From positions 1,488,001 through 1,552,000 of the forward strand of contig NZ_CP137734.1 in NCBI RefSeq assembly GCF_033406955.1: 64,000 nucleotides of DNA, given 5' to 3'. The notes under the pieces were generated by a model. It was given only the letters and a program-made list of their open reading frames with translations, made no database searches and was not told the origin of the DNA. The position numbers and the translations under genes are program-made. This stretch comes from Streptomyces violaceoruber. GTDB lineage: Bacteria; Actinomycetota; Actinomycetes; Streptomycetales; Streptomycetaceae. This document shows, in pieces, positions 1-64,000 of this stretch; position 1 is the first letter of the stretch; each line of letters starts with the position of its first letter.

Positions 1-1
1 G

Positions 2-3000
2 GTCAGGGCCAAGCTGCAAGGTCCCGCAGGGGCAGTCAGCAGTAAGGAGGACACCCTGACCGCGCCGGTGGAGCATCTGCTGCGCGGCATGGCCTGGCGG
101 CAACGCCTCAAGCTCATCGTCCACGGTCAGAGTCGTATCAAGGAACTCGGGATACGGCCCGACTTCGCCATCGCCTGCGGCAGCAGGACCATAGGGCACG
201 TCGAGCTGAAGCAGCCGGGCTCGGGGGCCGATCCGGAGAAGTGGTCGGTGAAGAGCCACGACCGCAAGCAGTGGGAGAAGATCAAGGCACTCCACAATGT
301 GCTGTACACCGACGGATACCAGTGGGCGGTCTACCGTTTCGGCGTACAGGTCGGCCCGACCGGAATCCTGGTCGGAGACCTTGATTCCGGTAGCCGGCAA
401 CTCGTCGTCGCGGACACCGGGTTCGAGCGTGCCCTCACGCACTTCTTCCTGCCGGCGCCCATCGTCCACGACAGCGTCAACGAACTGGTCAAGCGCATCG
501 CGGGAATCTGCGCCCTACTGCGTGACGAGGTCACCGAACGTCTCACCCGCGAGGAGCACGGAGAGGCTGACGCTGCGTTCTCGATCCTGGCCGACAACTG
601 GAAGGACCTGCTCTTCCCCGACGCTCGCCCGGAGGAGTTCGCGGACCAATACAGTCAGACGCTGACGTTTGCCATGCTGCTGGCTCGTCTTGAGCACATT
701 GATCTGGGCAGGCTCACGCTTCCCGAGGTCGCGATCCGACTGGGCAAGCGGCATTCCTTGATGGGCAAGGCGCTCGCGGTGCTGACGGACGACGCCCTCG
801 ACGATCTGCGGGGCATCATCGACCCGCTGATCGACGTCTTGTCGGCCGTCGACCCCGAGATGTTCAAGGACGAGACCGGAGACGCCTACCTCCACCTGTA
901 CGAGGGCTTTCTGAGCGCCTACGACCCGGAACTGCGACGGCGGACGGGTACGTACTACACGGCCGGCGAGGTCGTCCGCTTCATGGTCGGCTTCACCGAC
1001 GAGGTGCTGCGAGACCGGCTCGGCCAGGAGGACGGGTACGGAAGCGAGGACGTCACCGTCGTCGATCCGGCCATGGGCACCGGGACCTTCCTCATCAACA
1101 TCATCGACCACGTCGCCAAGTCCCTGTCACTGAAGTACGGCAGGACGCTCAAGTCCGGTCTTCTCCGAGAACTCTCAGGCCGACTGGTCGGGCTGGAGAA
1201 ACAGACCGGGCCGTACGCCGTCGCCGAACTCCGTGTGCACCACGCCTTCCGGTCCCACGACGCCGACATCACGCGCCGCCCGCCGAGGCTTCTGGTGGCC
1301 GACACACTCGACGACCCAGCCGTCGAGCACCACCTGGGCTTCATGTACGAGGCGATCGCCCGCCACCGCCGAATGGCGAACAAGATCAAGGCGGACGAGA
1401 AGGTCATGGTGGTCATCGGTAATCCGCCCTACCTGCGGGGTGCGAGACAGTCGGGCATCGGACGCTGGGTCACCGAGGGCAACCCGAACGGCCAGGGCCC
1501 GATCCTCGCCCGCTTCCACCCAGAGGACAACGGACGCGTCGGATACGCCCTCGACAACCTTTACGTCTACTTCTGGGCGTGGTCCACCTGGAAGGTCTTC
1601 GACCAGTTGGCCGCCTCGGGAGCGCCGAAGGCCCCCAGCGGGATCGTTGCCCTCATCACCAACTCCGGATACCTGGACAGCGAGGGCTCGGCCGGCATGC
1701 GCCACTACCTGCGCGAGGCAGCCGACGAGGGCTGGATCATCGGTCTCTCCCCCGAGGGCGCCTACTCCGACACGCGCACCCGTGTCTTCCAGGATGTCAA
1801 GCGGGAGATCTGCATCGCCGTATTCGTCCGCCGTGGCGCCCCGGATGCGGGTACACCGGCGCGGGTCTGGCGACTCGACGTCCCCGCGGGCACACGCGAG
1901 GAGAAGTTCAACTGGCTGGAAGGGCTTGGCCTCGACGGTCATCGCGACGGGACCTCCTGGCAACTATGCCCCACACAGTGGACCGCGCCTTTTCACGTCC
2001 TGTCCGACTCCGAGTGGTCGGCAATGCCAACGGTGGACGCCCTACTGCCCTGGACGAGCTCCGGCAACAAGAACAACCGCAGCTGGCCCGTCTCACCCAG
2101 CCGCGACGTCCTGGAGAGCCGGTGGCGCAGACTCGTCCAAGCCCCAGCGGAGGACAAGGCCGCACTGCTGAAAACCACCAGAGACCGCCGTCCGGATAAG
2201 CCGGAACCACCACTGCCCGGCCAGCAGGAAAGGGAAAGCCTTACCGCGGAGAAGGAGCCGTTGCCGGTCACTGTTCCCTACGGCCGGATGACCTTCGACA
2301 GGCAGTACATCATCGCGGACAGACGAGTGATCGACTTTCCGCGGCCGGCCTTGTGGTTCGCCCACAACGACCAGCGTCAGATCTACCTGTCCGAACTCCA
2401 CACGGAATCAGGCCGTCCGGGGCCGGCGGTGAGTTTCACTGCCCTGTTGCCCGACATGCACCACTTCAAAGGCACCGAAGGCGGCCGCGTCGCCCCTCTC
2501 TACCGCCACCCCCACCAGGCTGAACCAAACGTCACCCCTGGCCTGCTGCGTCTTCTCACCAAGACGCACGGCGTAACGGTCACCGCCGAGGACCTCTTCG
2601 CGTACATCGCGGGAACAGCCAGCCACAGCGGCTACACCCGCCGCTTCGCCGCGAACCTCGCCGAGCGCGGTGTCCGTATCCCCATAACACGCGACCCGGC
2701 TCTATGGGCGGAGCTCGTGGAAGTGGGCAGGCGCACGGTGTGGATCCACACGTACGGCCAGCGCTTCGCCTCCCACCACGACAGTTCACCTGGCTCGTCC
2801 CCAAGGCTTCCCCCGGAGGAACAACCGGAATGCGTCGTCGTGATCGGAGAGGACGACGGGTTACCTGCGGACATCTCTTACGACGCGTCCACGCGAACCC
2901 TCACGGTGGGCACGGGCTGCATACGTCCGGTGGCGCCGGAAGTCTGGGACTATCGGATCGGCGGGGTGCAGGTGATCCGCAAGTGGTTCAGCTTCCGCAA

Positions 3001-3301
3001 GCGCAAGCCAGACGTGGAACGGCAGACCCCGTTGAACGACATCCTGCCCCCGACCTGGCCTGCCCGGTGGACTGTCGACCTGCTTGACCTCATCAACGCG
3101 CTCGGGCTCCTCGTAGCCCTCGAACCCCGACAGGCACGGCTGCTGGACGCAGTGAGCAGCGGTCCGCTCATCAGCACCGACGACCTACGGCGCGAGGGCA
3201 TCCTGCCCGTACCTGCCTACGCAACCAAGGAACCGAAACCGCCGCGGAAGTCTCGACGCGCCCCCGGGCCTGGTCAGGAGAGCCTCGGCTTCTCGGACTG
3301 A
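2..3301 (+). CDS. Type ISP/IIG-like restriction-modification enzyme (5' end outside window)
   Basis: Single-chain restriction-modification protein that would methylate adenine in DNA and cut unmodified DNA. Counting from the GTG at 68, a PD-(D/E)xK-like nuclease signature (PDF ... VELK) sits at about residues 31-48. The methyltransferase part carries motif I (DPAMGTGTF, about residue 334) and motif IV (NPPY, about 452). A long C-terminal half without recognised motifs probably holds target recognition. The frame has no stop back to base 2, and the residues before 68 (KLQGPAG ... TAPVEHLL) read like normal N-terminal family sequence, so the GTG at 68 is probably not the start and the gene is cut by the window edge. 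No separate specificity or helicase gene is visible. The class is clear from the motifs; the exact subtype is inference. Confidence 0.8.
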
Positions 3302-3335
3302 TACCCGCCCGGCCTGAGTGCCTGACGCCCGCAAC

Positions 3336-3594
3336 TCAACGGAATATTTGCGCGACGACGCCCCGCCGCAGACCCCGGCACGGCGCAACCGCATCCAGTC
3401 TGGCGGTTGCACACGTCTGCTGTCGGCAGCCGGCGGCCCTTGCCGGAGAGGATTCGGTGCCCATGACCTTCCCAAGCTGGGAGACTGGAGCGGCGACGTG
3501 AACCTCGCCGTGCGTGTCCACACCCAGGTCGACCTCACCCCGATTGGGCAGATCCGTGATGATCGAGGAGGTGGAGCGCTCACTGAAGGAAACG
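3336..3594 (-). pseudogene. IS110-family transposase N-terminal relic
   Basis: Minus-strand translation gives STSS ... LGVDTHGEVHVAA ... LGKV-GTES, closely matching the first 50 or so residues of the IS110-type transposase relic at 4050-5148. It then loses similarity and ends at a stop. The start region and the rest of the catalytic domain are missing. It is a second, more decayed copy of a related element, not a working gene. Confidence 0.65.
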
Positions 3595-3712
3595 CCTCTT
3601 CAGACTCATATGTGAGTGCAATCGCAAAGTGTAGGCGCGCCCCGAAAACGTTACAGGGACACGGGCCGCATGAGACGCCCAACGCATCGTGCCCGACAGC
3701 GCAGCCGATCTC

Positions 3713-3754
3713 ACGACGAAGCCGCGCCGGAGCTCTCCGGTGCGGCTTCGTCGT
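3713..3754. terminator. Long perfect inverted repeat, probable transcription terminator
   Basis: Two 20-base arms (3713-3732 and 3735-3754) pair completely, with one G-U wobble, around a 2-base centre. No T tract follows on either strand, which is common for Streptomyces terminators. It stands about 410 bases after the restriction-modification gene, among gene relics, so the transcript it served is uncertain. Confidence 0.55.
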
Positions 3755-3909
3755 CTCACGGCTCCACGCACAGCCCCCAGGCGGGGCCATGCCGTATCAC
3801 TCGTCTGTCACACCGGGATCACCAACTGGGCGGACCCTCCCAGACCAGCAGGTCCTGACCTGCTATTTTATGCCCGCACTGGACTGGCGTAGACGCCCCT
3901 GGACGGTCT

Positions 3910-4017
3910 CTACAACCTGTGCCATGTGGTACCCAGTGAGGGACCGAGAATCAGGACCGGGGCCTCTTCTGGCCCGTCAAAGCGGTATTGCAGGGTGTTC
4001 GGCGGTGTCTCACTCAC
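3910..4017 (-). pseudogene. 3-oxoadipate enol-lactonase (PcaD/PcaL) N-terminal fragment
   Basis: From a GTG at 4017 the minus strand encodes about 35 residues (SETPPNTLQYRFDGPEEAP, VLILGPSLGTTWH) that I recognise as the N-terminus of the alpha/beta-hydrolase acting late in the protocatechuate branch of the beta-ketoadipate pathway. The oxyanion-side GPSLGTTWH loop is present, then the frame stops. The catalytic Ser, Asp and His regions are absent. It lies directly downstream of the IS110 relic, consistent with a fragment stranded by element-mediated rearrangement. Confidence 0.6.
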
Positions 4018-4049
4018 GGCTCCGACCCTCTCACGTCTCACAGACGCCC

Positions 4050-5148
4050 CTATAACGCGGGGGTGCAGGGAACCTGTCTGACCAGGTTGAAGACCTCGCG
4101 AGCTGCGTAACGCTTGAGACATCGGATGATCTCACGGCGGGTCTTGCCCTCCTGGGTGCGGCGTTCGAAGTACGCCTGGGTGCGGGGATCGACGCGTAGC
4201 CGGGTGAAGACGATGCGGTGCAGGGCGGCGTTGGCCCGGCGGTCGCCGCCGTAGTTGAGCCGCCGGGTTCTTCGCCGGCCGGAGGAGTACTCGATGGGGG
4301 CTGACTCCGCAAAGGGCAGCAAAGGACGCCTCGGTGTTCAGCCGCTCGGGGTTGTCTCCCCTGGTGATCAGGAGAGTGACTGCGCTGTCCGGGCCGATGC
4401 CCACCGGTTCGAGCAGCTGCGGGGCATGGAGTTCGACGAGCCTGTTCAGGTGCTGGTTCAGCTCGTTGATCTGAGCGGTGAGCTGCTCGATGCGCTCGGC
4501 GAGCATGCGCAGGGTCATGCGGGTGGCCTGGGTCACCGCGTCCTCGTCTCCCCCACCGCCGGGTGGGCCGAGGTGCGCGCAGGTGCGGAACGGCTCGGCG
4601 TTACCGAGGCTCGACATGCGTTCCCACAGGGCGGGGTCGGCGATGACCAGGACGGCCTTGAGCTGGTTGATCGCCTGGGTGCGGGCCTTGGCCGCGGAGC
4701 CCTTGGCGAGCTTGAAGATCCGGGCGCTGTGCACCGGACCATCGCCGGACTTGGCCCGAGCCCGGGCACGACCGCTGAGCACGGCTCGCGCTGCGGCCCG
4801 CGCATCGAGCGGGTCCGACTTTGCCGAGCAGACGGCGGGCCGACCGGTCGGGCCGGTTCACCTCGAACACCTCGATCTGCTGGGCCAGCAGGTAGCGGGA
4901 GAGGCCCGTCCGAAAGTGCCCGTACCCTCCACGCCCGCCCGGCGCACCGCCCCCCGCTTGCGTACCCAGACGAGCAACTGTCTGTAACCGGCCGCCGTCG
5001 CCGCAAAGGACTCGGTTCCCGGGACCTTCCCGAGCGGGGAGATCACGGCGGCGACATGCACCTCGCCGTGCGTGTCCACTCCCAGGACGACCTCGCGCCG
5101 AACCGGCGGATCCGTGCTTGAGGAGGTACTGCTCTGTCGGGTCGTCAT
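4050..5148 (-). pseudogene. IS110-family transposase pseudogene (three frameshifts)
   Basis: DEDD-type transposase of IS110 class. The N-terminus (MTTRQSS ... LGVDTHGEVHVAA ... GTESF) holds the first catalytic aspartate, and the C-terminal Transposase_20 region (SARIFKLAKGSAAKARTQ ... LLITRGDNPERL ... FAALCGVSP) is recognisable. Continuous homology needs three frame changes: near 4908-4914 (after GTGTF), near 4821 (extra base before KSDPLDAR) and near 4297 (extra C before IEYSSGRR). The last segment ends in a TAG at 4050-4052. Full family length is otherwise preserved, so decay is by small indels and is recent. It cannot encode an intact transposase. Confidence 0.85.
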
Positions 5149-5204
5149 GATGGTTCGCCTCCCACGTGGTGACGTGCTGAGTGGATGACACCGGCTGCTC
5201 GGGC

Positions 5205-5370
5205 GGTCTGAACTGTGATGGCGCCTGATCGTCGGCAAGGTCCCTATGGGGACACGCCCTGTGGCTCGGTGGCAGGCAGCATCCCGAAACGGCAGCCGAC
5301 AGGCCCGTGACTGGACACTTCGGTTGAAAGTCTCACGAGTCAGGCTCCCGTCCGGGACGGCACTGCACAC
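5205..5370. repeat. IS110-associated flank, repeated at 24452-24553
   Basis: Two blocks upstream of the transposase relic (about 5205-5240 and 5304-5370) are near-identical to one continuous stretch at 24452-24553. Here they are separated by about 63 extra bases. The sequence probably represents the terminal region of the element family; the second location has no transposase attached. Confidence 0.55.
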
Positions 5371-5393
5371 TCGCCGCACACTTCGAGTGCCCC

Positions 5394-5599
5394 GTGGTCG
5401 CCGTACGGGGGACCACGGCACCGACAGGGCCTCTGGTGCTGGGCGTGGACGGATCACCCATCGGGGTGACAAGCGTCCGGTTCGTTCGGGTGGGCGTCCC
5501 ACGCACGGCGCACACATCGCAGCGCTGCACGCGTGGGCAGCCTGGAACGCTCCGCTGCCTGCTCCCACGGACCCGTACGAGGATGGAGTCGCCCACAGC
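5394..5599 (+). pseudogene. Universal stress protein N-terminal fragment
   Basis: One frame reads GPLVLGVDGSPIG...SVRFV. After a frame change near 5480-5500 another frame reads HGAHIAALHAWAAWNAPLP. Together these are the first beta strand, alpha helix and second strand of a Streptomyces UspA domain. Nothing of the ATP-binding GxxG(S/T) end is visible. It is a fragment abutting the IS110 flank, with no likely function. Confidence 0.5.
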
Positions 5600-6048
5600 A
5601 GCCCACGAGGCACGGCCGACGGCGATCGCGAGGACCCTGCCGACGGTGATCTCGAACCGAACCCTCCCGTGCCTCGCAGTTCAACCGCCCCTGCGCTGCG
5701 CCTGTTCGGTTTGTCCAGTAAGCGTTGCCAGGAGCGGGCCGCCCAGATCGCCTTCCTTGCCTGCCCAGGGGCCGGTCAAGCCTTCCACATGCCCAGACGG
5801 GTGCCGGAAGCGATACTGGTACCAGCCGCAGGGCGGCACCTGCCACGCTTCCCTGGGACTCGGAAGATCCCACGGCCGGCCACCGCGGCGGCGCGGTCGC
5901 CGCCGGAAGGGGGCGTCACGATGCGCTGTCGGAGCGCCTGCTCGGGCGCACCCGTCATCCTCATCCCGCTCAGCGCGAAGATGGGCGTCCGTCCGGCGCC
6001 CCCTCTCAACGTGCCGTTCTCGCGTTGGCTCTGCCCGGGGCCGTGGGC
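5600..6048. other. Non-coding stretch before the LuxR regulator
   Basis: About 450 bases with no gene I can support. The regulator's frame stays open through it, but the translation (arginine- and proline-rich, no family similarity) looks like noise. It presumably contains the regulator's promoter; no clear -10/-35 pair stands out. Confidence 0.4.
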
Positions 6049-8736
6049 GTGAGGGACGTGGGCCCCTCCGACGGCACTGGGCGGTCACCGGCCGAGTCGG
6101 GCACCGACCCGCTGGGGGATCCGTACCTGCGTACACGGTTCGCGCTTCCCTCTCGGCCCGCCACCTTCTTGCGGCGGCAGCGGCTCCTCGTTCACCTGAA
6201 TCAGGCCCTACGCACACCGCTGACGCTGGTCAACGGGTCGGCCGGCGCAGGGAAGACACTTCTGACAGCCGACTGGGCAGCGGGTCTGCGGTTGCCGGTG
6301 GCCTGGCTGACCGTAGAGGCCGGCGATCACCGGCCCGGTGTCTTCTGGGCCTACGTCTTCGAGTCCCTGCGCCTGTGCGGGGCACGGGCGGCCGACGCCG
6401 CGGGGGCACCCGCTGACGCGAGCGGCGTGGGGCAACGGCTGCTGGCGTCGCTCGCCGCCGAACTGAACGGCTTCGACCATCCCGTGGTCCTCGTGCTCGA
6501 CGAGTACGACCGGATGACCAACCCCGAGGTCGCCCGGCAGCTGGAGTTCGTCCTTCACCACTCCGGGCCGGGACTGCACCTCGTGCTCGTCACCCGCACC
6601 GAGCCCCTGCTCCCGCTGCACCGCTACCGGGCGGCCGACCAACTGACCGAGATCCGCGGCGCCGAGTTGTCCTTCACGCCGGAGGAAGCCGGAGCACTGC
6701 TGCGACTGCACGGGGTGCACCTTCCCGGGCCTGCCACGTCCGCCCTGGTGGACCGCACCCGGGGCTGGGCCGCCGGGCTGCGGCTGTCCGCCCTGGCGGC
6801 CCGGGAGAGCACCGACCCCGAGCGGTATCTGAAGGAGTTCGAGGCGGACCACAGCACCGTCGCGGACTTCCTGCTGGCGGAGGTCCTTAAGGGGAGGACG
6901 GAGGAGACGCAGGACCTGCTGCTGCGGGTCAGCGTCCTGGACCGATTCTGCCCGGACCTGGCCGACGCCCTCACACTGCGGACCGACTCCGAACGGCTCC
7001 TCGCAAACCTGCACCGGGAGAACGCGTTCATCGAGCGGCTGGGACACTCCTGGTACCGGCTGCACCCTCTCTTCCGGGAGATACTCCGAGCCCACCTGCG
7101 CGAACGCCTGCCCAGTGCGGAAGCGGAGCTGCACCTGCGAGCCGCGCGATGGCTACGCCGTTCCGGCTTCCTCCCGGAGACGCTCGCCCATGGAGCCGCC
7201 GGCGGCGACTTCGACCTGGCCGCCGGCGCGCTCGTCGACGACCTCGCGATCGGGCAGCTCTTCACGGGCCTGCGCTCGGACGCTCTGGCCCAGCTCTTCA
7301 GCGGCATGGGGCCCGAAGCAAGGAGCCCGGCGAGCGACCTCGTGCGGGCGGCCGTGGCATTGGACCGACGCGACCTCGATCAAGGGCTGGGCCGGCTGCG
7401 ACGGGCCCAGGAACAGCTCTCCGAGACCGAGGAGTCTCCCGGCCTGGCGGCGGCCCGGCTGAGCTGCGCGCTGCTGGAGGCGCTCGCCGCCCGGCTCACC
7501 GGATGCCCTCCACGGGCCGAGCAGGCCGCCGCGACGGCCGAGGAACTGCGCCAGGACCTGCCTGACCACCTGCTGGACAAGCACCCGGAACTGACCGCCC
7601 TGCTGATGACACACGTGAGTTCGGCCCGCCTGTGGGAAGGACGCTTCGACGACGCACGTGCCGTACTCACCCGTGTGGCCAGTGCCCCGGGCGGATCCGC
7701 CACCGTCCTGCCCCGGACGGAGTCGATGGGGCACCTGGCCCTGCTCGACTACCTGGGCGGCTGGCCCGGCCGGGCGGAGCGCAGGGCTCTGGCCGCGGTG
7801 GCCGAGGCCGAGCGGGCGGGTCTGCCCCGGCCTCCCGGCCCGGGCCTGGGCCGGCTGGTCCTGGCCGCGGTGGCCGTGGACCGACAGGAACTGGGCCCGG
7901 CCCGAGTACTGCTCGACGAGACGGCCCGGCTCCCGGCCCGGGAGCACGATCCGGTCCCCACGGCGGGTCGGGCCCTTGTCCTCTCACGCCTTCTCCTCGA
8001 CAGCGGTGAAGCGGACGCCGCCGCCGAGGCGGCGGATCCGGCCGTGTCCGCGGCGGTGACGTCTCCATGGGCGGAGAGTCACGCGGCGGTCGTCCGCTCA
8101 GCCGCCTGCCTCGCCGACGGACGGCCGGACGAAGCCGTGCGCCTTCTCCACGGCGTCGGTGGTGACCAACCTGTGTGCGCCGTGGAAGCGGCGAGGATCC
8201 AGGTCGCCGCGGGGCGTCCCCGCGCGGCGGCCGAACTGCTCGGCGCCGTTCGCGCCGAGGGACGCACCGGCCCCGCGGTGAGTGTGGGGGCTGCGCTGGT
8301 GCGGGCCCGGGTGGCGCAGGAGTCGGGTGACACGGCCACCGCCCGCCGGCTCGTCGCACGTGCGCTTCTCGACGCACGGCGCGAGCGACTGCGGCGCCCT
8401 TTCCTCCAGGCAGGAGACTGGATCGAGCCGCTGCTGGCCACAGCCCCGCTGCACGAACTCGCCGAGGGCTGGCTCCGGCCCGGCAGGCCACGAGCACACG
8501 GCGAACCAGTGCGGTCCGGGCCCGACCTCGCGCTCCTGGTACCGGTGGAGCTGAGCGGACGCGAACGTGATGTGCTGCGCCGGTTGGCCCGCATGATGTC
8601 CGCGGAGGAGATCGCCGCCGACCTGTACGTGTCGGTCAACACGGTGAAGACCCATCTCAAGAGCGCCTATCGGAAGCTGGCGGTGAACCGGCGCGGCGAC
8701 GCGGTACGCCGGGCGCGCGACCTCGGCCTCCTGTGA
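6049..8736 (+). CDS. Large ATP-binding LuxR-family (LAL/MalT-like) transcriptional regulator
   Basis: About 895-residue LAL-type regulator: an N-terminal STAND/AAA ATPase (Walker A GSAGAGKT at about residues 63-70; Walker B VLVLDEYD near 150), a long helical TPR-like middle, and a C-terminal LuxR helix-turn-helix (ELSGRERDVL ... EEIAADLYVSVNTVKTHLKSAYRKL, about residues 835-895). Such proteins activate transcription on effector and ATP binding. The frame is open further upstream, but family-like sequence begins only at DPYLRTRFALPSRP; in-frame GTGs at 6043, 6049 and 6058 are the plausible starts and 6049 is a compromise. The DHA2 transporter gene follows after 97 bases and is a candidate target by position only. 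Confidence 0.85.
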   Translation: MRDVGPSDGTGRSPAESGTDPLGDPYLRTRFALPSRPATFLRRQRLLVHLNQALRTPLTLVNGSAGAGKTLLTADWAAGLRLPVAWLTVEAGDHRPGVFWAYVFESLRLCGARAADAAGAPADASGVGQRLLASLAAELNGFDHPVVLVLDEYDRMTNPEVARQLEFVLHHSGPGLHLVLVTRTEPLLPLHRYRAADQLTEIRGAELSFTPEEAGALLRLHGVHLPGPATSALVDRTRGWAAGLRLSALAARESTDPERYLKEFEADHSTVADFLLAEVLKGRTEETQDLLLRVSVLDRFCPDLADALTLRTDSERLLANLHRENAFIERLGHSWYRLHPLFREILRAHLRERLPSAEAELHLRAARWLRRSGFLPETLAHGAAGGDFDLAAGALVDDLAIGQLFTGLRSDALAQLFSGMGPEARSPASDLVRAAVALDRRDLDQGLGRLRRAQEQLSETEESPGLAAARLSCALLEALAARLTGCPPRAEQAAATAEELRQDLPDHLLDKHPELTALLMTHVSSARLWEGRFDDARAVLTRVASAPGGSATVLPRTESMGHLALLDYLGGWPGRAERRALAAVAEAERAGLPRPPGPGLGRLVLAAVAVDRQELGPARVLLDETARLPAREHDPVPTAGRALVLSRLLLDSGEADAAAEAADPAVSAAVTSPWAESHAAVVRSAACLADGRPDEAVRLLHGVGGDQPVCAVEAARIQVAAGRPRAAAELLGAVRAEGRTGPAVSVGAALVRARVAQESGDTATARRLVARALLDARRERLRRPFLQAGDWIEPLLATAPLHELAEGWLRPGRPRAHGEPVRSGPDLALLVPVELSGRERDVLRRLARMMSAEEIAADLYVSVNTVKTHLKSAYRKLAVNRRGDAVRRARDLGLL

Positions 8737-8833
8737 CCTCCCCCGCGAGGGGTGAGGCACGCGGCGCCGCCGCAGAGGTGCGATGGGAGGAACGTGCCGC
8801 AGCGCACCGGCCGACCCGGCGAGGTGAGACGAC

Positions 8834-10507
8834 GTGAAGCACTGGCGGGCCCTGGCAGTCCTCGGTACGGCCCAGTTCCTGATGGTTCTGGACACCTCCG
8901 TGATGAACGTGTCGATCAGCCAGTTGGTCGAGGACTTCGACACGGAGGTCACCGCCATCCAAGCCGTCATCACCCTGTACGCGCTGGTAATGGCCGCTTT
9001 CATGCTCATCGGAGGCCGCTTCGGGGACATCCTGGGACGGCGGCGCATGTTCCTGACTGGACTGGCCGTCTACGGGGTCGGGTCGGCCGTGACCGCCGTG
9101 GCACCCAGCCTGTGGGTGCTCACGCTGGGCTGGTCCGTCATCGAGGGGCTCGGGGCGGCGATGGTGCTGCCGGCCATGGCCGCCCTGGTCGCGGAGTCGT
9201 ACCGCGGACGGGACCGCGCCATCGCCTACGCGGTCGTCGGAGGGCTCGCCGGCGCCGGGATCGCGGTCGGCCCACTGCTGGGCGGCTGGATGACGACCTA
9301 CCTCACCTGGCGGCTGGTCTTCGCCGGTGAGGTACTCGTCGTCGTGGTCGTGCTGCTGTGCCGGCGGGTGATCGCGACGCCCATCCCGGCCGCGAAGCGC
9401 CCCCGACTGGACGGGGTCGGCGCGGCCCTCTCCGCGGCCGGGTTGGGGCTGGGCGTCCTCGGGGTGCTGCAGAGCAGCACCTGGGGCTGGATCGAGCCCC
9501 GCAACCCTCCCTTCACCGTCCTGGGCTTCTCCCCCACCCTGTTCGTCATCGGTGCCGGAATCGCCGTGCTGGCCCAGTTCCGGGTCTGGGAAGGGCGACG
9601 AGAGGCCCGGGGCACCGACCCTCTGGTACACCTGTCCCTGCTGGGCAGACCCGTACTGCGGGCCGGCCTGACAACCCTGCTCAGCCAGAACCTCATCCTC
9701 CTCGGCCTGTTCTTCGCCATCCCGCTCTACCTCCAGGTGGTGCAGGGCTTCAACGCCTTCCAGACCGGGCTGCGCCTGCTGCCTGTGTCGGCCACCATGC
9801 TGGTGACCTCCCTGTGCGGGTCCGCGCTGGGGCACAGGATGGGACCGCGCCGGGTGGTGCGGCTGGCCCTGGCGATTCTGGCGGCGGCCGTGGTATGGCT
9901 GCTCGCCACGATCGACCCGGTCATCGACGACGCCCAGTTCGCCGGGGCGATGGCCGTGCTCGGGGCGGGCGTCGGTCTGCTCGCCTCGCAACTCGGCAAC
10001 GTCGTGCAGTCCGGTGTCGGTGAGGAGGAACGCAGCGAGGCCGGAGGGCTGCAGTTCACGGCCCAGAATCTGGGCTCGTCGCTCGGCACCGCGCTCATCG
10101 GCTCGATACTGGTCGGCGCGCTGGCAGGCGCCTTCACCACCCAGGTCGCGGACGACCCCCGGCTGTCCCCGGCCGCCCGGGACGAGGTCGGGGTCCGTCT
10201 GGAAGCCGGCATCACCTTCGTCCCGACCGAGCAGGTGCGTTCCGCGGCCGAGGAAGCCGGGCTGCCGCCGTCCGAGGTCGACGCCGTGACGGACTCCTAC
10301 GCCTCCGCCCAGTTGGATGGGCTGAAGGCGGCGATCCTGGCCACGGGCGGCGTCGCGCTCGCGAGCTTCCTGGTCACCTCACGTCTTCCGACCGCCCGGG
10401 CAGGCCGCCCGTCCGAACCCGAACCCGAACCCGGTGCCGGGAGCCGGACAGCCGGGCCTTCCGGGCCTTCCGGGGCCGACAGGCTGAGCGCGAGGAGACA
10501 CAGGTGA
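8834..10507 (+). CDS. MFS drug transporter, DHA2 (EmrB/QacA) family
   Basis: Proton-driven multidrug exporter of about 557 residues in the cytoplasmic membrane. The N-terminus (FLMVLDTSVMNVSISQL) is the DHA2 helix-1 signature. GGRFGDILGRRRMF is the conserved loop 2-3 motif A, and GPLLGGWMTTYLTWRLVF matches motif C and its surroundings. Length and hydrophobicity fit 14 membrane helices. The GTG start has GAGG at 8821-8824. The stop overlaps the GTG of the next membrane protein by 4 bases, indicating translational coupling. Substrate unknown. Confidence 0.88.
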   Translation: MKHWRALAVLGTAQFLMVLDTSVMNVSISQLVEDFDTEVTAIQAVITLYALVMAAFMLIGGRFGDILGRRRMFLTGLAVYGVGSAVTAVAPSLWVLTLGWSVIEGLGAAMVLPAMAALVAESYRGRDRAIAYAVVGGLAGAGIAVGPLLGGWMTTYLTWRLVFAGEVLVVVVVLLCRRVIATPIPAAKRPRLDGVGAALSAAGLGLGVLGVLQSSTWGWIEPRNPPFTVLGFSPTLFVIGAGIAVLAQFRVWEGRREARGTDPLVHLSLLGRPVLRAGLTTLLSQNLILLGLFFAIPLYLQVVQGFNAFQTGLRLLPVSATMLVTSLCGSALGHRMGPRRVVRLALAILAAAVVWLLATIDPVIDDAQFAGAMAVLGAGVGLLASQLGNVVQSGVGEEERSEAGGLQFTAQNLGSSLGTALIGSILVGALAGAFTTQVADDPRLSPAARDEVGVRLEAGITFVPTEQVRSAAEEAGLPPSEVDAVTDSYASAQLDGLKAAILATGGVALASFLVTSRLPTARAGRPSEPEPEPGAGSRTAGPSGPSGADRLSARRHR

Positions 10508-11037
10508 CCGCGGGCGAGACCGGGACAGGGCGGTCCACGGACCGGCGGGAGCGGCGCGCCGCGCTCCGGGCCCACGCGGACTACACCGGCGGTGTCTACG
10601 GCTCCATGCTCGCGGCCTCCGTCGTGATCGGCGCCGGCACCCTGGGCTCGTTCCCCCGCGCCGAACTGGTTCTGCTGCTGTTGCTCACCAGCCTGGTGTT
10701 CTGGATCGCCCACGTACACGCCAAGCTGTTCGGTGCGCGTCTGGCGCGGCGCACTCCGGACCGGCGGGTGATCCTGCGGGTGTGCCGCGAGGAGTGGCCC
10801 ATCGTGAAGGCCGCCGTGCCTCCGGCCGGGGCGATCGCCGTCAGCCCCGTGCTGGGGCTGGACGTCCAGGGCACCCTGTGGCTGGCGCTGTCCGTCGCCA
10901 TCACCGGACAGGTGGGCTGGTCCGTCGCCGCGGCACACCGCGCGGGCGCCCCACTGCGGCTGATGGCCATCACCGCGACGGTCAACGTACTGCTCGGTCT
11001 GGCGATCGTCGTCGTCAAGATCGCAGTGACGCACTGA
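10504..11037 (+). CDS. Integral membrane protein coupled to the transporter
   Basis: 177 residues with a short charged N-terminus and about four hydrophobic segments (SMLAASVVIGAGTL, ELVLLLLLTSLVFWIA, AAVPPAGAIAVSPVLGL, AITATVNVLLGLAIVVV). No catalytic motif is recognised. It begins inside the stop of the DHA2 transporter (GTGA overlap), so the two are made together. A role in the same membrane process is inferred from that coupling only. Confidence 0.75.
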   Translation: MTAGETGTGRSTDRRERRAALRAHADYTGGVYGSMLAASVVIGAGTLGSFPRAELVLLLLLTSLVFWIAHVHAKLFGARLARRTPDRRVILRVCREEWPIVKAAVPPAGAIAVSPVLGLDVQGTLWLALSVAITGQVGWSVAAAHRAGAPLRLMAITATVNVLLGLAIVVVKIAVTH

Positions 11038-11178
11038 AGGGCACGGGTCCTGCGCCGGAGTCACCTGTACCGGGTGAGGGCGCCGGAGGGCGAGAAGGCG
11101 CAGGATCGTCGCACAGAACACCGTCCGCCCCGGAGCCCCGGACGGTGTCCCGAGCCCCGTCCGGTGGAGGGACCGCTC

Positions 11179-11376
11179 GTGCGCTACGAGATCCGCATCG
11201 AGGGACACCTGTCGGAGACACTGGCCAACGCGTTCCCGGAACTGGAGCACGTCGTCATGTCCGGCCAGACCGTCCTGTTCGGCACGGTGATCGACGAGGC
11301 CCACCTGTACGGGCTGCTCACCCGCTGCCAGTCACTGGGACTGCGCGTCATGGAGATGCGGCAACTCCCGGAATGA
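11179..11376 (+). CDS. Small conserved hypothetical protein (65 aa)
   Basis: Start VRYEIRIEGHLSET; the chosen GTG has a strong ribosome-binding site (GGTGGAGG, 11163-11170) at 8-base spacing. An in-frame upstream ATG at 11074 would add an arginine/proline-rich tail that does not look coding. The compact sequence (EHVVMSGQTVLFGTVIDEAHLYGLLTRC in two halves) resembles small alpha/beta proteins found near Streptomyces membrane-protein runs. Function unknown. Confidence 0.7.
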   Translation: MRYEIRIEGHLSETLANAFPELEHVVMSGQTVLFGTVIDEAHLYGLLTRCQSLGLRVMEMRQLPE

Positions 11377-11422
11377 CGCCACGGACGGCGTGCGTGGGCC
11401 CACTCGCCGTTCCACGGCGGCC

Positions 11423-12832
11423 TCACACCCGGGCGACCGTGATCCGGCCGGAGCGGCAGGCCGCCCTCAGGGCTTCGTGGTCGCGTTCGTTCTGGTCGGC
11501 GTAGGCGTGGGCGAACTCGGTGAGCGCGCGGTCGAAGCGGTCGCTGCCACCCAGGTACGCCGCGAGCGCGATGGGGTCGCCGGAGCGGGCGTGGGCTCTG
11601 GCCAGGCAGGCTCCACACAGCCGGGCGAAGCGGGAGAGCAGTTCGGGTCCCATGGTCTCCGGTCGCGCAATGCCCTTCCAGTCCCACAGTTGGCGTACGT
11701 AGAAGTCCCGGCCCTTCCCGTCGAGGCCGGTGACGTGCGTCCAGCCGAGGAAGATGTCGCTGGTGGTCTGGATCAGGCGCTGGCCGGTCACGACCCGGCG
11801 GCCCTGGTTTGCGTGGCGTTCGCCGCCCGTGTGGGCCGCCAGCACCGATTCCGAGGCTTCCTTGGCCTGGAGCAGCAGGGGGTCGTCGTCGTCCCTGCCG
11901 AGCAGGAGCAGTACCCAGCAGCGGGTGCCGACGCTGCCGACGCCGACCACTTTGCGGGCCATGTCCACGAGCCGGTAGTGGCGCAGCAGGTGCCGGCGCT
12001 CGGGCGGCAGTGACCGTGCGTAGCCCTTCAGGACGGACCGCAGTTCCTCCTCCCGTCCGGCTTCGGCCGGGTCGGTGAGCAGATCGGCGAGTGGGGTGAT
12101 CAGCGGCGGGTCGGGGGTGATGCGCCGGCCTTCGGCCGTGACGCGGGTGAGTTTCGCGAACGCTCGCGTGTGGGTGCGTGTGCGGGCCTTCACGGCTGCG
12201 TTCCTGAGCCGGGGCTCCGCTTCCCCCGCGGCCTCCGTCGCCAGCAGTTGCCGTATGTGGTCGGCGTCGTCCTGGGCGTACCAGATGTCCAGGGTCGGCA
12301 TGCCGGCGAACTTCCGCATGCGCTGCCGGTAGGCCCGCACACAGGCCCGTACGGTGCGGTCCTGTTCCTTGTGCGAGAAGCCGTTCGACCGGGCCGCGAT
12401 CACGAACCCGGCCGCAAGACGTTTGACATCCCATTCGAAGGGGCCGGGCAGCGTCTCGTCGAAGTCGTTGATGTCGAAGACCAGGCGGCGCTCCGGTGAG
12501 GCCAGAAGCCGGAAGTTCAACGGGTGCGCGTCCCCGCACAGTTGCACCTGGAGTCCGCTGCTGGGAAGGGGCGCCAGGTCCGCCGCCATGATCGCTGCCG
12601 CACCCCGGTAGAAACGGAACGGCGACTCCAGCATGCGGCCGTAGCGGATTGGCACCAGGGCCGGGACGCGCTCGCCGGACTGGCGCTCCAGCAGGTCGAC
12701 CGGATCGCCTCGTCGTTGTCCCGTCTCGTACCAGCCGTGGCACGAACGCGAGGCCCGCTTACGGGCCTTCCTGCCGTACGCGGCTCGCTCGGCCGGTGGC
12801 AGGGAGGCAGTGAAGGCGCTCGGTATCGTCAT
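11423..12832 (-). CDS. DUF2252 family protein
   Basis: 469 residues matching the DUF2252 family throughout: RYGRMLESPFRFYRGAA, the kinase-like LCGDAHPLNF, FDINDFDET and PFEWDVKRLAAGF near residues 60-160, then VGVGSVGTRCW and a C-terminal DFYVRQLWDWKG ... CLARAHARSGD. GDAHxxN resembles the aminoglycoside-phosphotransferase catalytic loop, so a kinase-like fold is plausible; the real substrate is unknown. Its ATG overlaps the stop of the upstream potassium-channel gene (ATGA, 12829-12832), so both are translated from one message. Confidence 0.85.
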   Translation of the reverse strand: MTIPSAFTASLPPAERAAYGRKARKRASRSCHGWYETGQRRGDPVDLLERQSGERVPALVPIRYGRMLESPFRFYRGAAAIMAADLAPLPSSGLQVQLCGDAHPLNFRLLASPERRLVFDINDFDETLPGPFEWDVKRLAAGFVIAARSNGFSHKEQDRTVRACVRAYRQRMRKFAGMPTLDIWYAQDDADHIRQLLATEAAGEAEPRLRNAAVKARTRTHTRAFAKLTRVTAEGRRITPDPPLITPLADLLTDPAEAGREEELRSVLKGYARSLPPERRHLLRHYRLVDMARKVVGVGSVGTRCWVLLLLGRDDDDPLLLQAKEASESVLAAHTGGERHANQGRRVVTGQRLIQTTSDIFLGWTHVTGLDGKGRDFYVRQLWDWKGIARPETMGPELLSRFARLCGACLARAHARSGDPIALAAYLGGSDRFDRALTEFAHAYADQNERDHEALRAACRSGRITVARV

Positions 12833-13461
12833 GGTCCGGCCTCCGGTTCTTCCACGGACCCGGCTGCGGAACGCGGCGGAGCCGTCGCCCCTCGGCGCCG
12901 GCGGTTCAGTCCTGCCTGCACCGCGCTCGCCAGGATCCGGGCGGCGACACCGACCAGCAGCAGCCCTCCCGTCATCTGGGCCATCGTGAGCACCCGCCCG
13001 GTCTGGGAGCGTGCCGTGATGTCGCCGAAGCCGACGGTGGCGAAGGTGGTCAGGGTGAAGTACAGCGCGTCCGTCCTGTTCAGCGGCTCGCTGAACGAGC
13101 CGGGCGCGGAGCGCTCCAGCAGGTAGTAGGAGCCGGCGAAGAGGACCAGGAAGAGCACCAGCGTCGCGGCCAGGCCCTCGATGGCTCGCAGACGTGGATG
13201 AGGGGAACGTGCGATGGCCCGCACTTCCCAGCAGAACACCAGGAGGACCGCGAGCAGGCCGCACACCAGCAGCACCGCTGTACCGGCCGTGAGCCGCTCG
13301 TCCAGGGGCAGCAGGTAGTAGGCGGTGACGAGCCCGACGGTGACGCACACAGCGCGCACGACCGTGATCGCCCCGGCGGCTCGGCGGGAACGGAGCCCGC
13401 CACGTGGGGGCGGTCCTGACGAGGTGCGGCCCTTGCTGTCTCCTGAGGTGGTATCGCTCAT
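12829..13461 (-). CDS. Two-TM potassium channel family protein
   Basis: Ion-channel (Ion_trans_2) protein of about 210 residues. Four hydrophobic segments are visible; the last two flank the pore loop YFTLTTFATVGFGDI with the K+ selectivity filter TVGFGD (about residues 141-146). The C-terminus is short and basic with no RCK domain. The start at MSDTTSGDSKG (13461) is preferred because upstream residues look non-coding; an earlier start at 13515 is possible. It overlaps the DUF2252 gene by 4 bases. The pair may act in stress or osmotic homeostasis (inference). Confidence 0.82.
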   Translation of the reverse strand: MSDTTSGDSKGRTSSGPPPRGGLRSRRAAGAITVVRAVCVTVGLVTAYYLLPLDERLTAGTAVLLVCGLLAVLLVFCWEVRAIARSPHPRLRAIEGLAATLVLFLVLFAGSYYLLERSAPGSFSEPLNRTDALYFTLTTFATVGFGDITARSQTGRVLTMAQMTGGLLLVGVAARILASAVQAGLNRRRRGATAPPRSAAGSVEEPEAGP

Positions 13462-13692
13462 CTCACGTCTCTTCGTCTCGTCCGGGCCCGGTGGACAGGT
13501 GTTCCCGAATCCCACCTCACTGCCCCGCCGTCAGGCCGGGATCACCCCTGACGGGTGATCCCGGCCCTCGGTGCCGGCCCCGACCCTGAAACGGACGCCT
13601 ACCAGTCCTTCGGTGCTCACGGGCTGTCCCCACCGGGCGGTCCGGCGGCGACCGGCCCGGTCCGCGAGGAGGCGCCATGACCGTGCCCCGAG

Positions 13693-14334
13693 ATGCGGCG
13701 GGACCCCCGGGCCGGGGAGGCGGTCCGACGGGGCGGTTTCCGGAGCCATGGACGACCCTGCGCACGTCTCACCCGGCTCGGCCGGTCCTGGACCTGGCTC
13801 ATGGGATCGGCCGTCGCCACACTGGTCCCCGGCGTCCTGGTCCTGGTCTGGCCGGAGGCGACCCCGCATTTCCTGGCCGTCCTCGTCGGCCTGTACCTGC
13901 TGCTGACCGGTGTGTTCCGGTTCGTAGCCGTCTTCGCGCGGGAGGGACACGAGCGGCTGCCCGGGCTCCTGCTGACCGTGCTGTACCTGCTGGCCGGGGT
14001 GCTGTGTCTGCGCAACCCGCTGCAGACCATCGCCGCGCTGTCACTGATCGTCGGCATGGTCTGGCTGGTGTCCGGCGTCCTCACCCTCTACGCCGCCCTG
14101 GTCACCCAGAACCTGCCGCACCGCGGCCTGGTCACGGGGATGGCGGTACTGGCGGTCGTCGCCGGGATCGTCGTCCTCGCGCTGCCCGCGGAGTCAGCCC
14201 GTGCCCTGATCCGGCTTCTCGGCCTGTGGCTGGTCCTGCTGGGGCTGGCCGAGGCGGTGGCCGCCCTGGGGTGGCGGTCCGCGCTGCGCGGGGCACGCCC
14301 GCCGAAGGCAGGAACGCCCGCAGCCATGACCTGA
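13693..14334 (+). CDS. HdeD-like DUF308 membrane protein (5' end possibly frameshifted)
   Basis: About six membrane helices in paired repeats (MGSAVATLVPGVLVLVWP, FLAVLVGLYLLLTGVFR, LLLTVLYLLAGVLCL, AALSLIVGMVWLVSGVL, GMAVLAVVAGIVVLALP, LLGLWLVLLGLAEAVAAL), the DUF308/HdeD pattern. The best ribosome-binding site (GAGGAGG, 13666-13672) precedes an ATG at 13677 in another frame. That frame reads PEPWTTLRTS up to about 13769 and the DUF308 frame then continues as LTRLGRSWTWLMG. A 2-base loss near 13768 would explain this, so the true N-terminus may be damaged. Confidence 0.72.
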   Translation: MRRDPRAGEAVRRGGFRSHGRPCARLTRLGRSWTWLMGSAVATLVPGVLVLVWPEATPHFLAVLVGLYLLLTGVFRFVAVFAREGHERLPGLLLTVLYLLAGVLCLRNPLQTIAALSLIVGMVWLVSGVLTLYAALVTQNLPHRGLVTGMAVLAVVAGIVVLALPAESARALIRLLGLWLVLLGLAEAVAALGWRSALRGARPPKAGTPAAMT

Positions 14335-14359
14335 CCACGGGCCGGTGGAAGGAACATCG

Positions 14360-14885
14360 ATGGCCCCGACCACCCCGGCCGGATCGCCCGACTCCGGCGG
14401 GCCTGGCGCCCGCTCCCCCGCCCTGTCGGCCGGTGAGCGGGCGGAGTACGAGCTTCTGCGCCGGCAGGCGTCGGTACGGCACCGGCGGGCCCGCGTCGCC
14501 GGCTCCTCGGTCCTTCTCCTGCTGACTCTGTTGCTCGCCCCCTTGGCCGTGGTCGCGGCTTGAGTGCATGACACCGTCTCCGACACCGACCGGTACGTGG
14601 CGACCGTGACGCCGCTGGCGTCCGCACCGGCCGTGCAGGACGCCTCGACCGACCGGCTCACCGACCGGACACCGGATCCACGGGACGTCTGCTGGCGAAG
14701 CACCGGACGTGGGCCACCGGCGCCGTCGTGGAGCGTTGACGTTGTTGTTCAGGAACGACCCCGCGGTTACCACGGTGGCGCTCGTCCTCGGGATCACCTC
14801 AGCCGCCCTGATCGCCATGGCGGTCCTGGCGGCAGCCGCGGGACCTGCGGCCAGCTCACCCGTGCCGGGTGATGCCGGGCGCTGA
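14360..14885 (+). pseudogene. Membrane protein pseudogene (nonsense codon plus frameshifts)
   Basis: A good ribosome-binding site (GGAAGGAA, 14347-14354) precedes MAPTTPAGSPD. The frame gives LSAGERAEYELLRRQASVRHRR and a membrane helix, then TGA at 14561-14563. The next codons continue naturally in frame (VHDTVSDTDRYVATVTPLA, ASAPAVQDA), so this looks like a Trp codon mutated to stop. Further on the homology-like text jumps frames (RLLAKHRTWATGAVVER near 14690-14737, then RNDPAVTTVALVLGIT to a stop at 14883-14885). Several lesions mean a dead gene; only the first 67 residues could still be made. Confidence 0.65.
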
Positions 14886-14945
14886 GTCCCATGACCACCC
14901 TGAGGTCGGTACGCAACGACGGCCCGCCCGGGACGGAGGACGGAC

Positions 14946-15419
14946 ATGAACGCGCAGACCTACCTGGCGTACGACTACCCCTTGCTCAACATGTTCTGGA
15001 CGATGCTTCTGGTCTTCCTGTGGATCATGTGGTTCGTCCTGCTCTTCCGGGTCATCGGTGACATCTTCCGCGACGACCGGCTGAGCGGCTGGGCCAAGAC
15101 CGGCTGGCTGGTGTTCTGCCTCCTCCTGCCTTTCCTCGGCGTATTCGTCTACGTCATCGCACGCGGGAAGAACATGGGCCGCCGGGAGACGGAACACGCC
15201 GGCGCCCGCCAGGAGGAGTTCAACGCCTACATCAGGAAGACCGCGAGCGGCGGACGGCGCTCCAGCGTCGACGAACTGGCCCGGCTCTCCGAGATCCGCG
15301 ATCAGGGTGCCATCACGGACGAGGAGTTCCGCAGGGCGAAGGAGCTGGTCCTGAGCGGCCACGGCCCGGCGGAACACGCGGGCCGGGCTCCCACCACATC
15401 CAGCCCTTCCGCCCGCTGA
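14946..15419 (+). CDS. PLDc_N / SHOCT domain membrane protein
   Basis: 157 residues. Two N-terminal membrane helices (MLLVFLWIMWFVLLFRVIGD and GWLVFCLLLPFLGVFVYVIA) form the PLDc_N-like anchor with its ARGKNMGRRE basic edge. The C-terminal SHOCT motif (DELARLSEIRDQGAITDEEFRRAKELVL) is at about residues 105-138. SHOCT proteins are often membrane-associated stress or oligomerisation modules. No enzyme residues are visible. It begins a run of small co-directional membrane-protein genes. Confidence 0.8.
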   Translation: MNAQTYLAYDYPLLNMFWTMLLVFLWIMWFVLLFRVIGDIFRDDRLSGWAKTGWLVFCLLLPFLGVFVYVIARGKNMGRRETEHAGARQEEFNAYIRKTASGGRRSSVDELARLSEIRDQGAITDEEFRRAKELVLSGHGPAEHAGRAPTTSSPSAR

Positions 15420-15449
15420 CCATCCGCACGCCACGAATCGAGGCGCACG

Positions 15450-15896
15450 ATGACCGCCACACACACCCGGCCGACGCACTCGTCGAGGCAGGCGTGGGCG
15501 ACCGGCCTGACCGTCTTCGCCGCCGTCATGCTCCTGCTCGTCGGCCTTCTCGACACCCTCCGGGGCATCATGGCCATTGCCGAGGACGACGTCTTCGTCA
15601 CCACACCCGACTACATCTTCCAGTTCGACCTCACCAGCTGGGGCTGGATCCACCTCGTCCTGGGCATACTCGCCGTGATCATCGGCGCCGGGCTGCTCAG
15701 GATCGCGACGTGGGCGCGCGTGTCCGGCGTGGTCATCGCCGCACTCGTGATCCTCGCCAACTTCCTCTCCATGCCGTACTACCCGCTGTGGTCCGTCGTG
15801 ATGATCACCATGTCGGGCTTCATCATCTGGGCCCTGAGCGTGATCAAGCCCGGCGGCAACCTCTACGACCTGTCCGGGGAACGCAGCCCTGACTAG
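15450..15896 (+). CDS. Four-helix membrane protein (DUF7144-like)
   Basis: 148 residues with four membrane helices (TVFAAVMLLLVGLLDTLRGI, WIHLVLGILAVIIGAGLL, VSGVVIAALVILANFLSMP, WSVVMITMSGFIIWALSVI) and the loop DDVFVTTPDYIFQFDLTSWGW between helices 1 and 2, typical of a widespread actinobacterial family. No known activity. It lies 30 bases after the SHOCT gene, probably in the same transcript. Confidence 0.78.
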   Translation: MTATHTRPTHSSRQAWATGLTVFAAVMLLLVGLLDTLRGIMAIAEDDVFVTTPDYIFQFDLTSWGWIHLVLGILAVIIGAGLLRIATWARVSGVVIAALVILANFLSMPYYPLWSVVMITMSGFIIWALSVIKPGGNLYDLSGERSPD

Positions 15897-15923
15897 ACGT
15901 GTGACAGAGCGAAAGAGCAACAC

Positions 15924-17399
15924 GTGGATGCACGAGGCGCGGACACGAGCAGGCGGCGCGTAAGGGGCGTACCGCCCGGGAGCGAGGGCGGCACCGCTCT
16001 CGCCCGCATCGCCCTGCTGGCTCTGTCGGCCTGCATCCTGGTGCCGCTCGTTACCGCCGGGCTGCGCAGCGTGCTGTGGGCTTTGACAGGCATCGCGGGA
16101 CTCGCGCTCGCGGCCGTCGGCGTGTGGTGGGCCCTGGCTCATACCGGTGTCGCCCGCATCATCGGAACAGCACTGTCGGTGGCCGCGCCGTTCAGCGTTC
16201 TCGCGCTCCACGCCGCGGCCGGCCTGCTGGGTCCCGCCCTGCTGTCGTCCGCCCTTCTGGCACTGGCCGTCGCCGCCGCACGCCGTGCCCTGGCCCCCGC
16301 CTCCTCCCCCTGCGAAGAGGCCGCCGGAACGCCCCGCCACCCCTGGGTGCTCGTGAACCGCCGGTCCGGCGGCGGCAAGGCCGAGCGGGTCCGCCTGGCG
16401 GACAAGGCACGGGCCGCAGGGTGCCGTGTGCACGTGCTCGACCCCGGCCAGGACGTCACCGCGCTGGCCCGGCAGGCCGTCGCCGACGGAGCGGACCTGC
16501 TGGGGGTGACGGGTGACGACGGCGCCCAGGCTCTGGTCGCCGATGTCGCTGCCCGCCATGACGTGCCGTTCGCAGTGATCCCGGCCGGAACCCGCAACCA
16601 CTTCGCCCTTGACCTCGGCCTCGACCGCGACGATCCGGTGGCGGCGTTGGAAGCCCTGACGGGAGGTGTGGAACTACGCGTCGACCTGGGGTACGCCGCT
16701 GACCGCGTCTTCGTCAACAACACCTCGTTCGGCACGTACGCGGCCGTCGTCGACGACCCCGCCTACCGGGACGCGAAGGCCCGTACGATCCTGCAGAAGC
16801 TCCCCAGACTGCTCACCGGCGAGGCCGCGCTCGCCTTGCGGATGACAGCCGGCGGTCGACGCGTCACCGGCCTCAAGGCCGTGCTAGTCGGCAACAACTC
16901 CTACGGGCGCGCCATTGACGCAGCCCGCCCGGGGCGCAGGGAGAGGCTGGACGCGGGGCTCCTGGGAGTGGTGTGCATCCGGGTCGGCAGCACCGCCGAA
17001 GCCGCACGCCTGGCGAGCCGGCCGCGCTCCGGCGGCCTCGTCCGGCTCAGCGCCGGCGAGGTCACCATCGAGACCGACACCGCCACGACGCCGGTCGGTC
17101 TCGACGGTGAACACGTCCTTCTGCCCTGTCCTGTGGTGTGCCGCAGCGCGCCCGGAGCCCTACGGGTCCGCGTGCCACGCCACCGCCCTGTTAAGCCGAA
17201 GCCCCGCAGGACAGCGACCGACTGGCCTCGCGTGACCCGGCTGGCACTGGGACGACCGCTCCCGCGCCCGAAGCAACCGGGCCTCGACGAAGGGACAGAT
17301 GCGAAAACTCCCGCGGCGGGCGCCGCACCTTCAGTAGGGCCGTCCGTACACCGAAGCAACACCGATCGTAGGGGGAGCGAGATGAGGAGCACCTCATGA
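15924..17399 (+). CDS. Diacylglycerol-kinase-like protein with N-terminal membrane domain
   Basis: 491 residues. About four N-terminal membrane helices (residues 25-125) are followed by a DAGK/LCB5 catalytic fold: VNRRSGGGKAERV (nucleotide loop), LGVTGDDGAQAL where the family has a GGDGT motif, PAGTRNHFALDLGL, and a C-terminal beta domain (VFVNNTSFGTYA ... GLDGEHVLLP). It would phosphorylate a lipid alcohol at the membrane. The central motif reads GDDGA, so activity may be altered. GTG start. Its stop overlaps the next ATG by 4 bases. Confidence 0.82.
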   Translation: MDARGADTSRRRVRGVPPGSEGGTALARIALLALSACILVPLVTAGLRSVLWALTGIAGLALAAVGVWWALAHTGVARIIGTALSVAAPFSVLALHAAAGLLGPALLSSALLALAVAAARRALAPASSPCEEAAGTPRHPWVLVNRRSGGGKAERVRLADKARAAGCRVHVLDPGQDVTALARQAVADGADLLGVTGDDGAQALVADVAARHDVPFAVIPAGTRNHFALDLGLDRDDPVAALEALTGGVELRVDLGYAADRVFVNNTSFGTYAAVVDDPAYRDAKARTILQKLPRLLTGEAALALRMTAGGRRVTGLKAVLVGNNSYGRAIDAARPGRRERLDAGLLGVVCIRVGSTAEAARLASRPRSGGLVRLSAGEVTIETDTATTPVGLDGEHVLLPCPVVCRSAPGALRVRVPRHRPVKPKPRRTATDWPRVTRLALGRPLPRPKQPGLDEGTDAKTPAAGAAPSVGPSVHRSNTDRRGSEMRSTS

Positions 17400-17659
17400 C
17401 TCAGCCAAGCACGGAAAAGACGCACAGGTCGCTTCTTTCCCGCCCTGCCGTCCGCCGCCTCGTACCGTTCGCCCTGATCACTGCGATCGCTCTGGTCTTC
17501 ATCTTCGAGAACCGGTCGAGCGTCGAGATCCGCCTCCTCATTCCCATGGTCACGATGCCCCTGTGGGGTGCCCTCCTGATCGCCTGGGCGCTTGGCGTCC
17601 TCGCCTGCGTCTTCACCGTGCGCCGACGGTCGAGCCGGCACTCACGACGACGGGGCTGA
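17396..17659 (+). CDS. LapA-like small membrane protein
   Basis: 87 residues: a short polar N-terminus, two hydrophobic segments (LVPFALITAIALVFIFEN and MPLWGALLIAWALGVLACVF) separated by RSSVEIRLLIPMVT, and a basic tail. This layout (helix, ENxxxVxxxF-type strand, helix) is the LapA/DUF1049 pattern. Translation is coupled to the diacylglycerol-kinase-like gene through an ATGA overlap. Cellular role unknown. Confidence 0.75.
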   Translation: MTQPSTEKTHRSLLSRPAVRRLVPFALITAIALVFIFENRSSVEIRLLIPMVTMPLWGALLIAWALGVLACVFTVRRRSSRHSRRRG

Positions 17660-17768
17660 CCGTGGCTCACGCCTAGTCCTCAGGTACAGCACGCGTTCCG
17701 CACGGTTCTGCTGCCGGGCTTCTGCACCCGCCGGGGGGCGCTTGGCGTCGCCGGACCGCGATCGGCCC

Positions 17769-18479
17769 TCAAGGCGCTTGTGGCCCCCGCGAGCTGCCGA
17801 GCGCGTGGGCCCAGGCCAGCAGTTCGGGAGCGTCCAGTGACGGTAACCACCCGTCAGCCCGGGTGGCGCCGTCGCCCTGCGGCCGGGGACCGACGCCCAG
17901 GACCCGCAGGCTTGCCCGGCGGGCCGCTTCCACACCGGTCAGGGAGTCCTCCACCGCCAGCGCCCGGTGCGGGGGGACACCGCAGAGCCGGGCCGCCACG
18001 GCGTACACGTCGGGATGCGGCTTGGGGCGCACCCGGTCCCCGGCGTCGGGGACGACGAGGTACTGGAAGTGCCCGAGCAGCCCGGCCCGCTCCAAGCTGC
18101 CCTCGACCACCACCCTCGGGCAGTTGCTGGCCACCGCCAGCGGCAGGCGGCCGGAGAGCAGCCGTACGAGCCGGACCGCACCCGGCATCGTCACCGGCTC
18201 GTCGGTGACCAGTGCCAGGAAGTGGTCGAGTAGCGCGGCTGTCAGGTTCTCGGCCAGTTCGGGTTTGTGCACGGACCGCGCCATGAGCCGGCCGCAGTCC
18301 TCGTAGTGCAGGCCAAGGGCCTGCTCCGCGAACCCGGGCGGTGGCTGAAGGCCGTGCTCCCGGAAGGCCCGGCCGCGAGCCTCCTGCCAGTGGCGTTCGC
18401 TGTCCATCAGGGTGCCGTCGCAGTCGAAGACAACGGCTTCGGGCGACCAGTCGAGCAGATCGTGGACCGAGGTGGTCAC
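17769..18479 (-). CDS. HAD-superfamily phosphatase
   Basis: 236 residues of the beta-phosphoglucomutase/phosphoglycolate-phosphatase-like HAD subfamily. Motif I VVFDCDGTLMDSE (about residues 17-29) holds the nucleophile and acid aspartates; motif II Ser is in LAVASNCP; motif III Lys in RPKPHPDVY; motif IV in ALAVEDSLTGVEAARRA. A helical cap lies between motifs I and II. Substrate unknown, probably a small phosphorylated metabolite. It is transcribed away from the TetR gene across a 394-base gap holding a palindrome. Confidence 0.87.
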   Translation of the reverse strand: MTTSVHDLLDWSPEAVVFDCDGTLMDSERHWQEARGRAFREHGLQPPPGFAEQALGLHYEDCGRLMARSVHKPELAENLTAALLDHFLALVTDEPVTMPGAVRLVRLLSGRLPLAVASNCPRVVVEGSLERAGLLGHFQYLVVPDAGDRVRPKPHPDVYAVAARLCGVPPHRALAVEDSLTGVEAARRASLRVLGVGPRPQGDGATRADGWLPSLDAPELLAWAHALGSSRGPQAP

Positions 18480-18873
18480 TTGGGCCTCCCATGCTTTCGC
18501 ATGTATGTGGCGTTCCCGTCTCCGCAGGAAACGGAAAGATAGTTTCCGCTACGTTATTTCCGCCCAGGCAAATCGGGCAATAGCCCTTTTCAGTGACTCG
18601 ATGGGTGCCGGAAACAGACGGGTACCTGTGCGGCGACCCGCCTGGCGCAGCCGTGGAGGACGTCAACGCCACGTGTCTGCCCGGCGGTTGGCACGCACGC
18701 TTGACCGTGCAAGGCCGGGAGCGTCGTGCCCCATTACCACTCGCACGCGTTCGCATTCGAAAGAACTGCGTAATTGCCGTCCGAAAGTGCCCGTTTGGGC
18801 TCCGGGCGTACGCTGGCGCACTAAATTCGTGGCTCGATACCTGACATCAGAACAGACGAGGGCGGACGGAACG
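18480..18873. other. Divergent intergenic region between HAD and TetR genes
   Basis: About 390 bases without a supportable gene. It contains the palindrome at 18532-18548 and an ACAG-N8-CTGT element at 18614-18629 that faintly resembles a GBL-receptor box. Short frames here have no coding character. Confidence 0.45.
18532..18548. promoter_or_regulatory. Palindromic operator candidate CGGAAA-N5-TTTCCG
   Basis: Perfect 6-base arms in an AT-richer patch, 53 bases upstream of the HAD start and upstream of the TetR gene. The placement suits a regulator site in the shared promoter region. It does not match the classic GBL-receptor box. Confidence 0.4.
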
Positions 18874-19533
18874 TTGCAGGAACGGGCGAAGGCAACCCGC
18901 AGATCACTGCTGGAAGCGGCAGCCCAACTGTTCGCCGAACACGGATACGCGGCCACCAGCGTCAACGACATAAGCGCGAGGTCGGGCCGGACCAGCGGCG
19001 CGGTCTACTTCCACTACACCAGCAAAGAAGGAATCGCCGTCGCCGTCGTTGAGGACCGGTTCGCCACCTGGCCCGAGCTCGCAGCACGCTATGGAGACGA
19101 GACCGTAACGCCGCTCGAACGACTCGTCGCCCTCAGCTACGACATCGCCCACGCCCTCACCCAGGACCCCGTAGCGCGCGCCGGTGCCCGTCTGTGGACC
19201 GAGCGTACCGTCATCAAAGCCCCCATCCCCGACCCGTTCGCGCTCTGGACCGCCGCCACCACGCGCCTGCTCGCGCAGGCCCGGCTGGCAGGGCACGTCA
19301 ACGGGGGTATACGCCCCGCCCGCGCGGCCCGCACCCTGGTGCCCGCCTTCTTCGGCCTGTGCACCCTCACCGAGGCACTCGAGGGCACGACCGCCCTCGA
19401 CGACCGCCTGACCGACTGGTGGTACCTGACCCTCAGAGGGTTCGTCGGGGACTGTGACGTTCTTGCACGAGTGGAGGCTGGCTCACTCGCCGCCGGACGC
19501 CAGCCTCTGCCCTCGGTGACGCCTTATGACTAG
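18874..19533 (+). CDS. TetR-family gamma-butyrolactone receptor-like regulator (ScbR family)
   Basis: DNA-binding repressor-type protein. The HTH (ERAKATRRSLLEAAAQLF, then AATSVNDISARSGRTSGAVYFHYTSKEGIA) matches ArpA/ScbR-type receptors, and the C-terminal ligand domain keeps the LTDWWYLTLRGF feature near the end. TTG at 18874 (LQERAKATR) aligns best with family N-termini; an in-frame GTG at 18829 would add 15 residues without family similarity. By position it should correspond to SCO6323 of S. coelicolor (recalled). No GBL synthase gene is adjacent. It likely controls its own promoter and possibly the divergent HAD gene (inference). Confidence 0.8.
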   Translation: MQERAKATRRSLLEAAAQLFAEHGYAATSVNDISARSGRTSGAVYFHYTSKEGIAVAVVEDRFATWPELAARYGDETVTPLERLVALSYDIAHALTQDPVARAGARLWTERTVIKAPIPDPFALWTAATTRLLAQARLAGHVNGGIRPARAARTLVPAFFGLCTLTEALEGTTALDDRLTDWWYLTLRGFVGDCDVLARVEAGSLAAGRQPLPSVTPYD

Positions 19534-19807
19534 ACACCGGGCAGGGCCCCACCAGCCGAACTCATCATCGGCCGTGGGCAAGCCCGGCAGCTTTCCTGGC
19601 CGGCGCTCAGCCTTCGATGTGGTAGCGGCTCTGGGACACGGCGGCTTGACGGATCTTGGTGGTGAATTGGGGGGTCCGGGCGATCCGGTCGACGCCGCCG
19701 GCCTTGTTGCGGTGGAGGACGCTTTGACGACCCGATCGAGAGGGAAGCCGAGGTTGCGGTAGTGGCTGGCTCGGCGCTCGTAGTAGTAGCCGCCCGCCTG
19801 GCCGAGG

Positions 19808-19991
19808 CACCTCCGCCGCGGGCAGCAGGTCCGCCACGTCCGGCTTCACGTACCACTTCTTCGTCGTCTTCACGTTGGTGTGCCCGCCCACCTGACGAGC
19901 AGGTGGTCCGGCACCCCTTGTTGGCCAGGTACGTGAGGCAAGACGCCCGAGCATCGTACAGACGGACCCTGCGAAGGCCGTTTGCGTCCAT
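19808..19991 (-). pseudogene. Tyrosine recombinase (integrase) C-terminal relic
   Basis: Minus-strand frames give RVRLYDARASCLTYLANKG, then after a frame change GGHTNVKTTKKWYVKPDV. This is the end of an actinobacterial site-specific integrase: the His/Arg box (here YDAR), the GHTNVKTT box and the nucleophile Tyr in WYV. Everything upstream is missing. No tRNA or attachment-site repeat was recognised nearby, so the former element cannot be delimited. Confidence 0.6.
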
Positions 19992-20008
19992 TATCTTGCA
20001 GGCCCGCT

Positions 20009-20194
20009 GTGCCGGACCGACTGTGTCTGCAGGGCATCTTGTACGTCCTGCATCAGGACATCGCCTGGCAACTTCTGCCCCTGGAGCTGGGGTTCGGCTC
20101 CGGACAGAGGTGCTGGCGGCGCCTGGACCGCTGGCAGAAGGCCGGGGTCTTCAAAGGGTTGCACCGCCTTCTGCTCGCCAACAAAGCGCCCTGA
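20009..20194 (+). pseudogene. IS5-family transposase N-terminal fragment
   Basis: Reads VPDRLCLQGILYVLHQDIAW, QLLPLELGFGSGQRCWRRL, the N-terminal DUF4096-like domain of IS5-group transposases common in Streptomyces. It stops after about 62 residues (LLANKAP) with no catalytic DDE core. A C-terminal fragment of a similar transposase lies at 24933-25130 in the other orientation. Confidence 0.7.
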
Positions 20195-20302
20195 GATCAC
20201 TGCACCCGCCCAGGACACCCCGACGGCCGCGTCTCCTCGGTGACAGAAGACTCAGCTCGCCGATCCGCGCAAAGTATCCCTTCGGTGTTCGCCCGTCACC
20301 GG

Positions 20303-21094
20303 TCACGAGACGTGCGGGCCGCCAAGGTAGCGTCCGTCGGCGTCGAACGGCCAGGCGTTCGCCACGCACCCCTTCAGCCCCTTGATCTGCTGCATCATCG
20401 CCGGTGCGGGCCGACCCGTACCGGGACAGGTCTCGTGACCGTGCCCGATGCGGTGCCCGACCTCGCGGTTGATGATGAGCGCCCGGTACTCCTCGACCGG
20501 TCCGTCGAACTCCGGCGAACCGAGCAGCCAGCGCCGCAGATTCACCACCACGGTGCGGCCGACACTGCAATTGACCTCACCGTGCGTGTCCAGGCCGGCC
20601 GACCCGCACAGACAGTCCACCGTGTGGGGCGTGGCGATCTTGACGACGAAGTCGCGCGGCCCCGAGGCCACGAGCCGGAACGAGTCCACGCCGTCGCTGC
20701 CCCAGCCGCGCGGATCCCCCAGGATCCCGGCGATCTCCCGCGCCGCAGCGTCCGCCACGACGCCGCTGCCGTCCTCGACCTGCACCTGGTAGCGCCGCAG
20801 CCGCGCTCCCGTGCCGACCACCCGGCCTTCGGCGGCCGCGGTGACGAACGTGCCGGGACCGACCTCCGGCACCGCCGCCGCACCCCGCACGCCGTCCCCG
20901 GCAAGCGACGCCGCGTCGGGGGACCGCAGGCAACGGGCAAGGGCTCGCACGGCCTTGCTGTGCCGCCAGTGGCCGTACGCGCTTCCACAACTCAGCAGCA
21001 CACCGCCGGCCACCACGCAGGCGAGCCACGTTCGCCCCATCCGGCTCCGGACGGTGCGCCCCTGACCGGACCCCCACCGCCGCACAGACCACAC
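20303..21094 (-). CDS. DUF3152-like exported/membrane-anchored putative metallopeptidase
   Basis: 263 residues. One N-terminal hydrophobic segment (TWLACVVAGGVLLSCGSAYG, about residues 21-40) serves as signal or anchor. The C-terminal half shows the actinobacterial DUF3152 pattern: NLRRWL ... YRALIINREVGHRIGHGHETCPG ... PAPAMMQQIKGLKGC. REVGHRIGHGH resembles the HExxHxxGxxH zinc motif with the first His replaced by Arg, which may abolish or change metal binding. The start is a GTG at 21094; an ATG at 21040 (MGRTWLAC) is also possible. Extracytoplasmic location is inferred. Confidence 0.68.
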   Translation of the reverse strand: MWSVRRWGSGQGRTVRSRMGRTWLACVVAGGVLLSCGSAYGHWRHSKAVRALARCLRSPDAASLAGDGVRGAAAVPEVGPGTFVTAAAEGRVVGTGARLRRYQVQVEDGSGVVADAAAREIAGILGDPRGWGSDGVDSFRLVASGPRDFVVKIATPHTVDCLCGSAGLDTHGEVNCSVGRTVVVNLRRWLLGSPEFDGPVEEYRALIINREVGHRIGHGHETCPGTGRPAPAMMQQIKGLKGCVANAWPFDADGRYLGGPHVS

Positions 21095-21193
21095 CCCCTC
21101 ATGGTTCAGACCAATACGTCGACCTTAGCCGACCGTAAGCCCAGCCCAACGGGCCCGGCGCCCGCCGCCCCCGCGCGTCGCACCGGAGCCGAT

Positions 21194-21325
21194 ATGTCTG
21201 CCGAGTGCCCTGGAAGGTCAGCAACATGGGCGAAGGTACTGGCCGCGTTCGTACTCCTCGTACTCATGCCGCTGGTGATCTGGTTCCTGGCCAGTTTCCC
21301 GGGATCCGGCGCGTTTGCGTGGTGA
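21194..21325 (+). CDS. Possible 43-residue single-helix membrane protein
   Basis: MSAECPGRSATWAKVLAAF followed by a strongly hydrophobic helix (VLLVLMPLVIWFLASFPG) and a short end. GGAG at 21185-21188 precedes the ATG; an in-frame ATG at 21101 is an alternative. The clean amphipathic-free helix argues for a real small protein, but no family is recognised. Confidence 0.4.
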   Translation: MSAECPGRSATWAKVLAAFVLLVLMPLVIWFLASFPGSGAFAW

Positions 21326-21488
21326 CGTCGGCAGTCCCGGCCCAGGACCATGGCCCGCGCCCCCGGCAGGTGCACCCACGCTTGCGTACATTCGCACCGC
21401 CGCGAGCGGTCCAGCGGAAGCCGGGCAGACCATACTTGACGCTGCGGGAGTGTCCCGCCGTGGCCTGGAACGAGAGGGTGGCAAGCCG

Positions 21489-22022
21489 GTGAGCAGCGAC
21501 ACCAAGGGGCTGAAGAAGGTCGATGTACGGCTCAAGTGGGATCCGAGTCCCTGGGACCGGCCGCCTCACCATCTCGACATCATTGCCACGACCTACGCCG
21601 CGGACGCACCGCACGGCCGCCCCGTCTACGTCGTCCAGTTCGACAAGCGATCGCCGGACGGGACCATCAACATGAGTCGGCACAGCCGGACCGGTCAGGG
21701 TTTCGGCTTCGTCGAGGAGATGACGTTCGAACTCGACCGTCTGTCGCCCTCCTTCGCCCGCGTGATCGTGGGAGTGGCGATCCACCAGGACAACGGACAC
21801 AAGACCTTCGACGACGTCTCGAACACCGGGGTGGTCGTCGCCGAGGGGTACAGGGAACTTCTGACGGACGACTTCGAGCGGGTCGCCGGGGCCACCGCCG
21901 CCACGGTGGCGGAGTTCACCCGCAACGCCTCCGGCGCCTGGGAGTTCCGAGAGGCGGTCCGAGGCTTCGACAGTGACCCCGTCCTCTTCGCCACGGAGAT
22001 GGGCAGCGCACCACGGCCCTGA
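21489..22022 (+). CDS. TerD-family stress protein
   Basis: 177 residues of the TerD/CABP family: VDVRLKWDPSPWDRPPHHLDIIATTYA, YVVQFDKRSPDGTINMSRHSRTGQGFGFVEEM, FARVIVGVAIHQDNGHKTFDDVSNT. Acidic residues in the central loops fit the Ca2+-binding role known for TerD proteins in tellurite and stress resistance. The GTG start (VSSDTKGLKK) is chosen because GAGAGGG lies about 10 bases upstream and the longer frame looks non-coding. No TerA/B/C/E neighbours are next to it; the closest is the truncated DUF475 relic 3.6 kb away. Confidence 0.8.
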   Translation: MSSDTKGLKKVDVRLKWDPSPWDRPPHHLDIIATTYAADAPHGRPVYVVQFDKRSPDGTINMSRHSRTGQGFGFVEEMTFELDRLSPSFARVIVGVAIHQDNGHKTFDDVSNTGVVVAEGYRELLTDDFERVAGATAATVAEFTRNASGAWEFREAVRGFDSDPVLFATEMGSAPRP

Positions 22023-22241
22023 CCGCGCGACGGCACGTACTCGTACACCACCGAGAGCCTTGAGGAGCCCGAAGGGGCCGGTCACCGGAACATTCGGCCC
22101 CAAGTTGCACCAGCCGGACCGTCACAGCAGACCCGCCACAAAGCGGAGGCCCGTCACAGACCTGGAGCGAGTCAACACGGCACCCGGAACTGTCGAGCCA
22201 CCGGTGGGGCCGAGTGACCGACGCCGCAACGCGGCATCAAC

Positions 22242-22495
22242 GACACCGCGAAGTTCTCAGCAGTCGTCCGAGGTTGGGAGCACCGGTTCGGTGCTCGTGG
22301 CGTAGCGGTCGGCTTCTCCACGCTGCACCTCGGCGTCGCCTCGCCTCCAGCGGATGAGCACGAGGCTCTCCTTGTCGCAGCCGAGCACTTCGCCTTCTGC
22401 CCGGACAACATGTGGCAGGGCAACAGGCCGTACACACTGGCCGCATACGCCGAGCGGATCACTGGTGTCCACCACGGGACTTCTGGTGGGACTGA
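22242..22495 (+). pseudogene. DUF4253 protein C-terminal relic
   Basis: The frame reads DTAKFSAVVRGWEHRFGARG, VAVGFSTLHLGVASPPADEH, EALLVAAEHFAFCPDNMWQG and YTLAAYAERITGVHH, the C-terminal half of DUF4253 proteins. The family ending W-x-FWWD appears only after a one-base shift (WDFWWD then TGA at 22493-22495), so a T has been lost near 22474. The N-terminal half is absent. Non-functional. Confidence 0.65.
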
Positions 22496-22553
22496 TCCGC
22501 TGTCCGGAAGACGTTCGCCTGGGAAGTGGCCTTGAGAGTGCGGTGCTGGATTG

Positions 22554-22949
22554 TCAGGCGACGGACAGTCTGTGCCACCGGTGACTGCAGCCGCCGGAGC
22601 AGAAGCGCTCGCGACGCCGTCCATCGGCGATCGCGAGCACCGCGATCAGCAGCCGGAACGCCTTGCGGCGCTCGTCGAGAGGCGCGAGACCGGCGACCTT
22701 TCCCAATTGCTCGTCTATACGGCCTCGTGAGATCAGCACTGCGGGTGTATGAGTCAGGCGCAGCCCGGCACGACGGATGCTCTCTGGTGCGTCCTCCGTG
22801 ACTGCGCGCGCCTGGACGCAGTGATGGCGCAGGAACAGCAGCACCTCGGACTGTTCTTCCTGGCCGAGGCCGTCGAACCATTCGATGCCCTCTGACATCG
22901 GGCGCAGCCCCTGCGCGAGCTCGTTGAGCAGGACATCGCGCTCTTTCAC
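22554..22949 (-). CDS. DUF5958 family protein
   Basis: 131 residues matching DUF5958: NELAQGLRPMSEGIEWFDGL, LRHHCVQARAVTEDAPESI, GLRLTHTPAVLI, KAFRLLIAVLAIADGRRRERFC and GGCSHRWH. The Cys/His-rich end (FCSGGCSHRWH) could bind metal. Function unknown. Its ATG overlaps the stop of the Fic gene by 4 bases, making it the last gene of a three-gene unit. Confidence 0.8.
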   Translation of the reverse strand: MKERDVLLNELAQGLRPMSEGIEWFDGLGQEEQSEVLLFLRHHCVQARAVTEDAPESIRRAGLRLTHTPAVLISRGRIDEQLGKVAGLAPLDERRKAFRLLIAVLAIADGRRRERFCSGGCSHRWHRLSVA

Positions 22950-23602
22950 GACTGCCTCTTGTGGGATAGACGCCGCACCGCAGCGGTGTTCAGGATTCCG
23001 AGCAGCACCGCCAGATCGGCCGCGCCTTCTGCGTCGTCGGCCCAGCGGGTGGTCTGCAGTGGGGGGACCTGGTCGAGCAGGACGCCTTCGCGTGCCAGGA
23101 CGTAGGCCAACGCCAGCATGGCCGCGCGGGCGTTGCCGTCCTCGAACGGATGGAAGAAGAGGATGTCGAGGTAGGTCCGGGCAGCGCGTGACGGGAGGGG
23201 CAGATCAGGTTGAGAGCGATCGGACAGACAGCGCTCGAACAGCGCCTGCGTATCCGGTGCAAGACCGTAGCGCTCCCGTCGGCCCTTCGCGAAGGCCGGC
23301 ATCGTGCGGAAACCGACGAGGTCGTGGCCCAGCACAGCCCGCTGCCACTTCGCCATGAGGGCGAAGGTCAGCGGCCTGCCCTGCTCAGCGTCGGCGAAGG
23401 CCACTTCAAGGGCGGTCAGGACCCGCGCGGTTCCCTCACTGTCACGTCCGCCTCGCGTTGCCATGAAGAAATTCCGGAAGCAGTCGCGGGCCGGCGCTTT
23501 CGAGACGAGGCGTGCGCCGCGCCAGGGCGGCCAGGAGATCTCCGGCCGGATGAGCAGCCAGTCGGCAAGGCTGTCGTTCGGTTGGCCGGGCCCGGAACTC
23601 AT
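22946..23602 (-). CDS. Fic-domain protein
   Basis: 218 residues with the Fic core HPFEDGNARAAML (about residues 155-167), whose His is the catalytic base for AMPylation or related transfer to target hydroxyls. RTYLDILFFHPF and the upstream FADAEQGRPLTFALMAKWQ (flap side) fit the fold. No (S/T)xxxE(G/N) inhibitory helix is evident, so inhibition could come from a partner. It overlaps both neighbours by 4 bases (hypothetical upstream, DUF5958 downstream), which strongly suggests a joint function, possibly toxin-antitoxin-like (inference). Confidence 0.8.
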   Translation of the reverse strand: MSSGPGQPNDSLADWLLIRPEISWPPWRGARLVSKAPARDCFRNFFMATRGGRDSEGTARVLTALEVAFADAEQGRPLTFALMAKWQRAVLGHDLVGFRTMPAFAKGRRERYGLAPDTQALFERCLSDRSQPDLPLPSRAARTYLDILFFHPFEDGNARAAMLALAYVLAREGVLLDQVPPLQTTRWADDAEGAADLAVLLGILNTAAVRRLSHKRQS

Positions 23603-24270
23603 CTGATGCCACCCACGCCTATGGCGAACCGCGAACTCACGGCGTCGACCACCGAAACGTCAGGTGCGATCCAACTGCCGAACCGGCCGCCGACCGCGTT
23701 CTTGACGATCTCCTCGGTCTGACCCTCATCGATGCCGTTGTAGGCGAGAAACCATCGGAGGACTTGCATGCAATGCCCGTACCAGCCGCTCTCGGCCTGG
23801 GTGCGATCAGCCACCACGGTGACCAGGCGCGTGCACGCCCGCTCCCAGTGCCAGAGGTCCGCCGAAGACACCGGCGTGCTGTCCGGTGGAGCCAGGACCG
23901 CGAACCGCTCCGTCAGGTCCTCAAGCCAGCCACGCCATTCCTGAAGAGCCTCGATGACCAGCGGGGCAGTCGCACCCGGGGTTGTCACGGAGTCGGATGA
24001 ACAGCACCACACCTCGACGACGCCTCCGTCGACGTCACCCTCGCCGACCGACCAGTTCCATCCGCAGGCCCATCGGCCGTACCGGCCCGCCAGGAACTCG
24101 GTGACGGGATCCAGCGAACGCCGGCGATCCTCGCGAGCGACGTCGGCGTTGGGCAGTAAGGGCGCGACAAGGCTCGCCACCTTCTCCGCCGCATCGGCGT
24201 CCATCTCGAACGGATGCTGAGCCGGATCCACTTCCGCCCACGTCAGGGTACGTGCCCACAGTTCACTCAC
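23599..24270 (-). CDS. Hypothetical protein leading the Fic operon
   Basis: About 223 residues (VSELWARTLTWAEVDPAQHPF ...), acidic and Trp-rich (YGRWACGWNWSVGEGDVDGG, EALQEWRGWLEDLTERFA, ESGWYGHCMQVLRWFLAYNG). No signal peptide or membrane helix and no known motif. GTG at 24270 has a GAGAGTGGG-type ribosome-binding site; the frame is open to 24372 but that part looks non-coding. Its stop overlaps the Fic ATG (23599-23602). An acidic partner next to a Fic enzyme could be its regulator, but nothing in the sequence proves this. Confidence 0.65.
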   Translation of the reverse strand: MSELWARTLTWAEVDPAQHPFEMDADAAEKVASLVAPLLPNADVAREDRRRSLDPVTEFLAGRYGRWACGWNWSVGEGDVDGGVVEVWCCSSDSVTTPGATAPLVIEALQEWRGWLEDLTERFAVLAPPDSTPVSSADLWHWERACTRLVTVVADRTQAESGWYGHCMQVLRWFLAYNGIDEGQTEEIVKNAVGGRFGSWIAPDVSVVDAVSSRFAIGVGGIR

Positions 24271-24368
24271 CGTCCCACTCTCTCTTGCGTGGCCGCCCCG
24301 ACTCCACTCCATATCGAGTGGCCGGCTCATCGGCGGGAAACGATCTCCGGCTGACTGGGAAGCGATCT

Positions 24369-24827
24369 TCAACCGCCTCTGTCCCGTCTGGTCAGACGTA
24401 CTCGTGAACAGCCCATGCGGGGAGGCCGCTTGAGGTTGAATCTGGGGACTTGGCCTGAACTGTGACGGCCCCTGATCGTCGGCAACGCCCGTGACGGGAC
24501 ACTTCGGTCAAAGATCTCGAGAGTCAGACCCCGAACGGGATGGCACTGCACAACCGTCCCATCGCCCCGGAGCACCAGCCTGCTCCGACCACAGCCGGAT
24601 GACTTCGGCCGAACCAGCGCCCAACCCAACCTGGACGGGCTGAAGGTGGCGAGGAGTGCGGTCAGCGCCGCGTACCTGACCACCGGGTCGCTCCCGACAC
24701 CCGATTCGGGCGTCGGGAAGAGCAGGCAGAGGGTCGTGAGTGCCCCCGCCGCCAGCGCCGCCGTCCCTGTCACCCGGCACCACCAGGTCGCACGCCGCGG
24801 CAGCGCCGTACGGTCGTCGTCGTTCAT
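24369..24827 (-). CDS. Small membrane protein with element-derived C-terminus
   Basis: MNDDDRTALPRRATWWCRV starts after a strong GGGGGG ribosome-binding site (24832-24837). Two hydrophobic segments follow (TGTAALAAGALTTLCLLF and VVRYAALTALLATF). From about residue 85 the frame runs into the IS110-associated repeat (24452-24553), so the original C-terminus has been replaced or lost. Probably a truncated gene; no family recognised. Confidence 0.4.
   Translation of the reverse strand: MNDDDRTALPRRATWWCRVTGTAALAAGALTTLCLLFPTPESGVGSDPVVRYAALTALLATFSPSRLGWALVRPKSSGCGRSRLVLRGDGTVVQCHPVRGLTLEIFDRSVPSRALPTIRGRHSSGQVPRFNLKRPPRMGCSRVRLTRRDRGG
24452..24553. repeat. IS110-associated flank, second copy
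   Basis: Near-identical to the two blocks at 5205-5240 and 5304-5370 but without the intervening 63 or so bases. No transposase remains beside it, so it marks a deleted or internally collapsed IS110-type element. Confidence 0.55.
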
Positions 24828-24932
24828 GGTTTCCCCCCAGGACAGCCCGGCCGGAGGCGCGGCACGGTGCCTTCCCCCGGCGAACTGCCTCTCGCCTGTG
24901 TTCGATCCGGCGACAGGGTACGCCCTGAATCC

Positions 24933-25130
24933 GCCGGCGAGTCGGCGGTGGCAGATGAGGGAGCAGGCGATGCTGGTGAAGGCCAGGAAGTGGTCGGCCT
25001 TGCGTTCGTAGCGGTGGTGGAGTCGTCGGCCGCCGGCGAGCCAGGACATGGTGCGTCCGATGGTCCAGCGGTGGCGGCCGCGTGGCTGTGAGGTCTCGAT
25101 GCCTTTGCGCGCGACGCGGTGCCGGATTCC
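24933..25130 (-). pseudogene. IS5-family transposase C-terminal fragment
   Basis: Reads GIRHRVARKGIETS, RGRHRWTIGRTMSWLAGGRR and LHHRYERKADHFLAFTSIAC, the end of an IS5-group DDE transposase including the catalytic-Glu region (YERKADHFLAF). The N-terminal and central parts are absent. Family-end similarity stops near 24933, where the frame continues into the next ORF's leader. Confidence 0.72.
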
Positions 25131-25180
25131 GCGTCGGGACAGTCATCGCCGCGGGTGGCCCCGTCGGTTGTCGGAGCGCA

Positions 25181-25609
25181 TCAAGACCGGTTGTGGTGAG
25201 GCGAAGTCAGGTAGTGCTGTCGCAGCAGTTCCCTGCCGTAGTCGTTGCCGTTGGGAGTGCGGATGACCGAATGGACGTGGAGCTGGGTGGGGTCGCCGCC
25301 CTGGGTCGCACCATAGGCGCCGGTGAGCGGGCCGGGTCCCTGGCAGTCGACCTCGACCCAGACGACGGGGCTGTGCACACGGACGTAGAAGGCCGAATCG
25401 TCGGCGATACCGCCGGCCCAGGTGACATACGTGTCGGCGAGGTGCCGGGAGACCTCCGCCATCTTGGTCCTGGCAACGTCGGCCTTGGCACGGCTGACGA
25501 ACACCTCGACCACGGCGAGGAGTTTCTTCTTCTGGGCGGCACTGAGCCCGTCCCCGCTCAGGCCCTCGTACGCCTGTACCGCGTTGTCGGAGAACGTTCC
25601 GGCTTTCAT
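25181..25609 (-). pseudogene. DUF3500 protein, C-terminal half only
   Basis: 142 residues: LSGDGLSAAQKKKLLAVVEV, TYVTWAGG, FYVRVHSPVVWVEVDCQGPG, HVHSVIRTPNGNDYGRELLR then QHY. This is the conserved end of DUF3500 proteins (usually more than 300 residues). The first half is missing and the remaining part starts at a junction with the truncated DUF475 gene on the other strand. Whether the internal ATG at 25609 is used is unknown. Confidence 0.68.
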
Positions 25610-25635
25610 CGACTCGTTCGACTTGGTCGAGGACG

Positions 25636-26439
25636 GACGCCCACCCGTCGATCGCCGCCTTCGGTGGCATGTTCCTTCTGATGATCTTCCTCGACTTCAT
25701 CTTCGAGGACCGGGACATCAAGTGGCTGGCCTGGCTGGAGCGTCCGCTGGCCAAGCTCGGCAAGGTCGACATGCTGTCGGTCTGCATCGCCCTGGTCGTG
25801 CTGCTCGTCTCCGCGATCACCTTCGGCGCCCACGCCCACCAGCACGGCGGCGCCCATGCCGACAAGGCGGAGACGGTCCTGCTCGCGGGCATCGCGGGCC
25901 TGATCACCTACATGATCGTCGGTGGTCTCTCCGGCTACTTCGAGGACAAACTCGAAGAGGAGGAGGAACGGGAGCACGAGGAGGAAGAGGAAGCCGCGCG
26001 CACCGGCAAGCCCAAGTCGGCCGTCAGGCTGGCGGGCAAGGCCGCGTTCTTCATGTTCCTCTACCTGGAGGTCCTGGACGCCTCCTTCTCCTTCGACGGC
26101 GTCATCGGCGCCTTCGCCATCACCAACGACATCGTCCTGATGGCCCTCGGCCTGGGCATCGGCGCCATGTACGTCCGGTCGCTCACGGTCTACCTGGTCC
26201 GCCAGGGCACCCTCGACGACTACGTCTACCTGGAGCACGGCGCCCACTACGCCATCGTCGCCCTCGCCGTGATCCTGCTGGTCACCATCCAGTACGAGAT
26301 CCACGAGATCATCACCGGCCTCGTCGGCGTCGCCCTGATCGGCTGGTCCTTCTTCTCCTCGGTGCGCCGCAACCGCGCACTGGCGGCGGCAGAGGGTGAG
26401 AGCAAAGCGAACGAGACCGAAGCGGTTCTCACCTCATAA
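25636..26439 (+). pseudogene. DUF475 (TerC-like) membrane protein lacking its N-terminus
   Basis: Family sequence begins abruptly at DAHPSIAAFGGMFLLMIFLD and continues intact: FEDRDIKWLAWLERPLAKLG, KVDMLSVCIALVVLLVSAI, GHHAHQHGG-type loop, an acidic EEEEEREHEEEEE stretch, then LDASFSFDGVIGAFAITNDI and three more helices. Full DUF475 proteins have about 130 more N-terminal residues with the first metal-site helices. An ATG at 25669 could give a 256-residue protein, but without the first half of the TerC core it is unlikely to work. Loss of the 5' end coincides with the DUF3500 truncation. Confidence 0.72.
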
Positions 26440-26487
26440 GCGCCATTGCGGCGCCCAGCTCTGGTGGCCGACCGGTGAGGAGACGAT

Positions 26488-26517
26488 GCGGCTGGGTCCA
26501 CACGAGGGCCCAGCCGC
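26488..26517 (+). terminator. Hairpin after DUF475
   Basis: GCGGCTGGG (26488-26496) pairs with CCCAGCCGC (26509-26517) around a 12-base loop, 49 bases after the DUF475 stop. No T run follows. Confidence 0.45.
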
Positions 26518-26577
26518 CGGGTCGTTCATGGCATCGAGGCTCAGACCGGATCGGTGGCGTGACGCCGCCCCGGCCGG

Positions 26578-26883
26578 GTGACGCTGTTCAACCTGGAGAA
26601 CGCCCTCGCCCTGGCGCGGCGCGCTGTGGCCGCCGTCCCACAGAGTGATCCTGAGTACCTTCACGGGCTCACCGCCCTGGTTGGCGTCCCGTCCGTGCAC
26701 AGGCAAAGGCAATTCCACCCGCAGCACGCCGACATCGACGAGGGCCGGCACAGACTGCTGACCGCGTCGGCGCGCCGACGCGGCAGTCGCCTGTCCGATC
26801 TTCTCGGTTCCCTGCAGCGCGGCCTCTCCGACAACCGCGACGACATCGCGCTGATCGCGTTCAGAGCCGATCCACCAGGCTGA
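26578..26883 (+). pseudogene. Chimeric relic (TPR-like plus phosphatase-like tail)
   Basis: The first 40 or so residues (NLENALALARRAVAAVPQSD, YLHGLTALVG) look like a TPR repeat. The last 30 (LLGSLQRGLSDNRDDIALIA, FRADPPG) look like the end of a PP2C/SpoIIE-type phosphatase (DDIALI). The middle resembles neither. Two unrelated gene ends seem joined in one frame; I would not treat this as a working gene. Confidence 0.35.
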
Positions 26884-26960
26884 GAAGCCGAACTCCGCCG
26901 GTCGGTTCCATGCAGGGGATCCGATGGGCAGTTTGTCGGTGAGATATCATGTACGGGGGG

Positions 26961-26989
26961 TAAAAACAGGCACACGGTCTGTTGGTTCT
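26961..26989. promoter_or_regulatory. GBL-receptor box (ARE-like) upstream of cprA
   Basis: Imperfect palindrome AAACAG-N9-CTGTTG with ACGGTCTGTT in the right arm, 22-50 bases upstream of the cprA ATG. It shares the AAACAG / GTCTGTT half-sites with the operator at 61908-61931 in front of cpkO. The position suits autoregulation or control by another receptor of the ScbR family. Confidence 0.55.
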
Positions 26990-27010
26990 CAGCCCGGGAG
27001 AGTCCAGCCG

Positions 27011-27658
27011 ATGGCGAGGCAGCTACGCGCCGAACGGACCCGCGCGACGATTGTCCGTGCGGCGGCCGACCTGTTCGACCGCCACGGCTACGAGTCGACC
27101 AGTCTGAGCGAGATCGTCGCCCACGCCGGGGTCACCAAGGGCGCCCTGTACTTCCACTTCGCGGCGAAGGAAGACCTCGCGCACGCCATCATGGAGATGC
27201 AGTCCCGCACCTTTCGCCGGCTGGCGAACGACCTGGACGGGCGGGGCTACTCCTCGCTGGAGGCGCTGATGCGCCTCACGTTCGGCATGGCCCGGGTCTA
27301 CGAGGAAGGGCCGGTTCTGCGGGCCGGAACGCGGCTGGCCACCGCGGGCGTACCGGTACGGCCGCCCCTGCCGCACCCCTTCACCGACTGGCGGGAGATC
27401 GCCACCTCCCGGCTGCTGGACGCGGTGCGGCAGTCCGACGTGCACCAGGACATCGACGTCGACTCCGTCGCCCACACCCTCGTCTCGTCCGTCGTCGGCA
27501 CTTGCGTCGTGGGCGGCACCCTCGAACCGGCGGGACGTCAGCCCCGCCGCCTGGCCGAGATGTGGTACATCCTGATCCGGGGCATGGTCCCGGTGACCCG
27601 GCGCGCCCGCTACGTCACCCTCGCGGCCCGCCTGGAACAGGAGACGGGCACGACCTGA
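27011..27658 (+). CDS. cprA: Gamma-butyrolactone receptor homologue CprA
   Basis: 215-residue TetR-family regulator. MARQLRAERTRATIVRAAAD, the HTH TSLSEIVAHAGVTKGALYFH and the ligand-domain stretch VRPPLPHPFTDWREIATSRL are what I recall of the CprA/CprB pair of S. coelicolor, receptors that affect secondary metabolism and sporulation; CprB has a known structure. The ATG has GGGAG about 10 bases upstream, and the ARE-like box lies just before it. No GBL synthase gene is adjacent. The family is certain; assignment as cprA rather than cprB rests on gene order towards cpk. Confidence 0.85.
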   Translation: MARQLRAERTRATIVRAAADLFDRHGYESTSLSEIVAHAGVTKGALYFHFAAKEDLAHAIMEMQSRTFRRLANDLDGRGYSSLEALMRLTFGMARVYEEGPVLRAGTRLATAGVPVRPPLPHPFTDWREIATSRLLDAVRQSDVHQDIDVDSVAHTLVSSVVGTCVVGGTLEPAGRQPRRLAEMWYILIRGMVPVTRRARYVTLAARLEQETGTT

Positions 27659-27706
27659 CGGTGTGGTCCTCCGGGCCGCCTCGGCCGGTCCGGGTGCTCC
27701 GCTCGT

Positions 27707-28129
27707 CTACAGCTGGGCCGAGGCGAAGCCGGTCAGCAGGACGGCGGTGCCGCCGATCTCACCGATGATCAGGGTTTCGCGTACACCACGCAGGCTGGTT
27801 TTCCGGTCGCGCATCTGGTTGTCGGTCCGGCCCTCGATTCCGAGCCGCACATAGTTCGCGATCGTCACGACGAACATGCCGACGACTGCTGCCGCGGCGA
27901 TGATGTTCACCGCGGACGGCCAGCCGGAGAACTGGACGAGCGGTGCCACGACGGCCGATGTCGCGAAGCTGTACAGCAGTGCGGAGTTGTGGGCGACGTT
28001 GACGTATCGGTGTGCCGTTCCGTCCGGGGACGACATCGACTGCTGCCATTTCCACACCCCGAGGAACAGTGCTGCCAGGAAGATCACGCCGGCAGCGAAC
28101 AGGACCCAGGCGGTTTCCTGGCGGATCAT
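27707..28129 (-). CDS. Four-helix membrane protein
   Basis: 140 residues with helices at TAWVLFAAGVIFLAALFLGV, SALLYSFATSAVVAPLVQF, AVNIIAAAAVVGMFVVTIAN and TLIIGEIGGTAVLLTGFA. No motif or family recognised. It is convergent with cprA and follows the P450 gene on the same strand after a strong inverted repeat, so it is probably separately transcribed. Confidence 0.65.
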   Translation of the reverse strand: MIRQETAWVLFAAGVIFLAALFLGVWKWQQSMSSPDGTAHRYVNVAHNSALLYSFATSAVVAPLVQFSGWPSAVNIIAAAAVVGMFVVTIANYVRLGIEGRTDNQMRDRKTSLRGVRETLIIGEIGGTAVLLTGFASAQL

Positions 28130-28148
28130 GAGGTACCTCCGAGTGATG

Positions 28149-28187
28149 CGGGAAGCCGCCCGCCTGTTGAGGGCGGGCCGCTTCCCG
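28149..28187 (-). terminator. Inverted repeat between P450 and membrane-protein genes
   Basis: Arms at about 28149-28164 and 28171-28187 (GGGAAGCCGCCCGCC against GGGCGGGCCGCTTCCC) form a long GC-rich stem with one mismatch and a 6-base loop. Placed after the P450 stop, it probably ends that transcript, though it also sits in the leader of the next gene. Confidence 0.5.
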
Positions 28188-28308
28188 CGGGTAGTGACGT
28201 TGGGTTGTCCCGGGGCTGCCCAGCACGGTGCGCAGCCCCTTCCCGCGGCCGCGCAGGCGGGTTCGGTCCGCTAGGCGGGCAGCGGGGCGCGGCAATTCGT
28301 CGCGCGCG

Positions 28309-29652
28309 TCACCTCGTGAGCCAGTTGAGGAACTGGCTCCAACGGCCGGTGCCCGCGGCCTTGCGCGCGGTACCGGACTGTTCGGCACGCTCGCCCGCGG
28401 GTGCCTGAGCCGGGGCAGGCGTCCGGTCGGGGGCCGGGAGCGGGGTGAAGCGGGCCGGGAGCGCGGTGAGGCCGCGGGTGAAGGGCCCGGGGCGCCACGT
28501 CAGGCTGTCCTCGGGCACGGCGGCCGCGATGTCGGGGATCCGGTTGAGGAGGTTCTCGACGGCGGCCATGGTGATCTGGCGGGCGGGGTCCTTCGAGGGG
28601 CAGGCGTGCGGGCCCGCGCTCCAGGCCAGGTGGGAACGGTTGCTGCCGGACTGCCGGGCGGCGGCCAGGCTCGGGCTGTTGTTCGCGGCGGCGAAACTCA
28701 CCATGATCAGCTCGCCCGCCTCGAACTTCTGCCCGGCGAACTCCACGTCAGCGGCGGGATAGTGGGGCGCGAGATTGGGCACCGGAGGGTTCTCCCACAG
28801 GGTGTCCTCCATCGCCTCGTCGATCAGTCCGCCCTGGCGGGCGTACTCGTCGTGGATGAGGATGCGGTGCAGGGTGTTGCCGATCAGGTTGCGCAGCGGA
28901 TCGGCACCCGCGCCCAGGATCAGTGAGAGCTGATAGACCATCTCCTCGTCGGTCATCCTGGTCTCGTGCTGCATCAGCCACGAGGTCACGTCCTCGCCGG
29001 GGCGGCTGCGCTTGAGAGCCACCAGCTCACCGACCGCACCGAAGAGGACCTCGGCGGCCCGTTCCGCGTTGACGCCGTCGAACATGCCGGAAATGCCGAA
29101 CAGGATGCGGTCGCCGATGTCGGCGGGGCAGCCGAAGAGTTCGTTGAAGACGAACAGCGGGAGCTGCTTGGCGTAGTCGGCCATCAGGTCGGCGGAGCCG
29201 CGGGAACCGAACTGGGAGATCAGGTAGTCCGAGATCTGTTCGGTGCTGCGAGCCAGCCGGGCGGTGTCGATGCGGGCCATGGCGTCGGTGATCGCCTGGC
29301 GCAGCCGCAGGTGTTCGGCGCCGTCGCTGAACATGGCGTTGGGGCGGTAGGCGAGCAGCGGGACGACGGGGCTGTCCGCCGGGATCAGGCCCTCGTTGAA
29401 GGCCTTCCAGCGGCGCGCGTCCTTTCGGAAGGTGCCGTTGTCCTGGAGCAGGCGCAGTGCTGTCGCGTAGTCGGTGACGAGGGAGGCGTCGACACCCGGG
29501 GCGAGTTCGACGGGTGCGGAGGGGCCGTATGACCGTGCGTAGTCGTAGTAGGCGTGCGGGTCGGCCGCGAAGTCCGGCCCGTACAGCGGTATCCGCGCGT
29601 CGGCGTGGGCGGGGCATCCGGGCGGGGGCACCGCGGGGGTGGTGGCGTCCAT
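28309..29652 (-). CDS. CYP157-type cytochrome P450 without ExxR
   Basis: 447 residues from MDATTPAVPPPGCPAHADAR. P450 landmarks: YGPDFAADPHAYYDYARSYG, I-helix LSLILGAGADPLRNL (about residue 245), and heme loop LAWSAGPHACPSKDPARQI with the Cys ligand (about residue 370). The K-helix, normally ExxR, reads EDTLW. That replacement is known for the CYP157 family of Streptomyces conservons, which I recall carrying E-Q-x-x-W. Also the F of the usual FxxGxHxC is W. Conservon partners (sensor kinase-like CvnA, roadblock CvnB, CvnC, GTPase CvnD) are absent here. The reaction and electron donor are unknown; it may be catalytically unusual or non-catalytic. Confidence 0.78.
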   Translation of the reverse strand: MDATTPAVPPPGCPAHADARIPLYGPDFAADPHAYYDYARSYGPSAPVELAPGVDASLVTDYATALRLLQDNGTFRKDARRWKAFNEGLIPADSPVVPLLAYRPNAMFSDGAEHLRLRQAITDAMARIDTARLARSTEQISDYLISQFGSRGSADLMADYAKQLPLFVFNELFGCPADIGDRILFGISGMFDGVNAERAAEVLFGAVGELVALKRSRPGEDVTSWLMQHETRMTDEEMVYQLSLILGAGADPLRNLIGNTLHRILIHDEYARQGGLIDEAMEDTLWENPPVPNLAPHYPAADVEFAGQKFEAGELIMVSFAAANNSPSLAAARQSGSNRSHLAWSAGPHACPSKDPARQITMAAVENLLNRIPDIAAAVPEDSLTWRPGPFTRGLTALPARFTPLPAPDRTPAPAQAPAGERAEQSGTARKAAGTGRWSQFLNWLTR

Positions 29653-29776
29653 GAGTGCTGTTCTTGCTCCTGGGGCGCGGTCCCGGAGGACCGGGGGTGG
29701 GATACGGGGCAACGACGTTGCTTCGAAGGCAGGTTACGTCGTGCGGCCGACCGTGCAGAGCACATGGGGTGTGTGG

Positions 29777-30025
29777 TCACTTCCTCAGCCGGGCCGGGAA
29801 CTGGTACCACTTCCCTGATACCCGTCGCCGGCCGCTGCGACCGGCAGGCGTGCGGGCCGGCGTTCCAGGCGAGCGAGGCCCGGTTGCCCGTGTAGTGGCC
29901 CTCCGTCCGGTGGTCGTAGTACGCCTGCGGATCGGCCGCGAAGTCCGGGCCGTACAGCGGCACCTGGCACCGGAGTCGTGAGCAGGGCGCCCCGGAGGTG
30001 GCACGGGCGCGGAATGGACATCCAT
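29777..30025 (-). pseudogene. Collapsed second P450 (CYP157-like) relic
   Basis: Begins MDVHSAPVPPPGRPAH, like the neighbouring P450's MDATTPAVPPPGCPAH. After a frame change it gives VPLYGPDFAADPQAYYDHR, then jumps directly to a heme loop (ASLAWNAGPHACRSQRPA) and ends with a tail GKWYQFPARLRK that parallels the intact gene's GRWSQFLNWLTR. About 340 residues between N-terminus and heme loop are deleted. A tandem-duplicate P450 reduced to three landmarks. Confidence 0.65.
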
Positions 30026-30113
30026 GTCGTCGTTCCTCATTCTGGCGCGGGTCCAACAGCCACAGGCGTAGTCGCACAGGGCGCAGTTGACTAACGGGGA
30101 CCAAACCGTAGTC

Positions 30114-31085
30114 TCAACTCTCAGGGGTCTCATGGCTGTTGGGGCCAGCAGCGGGAGGACGGCGGTGGTGGCGGGGGCGCTCCTCGGTCATCCGCCTGCC
30201 GACCCGGGCGGCGGTCTCGCGCAGCCAGATGTGGGCCGCGTCGTGGGTGTGGACCGGGTGCCACCACAACGCCTCGCTCAGCGGCACCGCCTCGTAGGGC
30301 GGCTCCACCGCGCGTACGGCGGCGAGCGGGGCGAGGAGCCGGGCGAGGCGGGCCTGGATCAGGGCGATGCGCCGGGTGCCGTCGACCAGCAGCGGCATGA
30401 TCTGGAAGCTGTCGACGGAGACCTCGACGCGGGGCTCGATGCCCAGCATGCCGAGCTGGCGGACGGCCGGGGCGTCGTAGGTGCGCTGGTAGGTGACCCA
30501 GGGCAGCCGGGCCAGGTCTTCCCGGGTCAGCCGGTCGCCGACACTCGGGTGGTCGTCGGCGACGAGGAAGACCCAACGGTCCTGGTAGAGGTCGGTGGCG
30601 GGGAAACCGCTGATGACGCCGTGCGGCATGAACAGGCCGTCGGTGGTGCTCAGCAGGGCGTCCGTGGCGTCCACCACGCTGGTCGGCGTCTGGGCGAAGC
30701 GCAGCCGGATGCCCGGAGCCTCCTGGTGCACGACCCGGGCGAGTTCGGCGCCGAAGACGGCGACCGCGTAGTCGGACGCCACGAGTTTGAACTCACGGCT
30801 CTCCCTGGCCGGGTCGAAGTCCGCCTGGCTGGCGAACAGCCGTTCCAGCAGGTCGTAGGCGGTGGACGCGCGGTCGAGGAGGACCTGTCCGAGGGCGGTG
30901 AGTTCGTAGTGGCCGCCCACCCGGGCCAGGAGGTCGTCGTCGAAGTGCCGGCGCAGGCGGGCGAGCGCCGCGCTCATCGCCGGCTGGCTGAGGCCGACGC
31001 GCTGCCCGGCACGGGTCACGTTGCGCTCCTCCAGCAGGGCGCGCAGGGGGACGACGAGGTTGAGGTCCAGGCGACCGAGATTCAC
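30114..31085 (-). CDS. LysR-family transcriptional regulator of the aromatic cluster
   Basis: 323 residues: an N-terminal winged HTH (LDLNLVVPLRALLEERNVTR, VGLSQPAMSAALARLRRHF) and a periplasmic-binding-like effector domain (FKLVASDYAVAVFGAELA ... GISGF ... RWVFLVADDHPSVGDRL), the NodD/PcpR-like branch. Divergent from the six catabolic genes, with a 21-base palindrome between. It should activate them on binding a pathway intermediate (standard LysR logic, inferred). The start is GTG or its neighbour (NLGRLDLNL). Confidence 0.87.
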   Translation of the reverse strand: MNLGRLDLNLVVPLRALLEERNVTRAGQRVGLSQPAMSAALARLRRHFDDDLLARVGGHYELTALGQVLLDRASTAYDLLERLFASQADFDPARESREFKLVASDYAVAVFGAELARVVHQEAPGIRLRFAQTPTSVVDATDALLSTTDGLFMPHGVISGFPATDLYQDRWVFLVADDHPSVGDRLTREDLARLPWVTYQRTYDAPAVRQLGMLGIEPRVEVSVDSFQIMPLLVDGTRRIALIQARLARLLAPLAAVRAVEPPYEAVPLSEALWWHPVHTHDAAHIWLRETAARVGRRMTEERPRHHRRPPAAGPNSHETPES

Positions 31086-31130
31086 GGCGATCTTCCTTGC
31101 TGTCCGGCGACGACCTGCGAGAATTCGTCG

Positions 31131-31151
31131 TATGGATGGCTGCCATCCATA
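31131..31151. promoter_or_regulatory. Perfect palindromic LysR operator
   Basis: TATGGATGG (31131-31139), CTG, CCATCCATA (31143-31151): perfect 9-base arms. It lies 46 bases upstream of the lysR start and 62 upstream of the first catabolic gene, in an AT-rich patch. Best candidate for the regulator's binding site. Confidence 0.68.
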
Positions 31152-31212
31152 GAATCGATTTCCCTGATCGCGAGTGGCGGGTCCAGATTAGTGCCACCGC
31201 AATCAGGAGGAC

Positions 31213-32214
31213 ATGTCCGTGAAACCTGAAGCCGCGTCCGCCCTCTTCGCCGGACCCTTCGCCCTGGCCACCCTTTCCGCTCCCGAGGGTGCTGCCTTCC
31301 CCGCTCTCGTCACTCCCGACGCCCGGGTGACCGACCTGCGGTCCGCCTTCGAGGACACCGGCCTCAGCATGCGCGGGCTCCTCGACGACTGGGACGCGGT
31401 GGCGCCGCGGCTGGCCGCACTGGCCGTCGACGACGCCGCCGCGCGCAGGCCACTGGCGGAGTTCCGCGTGCACGCGCCGGTGGAGCCGCGCCAGGTGTTC
31501 CAGTCGGGAGCCAACTACCGGCAGCACGTCATCGACCTGCACGTCGCGCACCGGGCCCCGGACGACGACCGGCCGGAGGAGGAGCGGCGCGCGGAGGCCG
31601 CCGAGATCATGGACCGGCGGGCCGCCGAGGACCTGCCGTACGTGTTCATCGGCCTGCCGAGCGCGGTGACCGGCCCCTACGACGACGTCGTACTCCCGGC
31701 CTGGGCCGAGAAGCCCGACTGGGAGCTGGAGCTGGCGGCGGTGATCGGCCGCCCGACCCACCGGGTGTCCGTCGAGGAAGCCCTGGACCACGTCGCGGGC
31801 TACACGATCGCCAACGACCTGACCGACCGTGCCACGGTCTTCCGCCGGGACATGCCGCAGATCGGCACCGACTGGCTGCGCAGCAAGAACGCCCCCGGAT
31901 TCACGCCGCTCGGCCCCTGGATCGTGCCCACCGCCTCGGTCGGGGACCCGGGCGACCTGCGTCTGACGCTGAAGCTCAACGGCGAGACCATGCAGGACGA
32001 GTCGACCAAGGACATGATCTTCAACGTGGCGCGGATGGTCTCCTACGCCTCGCAGACCGCCCGGCTGCTCCCCGGCGACCTGGTGCTCACCGGCAGCCCG
32101 GCCGGCAACGGCATGCACTGGGGCCGGCTGCTGCGCGACGGCGACGTCATGGACGCCTCGATCACCGGGCTCGGTGCCCAGCGCACCCGCTGTGTGGCGG
32201 AGGCGGCCCGATGA
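31213..32214 (+). CDS. Fumarylacetoacetate hydrolase (FAH) family protein, first
   Basis: 333 residues. The C-terminal FAH fold shows VFQSGANYRQHVIDL, metal-binding ELELAAVIGRPT (about residues 176-187), GYTIANDLTDRA and the substrate-lid region GTDWLRSKNAPGFTPLGPW, ending in GDLVLTGSPAGNG. Members hydrolyse or isomerise acylpyruvates and dienoates in ring-cleavage pathways. AGGAGG at 31204-31209 supports the ATG. First gene of the operon; its stop overlaps the next ATG by 4 bases. Confidence 0.85.
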   Translation: MSVKPEAASALFAGPFALATLSAPEGAAFPALVTPDARVTDLRSAFEDTGLSMRGLLDDWDAVAPRLAALAVDDAAARRPLAEFRVHAPVEPRQVFQSGANYRQHVIDLHVAHRAPDDDRPEEERRAEAAEIMDRRAAEDLPYVFIGLPSAVTGPYDDVVLPAWAEKPDWELELAAVIGRPTHRVSVEEALDHVAGYTIANDLTDRATVFRRDMPQIGTDWLRSKNAPGFTPLGPWIVPTASVGDPGDLRLTLKLNGETMQDESTKDMIFNVARMVSYASQTARLLPGDLVLTGSPAGNGMHWGRLLRDGDVMDASITGLGAQRTRCVAEAAR

Positions 32215-33173
32215 CACTGGACCGCACCGACCCCGAGGGGGCCATAGCGCGCGCCGCGAAGGCGTACTCCAACTGGGGCCGCTGGGGCGAGGACGACGTG
32301 CTCGGCACGCTGAACTTCCTCGACGGGGCCAAACGCAGCGAGGGTGCCGCACTGGTCCGGCGGGGCGTCAGCTTCTCCCTCTCCCAGCGCTTCGACATGA
32401 ACGGCCCGCAGAAGGGCTGGCGCCGCCGCACCAACCCGGTGCACACCATGCTGGACACCGGCACCGACGCCGCCCTCGGAAACCAGGGCTTCCCGCACGG
32501 CATCGGCGGTGCCGACGACGTCATAGCGATGCCGTTGCAGTGCTCCACGCAGTGGGACGGGCTCGGCCACATCTTCGACCACGGCAAGGCGTGGAACGGC
32601 CGCCCCGCCGAGCAGGTCGTCACCTCCGACGGCGATCTGGTCACCGGCATCGAGCACATGGCCCCGCACGTGGCCGGACGGGGGGTGCTCCTGGACGTCG
32701 GCCGGGTCGTCGGCGAGGACGGTGAGCTGCCGGACGGGTTCGCGATCACCGAGGAGCACCTGGCCGCGACCGCCGGGGCGCACGGTGTCCGGGTGGGCCG
32801 CGGCGACATCGTCCTCGTCCGCACCGGCCGGCTCGCCCGGGCGCGCCGCGAGGGCTGGGGCGACTACGCGGGCGGGCCCGCCCCCGGCCTGTCGTTCACC
32901 ACGGCCGGCTGGCTGCACGGCACCGAGGTCGCCGCGATCGCCACCGACACCTGGGGCTTCGAGGTCCGCCCCAACGAGTTCGAGCACGCCTTCCAGCCGC
33001 TGCACCAGGTCGCCATCCCCCACATCGGCCTGCTGATCGGCGAGATGTGGGACCTGGACGCCCTCGCCGTGGACTGCGCGGAGGACGGCGAGTACGGCTT
33101 CTGGCTCACCGCCGCGCCCCTGCCCATCACCGGCGCGGTCGGCTCACCCGTCAACCCGATCGCGGTCAAGTAG
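32211..33173 (+). CDS. Cyclase-family (kynurenine formamidase-like) hydrolase
   Basis: 320 residues of the Cyclase superfamily. The metal/catalytic segment reads CSTQWDGLGHIFDHGKAWNG (about residues 110-129), the TQWDGLGH variant of the HxTxxDxxxH signature. GRGVLLDVGR and the C-terminal SFTTAGWLHGTEVAAIATDT, LHQVAIPHIGLLIGEMWDLD also fit. Relatives hydrolyse cyclic amides, lactones or formamides (isatin hydrolase, KynB). It overlaps the FAH gene by 4 bases. Confidence 0.82.
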   Translation: MTLDRTDPEGAIARAAKAYSNWGRWGEDDVLGTLNFLDGAKRSEGAALVRRGVSFSLSQRFDMNGPQKGWRRRTNPVHTMLDTGTDAALGNQGFPHGIGGADDVIAMPLQCSTQWDGLGHIFDHGKAWNGRPAEQVVTSDGDLVTGIEHMAPHVAGRGVLLDVGRVVGEDGELPDGFAITEEHLAATAGAHGVRVGRGDIVLVRTGRLARARREGWGDYAGGPAPGLSFTTAGWLHGTEVAAIATDTWGFEVRPNEFEHAFQPLHQVAIPHIGLLIGEMWDLDALAVDCAEDGEYGFWLTAAPLPITGAVGSPVNPIAVK

Positions 33174-33196
33174 ACCGAGGAACAAGGGAGTTCTTC

Positions 33197-34327
33197 ATGA
33201 TCCAGCCCCGCACGGTCCTCGTCGTCGGTGGCGGCGCGGCCGGCAACGCCGTGACGATCCTGCTGCGCCGCGCCGGTCTCACCGTGGACCTGGTCGAGGC
33301 CAAGGACGACTGGAACGCCACCGCCGGCTCCGGCATCACCCTCCAGGGCAACGCCCTGCGCGTGCTGCGCGAACTCGGCGTCTGGGAGCAGGTGGAGGCG
33401 TCCGGATTCGGTTTCGGCTCGGTCGGCATCACCACCCCCGACGGCACCGTCCTGCACGTCCAGGACGACCTGCGCACCGGCGGCGACGACCTGCCCGCCA
33501 CCGTCGGCATGCAGCGGCCGCGGCTCCAGCAGATCCTCATCGAGGCGGTGCGGGCGAGCGGGGCGTCGGTCCGGCTGGGCACCACGGCCGAGATCCTGGA
33601 CCAGGACTCCGACGGTGTGCACGTCCGGCTCTCCGACGGCTCCGAGCACCGTTACGACCTGGTGGTCGCCGCCGACGGCCTCGGTTCCGCCACCCGGGCC
33701 GCGATCGGCATCACCGACAAGCCCGAACCGACCGGCATGGCCATCTGGCGCATCGCCGCACCGCGTCCCGCCGGCCTGACCCGCACCGACCTCGCCTACG
33801 GCGGCCCGGCCCACATCGCCGGCTACTGCCCGACCGGCGAGACCACCCTGTACGCGTACGTCGTCGAGGCCAACCGGGACCGCGCCGGGATACCGCCCGC
33901 GTCGTACGCGGACGAGATGCGCGGCCTGACCCGGCACTACGGCGGCTTCTGGCCGGACATCACCGAGCACATCACCGACCCGGCGAAGGTCAACTACACC
34001 TGGTTCGACCGGCTGCTGGTCGAGGGCTCCTGGCACCGCGGCCGAGTGGTGCTCGTCGGTGACGCCGCCCACTGCTGCCCGCCCACCCTCGCCCAGGGCG
34101 CCGCGCTGTCCCTGGAGGACGCCTGGGTTCTCGTCCAGATGCTGACCGGGTCCGACGTGTGGGACGACGCCCTGTTCCAGGCGTACTACGAGCGGCGGAT
34201 CGCCCGGGTCCGGCCGGTCGTGGCGGCGTCGGTGCAGATCGGGCAGTGGCAGCTCGACGGCGTCCGCGACGCCGACCTGCCCGGCCTGATGGGCCGCACC
34301 ATGACCATGCTCCGGGAGCTGCCGTGA
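33197..34327 (+). CDS. FAD-dependent aromatic monooxygenase (PHBH-like)
   Basis: 376 residues. VLVVGGGAAGNAVTILLRR (residues 7-25) is the FAD dinucleotide fold. DLVVAADGLGSATRAAIG is the DG motif and RGRVVLVGDAAHCCPPTLAQ (about residue 285) the GD motif of group A flavoprotein hydroxylases, which use NAD(P)H and O2 to hydroxylate aromatic rings. GGGAG at 33186-33190 precedes the ATG. Overlap GTGA with the next gene. It likely prepares the ring for extradiol cleavage. Confidence 0.87.
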   Translation: MIQPRTVLVVGGGAAGNAVTILLRRAGLTVDLVEAKDDWNATAGSGITLQGNALRVLRELGVWEQVEASGFGFGSVGITTPDGTVLHVQDDLRTGGDDLPATVGMQRPRLQQILIEAVRASGASVRLGTTAEILDQDSDGVHVRLSDGSEHRYDLVVAADGLGSATRAAIGITDKPEPTGMAIWRIAAPRPAGLTRTDLAYGGPAHIAGYCPTGETTLYAYVVEANRDRAGIPPASYADEMRGLTRHYGGFWPDITEHITDPAKVNYTWFDRLLVEGSWHRGRVVLVGDAAHCCPPTLAQGAALSLEDAWVLVQMLTGSDVWDDALFQAYYERRIARVRPVVAASVQIGQWQLDGVRDADLPGLMGRTMTMLRELP

Positions 34328-35376
34328 CCGCCGTGCCCACTCCAGCCGTGCCCACTCCAGCCGCAAACGCTCCAGCCGTGCACACGCCCACCGTGGACGT
34401 GCACGCCCACGTCCTGCTGCCCGAGGTCGAAGCGCTCGTGGCCGGTCTGCCCGGCCACGCCGGGGCCCGGGAGCTGGACGCCCGGCGCAACGGTCCCGCC
34501 GCACTCGCGGTCAACGGACCCATGGTGCGCGACCGCGTCCCCCGGATGACCGATGTCGCCCTGCGCCTGGCCTCGATGGACGCCCAGGGCGTGGACGTGC
34601 AGCTGGTCAGCCCCTCCCCCTCGCACTACCACTACTGGACCGACGAGGACACCGCCGAGAAGCTGTACCGGCTCGCCAACGAGGCCGTGGCCGCGCACTG
34701 TTCGGCCGCCCCCGAGCGGCTGCGCGGTCTCGGCCTGGTCCCCCTCCAGCACCCCGAGCAGGCGGTCCGGGCCCTGGACCACGCCCTGGAGCAGGGCCTG
34801 GCCGGGGTGGAGATCTCCAGCCACGCCCCCGACCGGGAGCTGTCCGACCCCGCCTACGCGTCCTTCTGGACCCGGGCCGGGGAAACCGGCGCGATCATCT
34901 TCCTGCACCCCTTCGGATGCACCCTCGACGAGCGGCTGGACCAGTGGTACCTGTCCAACACCGTCGGCCAGCCCACCGAGAACGCCGTCGCCCTCTCCCA
35001 CCTGATCTTCTCCGGTGTCCTCGACCGCCACCCGCGCCTGCGGCTGATCGCGGCGCACGGCGGCGGCTACCTGCCCACCCACATCGGCCGCTCCGACCAC
35101 GCATGGTCGGCCCGCTCCGACGCGGGCGCCGGCTGCGCGCACCCGCCCAGCAGCTACCTGAAGCGCCTGTACTTCGACTCCCTGGTCCACGACCGGCACG
35201 TGCTGCGGGAGCTGATCCGGGCGGCCGGTGCGGACCGGGTGCTCCTCGGCTCCGACTTCCCCTTCGACATGGGCACCGAGGACCCGGTCGGCGCCCTGCG
35301 CGCAGCCCGCCTCACCGACTCCGACTTCCACGCCGTACGAGGCGGAAACGCCGCCGCCCTCCTCCGGAAGGACTGA
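34324..35376 (+). CDS. ACMSD-like amidohydrolase / decarboxylase
   Basis: 350 residues of amidohydrolase_2. VDVHAHVLLPE holds the metal-binding HxH; HPFG, LIAAHGGGYLPTHIGRSDHA and LLGSDFPFDMG supply further His and the conserved Asp. The best-known relatives decarboxylate 2-amino-3-carboxymuconate semialdehyde or hydroxybenzoates with a Zn2+ or Mn2+ ion. The N-terminus is a Pro/Ala-rich repeat (three to four PTPA units) before the barrel. GTG start overlapping the monooxygenase stop. Confidence 0.83.
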   Translation: MTAVPTPAVPTPAANAPAVHTPTVDVHAHVLLPEVEALVAGLPGHAGARELDARRNGPAALAVNGPMVRDRVPRMTDVALRLASMDAQGVDVQLVSPSPSHYHYWTDEDTAEKLYRLANEAVAAHCSAAPERLRGLGLVPLQHPEQAVRALDHALEQGLAGVEISSHAPDRELSDPAYASFWTRAGETGAIIFLHPFGCTLDERLDQWYLSNTVGQPTENAVALSHLIFSGVLDRHPRLRLIAAHGGGYLPTHIGRSDHAWSARSDAGAGCAHPPSSYLKRLYFDSLVHDRHVLRELIRAAGADRVLLGSDFPFDMGTEDPVGALRAARLTDSDFHAVRGGNAAALLRKD

Positions 35377-35381
35377 CCGCC

Positions 35382-36314
35382 ATGCGCCTGCTCACCCACC
35401 TGCGGCACGTCGACCTCGCCGTGCCGGACTACGACAAGCAGCTCGACTTCTACTCCGGCGTCTGGGGCCTGACCAAGGTCGCCGAGGACTCCGGCATCTC
35501 CTTCCTGGCCGCCGAGGGCTCCCCCGAGCAGTACGTCGTACGGCTGCGCAAGGCCGAGGAGAAGCGCCTCGACCTCGTCTCCTACGGCGCCGCGAGCGCG
35601 GCGGACGTCGACACCCTCGCCGAGCGGCTGCTCGCGGGCGGCGTCCAGTTGATCTCCCGGCCGGGCACGGTGGACACGCCCGGCGGCGGCTACGGCTTCC
35701 GCTTCTTCGACGTCGACGGCCGCACCATCGAGGTCTCCGCCGACGTCGAGGTGCGGCAGCACCGCAGGATCGAGGAGAAGGAGTCCATCCCGGTCAAGCT
35801 CTCCCACGTCGTCCTCAACTCCCCCGACCTCAACCGCACCCGCGAGTGGTACGAGCGCCACCTCGGCTTCGCCCTGTCCGACACGCTCAGCTCGCCGCAC
35901 ATGGGCGAGGTCATGCACTTCATGCGGATCAGCAACCAGCACCACTCGATGGCCCTCGCGAAGGGCCCGCACACCGCCCTGCACCACATCTCCTTCGAGA
36001 TGCGCGGCCTCGACGAGTACATGCGCGGCTCGGGCCGGGTCATGCGGGCGGGCTTCAGGAAGATCTGGGGTCCTGGCCGGCACCTGGCCGGGGACAACAC
36101 GTTCACGTACTTCCTCGACCCGCACGGCAACACCGTCGAGTACACCACCGAGCTGGAGAACCTGGACGAGGACACCTGGCACCCGCACGTCTACGACTTC
36201 TCCCGGCCCGAGGTCACCGACCAGTGGGGCACCGCCAACCCCATGAACGAACTGGTCGCCAAGGAGTCGTTCAACGACCCCGACCGCGGTGTGTTCGTCG
36301 CCCCGCCGGTCTGA
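35382..36314 (+). CDS. VOC-family extradiol ring-cleavage dioxygenase
   Basis: 310 residues with two vicinal-oxygen-chelate modules. The N-terminal one (LRHVDLAVPDYDKQLDFYSG) is structural. The C-terminal one supplies a complete Fe(II) triad: His in KLSHVVLNSPD, His in ALHHISFEM, Glu in TVEYTTELE. This is the type I extradiol dioxygenase layout (catechol 2,3-dioxygenase / DHBD). It starts 5 bases after the amidohydrolase stop, within the operon. Confidence 0.86.
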   Translation: MRLLTHLRHVDLAVPDYDKQLDFYSGVWGLTKVAEDSGISFLAAEGSPEQYVVRLRKAEEKRLDLVSYGAASAADVDTLAERLLAGGVQLISRPGTVDTPGGGYGFRFFDVDGRTIEVSADVEVRQHRRIEEKESIPVKLSHVVLNSPDLNRTREWYERHLGFALSDTLSSPHMGEVMHFMRISNQHHSMALAKGPHTALHHISFEMRGLDEYMRGSGRVMRAGFRKIWGPGRHLAGDNTFTYFLDPHGNTVEYTTELENLDEDTWHPHVYDFSRPEVTDQWGTANPMNELVAKESFNDPDRGVFVAPPV

Positions 36315-36361
36315 TCCGCGTCCACCTCGACCGACCACCCCCGCACAACAGGAGCCGGACC

Positions 36362-37333
36362 ATGCGTTTCGCCGCCTACGAACACCGCCACCGTCACCGC
36401 GTGGCCGTCGTGGAGGAGGACGGCTCCCTCCGCCCGCTGCCCGGCGTCACCTCACTCACCGACCTGCTCGCGCGGGCCGACGGACTGCCCGGCCTGCTCG
36501 CCGCCGGCCGGGCCGCCCTCGGCGTCCCGCGCGGCCCCCACGTGTCCCAGGTGCGGCTGCTGGCCCCGCTGCGGCCCGCGTCGGTACGGGACTTCGTCAC
36601 GTTCGAGGAGCACGTCGAGGGCGTACGCCGCTCGGTCGACGGCGTCGCCGGGGTCCCCGAGCAGTGGTACGCGGCGCCGACCTTCTACTTCACCAACCCG
36701 CACGCGATCCACGGCCACCGGGACGACATCCCGGTACCGCCCGGTTCGGCCGTGCTGGACTTCGAGTTGGAGGTCGGCGCGGTGATCGGGCGGGAGGGCC
36801 GCGACCTCACCCCCGAGCAGGCCCGCGACCACATCGTCGGCTACACCGTGTTCAACGACTGGTCCGCACGCGACCTCCAGGGCGCGGAGATGACGGTGGG
36901 CCTCGGTCCCTGCAAGGGCAAGGACGGCGCCACCACCCTCGGCCCGTACCTCGTCACCGCCGACGAGCTGGAGCCGTACCGGGACGCCGACGGGTTCCTG
37001 CGCCTGGCCCTGACCGCCGAGGTCAACGGTGAGAGGGTCGGCGAGGACCTGCTGTCCAACATGAGCTGGACCTTCGAGGAGATGACCGCCTACGCCTCCC
37101 GCGGCACCCGCGTCGTCCCCGGCGACGTCCTCGGCTCGGGCACCTGCGGCAACGGCGGCTGTCTGGCCGAACTGTGGGGCCGGCGCGGAAAGCAGGACCC
37201 GCCGCCGCTGCGGGCGGGCGACACCGTCGCCCTGACCGTGCAGGGCATCGGCACCCTGACGAACACCGTCGTTCCCGGCCCGGACCCCGTACCGCTGCCG
37301 GCCGGCCGACGGCGCAGCCGGGAGCGGCCGTGA
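36362..37333 (+). CDS. Fumarylacetoacetate hydrolase (FAH) family protein, second
   Basis: 323 residues. DFVTFEEHVEGVRRSVDG, the metal site LDFELEVGAVIGREG, GYTVFNDWSARDLQ and LGPCKGKDGATTLGPYLVT are typical of the FAH branch nearest true fumarylacetoacetases and acylpyruvases; the end GDVLGSGTCGNGGCLAEL is also conserved. AGGAG lies 12 bases before the ATG. Two distinct FAH proteins in one operon suggest successive isomerase/hydratase and hydrolase steps after ring cleavage (inference). Confidence 0.85.
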   Translation: MRFAAYEHRHRHRVAVVEEDGSLRPLPGVTSLTDLLARADGLPGLLAAGRAALGVPRGPHVSQVRLLAPLRPASVRDFVTFEEHVEGVRRSVDGVAGVPEQWYAAPTFYFTNPHAIHGHRDDIPVPPGSAVLDFELEVGAVIGREGRDLTPEQARDHIVGYTVFNDWSARDLQGAEMTVGLGPCKGKDGATTLGPYLVTADELEPYRDADGFLRLALTAEVNGERVGEDLLSNMSWTFEEMTAYASRGTRVVPGDVLGSGTCGNGGCLAELWGRRGKQDPPPLRAGDTVALTVQGIGTLTNTVVPGPDPVPLPAGRRRSRERP

Positions 37334-37401
37334 GCGCCTGACCGCACACGGGCGGGGTGGAGTCCGTCTCCGGCACCCGCACTTGCCGCCCGCGCCCTCC
37401 G

Positions 37402-37650
37402 TCACACGGTCCGTTCGGGAAGCGTGGGGAGTACCTTCTCCGCGATGCCGAGGAGGACCCTGTCCTCCGGAAGGGCGCCGGACGTGCTCCACACGGTGAT
37501 CTCGTAGTAGCCGCCCGGGTCCTTGCCGTCGAGGGCCACGGACAGGGTTCGGGCCAGGGGGCCCTGCTCCACCGGTCCGCCGGACCCGCCGCTCCCCAGG
37601 TTGATCTCGGCGCGCCGCCCCCACACGGCACGCCGGCTGTGCGGGTTCAT
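37402..37650 (-). CDS. Hypothetical protein, probably a 3' remnant
   Basis: 82 residues ending GYYEITVWSTSGALPEDRVL then LGIAEKVLPTLPERTV. The second half has good coding character and resembles the end of a larger exported protein, while the first 25 residues look like noise. Convergent with the FAH gene. It may be a truncated gene; no family recognised. Confidence 0.35.
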   Translation of the reverse strand: MNPHSRRAVWGRRAEINLGSGGSGGPVEQGPLARTLSVALDGKDPGGYYEITVWSTSGALPEDRVLLGIAEKVLPTLPERTV

Positions 37651-37740
37651 GGGCCTGCCCTCCGACGGCAGCGCCTCGGCCTTGCGCCGGGCCGGGCGGG
37701 CGTTCCCCTTCGTACGCCTGGAGTCGGATCCGCCTCGGCC

Positions 37741-37769
37741 TTTTGTCTAGACCTATTTTGTCTAGACCT
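37741..37769. promoter_or_regulatory. Two tandem DasR-like (dre) boxes
   Basis: TTTTGTCTAGACCT occurs twice in direct repeat (37741-37754 and 37756-37769), each with the palindrome GTCTAGAC at its core. The recalled DasR consensus is ACTGGTCTAGACCAGT. The boxes lie directly upstream of a promoter for an N-acetylglucosaminidase, exactly where the GlcNAc-responsive repressor DasR would act. Confidence 0.7.
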
Positions 37770-37770
37770 C

Positions 37771-37799
37771 TTGTCCTGCCCAGATCGGCGGGCTACGTT
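37771..37799 (+). promoter_or_regulatory. Promoter of the GH3 gene
   Basis: TTGTCC, a 17-base spacer and TACGTT resemble a Streptomyces housekeeping sigma promoter, two bases after the second DasR-like box and about 70 bases before the start codon. Confidence 0.5.
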
Positions 37800-37870
37800 T
37801 CCCGCTGTTCGGAGTTCTCCACGTTTCCTTCAATTCCCCTGATGGGCAAGGCTGGAAGGAGCATGTCCGC

Positions 37871-39718
37871 ATGCAGGACCGGAGTCTGTCCAGACGAACC
37901 GTCATCGCCTCCGCGACCGTCGTCGCCGCGAGCGCGACGGGCGTCGTAGGTGCCGTGGCCACCCCCGCGGCCGCGCACGGGCGCGACCGGCGCGACCGGC
38001 GCCTCAAGAAGATCATCTCCCGGATGAGCATCGAGGCGAAGATCGGCCAGCTGTTCGTCCCGTACTTCTACGGAACGTCCGCGACCTCCCCCAGCCAGTT
38101 CGACCAGGACCGCAACCTCGGGGAACTCGGCGTCCGCACCGTGGCCGAGCTCATCGCCAAGTACCACATCGGCGGAGTCATCTACTTCCACGGCTGGGCG
38201 AACAACATCCAGGACCCCCACCAGATCGCGGACCTGTCGAACGGTGTGCAGCGGGCCTCGCTCGCCCTGCCCACGCCCATTCCGTCCCTGATCTCCATCG
38301 ACCAGGAGCACGGGGTCAACGTCCGCATCGGCAGCGGCGCCACCCAGCTGCCGGGCGCGATGGCGCTCGGCGCGGGCCGCTCGCTCTCCGACGCGCGCAC
38401 CGCCGGGCGGATATCGGGCACCGAACTCGCGGCCATGGGCATCCATCAGAATTTCGCCCCGGTCGCCGACGTCAACGTCAATCCGGCCAACCCCATCATC
38501 AACGTCCGCTCCTTCGGCGCCGACGCCCGCGAGGTCGGCCGCATGGTGGCGGCCCAGGTGACGGGGTACCAGCAGGTCGGCGTCGTGGCCTGCGCCAAGC
38601 ACTTCCCGGGCCACGGGGACACCGGTCAGGACAGCCACACCGGTCTGCCGGTGATCACCCACACCCGCGAGGAGTGGGAGCGCGTCGACGCCCCGCCCTT
38701 CAGGGCCGCGATCGCAGCCGGTGTCGACTCGATCATGACCGCGCACCTCCAGGTCCCCGCGCTCGACCCCAGCAACGACCCGGCCACCCTGTCGCCCGCG
38801 ATCCTCCAGGGCGTGCTGCGCGACGAACTCGGATTCGACGGCGTGATCGTCACCGACGCCCTCAACATGCAAGGCGTCCGTACGAAGTACGGCGACGACC
38901 GCGTGCCCGTCCTCGCCCTCAAGGCCGGTGCGGACCAACTGCTGTTCCCGCCGGACATCGACGTCGCCTACCACGGGGTCCTGACCGCCGTCCGCGCCGG
39001 CGAGATCACCGAGGAGCGGCTCGACGAGTCGGTCCTGCGCATCCTGCGCGTCAAGGACAAGGCCGGCCTGTTCGACGGGAGCCCCTACGCCTCCCGCAAG
39101 GAGGTCGACCGGGTCGTCGGCGCCCGCGGGCACCGGCTCGCCGCCGCGCGGATCGCCGAACGCACCACCACCCTGCTGGTCAACGAGGACGAGGCGCTCC
39201 CGCTGCGCCGTCGGCAGCGGAGGCTGCTCGTGGTCGGCGCCAGCCCGGCCTTCCCGACCGACGACACCCGCACCACGGTGCCCGAGCTGGCCGCGGCCTT
39301 CGACGAACTGGGCTACCGCACCTCCCATCTCGCCACCGGCCGGGCGCCCGACGCGGCGAAGATCGACGAGGCGGTGGCCGCGGCGCGGGGACGGGACGCG
39401 GTGGTGGTCACCACCGACAACGTCAACGCCACCAGCGCCCAGCGCACCCTGGTGTCCCGGTTGCTCGCGACGGGAGTGCCGGTCGTCCACCTCGCGGTCC
39501 GCAACCCCTACGACATCGCCCACCTCGGCGACGTCCGGGCCTCGCTGGCCTCCTACTGCTGGACCGAGGTCGAACTGCGCGCCGCGGCCCGGGTGATCGC
39601 CGGCCGGGTCGAGCCGCGCGGCAAGCTGCCCGTGCCCGTCCAGCGGGCCGACGACCCGGCCGAGGTCCTCTTCCGCGCCGGGCACGGGCTGTCGTACGAC
39701 GGCCACTGGGGGCGCTGA
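37871..39718 (+). CDS. Tat-exported GH3 beta-N-acetylhexosaminidase (NagZ-like)
   Basis: 615 residues. A Tat signal (LSRRTVIASATVVAA ... ATPAAAHG, about residues 5-36) precedes a GH3 barrel: GVIYFHGW, ISIDQEHGVNV, KHFPGHGDTGQDSH (about residues 243-256, the NagZ catalytic Asp-His loop) and nucleophile Asp in VTDALNMQGV (about 327). A second alpha/beta domain follows. It should release N-acetylglucosamine from chitin or peptidoglycan oligosaccharides outside the cell. By order it corresponds to SCO6300 (recalled). GGAAGGAGC precedes by 8 bases. The DasR-like boxes indicate GlcNAc-linked control. Confidence 0.87.
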   Translation: MQDRSLSRRTVIASATVVAASATGVVGAVATPAAAHGRDRRDRRLKKIISRMSIEAKIGQLFVPYFYGTSATSPSQFDQDRNLGELGVRTVAELIAKYHIGGVIYFHGWANNIQDPHQIADLSNGVQRASLALPTPIPSLISIDQEHGVNVRIGSGATQLPGAMALGAGRSLSDARTAGRISGTELAAMGIHQNFAPVADVNVNPANPIINVRSFGADAREVGRMVAAQVTGYQQVGVVACAKHFPGHGDTGQDSHTGLPVITHTREEWERVDAPPFRAAIAAGVDSIMTAHLQVPALDPSNDPATLSPAILQGVLRDELGFDGVIVTDALNMQGVRTKYGDDRVPVLALKAGADQLLFPPDIDVAYHGVLTAVRAGEITEERLDESVLRILRVKDKAGLFDGSPYASRKEVDRVVGARGHRLAAARIAERTTTLLVNEDEALPLRRRQRRLLVVGASPAFPTDDTRTTVPELAAAFDELGYRTSHLATGRAPDAAKIDEAVAAARGRDAVVVTTDNVNATSAQRTLVSRLLATGVPVVHLAVRNPYDIAHLGDVRASLASYCWTEVELRAAARVIAGRVEPRGKLPVPVQRADDPAEVLFRAGHGLSYDGHWGR

Positions 39719-39836
39719 CGGCCGTTGCCCGTCCCCTGACTGATGCGACAGTCAGGGTCTCAACGGGCTACTGGTTCAGCGGTTTCCCCTTCGGACATGT
39801 TGAGTTTTCCGCAACACATGTCTAAGGTCGTGGCCC

Positions 39837-40694
39837 GTGGAAACCGACGACGTCCCCGGCGGCGCACCGAACGCCGACACCGCCGCCCGCGTCCGCGAGG
39901 TCATCGCGGCCGCGGGTGTCAGTCAGCGCGAGTTCGCGCGCCGCGTCGTCATGGATCCGTCCAAGCTGTCGCGTTCGCTGAGCGGCACCCGCCGCTTCAC
40001 GGTCGCGGAGCTGGCACGGATCGCCGACGAGGGGCGGATCGACGCGGGCCGGCTGCTCGGCACCCGGTCCCGCGAGAAGGCCACGCCACCGGCGACCCAT
40101 GTCGAGGGCGGGCGACCGCTGCAGATCGTCCGCGAGACGGTCCGGCTGATCGCGGAGCACGGATTCCACGCGGTGCGGGTCGCCGACATCGCCCGCGCCT
40201 GCGCCACCAGCAGTGCCGCGATCCACTACCACTTCCCGGGGCGCGCCGAGCTCCTGGAGGCGGCCGTGCGCTGGTGCATGGACGAGGACACCGCGCGCCG
40301 TGCCGCCCGTCTCGCCGAGGCGGACGACGCGGCGGCGGAGCTGTCCCAGCTCATCGCGTTGCAGACGCCGCGCACCGCGCAGCAGCGCCGCCAGTGGGCG
40401 GTGTGGCTCGACCTGTGGGCCGAGGCCGCTCGCTCCACGACGGTGGGCCGTCTGCATTCCGAGTACTACCGGCAGTGGCGCGAGACCGTCGCCGACGTCG
40501 TACGCCGCGGTGTCGGACAGGGCGTCTTCCGCGCCGGGCTCGACCCGCAGGCGGCGGCACTGACGCTGACCGCTCTGATCGACGGCCTGGCGACGCACGT
40601 CCTGTCGGTGGACGGAACGGCGTCCGCCGGTGCCGCGGACGCGATGCACACGGCGCTGACCACCCACGTCAACGACACCATCCTGGCTCCGTAG
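39837..40694 (+). CDS. XRE-TetR fusion regulator of the carnitine operon
   Basis: 285 residues combining two DNA-binding modules: an XRE/Cro-type HTH ([40 protein letters not shown], about residues 20-65) and a complete TetR domain ([38 protein letters not shown], from about residue 95) with a BetI-like C-terminal half. Tandem unrelated HTHs in one regulator are unusual. Co-directional with and 107 bases before the carnitine-type operon, so it likely senses a pathway compound. GTG start. Confidence 0.8.
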
Positions 40695-40710
40695 CGCCCG
40701 AGCCGCGGAA

Positions 40711-40750
40711 GCCCCTGCCCCTGCCCCTGCCCCTGCCCCTGCCCCTGCCC
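40711..40750. repeat. Hexanucleotide tandem repeat (GCCCCT)n
   Basis: Six full GCCCCT units plus four bases, between the regulator and the BKACE gene. It may be length-variable by slippage and could affect spacing or a hairpin in the operon leader. Confidence 0.85.
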
Positions 40751-40800
40751 GCACCCTGCCCCGGCACCGCCGGAGTGGGAAGACCTCGGGAGGCCCCCGC

Positions 40801-41727
40801 ATGCCCATGACCGAGAACGTCATCATCACCTGCGCGCTCACGGGCGCCGGCGACACCGTCCGCAAGAGCCCCCACGTCCCCGTCACCCCGGAACAGATAG
40901 CCAGGAACGCCGTCGAGGCGGCCGCCGCCGGAGCGGCCGTCGTCCACATCCATGTACGCGACCCGGAGACCGGCGACCCCTCCCGCGACCCGAAGCTGTA
41001 CCGGGAGGTCGTCGAGCGCGTCAAGGAGACGGGCACCGACGTCGTCATCAACCTCACCGCCGGCATGGGCGGCGATCTGGTCATCGACCCGGACGATCCA
41101 CTCACCCACCTGCCCGGCACCGACCTCGTCGGCGGCCTGGAGCGCCTTCCGCACGTCGAGGACCTGCTTCCCGACATCTGTACGCTGGACTGCGGCTCGC
41201 TCAACTTCGGCGACGGCTCGAACCTCTACGTCTCCACTCCCGACATGCTGCGCGCGGGCGCACGGCGCATCCAGGAGCTGGGTGTGCGGCCCGAGTTGGA
41301 GATATTCGACACCGGTCAGCTCTGGTTCGCCAAGCAGTTGCTCGCCGAGGGCCTGCTCGACGACCCGACCGTCTTCCAGCTGTGCATGGGCATCCCGTGG
41401 GGCGCGCCCGCGGACCCCGGGGTCCTCCAGTCGATGGTCGGCATGCTGCCGGACGGCGCGCGTTGGGCGAGCTTCGCGCTCGGCCGGATGCAGATGCCGT
41501 GGGTCGCGCAGTCCATCCTGCTCGGCGGCCACGTCCGCGTGGGCCTGGAGGACAACCTGTACCTCGGCCGGGGCAACAAGGCGACCAACGCCCAGCTCGT
41601 GGAACGGGCCGTGACCCTCACCGAGTCGATGGGCGCCCGCGTCGCGACGCCGGACGAGGCCCGCGCCACCCTCGGTCTCCGGCCCCGCGACCGGTCCGCC
41701 GCGCCGACGAAGGAGCGCATCCGATGA
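40801..41727 (+). CDS. BKACE (DUF849) beta-keto acid cleavage enzyme, 3-dehydrocarnitine type
   Basis: 308 residues. [15 protein letters not shown] carries the Zn2+-binding HIH and Asp/Arg signature of BKACE, with [13 protein letters not shown] and DCGSLNFGD further on. These enzymes transfer the acyl part of a beta-keto acid to CoA from acetyl-CoA, releasing acetoacetate. Next to a carnitine dehydrogenase and a thioesterase, the likely substrate is 3-dehydrocarnitine, giving glycine-betainyl-CoA. It overlaps the next gene (ATGA). Confidence 0.82.
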
Positions 41728-42680
41728 CCTCGCCCGAGAACGTCCGCCGCGTCGCCTGTGTCGGCGCCGGAGTCATCGGCGGCGGCTGGGTGGCCCACTT
41801 CCTGGCGCGCGGCTACGAAGTGACCGCCTGGGACCCGGCGCCCGACGCCGAACCGAGGCTGCGCCGCCTGGTCGAGGCGGCGTGGCCGACGCTCACCCGG
41901 CTCGGCCTCGCCGAGGGCACGTCGACGGACCGGCTCACCGTCACCGGCACCCTGGAACAAGCCGTCGCGGACGCCGAGTTCGTCCAGGAGAGCGCGCCCG
42001 AGAAGCTCGCCCTCAAGCGCGATCTGCTGGCCCGCCTGGACGCGGCGACACCACCCGGCGTGGTCATCGCCTCGTCCACCTCCGGCTATCCGATGACCGA
42101 CATGCAGACGACGGCCGCGGACCCCTCGCGCCTGGTCGTCGGTCACCCGTTCAACCCGCCCTACCTCATCCCGCTCGTCGAGGTCGTCGGCGGCGAGCGC
42201 ACCGACGCGGCGGCGGTGGCCTGGGCCTCCCGCTTCTACGAGGTCGCGGGCAAGTCCGTCATCACGATGGACAACGAGGTGCCGGGCTTCATCGCGAACC
42301 GCCTCCAGGAGGCGCTGTGGCGGGAGGCGCTGCACATGGTCGCGAGCGGCGAGGCGACGGTCCGGGACATCGACCTGTCGATCACCGAGGGACCCGGGCT
42401 GCGCTGGGCGGTGATGGGGCCGATGCTGACGTTCGCGCTCGCGGGCGGCGAGGGCGGCATGGCGCACATGCTGGACCACTTCGGCCCGTCCCTGAAGTCG
42501 CCGTGGACGCGCCTGGCGGCGCCGGAACTGGACAAGGAGTTGTACGACGCGGTGGTGGCCGGCTGCGACGAGGCGGCGGACGGCCGCTCCATCGCCGACC
42601 TGGTGGCCGAACGCGACCGGGGCGTCGTCGAGGTACTGCGCGCCACCGGCCGCCTGGGCCCCGAGGAGGACTCCCGATGA
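41724..42680 (+). CDS. L-carnitine dehydrogenase / 3-hydroxyacyl-CoA dehydrogenase family
   Basis: 318 residues. The NAD+ Rossmann motif [20 protein letters not shown] opens the protein. [29 protein letters not shown] (catalytic His) and [20 protein letters not shown] follow the 3-hydroxyacyl-CoA dehydrogenase fold in its short carnitine-dehydrogenase form. It would oxidise L-carnitine to 3-dehydrocarnitine for the upstream BKACE. It overlaps both neighbours by 4 bases. Confidence 0.83.
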
Positions 42681-43156
42681 CCGGGCTCCCGCTGCTCCAC
42701 AGCACGGTCCGACCGGAGTGGATCGACTACAACGGCCACCTGAGCGAGGCCTTCTACGTCCTCGTCTTCGGTCACGCCACGGACGCGCTGATGACCGGGA
42801 CGGGCCTGGACTCCGGCTACCGCGAGTCCACCCGCTGTTCCCTCTACACGGTCGAGTCCCACATCCGCTTCCTCCGCGACGTGTCCGAGGGGGCACATCT
42901 GGCCGTCCGCACCCGTGTGCTGGGCGCGGCGGCCCGCAAGGCGCGTTTCACGCACGAGATGTACGTGGTGCCCGGGCCGGAGGCGGAGCCGGCGCCCGAC
43001 GCGGCCGCGGTCGCGACGACCGAGCTGCTCGCGGTCCACGTCGACCAGCAGGCGGGGCGGGCCACCGAGTTCCCCGAGTCGGTCCGGCGCCGCTTCACGG
43101 AGCTGACCGAGCCGCCTCCTCACTGGGCGGGCCGCTCGATCCCCGCCGTGGCCTGA
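42677..43156 (+). CDS. Hot-dog thioesterase, betainyl-CoA type
   Basis: 159 residues of the 4HBT hot-dog fold: PEWIDYNGHLSEAFYVLVFG holds the DYNGH active-site Asp/His pattern, followed by LYTVESHIRFLRDVSEGAHL. In carnitine-utilising bacteria such a thioesterase frees glycine betaine from its CoA ester, matching the two genes before it. Its 3' end overlaps the convergent ABC-transporter gene by 62 bases. Confidence 0.8.
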   Translation: MTGLPLLHSTVRPEWIDYNGHLSEAFYVLVFGHATDALMTGTGLDSGYRESTRCSLYTVESHIRFLRDVSEGAHLAVRTRVLGAAARKARFTHEMYVVPGPEAEPAPDAAAVATTELLAVHVDQQAGRATEFPESVRRRFTELTEPPPHWAGRSIPAVA

Positions 43157-45071
43157 CGTGCGGGGGACCGCCGCCGCGGCGGTCCCCGGCGTCGCGGCGG
43201 TCCCCGTCGTCACGACCGTCCCCGTCGTCACGACCGTCCCCGTCGTCGCGGCCGTCCCCGTCGACCGACGGGCCGGTGCTCTCGCCGAGGAAGCCGCCCG
43301 ACTGGTGCCGCCACAGCCTGGCGTAGGCGCCGTCCGCCGCGAGCAGCTTCTCGTGGGGGCCCTGCTCGACGACACGTCCGCGGTCGAGGACGACGAGGCG
43401 GTCCATGCCGGCGACGGTGCTCAGGCGGTGGGCGACCACGAGGGCCGTACGTCCGTCCATCAGCCGCCACAGGGCGTCCTGGACCAGGAGTTCGCTCTCC
43501 GAGTCCAGCGCGCTGGTCGCCTCGTCGAGCAGCAGGACCGGGGCGTCGCGCAGGATGGCCCGGGCGAGGGCGACGCGCTGGCGCTGACCGCCGGACAGCT
43601 TCACCCCGCGCTCCCCCACCAGCGTGCCGAAGCCGTCCGGGAGCTGGTCGGCGAACTCGGTGACGTGTGCGGCCGCGGCGGCCGCGTGGATCTCCTCGTC
43701 GGTGGCGCCGGGCCGGGCGAAGGCGATGTTGTCCCGCAGACTGCGGTGGAACATGGCGGGTTCCTGCGGGACGTAGGCGATCAGAGAGCGCAGGTCGCTC
43801 TGGCGCAGCAGGCTGATGTCCTGACCGCCGATCAGGATGCGTCCGCGCTCGATGTCCGACATCCGCAGCAGGAGGCGGGTGAGCGTGGTCTTGCCGCCGC
43901 CCGACCTGCCGACCAGGCCGATCCGGGCGCCCGCGGGCACGTCCAGGTCGAGCCCCCGGAAGATCGGCTTCGCGCCCGCGTGCGCGAAGGTCACCGCCTC
44001 GAAGCGGATGCCGGAGTCCCGCGGCGCGAGGGGTGCGGGCGCGTCGGCGTCGACCACGGTGGGCGGATCAAGCAGCAACTCGGTGAACTGGGCGGCCTCG
44101 GTCGTCGAGCTCTCCAGCCGCCGGTAGATCTGGTTGAACTCGAACATGATCTGGGTGGCGTTGGAGTAGTAGGTGAAGGCGACGACGACCTCCTCCACCC
44201 CCTGGCCCGGGCCGCCGAAGGCGATGGCGACCAACAGGCCCAGGACGTTGGTCAGTACGGACATGGGCGCGATCAGGGTGTCGACGCGCAGGTTGCCGTA
44301 GTCCCACGATCTCAGCGTCAGGCGCCGGGAGTCCGCGACCCTGCCGCGGTGTTCGGCCGCCTCCCGCCGCTCGGCCGCGAACGCCCGGACGGTCTCCATG
44401 TTCATGAGGCTGTCGGCGACATGGCCGGAGACCCGGGCGATCGCGGCCTCCCGGTCGTTGACGAGCCGTTGCCTGCGCCGGATCAGCGGTGTCGCGGCCA
44501 CCACCGTCAGCCCGATCATCAGGAACAGGCCGACGACGAGCATCGGTTCGTAGCTCCACAGGACCACGGCCCCGAACACCAGGGGGACGAGGCTGCCCAC
44601 GATCCGGTACGTCACCGTGTCGACGAAGTCCTCGAAGCGCTTGCCGAAGCTGAGCACCCGTTTGGTCAGGGAGCCGGCGAAGTTGTCGTGGAAGAACGCG
44701 GCGTCCTTGGCGAGGAGTTCGTCCATGCCGCTCACGTACAGGTGCTCCATGCCGAGGGCGTCCACGCGGTTCAGGCAGTGCTGCCCGACCCGCCAGACGG
44801 CCTCGGCGAGGAGCAGTGTCAGGCCGAAGCCCAGCACGTACGGCAGCGCCCGGCCCAGGGTGAGACCGCCGTCGTCGGCGGCCTGCCCGGCCAGTTTGGC
44901 GATCAGCAGGGGCGCGATGTAGCGGATGCCGATGTTGCCCACGGCCGGCAGCAGCAGCGCGGGCAGGGCCAGCCGCCGCAGGCGCAGCAGTTCCCGGCCG
45001 TAGTGGCGCAGCGCCAGGACGACCGCGCTCCTGCCCGGGGCCGGTCCTCGCGTGTCTGTCGTCACCGTCAC
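43095..45071 (-). CDS. ABC transporter, fused permease and ATPase (exporter half-transporter)
   Basis: About 658 residues: six N-terminal membrane helices (ABC_membrane, about residues 15-320), then an ATPase with Walker A GLVGRSGGGKTTL, Q-loop YVPQEPAMF, signature LSGGQRQRVALARAIL, Walker B PVLLLDEATSALD and H-loop VVAHRLSTV. It works as a homodimer or with an unseen partner. The C-terminal 70 residues are a low-complexity DGDGRDD repeat (from an 18-base tandem DNA repeat at about 43180-43262), then a basic tail encoded opposite the thioesterase end. GTG at 45071 or 45065. Substrate unknown. Confidence 0.82.
   Translation of the reverse strand: MTVTTDTRGPAPGRSAVVLALRHYGRELLRLRRLALPALLLPAVGNIGIRYIAPLLIAKLAGQAADDGGLTLGRALPYVLGFGLTLLLAEAVWRVGQHCLNRVDALGMEHLYVSGMDELLAKDAAFFHDNFAGSLTKRVLSFGKRFEDFVDTVTYRIVGSLVPLVFGAVVLWSYEPMLVVGLFLMIGLTVVAATPLIRRRQRLVNDREAAIARVSGHVADSLMNMETVRAFAAERREAAEHRGRVADSRRLTLRSWDYGNLRVDTLIAPMSVLTNVLGLLVAIAFGGPGQGVEEVVVAFTYYSNATQIMFEFNQIYRRLESSTTEAAQFTELLLDPPTVVDADAPAPLAPRDSGIRFEAVTFAHAGAKPIFRGLDLDVPAGARIGLVGRSGGGKTTLTRLLLRMSDIERGRILIGGQDISLLRQSDLRSLIAYVPQEPAMFHRSLRDNIAFARPGATDEEIHAAAAAAHVTEFADQLPDGFGTLVGERGVKLSGGQRQRVALARAILRDAPVLLLDEATSALDSESELLVQDALWRLMDGRTALVVAHRLSTVAGMDRLVVLDRGRVVEQGPHEKLLAADGAYARLWRHQSGGFLGESTGPSVDGDGRDDGDGRDDGDGRDDGDRRDAGDRRGGGPPHVRPRRGSSGPPSEEAARSAP
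43180..43262. repeat. 18-base tandem repeat in the ABC transporter 3' end
   Basis: Four to five imperfect 18-base units (GTCCCCGTCGTCACGACC type) encode the DGDGRDDGDGRDD stretch on the minus strand. Likely length-variable and outside the folded domains. Confidence 0.75.
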
Positions 45072-45267
45072 ACTCCCGGAGGTTCGGAAGCCGGAAGTCT
45101 CCCGTCGGACGGGGTCCACAGTCCAGGCATTTAACGCGGACCGTCGATAACCGGACACCGCACGGCGCCGCCGCCCGTTCCGGGGTGTCCGGGCCTTCCA
45201 CGAGGCCGCGATGCGCGCCGTCGCCGCGGGACTCGACGCGTGGGCCCGCACCGGCTTTCGACGCAAC

Positions 45268-45287
45268 GTGACATTGTATAGTGGGAG
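45268..45287. promoter_or_regulatory. Putative GntR operator, copy 1
   Basis: GTGACATTGTATAGTGGGAG lies 38 bases before the GntR start. A near-identical element occurs in front of the hydroxyproline operon (51097-51115, other strand): consensus GTGACATTGYAYAGTGRG. A shared, rare, AT-richer sequence before a GntR gene and its neighbouring operon is strong contextual evidence for its operator. Confidence 0.65.
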
Positions 45288-45324
45288 GTCATTGGCTGGT
45301 CGGGCGCAGGACGCAGGAGCACGG

Positions 45325-46002
45325 ATGCCGCATCTCAAGTCCCAGGCGATCTCCGTCCAGACCCATCTGCGCGACCAGGTCGGCGACGCGCTCCGCGCCG
45401 CCCTCATCGCCGGTGACCTGCGTCCGGGGGTCGTCTACTCCGCCCCCACCCTCGCCGCCGAGCTGGGCGTCTCCGCGACTCCGGTGCGCGAGGCCATGCT
45501 GGACCTGGCCAGGGAGGGCCTGGTCGAAGCGGTGCGCAACAAGGGCTTCCGGGTCACCGAGATGACCGAGCGGGACCTCGACGAGTTCACCGAGATCCGA
45601 GCCCTGATCGAGGTTCCCACCGTGGGCCGCGTCGCCGCGACGGCGACCGCGGAGCAACTGGAGGCGCTGCGCCCGCTGGCACAGCAGATCGTCACCGCGG
45701 CCCGGAAGCACGACGTCCTCAAGTACCTCGAAGCCGATCACCGGTTCCACCTGGAGCTGCTGGCCCTGGCGGGCAACCACCATCTCGTGGAGGTGGTGGC
45801 CGATCTGCGCAAGCGTTCGCGCCTGTTCGGGCTGGGCAGCCTGAACGAGACGGGGCGGCTGGTCGCTTCCGCCCAGGAGCACGTCGACCTCCTGGACCTG
45901 ATGGCGGCCGGCCGCGGCGGCGAGGCCGAGGAGTGCATGCGCCGCCATCTCGCGCACGTCCGCACACTGTGGGCGGACGGCAGGACGAACGCCGAGGACT
46001 GA
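45325..46002 (+). CDS. GntR-family (FCD/FadR) regulator of hydroxyproline catabolism
   Basis: 225 residues. The winged HTH (LRDQVGDALRAALIAGDLRP, TLAAELGVSATPVREAMLDL, residues 15-75) is followed by an FCD all-helical ligand domain with metal-type residues (EIRALIEVP, DHRFHLELLALAGN, EHVDLLDLMAAG). AGGAGC (45315-45320) supports the ATG. Its promoter carries the element shared with the hydroxyproline operon, so it probably represses both until hydroxyproline or an intermediate appears. Confidence 0.87.
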   Translation: MPHLKSQAISVQTHLRDQVGDALRAALIAGDLRPGVVYSAPTLAAELGVSATPVREAMLDLAREGLVEAVRNKGFRVTEMTERDLDEFTEIRALIEVPTVGRVAATATAEQLEALRPLAQQIVTAARKHDVLKYLEADHRFHLELLALAGNHHLVEVVADLRKRSRLFGLGSLNETGRLVASAQEHVDLLDLMAAGRGGEAEECMRRHLAHVRTLWADGRTNAED

Positions 46003-46246
46003 GCCGAAGAGCACCCTCGCCCTCAAGTCCCCTTCGATGCAGGCCACTTGATGACGGCGGGAGCCGTTGGGCCGTGATCCCGTCCGACGCCGGCACCCAC
46101 TGCGTCAGCCTGACGCGGTGGACGGCTTCGACGGGTGACCGTCGCAACCGGCTACTGACCCGGCGCGGACCCGGCGCGGGAGCGATCGACGCGCCGAGGC
46201 CCGGGGTGGCGCGAGGCCGCCCCGGGCCGCGGGGGTGGTCCCGTGC

Positions 46247-47248
46247 TCAGAGGGTGAAACCCGCCGGGTAGGGGTCCGAGGGGTCGAGCAGGTACTGCGC
46301 GGTGCCGGTGATCCAGGCCCGGCCGGTGACGGAGGGCAGGACGGCCGGGCGGCCCCCGACCGTCGTCTCCCCGAGGACGCGCCCGACGAAGCGGGAGCCG
46401 ATGAACGACTCGTTGACGAAGTCCCGGCCGGCCGGCAGCAGGCCACGGGCGTGCAGTTGCGCCATGCGGGCGCTGGTGCCCGTGCCGCAGGGCGAGCGGT
46501 CGAACCATCCCGGATGGATCGCCATGGCGTGCCGCGAGTGCTCCGCGGTCGATCCGGGCGCTTCGAGGTAGACGTGGTGGCACACGTCGATGTCCGGATT
46601 CTCGGGGTGGGACACCGGGTTCTGCTTGTTGATCGCGTCCATGACGGCCAGTCCGGCGTCCAGCAGCGGCTGCTTGTGCGCCCGCTCGAAGGGGATGCCG
46701 AGGTCGTCGGTCCGGACGAAGGCGTAGAAGTTGCCGCCGTAGGCGATGTCGTAGCGCACCTCCCCGTGTCCGGGGACGTCGACGACCTGGTCGAGGGCAT
46801 GGGAGTACGACGCGACGTTCTCCAGGGTCACCGACTCGGCGTGGCCGTCGCGCACCCTTACCCGGGCCGTGACCAGTCCGGCCGGGGTGTCGAGCCGGAC
46901 CGTCGTCTCCGGCTCGGTGACCTCGACCATGCCGGTCTCGACCAGGACCGTCGCGACACCGATGGTCCCGTGCCCGCACATCGGCAGGCAGCCGGAGACC
47001 TCGATGAAGAGCACGCCGTAGTCGGCGTCCGGTCGGGTGGGGGGTTGCAGGATGGCCCCGGACATCGACGCGTGTCCGCGCGGTTCGCACATGAGCAGGG
47101 TGCGCAGGTGGTCGCGTTCCGCGACGAACCGCTGCCGCCGCTCGAACATCGTGGCGCCGGGGAGGACGCCCACCCCGCCCGTGATCACGCGGGTGGGCAT
47201 CCCCTCGGTGTGCGAGTCGACGGCGTGGTAGCAGACCGTCGAACGCAT
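46247..47248 (-). CDS. 4-hydroxyproline 2-epimerase (proline racemase family)
   Basis: 333 residues. Two catalytic cysteines are visible: PMCGHGTIG (about residue 90) and SPCGTGTSA (about residue 255), the arrangement of proline racemase-type enzymes. It interconverts trans-4-hydroxy-L-proline and cis-4-hydroxy-D-proline without a cofactor. The start MRSTVCYHAVDSHTEGMPTR is the family N-terminus. Last gene of the operon, 2 bases after the DapA-family gene. Confidence 0.87.
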   Translation of the reverse strand: MRSTVCYHAVDSHTEGMPTRVITGGVGVLPGATMFERRQRFVAERDHLRTLLMCEPRGHASMSGAILQPPTRPDADYGVLFIEVSGCLPMCGHGTIGVATVLVETGMVEVTEPETTVRLDTPAGLVTARVRVRDGHAESVTLENVASYSHALDQVVDVPGHGEVRYDIAYGGNFYAFVRTDDLGIPFERAHKQPLLDAGLAVMDAINKQNPVSHPENPDIDVCHHVYLEAPGSTAEHSRHAMAIHPGWFDRSPCGTGTSARMAQLHARGLLPAGRDFVNESFIGSRFVGRVLGETTVGGRPAVLPSVTGRAWITGTAQYLLDPSDPYPAGFTL

Positions 47249-47250
47249 CG

Positions 47251-48147
47251 TCAGTTCACCCCGGCGTCGACGAGGGCCTGGGTGGCGGCGCGCACGACCG
47301 CCTCGGTCTCCGGGGCGAGCGGCTGTCGCGGCGGGCGGCAGGGGCCACCACGGCGGCCGGTCAGCTCCTGGCCGAGCTTGATGGCCTGGACGAACTCCGT
47401 CTTGCTGTCCCACCGCAGCACCGGGTGCAGTTGCCGGTAGAGCGGCAGCGCCGCCTCCAGGTCGCCCCGGACGGACGCCTCGTACAGCGCGAGACAGGCC
47501 CGGGGGAAGACCTGCGGATAGCCGGCGACCCAGCCCTTGGCCCCGGCGAGGGCGACCTCAAGGACGGTGTCGTCGGTGCCGATCATGAGGTCGAGGCCGG
47601 GGGCCAGCTCGGAGATCTCGTAGCAGCGCCGGACGTCGCCGGAGAACTCCTTGACCCCGACGATGTACCCCTCGGCGTGCAGCTTGGCCAGCAGGTCGGG
47701 GCGCAGGTCCACCTTGGTGTCGATGGGGTTGTTGTACGCGGTGACGGGCAGGCCCACCGAGGCCACCCGCTCGAAGTGCTGGAGCACCGCGCGGTCGTCG
47801 GCGCGGTAGGCGTTGGGCGGCAGGCACATGACGGCCTGGCAGCCCGCGTCCTTGGCGAACCGGGCGTGCCGCTCGGCCTCGCGACCGCCGTAGGCGCCGA
47901 CGCCCGGCATGACGGTGAAGCCCTCGGGGGCGTTGGCGACGGCGGTCTCGACGACGCGGTCGCGCTCCTCGTACGTGAGGGTCTGGTACTCGCCCAGCGA
48001 TCCGTTCGGCGCGACGCCGTGCATCCCCTGCGCGGCGAGGTGGGCGACGCTCTCGCCGTACGCGCCGAAGTCGACCGAGAGATCGTCGTCGAACGGCAGG
48101 CTGGTGGCGACGATGACGCCGTGCCAGGGCTTGCGGGTCTCGCTCAT
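47251..48147 (-). CDS. DapA-family lyase, 1-pyrroline-4-hydroxy-2-carboxylate deaminase
   Basis: 298 residues of the DHDPS/NAL family: NGSLGEYQTLTYEER (substrate loop), YNNPIDTKVDL (catalytic Tyr) and GVKEFSGDVRR (Schiff-base Lys, about residue 165). Next to the epimerase and D-hydroxyproline dehydrogenase subunits, the expected product is alpha-ketoglutarate semialdehyde plus ammonia. GGAG precedes the ATG, which overlaps the upstream stop by 4 bases. Confidence 0.86.
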   Translation of the reverse strand: MSETRKPWHGVIVATSLPFDDDLSVDFGAYGESVAHLAAQGMHGVAPNGSLGEYQTLTYEERDRVVETAVANAPEGFTVMPGVGAYGGREAERHARFAKDAGCQAVMCLPPNAYRADDRAVLQHFERVASVGLPVTAYNNPIDTKVDLRPDLLAKLHAEGYIVGVKEFSGDVRRCYEISELAPGLDLMIGTDDTVLEVALAGAKGWVAGYPQVFPRACLALYEASVRGDLEAALPLYRQLHPVLRWDSKTEFVQAIKLGQELTGRRGGPCRPPRQPLAPETEAVVRAATQALVDAGVN

Positions 48148-49661
48148 GGACACTCCTTGTCGGTTTCACTGCTGTCCGTCGGTTCCGTCGAAGTCGCCGG
48201 TACAGGCGATGCCGCCGATACGGGCGATGCCGTCGACACCGGCGGGTCTTCGTCGAGGTCGGCGAGGGCCCCGAGGGTGACGGGCGTCGCGACGAGCCGT
48301 TCCGCGGGCTCGTAGGCCCGGTGCCGCGTCGTGAGGCAGTGCACGGCGGGTCCGCACATCCGCCCCTGGCACCAGCCCATGCCGGCCCGGGTCAGTTGCT
48401 TGATCTGCCGGTGGTCGGGTGCGCCGTCGGCGCGGGCGGTCCGGATCGCGCCGGCGGTCACTTCCTCGCAGCGGCACACGACGGTCTCGTCGGTCAGCCA
48501 CGAGGACCAGGCCGGAGGAACCGGATGGGCCAGCGCCATCGCCCGGGCGAAGGCGCGTTGCCGGTCCACCGCCGAACGCAGCGCCGCCAGGCGCCTGTTC
48601 ATCGGCACGGTGGTGGCGCGGGCGTCGGCGAGGACCGACGCCGCGGCCAGCCGGCCCTCGTTCACGGCGAGTGCCGCCCCGCCCACCCCGCACGTCTCCC
48701 CCGCCGCGTAGAGGCCGGGGACGGTGGTGCGCTGGCCCCTGTCGACCGCGACCACCGCGTTGCCGTCCGCCGAGTCCGTGAGCGAAGCCCCGAGGGGAAC
48801 GAGCAGGTCGAGCTGGGGTGCGAAGCCCCAGCCGACGCCGACGGCGTCCACCTCCACGCGTCGTTCCGTACCCGGGCGCGGGCTGCCGTCCGGGGCCAGC
48901 GAGGCGATCCGTACCGACGTCACGCGTTCGCCGCCCTCCGCGGCGACGATGGCCGTGCGCGGGCGGACCGGGACGCGGTGGCGCACGAGCGTGGCGGCGT
49001 ACCCGGCGCCCTCGGCCCACTTGTCGGGGTTGCTCAGCAGCGGGCCGGGGTGCCGCAGCCAGGCCCGCGGGTGGGCCGCCTCGCACACCGCGACCACCTC
49101 GACGCCGCGGGCCGCGAGTCCGGCGGCGACCGGCAGCAGGAACGGGCCGGTGCCGCCCAGCGCGACCCGGCTGCCGGCGGCCACCGAGCCGCCCTTGAGC
49201 AGGGCCTGCATCCCGCCCGCGGTCAGCACGCCGGGCAGGTCCCATCCCGGGAAGGGCAGTTGACGGTCGTAGGCGCCGGTGGCCACCAGGAGTCTCGGCG
49301 CCCGCAGGACGACGGCGGTCTCCCGCGGCGCCTCGCGGCGGTCGGCCGCATGGACCGCGAATCCGTCGCCCTCGCGGACCGCGGACCACGCGTGGTGTTC
49401 CAGGCGCAGGTCGAGCCGGCCCGCCGTCCGGTGCGCCGCCAGCGCCCGGCACAGGGCGCGGTACCGGTCCAGTCCGTGGTGCAGGTCGTCGGTCGGTACG
49501 GCCGCTCGCGCGTGCTCGGGCGGGTGGCGCCAGTACTGACCGCCGAGGGCGGTTCCGGAGTCCAGCAGGGCGACGCGCAGTCCACCGGCCAGCGCCGTGG
49601 CCGCGGCGGCCATGCCTGCCGGGCCCGCGCCGACGACGACGAGGTCCGCGGGCTCAGTCAT
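48144..49661 (-). CDS. D-hydroxyproline dehydrogenase, FAD/NAD-binding subunit (HcnB-like)
   Basis: About 505 residues. VVVGAGPAGMAAAATALAGG is the FAD fold, with a second dinucleotide region around SRVALGGTGPFLLPVAAGLA. The C-terminus has a BFD-like [2Fe-2S] cysteine set (VVCRCEEVTAGAIR ... GMGWCQGRMCG). It forms part of a membrane-linked D-hydroxyproline dehydrogenase with the small ferredoxin-like and DadA-like subunits encoded just upstream. ATG at 49661 (MTEPADL) with GGAGG is preferred over the GTG at 49667. Confidence 0.84.
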   Translation of the reverse strand: MTEPADLVVVGAGPAGMAAAATALAGGLRVALLDSGTALGGQYWRHPPEHARAAVPTDDLHHGLDRYRALCRALAAHRTAGRLDLRLEHHAWSAVREGDGFAVHAADRREAPRETAVVLRAPRLLVATGAYDRQLPFPGWDLPGVLTAGGMQALLKGGSVAAGSRVALGGTGPFLLPVAAGLAARGVEVVAVCEAAHPRAWLRHPGPLLSNPDKWAEGAGYAATLVRHRVPVRPRTAIVAAEGGERVTSVRIASLAPDGSPRPGTERRVEVDAVGVGWGFAPQLDLLVPLGASLTDSADGNAVVAVDRGQRTTVPGLYAAGETCGVGGAALAVNEGRLAAASVLADARATTVPMNRRLAALRSAVDRQRAFARAMALAHPVPPAWSSWLTDETVVCRCEEVTAGAIRTARADGAPDHRQIKQLTRAGMGWCQGRMCGPAVHCLTTRHRAYEPAERLVATPVTLGALADLDEDPPVSTASPVSAASPVPATSTEPTDSSETDKECP

Positions 49662-49908
49662 CGTCACCCTCCAGGGTCGTGACGGTCATGCCGGGCCGGG
49701 CCGGCACCAGGCAGGCGCGCTGCCCGCGGGCTCCGTCGACGGTGACGAGGCAGTCGAAGCAGACGCCGATGCCGCAGAAGACGCCACGCGGGCGGTGTCC
49801 GACGCGGGTGGTGCGCCAGGCGACACGGCCCGCCGCGACGAGGGCCGCGGCGACGGTCTGGCCCTCGGTGTACGGCAGGGGCTCGCCGTCGACGACGATC
49901 TCGTTCAC
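49654..49908 (-). CDS. [2Fe-2S] ferredoxin-like subunit (HcnA-like)
   Basis: 84 residues: VNEIVVDGEPLPYTEGQTVA then FCGIGVCFDCLVTVDGARGQ RAC, a four-cysteine [2Fe-2S] ligand set (C-x4-C-x2-C ... C) in a beta-grasp domain. It passes electrons between the two flavin subunits. GTG at 49908 overlaps the DadA-like stop by 4 bases, and its end overlaps the next gene by 8 bases. Confidence 0.83.
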   Translation of the reverse strand: MNEIVVDGEPLPYTEGQTVAAALVAAGRVAWRTTRVGHRPRGVFCGIGVCFDCLVTVDGARGQRACLVPARPGMTVTTLEGDDD

Positions 49909-51074
49909 TGGGGCGCACCTCCGGGGGTGGTGAGGAAGCGGTCGGGAAGCAGGGCGGTGTGGGCGGCCGGATCGGCGCCCCGCCAGGGCCGGCCGAGCAG
50001 GTGGGCCGTGACGAGCGCGCCGGTGGCGGGGGCGAGGCCGATGCCGGCCCCCTCGTGGCCGCACGCGTGGACGACGCCCGGCACCCGCGGGTCGGGGCCC
50101 ACCACCGGCAGGTGGTCCGGGCAGTACGGCCGGAAGCCGCGGTAGGCGCGCATCAGATGGACTCCGCGCAGGAAGGGGAAGAGGCGGCACGCCTGGGCCG
50201 CGAGCCGGGCTACCACGGCGGTGTTCATCGTGGTGTCGAAACCGACGCGTTCCCGGCTGGCGCCGATGAGGATCGTGCCGCCGCGCGTGCCCTCCACGAC
50301 GCACGAGGTCTCCAGGCCCGCGTCGGAGGAGGCGACGTTGGCCACGTAGTCGGCGGAGTAGACCTTGTGCCGGACCATCGGCGGCAGCGGTTCGGTCACC
50401 AGGACGAAGCCGCGGCGCGGCAGCACCTCGACGGGGGCGCCGAGCCGCCGCCCGACCTCACCGCCCCAGGTCCCGGCGGCGTTGACGACGGCGTCGGCGG
50501 GCAGCACGTCACCGGCGGCCGTCCGCACACCGGTGACGCGGCCGTCCCGGCCGGTCACCGCCCCGGCCACCTCGCCCGGGTGGAAGCGCGCACCGCGCCG
50601 TACGGCGGCCCGCAGCAGCACGGCCGCCGCCAGCACCGGCTGCACCTGCGCGTCCTGCGGGTAGTGGACGCCGCCGGGGATCCCGGGCGCGAGGTGGGGT
50701 TCCAGGTCCCGCACCTGGTCGACCTGCTCGACGCGGACCCCGGCCGCCTCCTGCCGGGCGGCGAACTCCTGGAGCGCCGCGAGGTTCTCGACGCCGCTCG
50801 CGACCACCAGGCCGCCCTTGGCCTCCAGTTCGAGGGAGTCGGGTCCCAGCTCCCGGCCGGCCTCGTCCCACAGCGTGCGGCTCAGGTGTGCCAGGGCGAG
50901 CTCGGGGCCGGGTGCCTTGTCGGAGAGGAGGACGTTGCCCTCTCCGCGGCTGGTCGTCCCGGCGCCTACGGGACCGCGGTCGGTGACCGTGACGTCCATG
51001 CCCGCCGAGACGGCGTGGAAGGCGCAGGCGGCGCCCACGACTCCCGCGCCCACGACGACGACCTTCAGGGTCAA
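49905..51074 (-). CDS. DadA-like FAD oxidoreductase, catalytic subunit of D-hydroxyproline dehydrogenase
   Basis: 389 residues of the D-amino-acid dehydrogenase (DAO) family: VVVVGAGVVGAACAFHAVSA (FAD), RGEGNVLLSDK, and the C-terminal YRGFRPYCPDHLPVVGPDPR and GHEGAGIGLAPATG. It should oxidise cis-4-hydroxy-D-proline at C2. The start is TTG at 51074 (TLKVVVVG), with GGAGGAG about 6 bases before; no ATG fits. First gene of the operon, with the putative GntR operator 23 bases upstream. Confidence 0.85.
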   Translation of the reverse strand: MTLKVVVVGAGVVGAACAFHAVSAGMDVTVTDRGPVGAGTTSRGEGNVLLSDKAPGPELALAHLSRTLWDEAGRELGPDSLELEAKGGLVVASGVENLAALQEFAARQEAAGVRVEQVDQVRDLEPHLAPGIPGGVHYPQDAQVQPVLAAAVLLRAAVRRGARFHPGEVAGAVTGRDGRVTGVRTAAGDVLPADAVVNAAGTWGGEVGRRLGAPVEVLPRRGFVLVTEPLPPMVRHKVYSADYVANVASSDAGLETSCVVEGTRGGTILIGASRERVGFDTTMNTAVVARLAAQACRLFPFLRGVHLMRAYRGFRPYCPDHLPVVGPDPRVPGVVHACGHEGAGIGLAPATGALVTAHLLGRPWRGADPAAHTALLPDRFLTTPGGAPQ

Positions 51075-51096
51075 CGGCTCCTCCTCCGTGCACGCA

Positions 51097-51115
51097 CCTC
51101 ACTGTGCAATGTCAC
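51097..51115. promoter_or_regulatory. Putative GntR operator, copy 2
   Basis: On the minus strand GTGACATTGCACAGTGAGG, matching the element before the GntR gene at 15 of its first 18 positions. It lies between promoter and start of the hydroxyproline operon. Confidence 0.65.
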
Positions 51116-51248
51116 ATGCCATGAGTGAGGCTATACATCCGGCAGGCGGAAGACAACGCCCACTTCACCGCCGGCGCTCGGAGCGGGTGAGCAATCGACC
51201 CGGGCGCCCGGGCCGGTCAGGGCACCGGCCGGGTCGAGATCGGGCGCG

Positions 51249-52094
51249 TCACGCCCGGAGCGGAGCGCCGACCCGGTCGCGGTGGCCGTCGTACGGGGCG
51301 AGGAGGTCGTCGGAACCGAGCAGCGACGGACCGATGCCCGGCGGCGGGTCGAGCACCTCGGACTGGAGGCGCTGGATCTCCGGCGAGGGTTCGAGACCGA
51401 GCTCGGTGTCCAGGATCCGGTAGAGACACTGGTACGCCTCCAGCGCCTCCGCACGCCGGCCGGCCCGGTGCAGCGCGCGGATCAGTCGCCCGTGGAACCA
51501 CTCGTTGAGCGGGAAGTCGTGTACCAGCGAACGCAGTTCGGGTATCGATCCGCGTTCCCGGCCGAGCCGGCGGTCCGCCTCCAGTGCCAGTTCCAGTGCT
51601 CGTATGCGGACCTCCTCCAGGTGCACGACGCGCGCCGTGAGCGCCCGGCCCACCGGGACGTTGGACAGCACGGGGCCACGCCACAGGGCGAGCGCGGTGC
51701 GTGCGCTGTCGGCGGCGGACTGCGGTCGGCCCTGGTCCAGTTCCGTCCTCGACCGGTCCACGAGCCGCTGGAAGACGGTGCTGTCGACCTCCTCGTCGGC
51801 GACCCGGATGAGATAGCCGGGGGCGTGGGTGGCCAGCGGCCGGCGTTCGTCGTCGGTGAGCCGCCGGTCGCGGAACATCCGGCGCGCCTGGTGAATGTAG
51901 GTCTGGACGGTGGCGTGGGCGCTGCGCGGCGGGTCGTCGCCCCACAGCTCCTGGATGACCGAGTCCGCCGCGACGATCTCGTTCGGCCGGGTCAGCAGCA
52001 GGGCGAGTGTCTGGCAGACCTTGGGCGTGGTGGGCAGGTGCACCCTGCCGTCGTCGCCGACGATCTCGAACGGGCCCATGAGATTGAACCGCAC
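51249..52094 (-). CDS. cpkN: SARP-family regulator CpkN
   Basis: 281 residues. An OmpR-type winged helix (VRFNLMGPFEIVGDDGRVHL, KVCQTLALLLTRPNEIVAAD, SAHATVQTYIHQARRMFRD) is followed by a bacterial transcriptional activator (BTAD) domain (DSTVFQRLVDRSRTELDQG ... LNEWFHGRLIRALHRAGRRA EALEAYQ). No ATPase domain, so a small SARP. GTG at 52094 has ACAGGAG 9 bases upstream. The position beyond scoT and scbR2 matches S. coelicolor SCO6288 (cpkN), an activator at the cluster end. Symbol assigned by synteny. Confidence 0.82.
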   Translation of the reverse strand: MRFNLMGPFEIVGDDGRVHLPTTPKVCQTLALLLTRPNEIVAADSVIQELWGDDPPRSAHATVQTYIHQARRMFRDRRLTDDERRPLATHAPGYLIRVADEEVDSTVFQRLVDRSRTELDQGRPQSAADSARTALALWRGPVLSNVPVGRALTARVVHLEEVRIRALELALEADRRLGRERGSIPELRSLVHDFPLNEWFHGRLIRALHRAGRRAEALEAYQCLYRILDTELGLEPSPEIQRLQSEVLDPPPGIGPSLLGSDDLLAPYDGHRDRVGAPLRA

Positions 52095-52239
52095 TGCCTC
52101 ACACTCCTGTCCCGGCACACGGTTTGCCGTGCCGCGGATGTCGTACGTACACGGAGATCCGGCCGCCGCGGAACGCGGGACTCACCGGCCGCCGGGTGGC
52201 GGGACCGCGGAGTCGAGAGAAGAGACCGAGCGGTCCGTT

Positions 52240-53046
52240 TCATTGTGGGCCAGGAGTACCCACTGGGGACTCACCATGAAGCAACGCCCGCCACCCGGGG
52301 CCGGGTACGGCCGTGGCGCGCAGTGCGGACCGGACGATACCGGCGACCTCCGGCACGCTCTGGTCGAGATAGAAGTGACCGCCCGGCAACACCCTCAGGT
52401 CGGATCCGGCGGTGGTGTGCTCGCGCCACGCGGCGGCCGCCGCCACGGGAACGACGGGGTCCTGGTCCCCGACCAGGACGGTGACCGGGACGGCGAGCGG
52501 CGGACCCGGCTGCCAGGTGTAGGCCCCGACCGCGCGGTAGTCGGCGCGCAGCGGCGGCATCACCATCTCCATCACGTCCGGGTCGTCGAAGACCTTCCCC
52601 ACCGTGCCGCCGAGCCGGCGGATCATGGCGATGACCTTCTCGTCGGTGTCCAGCCGGTCGCTGTCACTGCCCTGCGGCGTGGGCGCGAACCGGCCGGACA
52701 GGAACAGGTGGCACGGTCCGGGCAGGGCGCGCCGCCGCAGTTCGCGGGCGAGTTCGTAGGCGAGCAGCGCGCCCATGCTGTGCCCGAAGAACGCGTGGGG
52801 GCGGTCGGCGAGCGGGGCCATCTCCCCGGCGAGCGCGTCCACCAGCAGGCCGATGTCCGCGAGCGGCGGTTCCCGCCTGCGGTCCTGACGGCCCGGGTAC
52901 TGCACGGACAGGACGTCGAACTCGGGCGTCAGCTCCCGCGCCAGCGCGAGGAACGCTCCCGCGGCGCCGCCCGCGTGCGGGAGGCAGATCAGCCGGACGT
53001 CGCTGTCGGGTGCGGGACCGAACCGCCTGAACCAGTCACTTCCCAT
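52240..53046 (-). CDS. scoT: Type II thioesterase ScoT
   Basis: 268 residues of the alpha/beta-hydrolase editing thioesterases: LICLPHAGGAAGAFLALAR, FFGHSMGALLAYELA (nucleophile Ser, about residue 98), the Asp in VLVGDQDPVVP and the His in LPGGHFYLD. It removes stalled or wrong acyl groups from polyketide synthase carrier domains, here those of the cpk modular synthase outside the window. Divergent from scbR2 across 237 bases. Confidence 0.87.
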   Translation of the reverse strand: MGSDWFRRFGPAPDSDVRLICLPHAGGAAGAFLALARELTPEFDVLSVQYPGRQDRRREPPLADIGLLVDALAGEMAPLADRPHAFFGHSMGALLAYELARELRRRALPGPCHLFLSGRFAPTPQGSDSDRLDTDEKVIAMIRRLGGTVGKVFDDPDVMEMVMPPLRADYRAVGAYTWQPGPPLAVPVTVLVGDQDPVVPVAAAAAWREHTTAGSDLRVLPGGHFYLDQSVPEVAGIVRSALRATAVPGPGWRALLHGESPVGTPGPQ

Positions 53047-53283
53047 CGCCTTTTCCCCTTACCGTTCGACGAGTGCGGCCCGCCCGCGGCGAACCCGACG
53101 CGGTGCGGGCCAGGACCGGAGCGGACGGGACCAGGGTGGACCCTGCCGCTGGTGGACAGCATGAGATCCGCCAGAGGGAGCGCGTGGTGGTCGCGCGATT
53201 ACTGCCCGGTGGGGGCGGCACGTGACACTGGGGTGCCACTTATCCCGCCTTGGGGCTCGACGATCGCGACCACGGAGCACGAC

Positions 53284-53958
53284 ATGACCAAGCAGGAGCG
53301 GGCGGCACGTACGCGTCGAGCTCTGATTCTCTCCGCCGCCGAGGTGTTCGACCAGGAGGGGTTCGCGCCCGCGTCGCTCACGATGATCAGCTCCCGGGCC
53401 GGGGTGAGCAACGGGGCACTGCACTTCCACTTCGCGAACAAGAACGCGGTGGCCGAGGCGGTGCAGGGCGAGGCGTTGTCGGTGCTCCGGCAGATCGCCC
53501 ACGCGTGGCCGGAGGGGACCACGCCCTCGCTCCAGTCCCTCGTCGACACCTCGCACACGCTGGCCCAGCGACTCCAGGACGATGTCGTGCTGCGGGCCGG
53601 TTTCGGGCTGAGCGGGGACACGACCTGGAAGGAACGGGCCGATCTGCGCCGCCACTGGGTGGACTGGGTGAGCAGCGGCCTGACCGTGGTCGCCCTGGAC
53701 GGCGCCCTGGCTGACGACGTCGCCACGGGCGACGCGCTGGCGGTGATCGCAGCGACGACGCTGGGGTTCGAGGCCATGGGACGGACGGATCCGCAGTGGT
53801 CGACGCGGGAGATGTTCACCCGGCTGTGGCGGCTGCTGCTGCCGCGGATCTCGGCGGACAACGGCACGGGACCGGTCGCTCCGGAAGGCACCAGTGCCCC
53901 GGGCGGCGTTGTGCCGGGTCCGCGCTGGTGGCCGGAGCGGCAGGACGCGCCGCACTGA
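53284..53958 (+). CDS. scbR2: Pseudo-gamma-butyrolactone receptor ScbR2
   Basis: 224 residues. The HTH MTKQERAARTRRALILSAAE and ASLTMISSRAGVSNGALHFH matches the ScbR/ArpA family; the divergent ligand domain is typical of pseudo-receptors, which answer to endogenous antibiotics rather than GBLs (known for ScbR2). In S. coelicolor it represses cpkO and other genes, so the operators at 61.7 and 61.9 kb are expected targets. ATG preceded by weak GAGCACG. Symbol from sequence recall plus unchanged gene order. Confidence 0.85.
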   Translation: MTKQERAARTRRALILSAAEVFDQEGFAPASLTMISSRAGVSNGALHFHFANKNAVAEAVQGEALSVLRQIAHAWPEGTTPSLQSLVDTSHTLAQRLQDDVVLRAGFGLSGDTTWKERADLRRHWVDWVSSGLTVVALDGALADDVATGDALAVIAATTLGFEAMGRTDPQWSTREMFTRLWRLLLPRISADNGTGPVAPEGTSAPGGVVPGPRWWPERQDAPH

Positions 53959-54119
53959 ACCGGACCCCGCGTCGCGGCCCGGCCGCGCCGCGCCGCGGCC
54001 GGCCGTCCGGATACCGGGCCGGCCGACGTCCGCGGGGCCGTACCGGACGTGCGTACCCGGCCCTCCGCGCCTGCTCGTGACCCGGAACCCCGCTCCGGGG
54101 TCCGGGCCACCGCACGTTG

Positions 54120-54383
54120 CTACGCCGCGTTCCGCCAGCTCGGCGACGCCGGGGACGCCCACGAGGTCGCGGCGCGTCGCCGGGCCGCGGAAGGGAGCCA
54201 GCGGGCGCCCGCACGGCGCCGTTCGCCGGAGCGCTCGCGCTCGTCCTCGGCAGCGCGGGCCGCTTCCGCGGCCATGGCCGCGGACAGGACCACCGCGACC
54301 GCGGCGACCTCCTCGGCGCTGGGCGAGCCGCTGGTGATGCGCCACGACTGGGCCGACAGGATCTCGGACATGGGGTTCGCCAT
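54120..54383 (-). CDS. cpkL: Acyl-CoA carboxylase epsilon-like subunit CpkL
   Basis: 87 residues: SAQSWRITSGSPSAEEVAAV, AVVLSAAMAAEAARAAEDER fits the small epsilon subunits that bridge actinobacterial acyl-CoA carboxylases (W-R-ITxGxPsaEEvAAv). The rest is basic and low-complexity. GAGGAGG precedes the ATG. It follows the beta-subunit gene after 14 bases, so it likely stabilises that complex. Confidence 0.72.
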   Translation of the reverse strand: MANPMSEILSAQSWRITSGSPSAEEVAAVAVVLSAAMAAEAARAAEDERERSGERRRAGARWLPSAARRRAATSWASPASPSWRNAA

Positions 54384-54397
54384 GTGTCCTCCTCGGG

Positions 54398-55990
54398 CTA
54401 CTGGGGCTGGTTGCCGTGCTTGCGGGTGGGCAGCGGCGCGTGCTTGTCGCGCAGCATGCGCAGCGCGCCGATCAGTACCGACCGGGTCTCCGCCGGGTCG
54501 ACGACGTCGTCGACGAGACCGCGCTCCGCCGCGTAGTACGGGTGCATGAGCTCGTCGCGGTACTCGTCGATGCGGGCCTTGCGCACCGCCTCGGGGTCGT
54601 CGGACGCCGCGATCTCCCGGCGGAAGACCACGTTGGCCGCGCCCTCCGCGCCCATGACCGCGATCTCGTTCGTCGGCCAGGCCAGGGCGATGTCCGCGCC
54701 GATCGAGCGGGAGTCCATCACGATGTACGCGCCGCCGTAGGCCTTGCGCAGCACCAGGGAGATCCTCGGGACCGTCGCGTTGCAGTACGCGTACAGCAGC
54801 TTCGCGCCGTGCCGGATGACGCCGTTGTGCTCCTGGTCGACACCGGGCAGGAAGCCGGGTACGTCGACCAGGCTCACCAGCGGGATGTTGAACGAGTCGC
54901 ACGTCTGGACGAACCGCGCGGCCTTCTCCGAGGACTCGATGTCCAGCACACCGGCCATGGACTGCGGTTGGTTGGCGACGATGCCGACGACCTGTCCGCC
55001 CAGCCGGGTCAGGGCGCAGATGATGTTGGGCGCCCAGCGCTCGTGCACCTCGAAGTACTCGCCGTGGTCGGCGATCTCCTCGATGACCCGTCGCATGTCG
55101 TACGCGCGGTTGGGGTCGGCGGGCACCAGCGTCAGCAGCGCCTCCGTGCGCCGGTCGGCCGGGTCGTCCGGCACTTCGGCGGGCGGGAGTTCGCGGTTGT
55201 TGGCGGGCAGGTACGACAGCAGGTGCCGGACGTCCTCCAGGCACTGCTCCTCGTCGTCGTAGGCGAAGTGCGCCACGCCGGACGTGCCGGCGTGCACGTC
55301 CGCGCCGCCCAGCCCCTCCTGGGTGATCTGCTCGCCGGTGACCGCCTGGACGACGTCCGGTCCGGTGATGAACATCTGGGAGGTGCCGCGCACCATGAAG
55401 ACGAAGTCGGTCAGGGCGGGCGAGTAGGCCGCGCCGCCGGCACAGGGGCCCATGATCACGCTGATCTGCGGGATGACGCCGGAGTTGCGGACGTTGCGCT
55501 GGAAGATCCCGCCGTAGCCGGCGAGCGCGGTGACGCCCTCCTGGATGCGGGCGCCGGCGCCGTCGCAGAGTCCGACGACCGGTGCCCCGGCGGTCTCGGC
55601 GAGGTCCATCAGTTTGTGGATCTTCTGCGCGTGCGCCTCGCCGAGCGCGCCGCCGAAAATGCGGAAGTCGTGGGCGTAGGCGAAGACCGTCCGGCCGTCG
55701 ATCTGTCCCCACCCGGTGACGACACCGTCGCTGTGCGGCTTCCTGTCCTCCAGCCCGAAGCCGGTCGCGCGGTGCCGGCGGAAGGCCTCGGTCTCGGCGA
55801 ACGTCCCCTTGTCGAAGAGGAGTTCAAGCCGCTCGCGTACGGTCAGCTTGCCCTTTCCCTTCTGCGCCTCGGTCGCACGTTGGCTGGGACCGGCCAGAAC
55901 GCGCTCGCGCAGCTCGGCCAGCTCCGCCACACGCGCGTCCATGGTCACGGGCAGGGAACCGCCCGCCGGTCGTTCCTCGACGGTGCTCAT
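54398..55990 (-). CDS. cpkK: Acyl-CoA carboxylase beta (carboxyltransferase) subunit CpkK
   Basis: 530 residues of the PccB/AccD family: PVVGLCDGAGARIQEGVTAL (N-side oxyanion loop), IMGPCAGGAAYSPALTDFVF (Gly-Gly oxyanion hole) and the C-half GVIRHGAKLLYAYCNATVPR, YGGAYIVMDSR. It moves CO2 from biotin carried on an alpha subunit (accA1, beyond the window in S. coelicolor) to acetyl- or propionyl-CoA, supplying extender units for coelimycin. The ATG at 55990 (MSTVEERPAGG) has AAAGGAC upstream. Confidence 0.87.
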   Translation of the reverse strand: MSTVEERPAGGSLPVTMDARVAELAELRERVLAGPSQRATEAQKGKGKLTVRERLELLFDKGTFAETEAFRRHRATGFGLEDRKPHSDGVVTGWGQIDGRTVFAYAHDFRIFGGALGEAHAQKIHKLMDLAETAGAPVVGLCDGAGARIQEGVTALAGYGGIFQRNVRNSGVIPQISVIMGPCAGGAAYSPALTDFVFMVRGTSQMFITGPDVVQAVTGEQITQEGLGGADVHAGTSGVAHFAYDDEEQCLEDVRHLLSYLPANNRELPPAEVPDDPADRRTEALLTLVPADPNRAYDMRRVIEEIADHGEYFEVHERWAPNIICALTRLGGQVVGIVANQPQSMAGVLDIESSEKAARFVQTCDSFNIPLVSLVDVPGFLPGVDQEHNGVIRHGAKLLYAYCNATVPRISLVLRKAYGGAYIVMDSRSIGADIALAWPTNEIAVMGAEGAANVVFRREIAASDDPEAVRKARIDEYRDELMHPYYAAERGLVDDVVDPAETRSVLIGALRMLRDKHAPLPTRKHGNQPQ

Positions 55991-56156
55991 ACGAGTCCTT
56001 TCCAGGCGAGTCCAACAGACCGACACATCATGGCCTTAACCTCTCAAGGCGCCCTGGAGAGTGGCTGGGGAGATGCGGGCGGCGGGGGTTGCCGCCGGTG
56101 CCGTCCCACCGGGGCGGGACCGGCGGGGCGGCACCCGACCAGGCCGCTACGACTGC

Positions 56157-57002
56157 TCAGTCGCGCCAGGCGCCCTCCGCCACGGCCGCCTCTGCGTACT
56201 CGGCGAAGGTCCGCGGGGCTCGGCCCAGGGCCTGCCGCACGCCGTCGGAGACCTTGCTCTCGAAGCCGCGCTCGACGGGGTACAGCGCGGCGGCCCACAA
56301 CCCGGCCTCCTCGGCCGGGATTCCCTGGGCACCGAGTTCGGCGATGAACTCCTCGGTGGTGAGCGGGGTGTACCGCACCTTGCGGCCGGCCGCCGCCTCG
56401 ATGACGGACAGGACCTCGGCGAGCGGCAGCGGTGCGGGTCCGGAGAGTTCGTAGGTGCGGCCGGCGTGGCCGTCCTCGGTCAGCGCGGCCACCGCCACCG
56501 CCGCGATGTCCTCCACGTCGATCCAGCTCGCCGCGCCGTCACCGGCCGGCAGCCGCAACTCGCCGGCAAGCACTCCTTCGTTGAAGAACCCCTCGTCGAA
56601 GTTCTGCGCGAACCATCCCGGCCGCAGCACGGTCCAGTCGACGCCCGACTCACGGACGGCCGCCTCCCCCTCCAGGAAGGCCTCGCTCGTGGCGGGGTCC
56701 TCGCCGTAGTAGCCGGGTGTGTCGACGCCCCGGGCGGAGAGCAGGGCCAGCCGCTGCACCCCGCTCGCCACCGCCGTCCGCACCAGGGCGCGGGTCCGCG
56801 GATCGCCGTCGTTCTGGACGATGTAGACGCCCGAGGCGCCGTCGAGCGCGGGTCCCCAGGTGGACTCGTCCAGCCAGTCGAAGCGCACCTCGCCGGAGCG
56901 GGAGGCCGGCCGCGCGGGCACGCCCCGTTCCCTCAGCAGGCGCACGACGCGGCGCCCGGTCTTTCCGGTGCCGCCGATAACAAGTACGGGTTTTGTCGTC
57001 AT
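56157..57002 (-). CDS. cpkJ: NmrA-like NAD(P)-binding protein CpkJ
   Basis: 281 residues of the atypical SDR (NmrA) group: KPVLVIGGTGKTGRRVVRLL is the dinucleotide motif, then LALLSARGVD, WTVLRPGWFAQNF and SWIDVEDIAAVAVAALTED. The typical SDR Tyr-Lys pair is not evident, so it may act as a sensor or an isomerase/reductase with changed residues. Divergent from cpkI. It lies within the cpk tailoring block; its step in coelimycin assembly is not established to my knowledge. Confidence 0.8.
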   Translation of the reverse strand: MTTKPVLVIGGTGKTGRRVVRLLRERGVPARPASRSGEVRFDWLDESTWGPALDGASGVYIVQNDGDPRTRALVRTAVASGVQRLALLSARGVDTPGYYGEDPATSEAFLEGEAAVRESGVDWTVLRPGWFAQNFDEGFFNEGVLAGELRLPAGDGAASWIDVEDIAAVAVAALTEDGHAGRTYELSGPAPLPLAEVLSVIEAAAGRKVRYTPLTTEEFIAELGAQGIPAEEAGLWAAALYPVERGFESKVSDGVRQALGRAPRTFAEYAEAAVAEGAWRD

Positions 57003-57146
57003 ACCGCCGAGGGTAATTGCAGAATTGTCCGTCCCGACCGGGGAATTAACCGGCGGTGGACGGCGAGTGGGAGGGGAGCGGCAGCATCACATTTGCGGCC
57101 CTGGCTTCTGCGGTCGCGAATGACTGAGAGATTGAGGAGTTTCCGC

Positions 57147-57917
57147 ATGACTGCCCTCACGAACAAGACGGCGCTGGTCACCGGTGGCAGCCGGGGCATC
57201 GGGCGTGCCATCGCCCAGCGGCTGGGCAAGGAGGGCGCGCTGGTCGCCCTGACCTACTCCAGTGACGAGGCCGCCGCCAAGGAGACGGTCCACTCGATCG
57301 AGGCGGCGGGCGGCCGTGCCTTCGCCTTCCGCTCGCAGCTGGGCGTGCCGGGTGACGCCGAGGCGCTGTGGCAGGCCTTCGACGCGCAGATCGGTCAGTA
57401 CGCGGACGGTGGCTCCGGCCTGGACATCCTGGTGAACAACGCGGGCATCGCCGGCCCGGGCCTCATCCACGAGGTCGAGGAGGCCGAGTACGACAAGGTG
57501 TTCGCGGTGAACGCCAAGGCCCCCTTCTTCATCATCCAGAAGGGCCTGGAGCGTCTGCGCGACGGCGGCCGTATCGTCAACATCTCCTCCGGTGTCACCA
57601 AGGTCGCCTTCCCGGGCATGACCTCCTACGCCGCCGCCAAGGGCGCGGTCGAGGTCCTGACCCTCACCCTGGCCCAGACCCTGGGCTCGCGCGGCATCAC
57701 CGTCAACGCCGTCTCCCCCGGCACCATCGAGACCGACATCCACCCGTGGATGGCCGACCCCGCCGCCAAGGCCCACGCGGCCGGCTTCTCGGTCTTCAAC
57801 CGCGTCGGCCAGCCCGACGACGTCGCCGACGTGGTCGCCTTCCTGGCCTCCGACGACGCCCGCTGGGTCACGGGCCAGAACATCGACGCCAGCGGCGGTT
57901 CCGGCCTCGGCCTCTGA
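57147..57917 (+). CDS. cpkI: Short-chain dehydrogenase/reductase CpkI
   Basis: 256 residues of classical SDR: TALVTGGSRGIGRAIAQRLG (NADPH site), DILVNNAGIAGPG, catalytic Ser in VNISSGVTK and Tyr-x3-Lys in SYAAAKGAVEV, then VNAVSPGTIETDI. It resembles 3-oxoacyl-ACP reductases. GAGGAG at 57134-57139 supports the ATG. A strong hairpin ends the gene, convergent with cpkH. In S. coelicolor it is a coelimycin tailoring reductase. Confidence 0.86.
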   Translation: MTALTNKTALVTGGSRGIGRAIAQRLGKEGALVALTYSSDEAAAKETVHSIEAAGGRAFAFRSQLGVPGDAEALWQAFDAQIGQYADGGSGLDILVNNAGIAGPGLIHEVEEAEYDKVFAVNAKAPFFIIQKGLERLRDGGRIVNISSGVTKVAFPGMTSYAAAKGAVEVLTLTLAQTLGSRGITVNAVSPGTIETDIHPWMADPAAKAHAAGFSVFNRVGQPDDVADVVAFLASDDARWVTGQNIDASGGSGLGL

Positions 57918-57947
57918 GCTCCGCCGGGGGGCTCGCCGCCCGCCCGG

Positions 57948-57999
57948 AAGAACGCCGCCCTTCTCCCTGCCGCACACAGAGGACGAGGGCGGCGTTCTT
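57948..57999. terminator. Bidirectional terminator between cpkI and cpkH
   Basis: Perfect 14-base arms (57948-57961 and 57986-57999; AAGAACGCCGCCCT against AGGGCGGCGTTCTT) with a 24-base loop. T-rich ends on both strands (TTCTTT on plus, complementary on minus) fit use by both convergent genes. Confidence 0.75.
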
Positions 58000-58118
58000 T
58001 GTCGTGTCCGGCATCCGTGTCGGCATCCGTGTCCACCGGGTTCCACCGGAGAGACGGACACCGCACGCCCGAGCGGCCCCCGGGCTTGCGGAGGCCGCTC
58101 GGCGGGGTGCGGGGAGGG

Positions 58119-59756
58119 TCAGGCCGGCTCGATACCCAGGGCGTGGGTGAAGACGTTCCGCGGGTCCCACTGCGTCTTCGCGGCCTGAAGCCGGCAGTAG
58201 CCGTCCTTGAAGTACAGGGTGTTCCAACCGATCCCCGAGGTGTTCAGTGCGGGGTCGGCGAGGTCCGCGTCGGCGTAGTTGATGAAGGCTCCGTCATTGA
58301 CTCCGCTCGGCCGCGGGACTCCCCCGGTCGCGGCGAACACGTCGCGGTAGAACTCGCGGACCCACGCGAGGTTCCGGCGGTCCTCGGCCTCCGTGGCCCA
58401 GAGATTGACGAAGAGCATCTTGATGACCGAGTCGCGCTGCGCGGTGGCGGTGGCCCAGGAGGCGGGCAGGTTGGCCGCGGCGCCGTAGCCGGCGATCTCG
58501 ACCAGAGCCGCCGGGTTGTCGTAGTCGGTGCGGGTGAGGTGCTTGTAGAACGCCTTGATCTGGGCGTCGGGCAGGGTCTTGCGCAGGTAGGCGGACTTCG
58601 CCTTGAAGCGTCCCTTGCCCTCGAAGCCGTCCCCGCCGAGGCCGGGCCAGTTGAGGACGTTGTAGAGCCAGTCGACCCGCTTGCGGGTGACGACCGTGTA
58701 CGTCAGGCCCGTGCCGGCGACGATCTCGGCGAGGTAGGCGTCGAGCAGTGCGTCCGCGCCGGGCACGGCCGCGTCGATCTGCGTCGACATCAGGAACTCG
58801 CCCGCGGAGCGGTGGCGCGGCTTGAGGGCGCTGAAGAGCCGGGCGTAGGGGTGGTCGGCGGAGGCGTTGGCCACGTGCCAGGCCGAGAAGTTCCGCAGCA
58901 GCCTGGAGAAGGCCGCTTCGGTCATGGTGTTGTCCCAGGGGAAGGTGACCTCGGAGATGATCAGTTCCCTGGGCGCCCGGGGCAGCAGCGCGGCCGGGTC
59001 GAGGCCGCCGGCGTCGTTGCGGAACCAATAGCGGGTCACGATGCCGTAGTTGCCGCCGCCCGCACCGGTGTGGGCCCACCACAGCTCACGGTTGGGGTCG
59101 TCGTGCTCCCGGGTGGCGACGATCTTGCGGACCGTGCCGGCCCGGTCGACGACGACGATCTCGATGGCGTACAGGTAGTCGACCGTGATGCCGTGGGAGC
59201 GGGCGAGCGGGCCGTAGCCGCCGCCGGGTATGTGGCCGCCGACGGCCACGGACGGGCAGGTGCCGCCGGGCAGGGTGACGCCCCAGCCGTCGTACAGCTT
59301 CTGGTAGACGCTGCCCAGCTGGGCGCCGGGGCCGATCGCGAAGGCGCGGCGGGACGCGTCGAACTCGATCGCCGCCATGGCCGAGATGTCGATGAGGACG
59401 CGGACGCCGCTGTTGGTGGTGAAGTCCTCGTAGCAGTGCCCGCCGCTCTTGACGGCGAAGCGCAGTCCCTTGGCCAGCGTCTCCCGGACGGCCTGGACCA
59501 CCTGGTCGGCGTCGCTCGCGACCAGGACGTAGTCCGGGGTGCCCTTCCATCGGCCGTTGGCGCCGGCCACGAGCGTCGCGTAGCGCGGGTCGCCGGGGGT
59601 GACCTTGACGAGTTCGCCCCCGGCGATCGCCGCGGCGGGTGAGGGCTGTGCGGCGAACGCCTCGCCTGCCCAGCCGCCGAGGGCGGGCAGCGCCACCGCG
59701 GCGCCGCCGGCGACGGCACCGTGTCTGATGAAACGTCGGCGAGAAATGGCGGACAT
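58119..59756 (-). CDS. cpkH: Tat-exported bicovalent flavoprotein oxidase CpkH
   Basis: 545 residues. A Tat signal ([20 protein letters not shown] ... EAFAAQPS, residues 5-40) leads a BBE-type oxidase. SGGHCYEDF gives the His that links FAD at C8alpha, and GGTCPSVAVGGHIPGGGYG gives the Cys for the second FAD bond. The C-terminal BBE motif is present (NTLYFKDGYCRLQAAKTQWD PRNVF). Known role of its counterpart: late, extracellular oxidation in coelimycin formation. Minus strand, downstream of cpkO after 263 bases. Confidence 0.86.
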   Translation of the reverse strand: MSAISRRRFIRHGAVAGGAAVALPALGGWAGEAFAAQPSPAAAIAGGELVKVTPGDPRYATLVAGANGRWKGTPDYVLVASDADQVVQAVRETLAKGLRFAVKSGGHCYEDFTTNSGVRVLIDISAMAAIEFDASRRAFAIGPGAQLGSVYQKLYDGWGVTLPGGTCPSVAVGGHIPGGGYGPLARSHGITVDYLYAIEIVVVDRAGTVRKIVATREHDDPNRELWWAHTGAGGGNYGIVTRYWFRNDAGGLDPAALLPRAPRELIISEVTFPWDNTMTEAAFSRLLRNFSAWHVANASADHPYARLFSALKPRHRSAGEFLMSTQIDAAVPGADALLDAYLAEIVAGTGLTYTVVTRKRVDWLYNVLNWPGLGGDGFEGKGRFKAKSAYLRKTLPDAQIKAFYKHLTRTDYDNPAALVEIAGYGAAANLPASWATATAQRDSVIKMLFVNLWATEAEDRRNLAWVREFYRDVFAATGGVPRPSGVNDGAFINYADADLADPALNTSGIGWNTLYFKDGYCRLQAAKTQWDPRNVFTHALGIEPA

Positions 59757-60019
59757 GACTGTGCACCTCCATGAGGAACTGACTGACCAGGAATTGCGGT
59801 CGCGCTGTGGGGGTGGTTTCGAACCGCAGTGGTACGGAACTCGACATCACAGCCCTCTCCGGCCCGGGGGGCGGGGAGGAATTCATGACAGCCAGTCCCA
59901 ATCAGGACGCACACTATTGGCCGAATTCCATCGCCAAGTAATCGCACACCAATTCCGCTTGTGGAGGCGCAGGGGACGGCGGAGACGGTGGGCCGCGGGC
60001 GGGCTCGGAGCAGCGGGGG

Positions 60020-61651
60020 TCAGATCGCCCCGCCTCCGGCGGGTGAGTCCTCGGCCGGCAGGTCCAGCGCCCGCCAGGCGGACGGGGAGCCGTCGGCCAG
60101 CCCGTAGGCGACGACGGAGACGGTGGCGGCGCGGGTGGCGGCGCACACCCGGATCTCGCCGGGCGCGGTGACGGTCAGCAGAGCCTGGCACAGATCGAGC
60201 AGGGCGCCGTTGACGGTGGGCGCGGTGCCGTCGCCGGGCTGGAAGCGGACCAGTGCCCGGCCGGTGGCCACGGAGGCGTGGAAGGTCAGCCCGGGCGGGG
60301 CGGGCCGGGCGGGCTGCGGGACCGGGACGGCGAGGCGGTCGCGGACGGCCGCCGCGGCTCGTACCGCCCGTAGCGCCGCGCCGGGCTCCTGCGCGCGGCG
60401 TGTCCCGTCGTCCGCGGCCGTGGAGCACGGGCGGAACAGACCCAGTGTCACCGCGCCGATGGTGGCCACGGGTTCCCCGCCGAGGCGCTCGATCTGCTTC
60501 CGCGTGACCGCGTTGAGGTGCTCGAAGTCCTCGTCCATGGACTCCGGCCGGAAGCCGTTGTGTCCGGGCGTGAGCCGGTTCTGGACGAGGAGCACACTGA
60601 GGTGCGGGCGTTCTGCCACCGGTGCGGTGCGGACGGCTGTCCGGCTGTGGACGGGGGCGCCGCGCGGCTGCGCCGGCCACTTTGCGACCGCGACCTGCCG
60701 TTCGTCGCTCCGCGTCCGGTGCGCCGGCGAGGCGACGGCGGCGAGGAGCGGCCGGCGGTCCTCGTGACCGCTGAACTGCGCGGCCGCGTCCCGGTACCCG
60801 GGCAGAGCGGCGGCGGGCGGCGGCTGGGCGGCGGGCGCGGCCGGGACCGGGACCGGGGCCGCCGTGCCGAGGGGCGCCGACGCCAGGTCGAGGGTCTGGT
60901 CCTGGGCCAGTATGGCCTGTTGCAGTCGGCGCAGTTCGTGGCCGGGCTCGAGGCCGAGGTCCTCGACGAGGGTGGCCCTGATGCGGTTGTAGACGGACAG
61001 CGCGTCCACCTGGCGGCCACACCGGTAGAGAGCGAGCATGAGCAGACCCGAGCTGCGTTCCCGCAGTGGCTCCGCCTCGACCGTGGTCTCCAGTTCGCCG
61101 AGGACCGCGTAGTGCTCGCCGCACCGCAGCTTCGCCTCCAGGTAGTCCTCCAGGACATCGAGGCGGCTGTTCTGCACGGCGGTGAGTTCCGGCCACATCG
61201 TGCCGGTCTCGACGAGGTCGGCGAGGACGGGTCCGCGCCACAGGTCGAGGGCCTCTCCGAGAAGGCGGACCGCCTCGTGCTGGGCTCCGGCGGAAAGCCG
61301 GGCCCGCCCTTCGGACACCCGGCGGCGGAACAGGTGCAGATCCACCCGGTCGGGGTCGACCCGGATCATGTAGCCGGGAGCGCGGGTGACGAGTTCGCCC
61401 GCCGCGCCGGCCGCGGGTCCGTGCTCACTGAGCATCCCGCGCAGTCCCCAGACCGCGTTCTGCAGGATCTTCCGCGCGGTGGCGGGCGCGTTGTCGGTAC
61501 TCCACAGCGCGGACAGCAACTGGCTGGTGGGCACCACCTGGTTGGCCTGCAACAGCAGGTACCCGAGGGTCGCCCGCTGTTTGACGCCCCCCAGCGGCAA
61601 GGACTGCTCGCCGGACAACACCTCGAGTGGACCGAGCATCCGAAAGCGCAT
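60020..61651 (-). CDS. cpkO: Cluster-situated SARP activator CpkO (KasO)
   Basis: 543 residues: an OmpR-type winged helix (MRFRMLGPLEVLSGEQSLPL, TSQLLSALWSTDNAPATARK, LQNAVWGLRGML, residues 1-95), a BTAD domain (about 95-245) and a long extra C-terminal region (about 300-543) without a recognised ATPase motif. GGGGGAG precedes the ATG by 5 bases. The promoter and both operators match the well-studied kasO promoter of S. coelicolor (source of kasOp*). It activates the cpk polyketide synthase genes and is repressed by ScbR/ScbR2. Confidence 0.88.
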   Translation of the reverse strand: MRFRMLGPLEVLSGEQSLPLGGVKQRATLGYLLLQANQVVPTSQLLSALWSTDNAPATARKILQNAVWGLRGMLSEHGPAAGAAGELVTRAPGYMIRVDPDRVDLHLFRRRVSEGRARLSAGAQHEAVRLLGEALDLWRGPVLADLVETGTMWPELTAVQNSRLDVLEDYLEAKLRCGEHYAVLGELETTVEAEPLRERSSGLLMLALYRCGRQVDALSVYNRIRATLVEDLGLEPGHELRRLQQAILAQDQTLDLASAPLGTAAPVPVPAAPAAQPPPAAALPGYRDAAAQFSGHEDRRPLLAAVASPAHRTRSDERQVAVAKWPAQPRGAPVHSRTAVRTAPVAERPHLSVLLVQNRLTPGHNGFRPESMDEDFEHLNAVTRKQIERLGGEPVATIGAVTLGLFRPCSTAADDGTRRAQEPGAALRAVRAAAAVRDRLAVPVPQPARPAPPGLTFHASVATGRALVRFQPGDGTAPTVNGALLDLCQALLTVTAPGEIRVCAATRAATVSVVAYGLADGSPSAWRALDLPAEDSPAGGGAI

Positions 61652-61693
61652 AACTCCCCCAGTCCTGCACGCTGTCGTATTCTCCTGGCCACG

Positions 61694-61723
61694 ACTTTAC
61701 AAACCAGCACACCGGTTTGTCAA
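61694..61723 (-). promoter_or_regulatory. cpkO (kasO) promoter with receptor operator OB
   Basis: On the minus strand TTGACA (61718-61723), an 18-base spacer and TAAAGT (61694-61699). The spacer itself is a near-perfect palindrome, ACAAACC ... GGTTTGT (61699-61720), the GBL-receptor site OB. Receptor binding there would block RNA polymerase directly. Confidence 0.85.
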
Positions 61724-61798
61724 AGCAGAGACCGTTCGAATGTGAACACATACAGCACGCTTCGCAGGAACCCGCCGCTCACCTGGTAAAACAAGAGA

Positions 61799-61837
61799 CC
61801 GGAGGGCCTGGGACGGGGGATTGCCCAGGCCCTCCGG
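61799..61837 (-). terminator. Terminator of cpkG
   Basis: CCGGAGGGCCTGGG (61799-61812) and CCCAGGCCCTCCGG (61824-61837) form a perfect 14-base stem with an 11-base loop. Reading on the minus strand it is followed by TCTCTTGTTTT. It lies 120 bases after the cpkG stop and upstream of the cpkO promoter. Confidence 0.75.
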
Positions 61838-61907
61838 AGCGTCGGTGACCCTGAGGTGGGCCGACATGAGGGTGTTTCACGTGCTCAGTGTAGCGGTTTT
61901 CGAGACT

Positions 61908-61931
61908 GAAACAGCTAACACAGTCTGTTTT
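61908..61931. promoter_or_regulatory. Distal GBL-receptor operator OA of cpkO
   Basis: GAAACAG ... CTGTTTT with a 10-base centre, about 210-235 bases upstream of the OB promoter core. This matches the recalled position of OA relative to the kasO start. It shares half-sites with the box before cprA. It sits just after the cpkG stop. Confidence 0.72.
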
Positions 61932-61957
61932 GGCCCGTCCGGCGACCGCCGGGACGG

Positions 61958-63514
61958 TCAGCCGATCGGAGCCAGCCGCGCTCCGTCGGTGTCCCGGATG
62001 ATCGCGCACACGTCGCGCAGCGCGGCCTCCAGCCGGTCGATCTCCTCGTCCGTGACGTACACCGACGGCTCGAACCGCAGAGTGTTCACCGCGCTCGACG
62101 TCGGGAAGACACGGACGCGGTGCTCCCGCAGGATGTGGCCCGCGACGAAGTAGCCGAAGAACCCGCTCCGGGCGACCTGCCGCAGCGGGTCGGCCGTGGC
62201 GTCCGACTGGTCCCGGAACTCGAGCCCCAGCATCAGGCCGCGCCCGCGCACGTCCCGCACCGTCTCGGGGAAGTCCGCCCGGACCGACCGGAGCATTCCG
62301 AGCAGGCGCTCACCGCGCTCCGCCGCCCGGCGGTAGACCGCACCGCCGTCGGCCTCCATGATCTCGAGCACCTTGAGCCCGATGAGGCAGGAGAAGGCGT
62401 CCTTGGCGAAGGTGGAGCTGTGGGCCAGTTCGAACTGCCCGTGGTAGAGCGGCTTGCGGACGAGCAGCACCGCGGACTTGGCGATACCGCCGCCCAGGCT
62501 CTTGGCCAGCGTGTAGTAGTCGCCCTTCAGCCCCAGCCGGGTGGCCGCCAGGAAGCTGCCGGTGCGTCCCATGCCGCTCTGGATCTCGTCGACGACGACC
62601 GGGATCCGGGCCTCGGCACAGACCTCCTGGACCTCCGCCACGAACTCGGCGGACAGCTCGTGGATGCCGCCCTCACCCTGGACGGGCTCCAGGACGAAGG
62701 CCGTGAACAGCGGGTGGTCCCGCTCGACGACCTGTACCCGGCCGCCCTCCACGACCAGGTCGAGCAGGTGCGGCCGCTCCTCGTCGACGATCTTGCGCAG
62801 CGCCCCCGGCTGGTCCCGGGGCACGAACCTGGCTTGCGCGGCGAGGGACTTGAACGGCAGCCGGTAGCCCGGGTTGTGGGTGAGCTGGACGCTGCCGGCG
62901 AGCTTGCCGTGGAAGGCGCCTTCCGGGGTGAGGAACAGCGGGCCGCGGGCCAGCTGTTCCTCGTTCCTGCGCCGGACGTCCGCGATCAGCTCGTCGGCGG
63001 ACCCGGCGACCCGTGGCGGGACCGTGGCGGTGCCGTCGGCGACCCGGGCCCGGACCTCCTCCAGGTGGGCGTCGATCTCCTCGGTGAGTGCCGACAGCCG
63101 CAGTCCGCGGTCGAGTTCGGCGTGCTTCATCGCCGCCTCGACGGCCTCCGCGCCGCTGTTGGCGAAGATGGCGTAGTACGACTCGTCGTCGCCGCGTTCG
63201 CGCTGGACGATCCGGTTCAGCTCCGCCGCCAGTTCGTCGGCGTACGGATGGCGGGAGAACTGCGCGTGGACGGGCGTCTGCCGGTCCAGCAGTTCTCTGG
63301 CCCGGTCGTTGATCTCCGGGTTGTTGTGCCCGAGCATCAGCGAGCCGTAGCCGCCGACGAAGTCGAGTACGGCGATCTCCTCGCCGTCCTCACCGCGCCG
63401 GTACAGGGTGTTGCCCTCCGCGCGCACGTAGGCGGCGTCCAGGCCGCCGGAGGCGAGCACCTCCAGCAGAAACGGCTCGGCGAAGCCGTCCCGTGTGGTC
63501 GGCTGGTCGGTCAT
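61958..63514 (-). CDS. cpkG: Class III PLP aminotransferase CpkG
   Basis: 518 residues. FANSGAEAVEAAMKHAELDR binds the PLP phosphate, VVVDEIQSGMGRTG holds the Asp that contacts the pyridine N, and TLAKSLGGGIAKSAV the Schiff-base Lys (about residue 333). It is longer than usual class III enzymes because of a charged helical insert (ALTEEIDAHLEEVRARVADG, about residues 150-195). In S. coelicolor the homologue (SCO6279) aminates the released polyketide aldehyde. Separated from cpkF by 10 bases. Confidence 0.87.
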   Translation of the reverse strand: MTDQPTTRDGFAEPFLLEVLASGGLDAAYVRAEGNTLYRRGEDGEEIAVLDFVGGYGSLMLGHNNPEINDRARELLDRQTPVHAQFSRHPYADELAAELNRIVQRERGDDESYYAIFANSGAEAVEAAMKHAELDRGLRLSALTEEIDAHLEEVRARVADGTATVPPRVAGSADELIADVRRRNEEQLARGPLFLTPEGAFHGKLAGSVQLTHNPGYRLPFKSLAAQARFVPRDQPGALRKIVDEERPHLLDLVVEGGRVQVVERDHPLFTAFVLEPVQGEGGIHELSAEFVAEVQEVCAEARIPVVVDEIQSGMGRTGSFLAATRLGLKGDYYTLAKSLGGGIAKSAVLLVRKPLYHGQFELAHSSTFAKDAFSCLIGLKVLEIMEADGGAVYRRAAERGERLLGMLRSVRADFPETVRDVRGRGLMLGLEFRDQSDATADPLRQVARSGFFGYFVAGHILREHRVRVFPTSSAVNTLRFEPSVYVTDEEIDRLEAALRDVCAIIRDTDGARLAPIG

Positions 63515-63524
63515 GTCGGTCCCT

Positions 63525-64000
63525 TCAGGCGCTGGTGACGGGTTCTTCGCGGGCCGCGGCGGACGCGGCGGATGCCGGACCGGCCGTGGGCTCGCCGCTC
63601 TCGGGTGCGGCGTCGGGGGCGGCCCCGGCGCCGATGGCCGGGATGTGGCGGAGCAGTACGAGGGCGACGACGGCGGTCAGTACGGCCATGCCCGCGCTCA
63701 CCCAGGCGGTGGCGTGGAAACCGGACGTGAACGCCTCGCGGGCGGCGGTGAGGAGCTGCTCGCCGACGTCCTGCGGCAGCGACTCCGCGGCCTTGGCGGC
63801 CCCGCCGACGGTGTCCCGGGCGGCCTCCTCCGCCGCGGCCGGGATACCCGCCGGAGCGGTGTCGGCGATCCCGGAGCGGTAGACGGCGACGGCGACGCTG
63901 CCGGTGACCGCGATGCCGAACGCCAGTCCCAGGTCGTAGGCGGTCTGCCCGGTCGCGGACGCGGCACCGGCCTTCTCGGGCGGGGCCGCGCCGGAGGCGA
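63525..64000 (-). CDS. cpkF: MFS exporter CpkF (DHA2 family), 3' part only
   Basis: The minus strand encodes the C-terminal 158 or so residues of a DHA2 transporter: a late helix (TAYDLGLAFGIAVTGSVAVA, VYRSGIAD), the long hydrophilic loop before helix 14 (REAFTSGFHATAWVSAGMAV, LTAVVALVLLRHIPA) and an Ala-rich tail to TSA. The gene enters from beyond the right edge. In the cpk cluster it is thought to export coelimycin-type products. Confidence 0.82.
   Translation of the reverse strand, partial: ASGAAPPEKAGAASATGQTAYDLGLAFGIAVTGSVAVAVYRSGIADTAPAGIPAAAEEAARDTVGGAAKAAESLPQDVGEQLLTAAREAFTSGFHATAWVSAGMAVLTAVVALVLLRHIPAIGAGAAPDAAPESGEPTAGPASAASAAAREEPVTSA

Follow-up and report, generated by a model that had tools for sequence, protein, structure and literature searches.

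A conserved six-gene operon of Streptomyces that probably encodes a meta-cleavage route for a phenolic acid

Which aromatic compound might be degraded by the six tightly packed, co-directional genes at positions 31213-37333 of the 64,000-nucleotide stretch of the Streptomyces violaceoruber genome analyzed here (the window)? In order they encode FAH1, a fumarylacetoacetate-hydrolase family protein (31213..32214, + strand; PF01557, 234.7 bits) nearest to a 2,4-diketo-acid hydrolase; CYC, of the long subfamily of the PF04199 "cyclase" family (32211..33173, +); FMO, a group A flavin monooxygenase of the PRK06847 subfamily (33197..34327, +; Pfam FAD_binding_3); AHY, an ACMSD-like Amidohydro_2 decarboxylase of the HxH type (34324..35376, +; PF04909); EDO, a two-domain VOC (class I) extradiol dioxygenase (35382..36314, +; PF00903, Glyoxalase/dioxygenase, in two stretches); and FAH2, a second fumarylacetoacetate-hydrolase family protein (36362..37333, +; PF01557, 186 bits). 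The successive spacings are -4, 23, -4, 5, and 47 bases. Gene positions and Pfam domains agree with an earlier note on this DNA, which had described six genes lying under a LysR gene. The LysR-type regulator gene is indeed present (30114..31085, - strand; HTH_1 and LysR_substrate domains in Pfam), but its actual position is upstream of the operon and divergent from it. Between the two start codons lies the presumed promoter/operator region (31086..31212), where a consensus scan found no sigma-70-like site.

The six genes are one real conserved operon. Of 80 named Streptomyces/Kitasatospora loci, the best 80 of 569 AHY matches, 73 contain all of them; the remaining seven are four loci cut by a contig end and scored as misses (L060, L073, L088, L115) and three without FMO (L067, L068, L079). 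The LysR gene was found by tblastn in 72 of the 80. Counts from our home-made Python gene caller can fall below the tblastn counts, because the caller misses or fuses some genes, such as FAH1 of L028. Since the 80 loci were picked via AHY, we also used a second set not selected by AHY, consisting of all EDO matches of at least 85% identity in 199 Streptomyces genomes, the source genome included. This set comprises 63 loci in 54 genomes, with AHY nearby in 61, CYC in 58, and both in 57. G526 was scored as lacking CYC, its CYC being on another contig, and more distant types were omitted from the tally (20 EDO matches at 60-72% identity, 10 AHY matches at 51-58%, and 12 CYC matches at 51-80%). 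The co-occurrence that the earlier note had proposed as a check is borne out by the first set for all six genes and by the second for EDO, AHY, and CYC. With a close EDO in about a quarter of the sampled genomes (54/199), nearly always adjoined by AHY and CYC, an abundant soil genus appears to contain an aromatic-catabolic route for which our search found no assigned substrate. Assigning one would help to complete the picture of soil carbon turnover, replace the misleading labels formamidase-like and ACMSD-like, and provide this PF04199 subfamily with a function.

The genome carries a second copy of the LysR gene and all six genes, located at 2.09 Mb, which the earlier note had missed. A recent duplication of the operon was rejected from the distances in a tree of 77 of 89 loci, those in which all six genes were called. 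SDR1, SDR2, and a CoA-transferase adjoin the 2.09 Mb copy, whereas no close relative of any of these is found within the window; the closest relative of the window copy, L038, has a similar neighborhood and does have SDR1 and the CoA-transferase. The window copy could therefore be seen as reduced and redundant, with the working pathway encoded by the 2.09 Mb copy only. We consider this unlikely: all six reading frames of the window copy are open, dN/dS between the two copies is 0.12-0.27 in every gene, and both copies are under purifying selection. The reduced form also recurs, since among the 75 named loci that extend 3 kb or more beyond FAH2, 14 are likewise without SDR1, SDR2, and the transferase, 2 of these 14 (L046, L065) holding a short SDR1-like piece.

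EDO contains H142, H202, and E253, which we take to be the 2-His-1-carboxylate iron site, along with Y243, presumably the active-site tyrosine. All four are unchanged across 8 of 8 relatives. By these residues EDO is a predicted class I (VOC) extradiol dioxygenase; it matches 3b59 at 241 bits. Group A flavin monooxygenases carry GxGxxG, DG, and GD motifs for FAD. In FMO, G11/G13, D160-G161, and G288-D289 are invariant in 13 of 13 sequences and G16 nearly so, the match to NF005313 scores 451.7 bits against a cut-off of 372, and the predicted model (pLDDT 88.8) has HpxO as its best fold match (Z 39.4, rmsd 2.5 over 361 residues), with other families close at 38.3 and 37.8. Motifs and modeled fold together place FMO among the putative group A enzymes. 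Its structural matches include 4-hydroxybenzoate 1-hydroxylase, MHPCO, TrlE, 3-hydroxybenzoate 6-hydroxylase, KMO, NicC, and tetracycline destructases, and since many close matches differ in substrate, the fold search carries no substrate information.

AHY scores 245 bits against ACMSD and 120 bits against the next family (profile A1), and ACMSD is its nearest family among solved structures. H27, H29, H195, D311, and H245, presumably the metal ligands and catalytic His of ACMSD, are invariant in 8 of 8 relatives. R69 and R256, which we take to be equivalent to the two substrate-binding Arg of human ACMSD, R47 and R235, are found in 5 of 8 (window copy included) and 8 of 8 relatives, respectively. 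The equivalents of human W191 and M178 are N212 and C199, again invariant in 8 of 8. AHY keeps the catalytic positions of ACMSD but not these two active-site residues. In the available part of one report (PMC6362003), the ACMSD-like decarboxylases OpaD and PraH act on nitrogen-free ring-cleavage products; the substrate of OpaD, which shares 30% identity with an ACMSD, is an extradiol product.

Both FAH1 and FAH2 score below every NCBIfam equivalog cut-off. The best solved relative of FAH1 is 8gsr, an L-2,4-diketo-3-deoxyrhamnonate hydrolase (151 bits), while FAH2 gives a partial rather than full-length match to fumarylacetoacetase (TIGR01266), at 73 bits against a cut-off of 375.3. CYC matches no NCBIfam model at E <= 0.001, has a solved relative in 5ibz (218 bits with a profile), and gave a poor predicted model (pLDDT 56). 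Kynurenine formamidase and isatin hydrolase belong to the same family, PF04199, whose canonical metal motif is HxxxHxDxxxH. The corresponding Q110, Q114, D116, and H120 of CYC are invariant in 10 of 10 sequences, with Q110 and Q114 replacing two canonical His, and CYC therefore seems to depart from the motif of those two enzymes.

With the gene content, the kept catalytic positions of EDO, FMO, and AHY, the conservation, and the purifying selection all established at the level of sequence, we think that the operon probably directs the aerobic degradation of a phenolic (hydroxylated aromatic) acid by meta-cleavage. For this route we infer substrate, step order, products, and the reaction of CYC as follows. 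LysR would sense the substrate or an intermediate, FMO would hydroxylate next to a phenolic OH to give a catechol-type ring, and EDO would open this ring by extradiol (meta) cleavage. AHY would release a carboxyl as CO2; the ring-opened acid is its most likely substrate, as with ACMSD and OpaD, though it may act before hydroxylation. FAH1, CYC, and FAH2 would hydrolyze the di- or tri-oxo acid, there being no aldolase or CoA chemistry among the six genes, to yield pyruvate- or fumarate-type acids and a beta-keto acid, which is probably acetoacetate. This beta-keto acid could then be passed to central metabolism by accessory SDRs and a 3-oxoacid CoA-transferase, encoded beside the 2.09 Mb copy and not here. 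Most relatives add an SDR and many the transferase, whose subunits A and B each occur in 32 of 80 loci; it is missing in 48 of 80, some of these being cut by contig ends. Its identity is 77% with a pair belonging to a catechol (catechol 1,2-dioxygenase) cluster in L107 and 69-74% with a pair adjoining an acetyl-CoA acetyltransferase gene in L029, and because it resembles both, it does not tell acetoacetate from 3-oxoadipate. There are further links to a beta-keto acid. In Corynebacterium and in L134, an acetoacetyl-CoA ligase and a thiolase accompany a relative of EDO, and an acetoacetate-decarboxylase-family gene sits between the CYC and FMO relatives in L095, a single locus among those examined. 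In two sphingomonads, full-length fumarylacetoacetase relatives (below cut-off) adjoin relatives of EDO and FMO, and in Novosphingobium such a gene also occurs with AHY and FAH1 relatives.

The earlier note had seen in the formamidase-like and ACMSD-like proteins a hint of a kynurenine-, isatin-, or anthranilate-type compound. Degradation of such an N-aromatic, in which CYC would serve as formamidase and AHY as ACMSD, agrees with the family membership of CYC, with the nearness of AHY to ACMSD, with KMO, NicC, and MHPCO among the matches of FMO, and with an ornithine-cyclodeaminase (OCD)-family gene, absent from the usual unit, that some variant loci (L067, L068, L148) carry and whose product could act on an amine or imine. 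We nevertheless judge it very unlikely. The hint is unsupported because CYC has Gln in place of two His of the formamidase motif, although a 49% identical relative on an S. chartreusis plasmid has His at position 114, and because the genes for kynureninase (above cut-off) and tryptophan 2,3-dioxygenase (389.4 bits, cut-off 390.7) lie together at 4.52 Mb, unlinked to the two operon copies at distances of 2.4 and 3.0 Mb. N212 and C199 of AHY speak against it as well, ACMSD-like enzymes also serve nitrogen-free products, and the usual companions of the operon are SDRs and the 3-oxoacid CoA-transferase. The kynurenine branch via ACMS shares an ACMSD-family decarboxylase with the operon but is unlike it in the CYC motif and the AHY active-site residues; ring cleavage in that branch is by a cupin-type 3-HAO. 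A search of the genome for 3-hydroxyanthranilate 3,4-dioxygenase gave no match, nor did the control genomes. What survives of the note's reading is a conserved aromatic-catabolic operon that could hydroxylate, decarboxylate, cleave, and hydrolyze an aromatic acid, without the nitrogen compound.

Another reading, and one that we find improbable, is degradation of a flavonoid A ring as in fde (Herbaspirillum, naringenin) or ifc (Variovorax, daidzein), with C8 hydroxylation by FMO, cleavage by EDO, and final steps by hydrolases. A group A FMO and a glyoxalase-family (VOC) dioxygenase are present here and also open fde and ifc, in the available part of their description (PMC11069340), and sphingomonad clusters hold relatives of EDO (42-46%) and FMO (36-38% identity) with alpha/beta hydrolase, cupin, or FAH genes. 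However, the cupin and alpha/beta hydrolase genes of fde and ifc are not among the six, and none was recognized in 12 recurrent neighbor clusters; AHY, CYC, and FAH2 go unmentioned in the accessible descriptions of fde and ifc, on which the comparison is based. There is an even slighter chance that the operon serves to modify or detoxify a secondary metabolite made by the cell itself rather than to support growth. In 32 of 80 loci there is also an MFS gene with weak similarity to drug exporters, and TrlE and tetracycline destructases are among the structural matches of FMO, but no biosynthetic gene family was recognized among the commonest 45 of 727 neighbor clusters, the accessory genes (SDR, CoA-transferase) are of catabolic type, and some loci (L009, L027, L107) have gentisate- or catechol-type genes nearby.

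Meta-cleavage catabolism of a phenolic acid, the reading that we favor, is of a known kind; the six-gene combination seems to be new. The earlier statement that no canonical pathway fits all six genes held in our literature search, partial in coverage, which found no characterized pathway with all of them. As far as its available description goes, the opa pathway (o-phthalate / 2,3-dihydroxybenzoate, Pseudomonas sp. PTH10) likewise has extradiol cleavage of a carboxylated catechol (OpaC) followed by an ACMSD-homologous decarboxylase (OpaD), and the pair of genes typical of opa and PraH is present here. It differs in its Rieske dioxygenase, HMS dehydrogenase/hydrolase, tautomerase, decarboxylase, hydratase, and aldolase. 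The operon instead combines a flavin monooxygenase with three proteins of hydrolase families, and none of its six genes encodes an HMS dehydrogenase, tautomerase, hydratase, or aldolase, nor was any of these recognized in the 12 recurrent neighbor clusters. The hcdABC genes (7-hydroxycoumarin, Pseudomonas mandelii 7HK4) encode a flavin hydroxylase, a type I extradiol dioxygenase, and a hydrolase, and a trihydroxy ring is opened to a dioxo dienedioate, with succinate and an acylpyruvate as proposed products. There are only three of them, and the accessible account describes no AHY, CYC, or FAH gene. The lum pathway (lumichrome, Nocardioides simplex), in the portion of its description at hand, resembles the operon in an extradiol step, in hydrolysis to pyruvate and acetoacetate, and in having a FAH-family gene of unassigned role (lumV) and a metallohydrolase gene (lumF). 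It differs in P450, xanthine-oxidase-like, Rieske, pyrone hydrolase, cupin hydratase, and aldolase steps, and identity with it was ruled out on these differing enzymes. The 4-hydroxypyridine kpi cluster, as partially described, was also rejected, being of other families (its amidohydrolase is Pfam01979), as was identity with gentisate/homogentisate pathways: the ring-cleaving enzyme here is a VOC extradiol protein, and the gentisate-type genes by some relatives are a separate set.

A possible, though doubtful, substrate is an orsellinate/orcinol-type (polyketide-type methyl-resorcinol) acid, in which case the operon would represent a widespread, undescribed actinobacterial pathway. AHY, FMO, and EDO would yield a 2,4,6-trioxo acid that the FAH proteins would split into pyruvate and acetoacetate, and this fits the carbon count, since orcinol C7 equals C3 plus C4. 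In the orcinol pathway of Pseudomonas putida ORC, a flavin hydroxylase produces 2,3,5-trihydroxytoluene, followed by extradiol cleavage and hydrolysis of a 2,4,6-trioxo acid. We know of no counterpart of AHY or CYC in that pathway, and the likeness is at the level of the described reactions. If true, an orsellinate-type substrate would account for the CoA-transferase as well as the other genes linked to acetoacetate, and the required enzymes would be exactly those of a rhizobial operon of five genes, AHY-EDO-FMO-MFS-FAH.

The six steps may not form one obligatory line, since some loci miss pieces (FMO, AHY and FAH1, or EDO). L148 is without AHY and FAH1 and has the OCD-family gene along with ALDH and DHDPS-family genes, the latter two also occurring in L067 and L068; L146 is without AHY and FAH1 and has an alpha/beta hydrolase, and L147 is without EDO. 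Parts are exchanged between loci, which contain one of two EDO types, AHY and FAH1 or other genes, and CYC or an MBL-fold gene, and this exchange makes the role of each step testable.

The six closely packed genes for aromatic catabolism that the earlier note described under a LysR gene are all present by Pfam at window positions 31213-37333 on the + strand, in the order FAH1-CYC-FMO-AHY-EDO-FAH2 (FAA_hydrolase, Cyclase, FAD_binding_3, Amidohydro_2, Glyoxalase/dioxygenase, and FAA_hydrolase). They encode 2 fumarylacetoacetate-hydrolase family proteins (FAH1 and FAH2), a PF04199 cyclase (CYC), a flavin monooxygenase (FMO), an ACMSD-like amidohydrolase (AHY), and a VOC extradiol dioxygenase (EDO). 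The LysR gene lies upstream at 30114-31085 and is divergent from the operon. Genes within the operon overlap by 4 bases or are otherwise separated by gaps of 5 to 47 bases, a spacing that fits a single transcription unit. The genome is a single contig of 8.63 Mb, with the window at 1,488,001-1,552,000. A P450 gene whose P450-family matches are all below cut-off is found at 28309-29652 (-), and just upstream of it a remnant of a similar P450 at 29817-30025 (-) retains only the start and the heme-binding end, with the middle gone. A gene resembling a beta-keto acid cleavage enzyme and, after it, one resembling L-carnitine dehydrogenase occupy 40801-42680, each scoring below equivalog cut-offs; the two are also near the operon in the compared locus L038.

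Co-occurrence of all six genes, proposed earlier as a check, was found by tblastn in 73 of 80 named loci from Kitasatospora aureofaciens and Streptomyces (the best 80 of 569 AHY hits), with EDO and AHY in all 80, CYC, FAH1, and FAH2 in 78 each, FMO in 76, and LysR in 72. The 7 exceptions either end at contig ends (L060, L073, L088, and L115) or lack FMO (L067, L068, and L079), and FMO start remnants are visible in L067 and L079. Since these loci were picked by AHY, we searched EDO, AHY, and CYC each separately in 199 Streptomyces genomes. EDO at 85% identity or more was found at 63 loci in 54 of these genomes, neighbored by AHY at 61, CYC at 58, and both at 57. This count excludes 20 EDO loci of 60-72% identity; the 10 of these that were inspected lie in varied other clusters, including L135, which has relatives of all six. 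Across the phylum, AHY was found at E <= 1e-70 in 12 of 396 genomes, this one counted. One Streptomyces genome (G513) contains four close EDO loci, and a second EDO copy in a Streptomyces genome (G420:C21) has an in-frame TAG stop.

The usual unit is longer than six genes. Among the 80 named loci, tblastn found the accessory SDR genes SDR1 and SDR2 in 62 and 19 and the two 3-oxoacid CoA-transferase subunits, which match pcaI_scoA and pcaJ_scoB above cut-off, in 32 and 32. An MFS gene is present in 32. Of the 75 loci in which FAH2 is followed by 3 kb or more of sequence, 14 lack SDR1, SDR2, and the transferase altogether, 2 of these 14 having a short SDR1-like piece. A second LysR and six-gene set (L009) is found in the same genome at ~2,088.8-2,096.2 kb, followed by two SDR genes, a 3-oxoacid CoA-transferase pair, and a monooxygenase whose best match, 3-hydroxybenzoate 6-monooxygenase, scores below cut-off (the gene is incomplete at the end of the compared stretch). 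No close relatives of these SDR or CoA-transferase genes were found in the 64-kb window. L038 has a neighborhood similar to the window's but contains SDR1 and the CoA-transferase, which suggests that these genes were either lost from the window copy or never part of it.

The two copies share 91% DNA identity from LysR through EDO and 87% across FAH2; EDO and FAH2 are separated by 47 bases in the window (36315-36361) versus 264 in L009 (14915-15178). Since dN/dS between them is 0.12 to 0.27 (FAH1 0.24, CYC 0.17, FMO 0.18, AHY 0.27, EDO 0.12, and FAH2 0.20), both copies look maintained. In a tree of the 77 of 89 loci with all six genes called, L009 lies 0.001 from Streptomyces pilosus JCM 4403 (L045), 0.052-0.083 from L040, L039, L042, and L038, and 0.130 from the window copy, whose nearest relative is L038 (0.113). 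These distances speak against a recent duplication and suggest that the window copy either goes back to an old duplication or was acquired horizontally. A third FAH2, in two pieces at 712.7 kb (L011 6679-6919), is a decayed copy without the remainder of the operon.

EDO retains H142, H202, and E253, the iron ligands of class I extradiol enzymes, and Y243, their tyrosine. FMO keeps its FAD motifs, and its model (pLDDT 88.8) matches HpxO, 4-hydroxybenzoate 1-hydroxylase, MHPCO, TrlE, and 3-hydroxybenzoate 6-hydroxylase at similar scores; since these enzymes differ in substrate, the fold does not point to any one compound. The closest relative of FAH1 is a diketo-acid hydrolase; FAH2 has diverged further and matches fumarylacetoacetase only in part. 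In profile searches, AHY is nearest to ACMSD (245 bits versus 120 for 5-carboxyvanillate decarboxylase). Its H27, H29, H195, H245, D311, R69, and R256 align with H6, H8, H174, H224, D291, R47, and R235 of human ACMSD (numbers counted on the alignment); R69 is found in 5 of 8 relatives and the others in all 8.

The earlier hint at a kynurenine-, isatin-, or anthranilate-type substrate finds little favor here. CYC has QxxxQxDxxxH where HxxxHxDxxxH is expected, invariant in 10 relatives; the only solved relative, the uncharacterised protein 5ibz, has both Gln, and a 49% identical Streptomyces chartreusis relative has His at the second motif place. Where ACMSD has W191 and M178, AHY has N212 and C199, a difference shared by 8 of 8 relatives, and kynureninase lies with tryptophan 2,3-dioxygenase far off at 4.52 Mb. 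Because of these three features, such a substrate appears unlikely. No amine-handling gene was recognised in the usual unit among the first 45 of 727 neighbor clusters; ornithine-cyclodeaminase (OCD) family genes do occur in variant loci. A 3-HAO search gave no match in control genomes either, so the result for this genome says nothing on absence.

We instead expect that FMO would probably form a catechol-type ring, which EDO would probably open, with probable decarboxylation by AHY and hydrolysis by FAH1, CYC, and FAH2 as the last stage. A published precedent for the AHY step is OpaD of the opa system: this homologue of ACMSD removes CO2 from 3-carboxy-2-hydroxymuconate-6-semialdehyde, an extradiol cleavage product that contains no nitrogen (PMC6362003); hcdABC provides one for FMO-EDO-hydrolase action on a trihydroxy ring (PMC6222606). 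The six genes include no aldolase or dehydrogenase and two FAH proteins, which suits a beta-diketone product, and the end products probably include a beta-keto acid, likely acetoacetate. Signs of such an acid are the 3-oxoacid CoA-transferase genes that accompany the operon at other loci and, in Corynebacterium occultum and L134, acetoacetyl-CoA ligase and thiolase adjoining EDO relatives. In L095, alone among the loci compared, a gene of the acetoacetate-decarboxylase family sits between relatives of CYC and FMO. Further signs are full-length fumarylacetoacetase relatives that neighbor those of EDO and FMO in Novosphingobium (343.6 bits) and Polymorphobacter (325.9 bits), both under the cut-off of 375.3, and a beta-keto acid cleavage enzyme-family gene by the AHY relative of L149. 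The genes named last come from variant loci, which makes the case less certain, and since the transferase shares 77% identity with that of a catechol 1,2-dioxygenase cluster, the acid may be 3-oxoadipate instead. A bolder and rather doubtful reading, based on the number of carbons, these signs of a beta-keto acid, and the orcinol pathway of Pseudomonas putida ORC, is that an orsellinate/orcinol-type acid is converted to pyruvate and acetoacetate.

The earlier statement that no canonical pathway fits all six genes holds within the open-licence literature, which omits most subscription-journal papers and in which we found no description of the set as a pathway. As far as the available portions of their accounts extend, fde/ifc (PMC11069340, PMC11303751 on fdeE, and PMC4440368, a Herbaspirillum transcriptome), kpi (PMC7356986), lum (PMC12746152), opa (PMC6362003), and hcd (PMC6222606) have parts in common with the operon and not the whole set. 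We rate the operon as belonging to meta-cleavage catabolism, a known kind, and the six-gene set itself as a new variant.

Individual parts are exchanged in variant loci. In other actinobacteria (L029, L031, and L032), a VOC protein 21-23% identical to EDO takes its place, that of L029 scoring 247.8 bits against the catechol 2,3-dioxygenase model (cut-off 320.2). Novosphingobium EMRT-2 and Rhodococcus opacus have an AHY relative in loci that contain a metallo-beta-lactamase-fold gene, with a cyclase gene neither annotated nor called; both genes occur together in Streptomyces L039 and L084. AHY and FAH1 are absent from L148, which has OCD, ALDH, and DHDPS-family genes, and from L146, which has an alpha/beta hydrolase, while L147 is without EDO. 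Rhizobium and Agrobacterium plasmids contain a short relative, AHY-EDO-FMO-MFS-FAH (AHY 32% and EDO 35% identical in Rhizobium). The cleavage enzyme-family gene of L149 (2993-4827; 276.7 bits, cut-off 382) directly adjoins the AHY relative, with ALDH-like and MBL-fold-like genes close by. L135 and L151 represent a second, divergent Streptomyces subtype of the operon that includes an additional FAD-linked oxidase, which in L135 is weakly like BagG/FevA2 and is accompanied by a small ABM monooxygenase.
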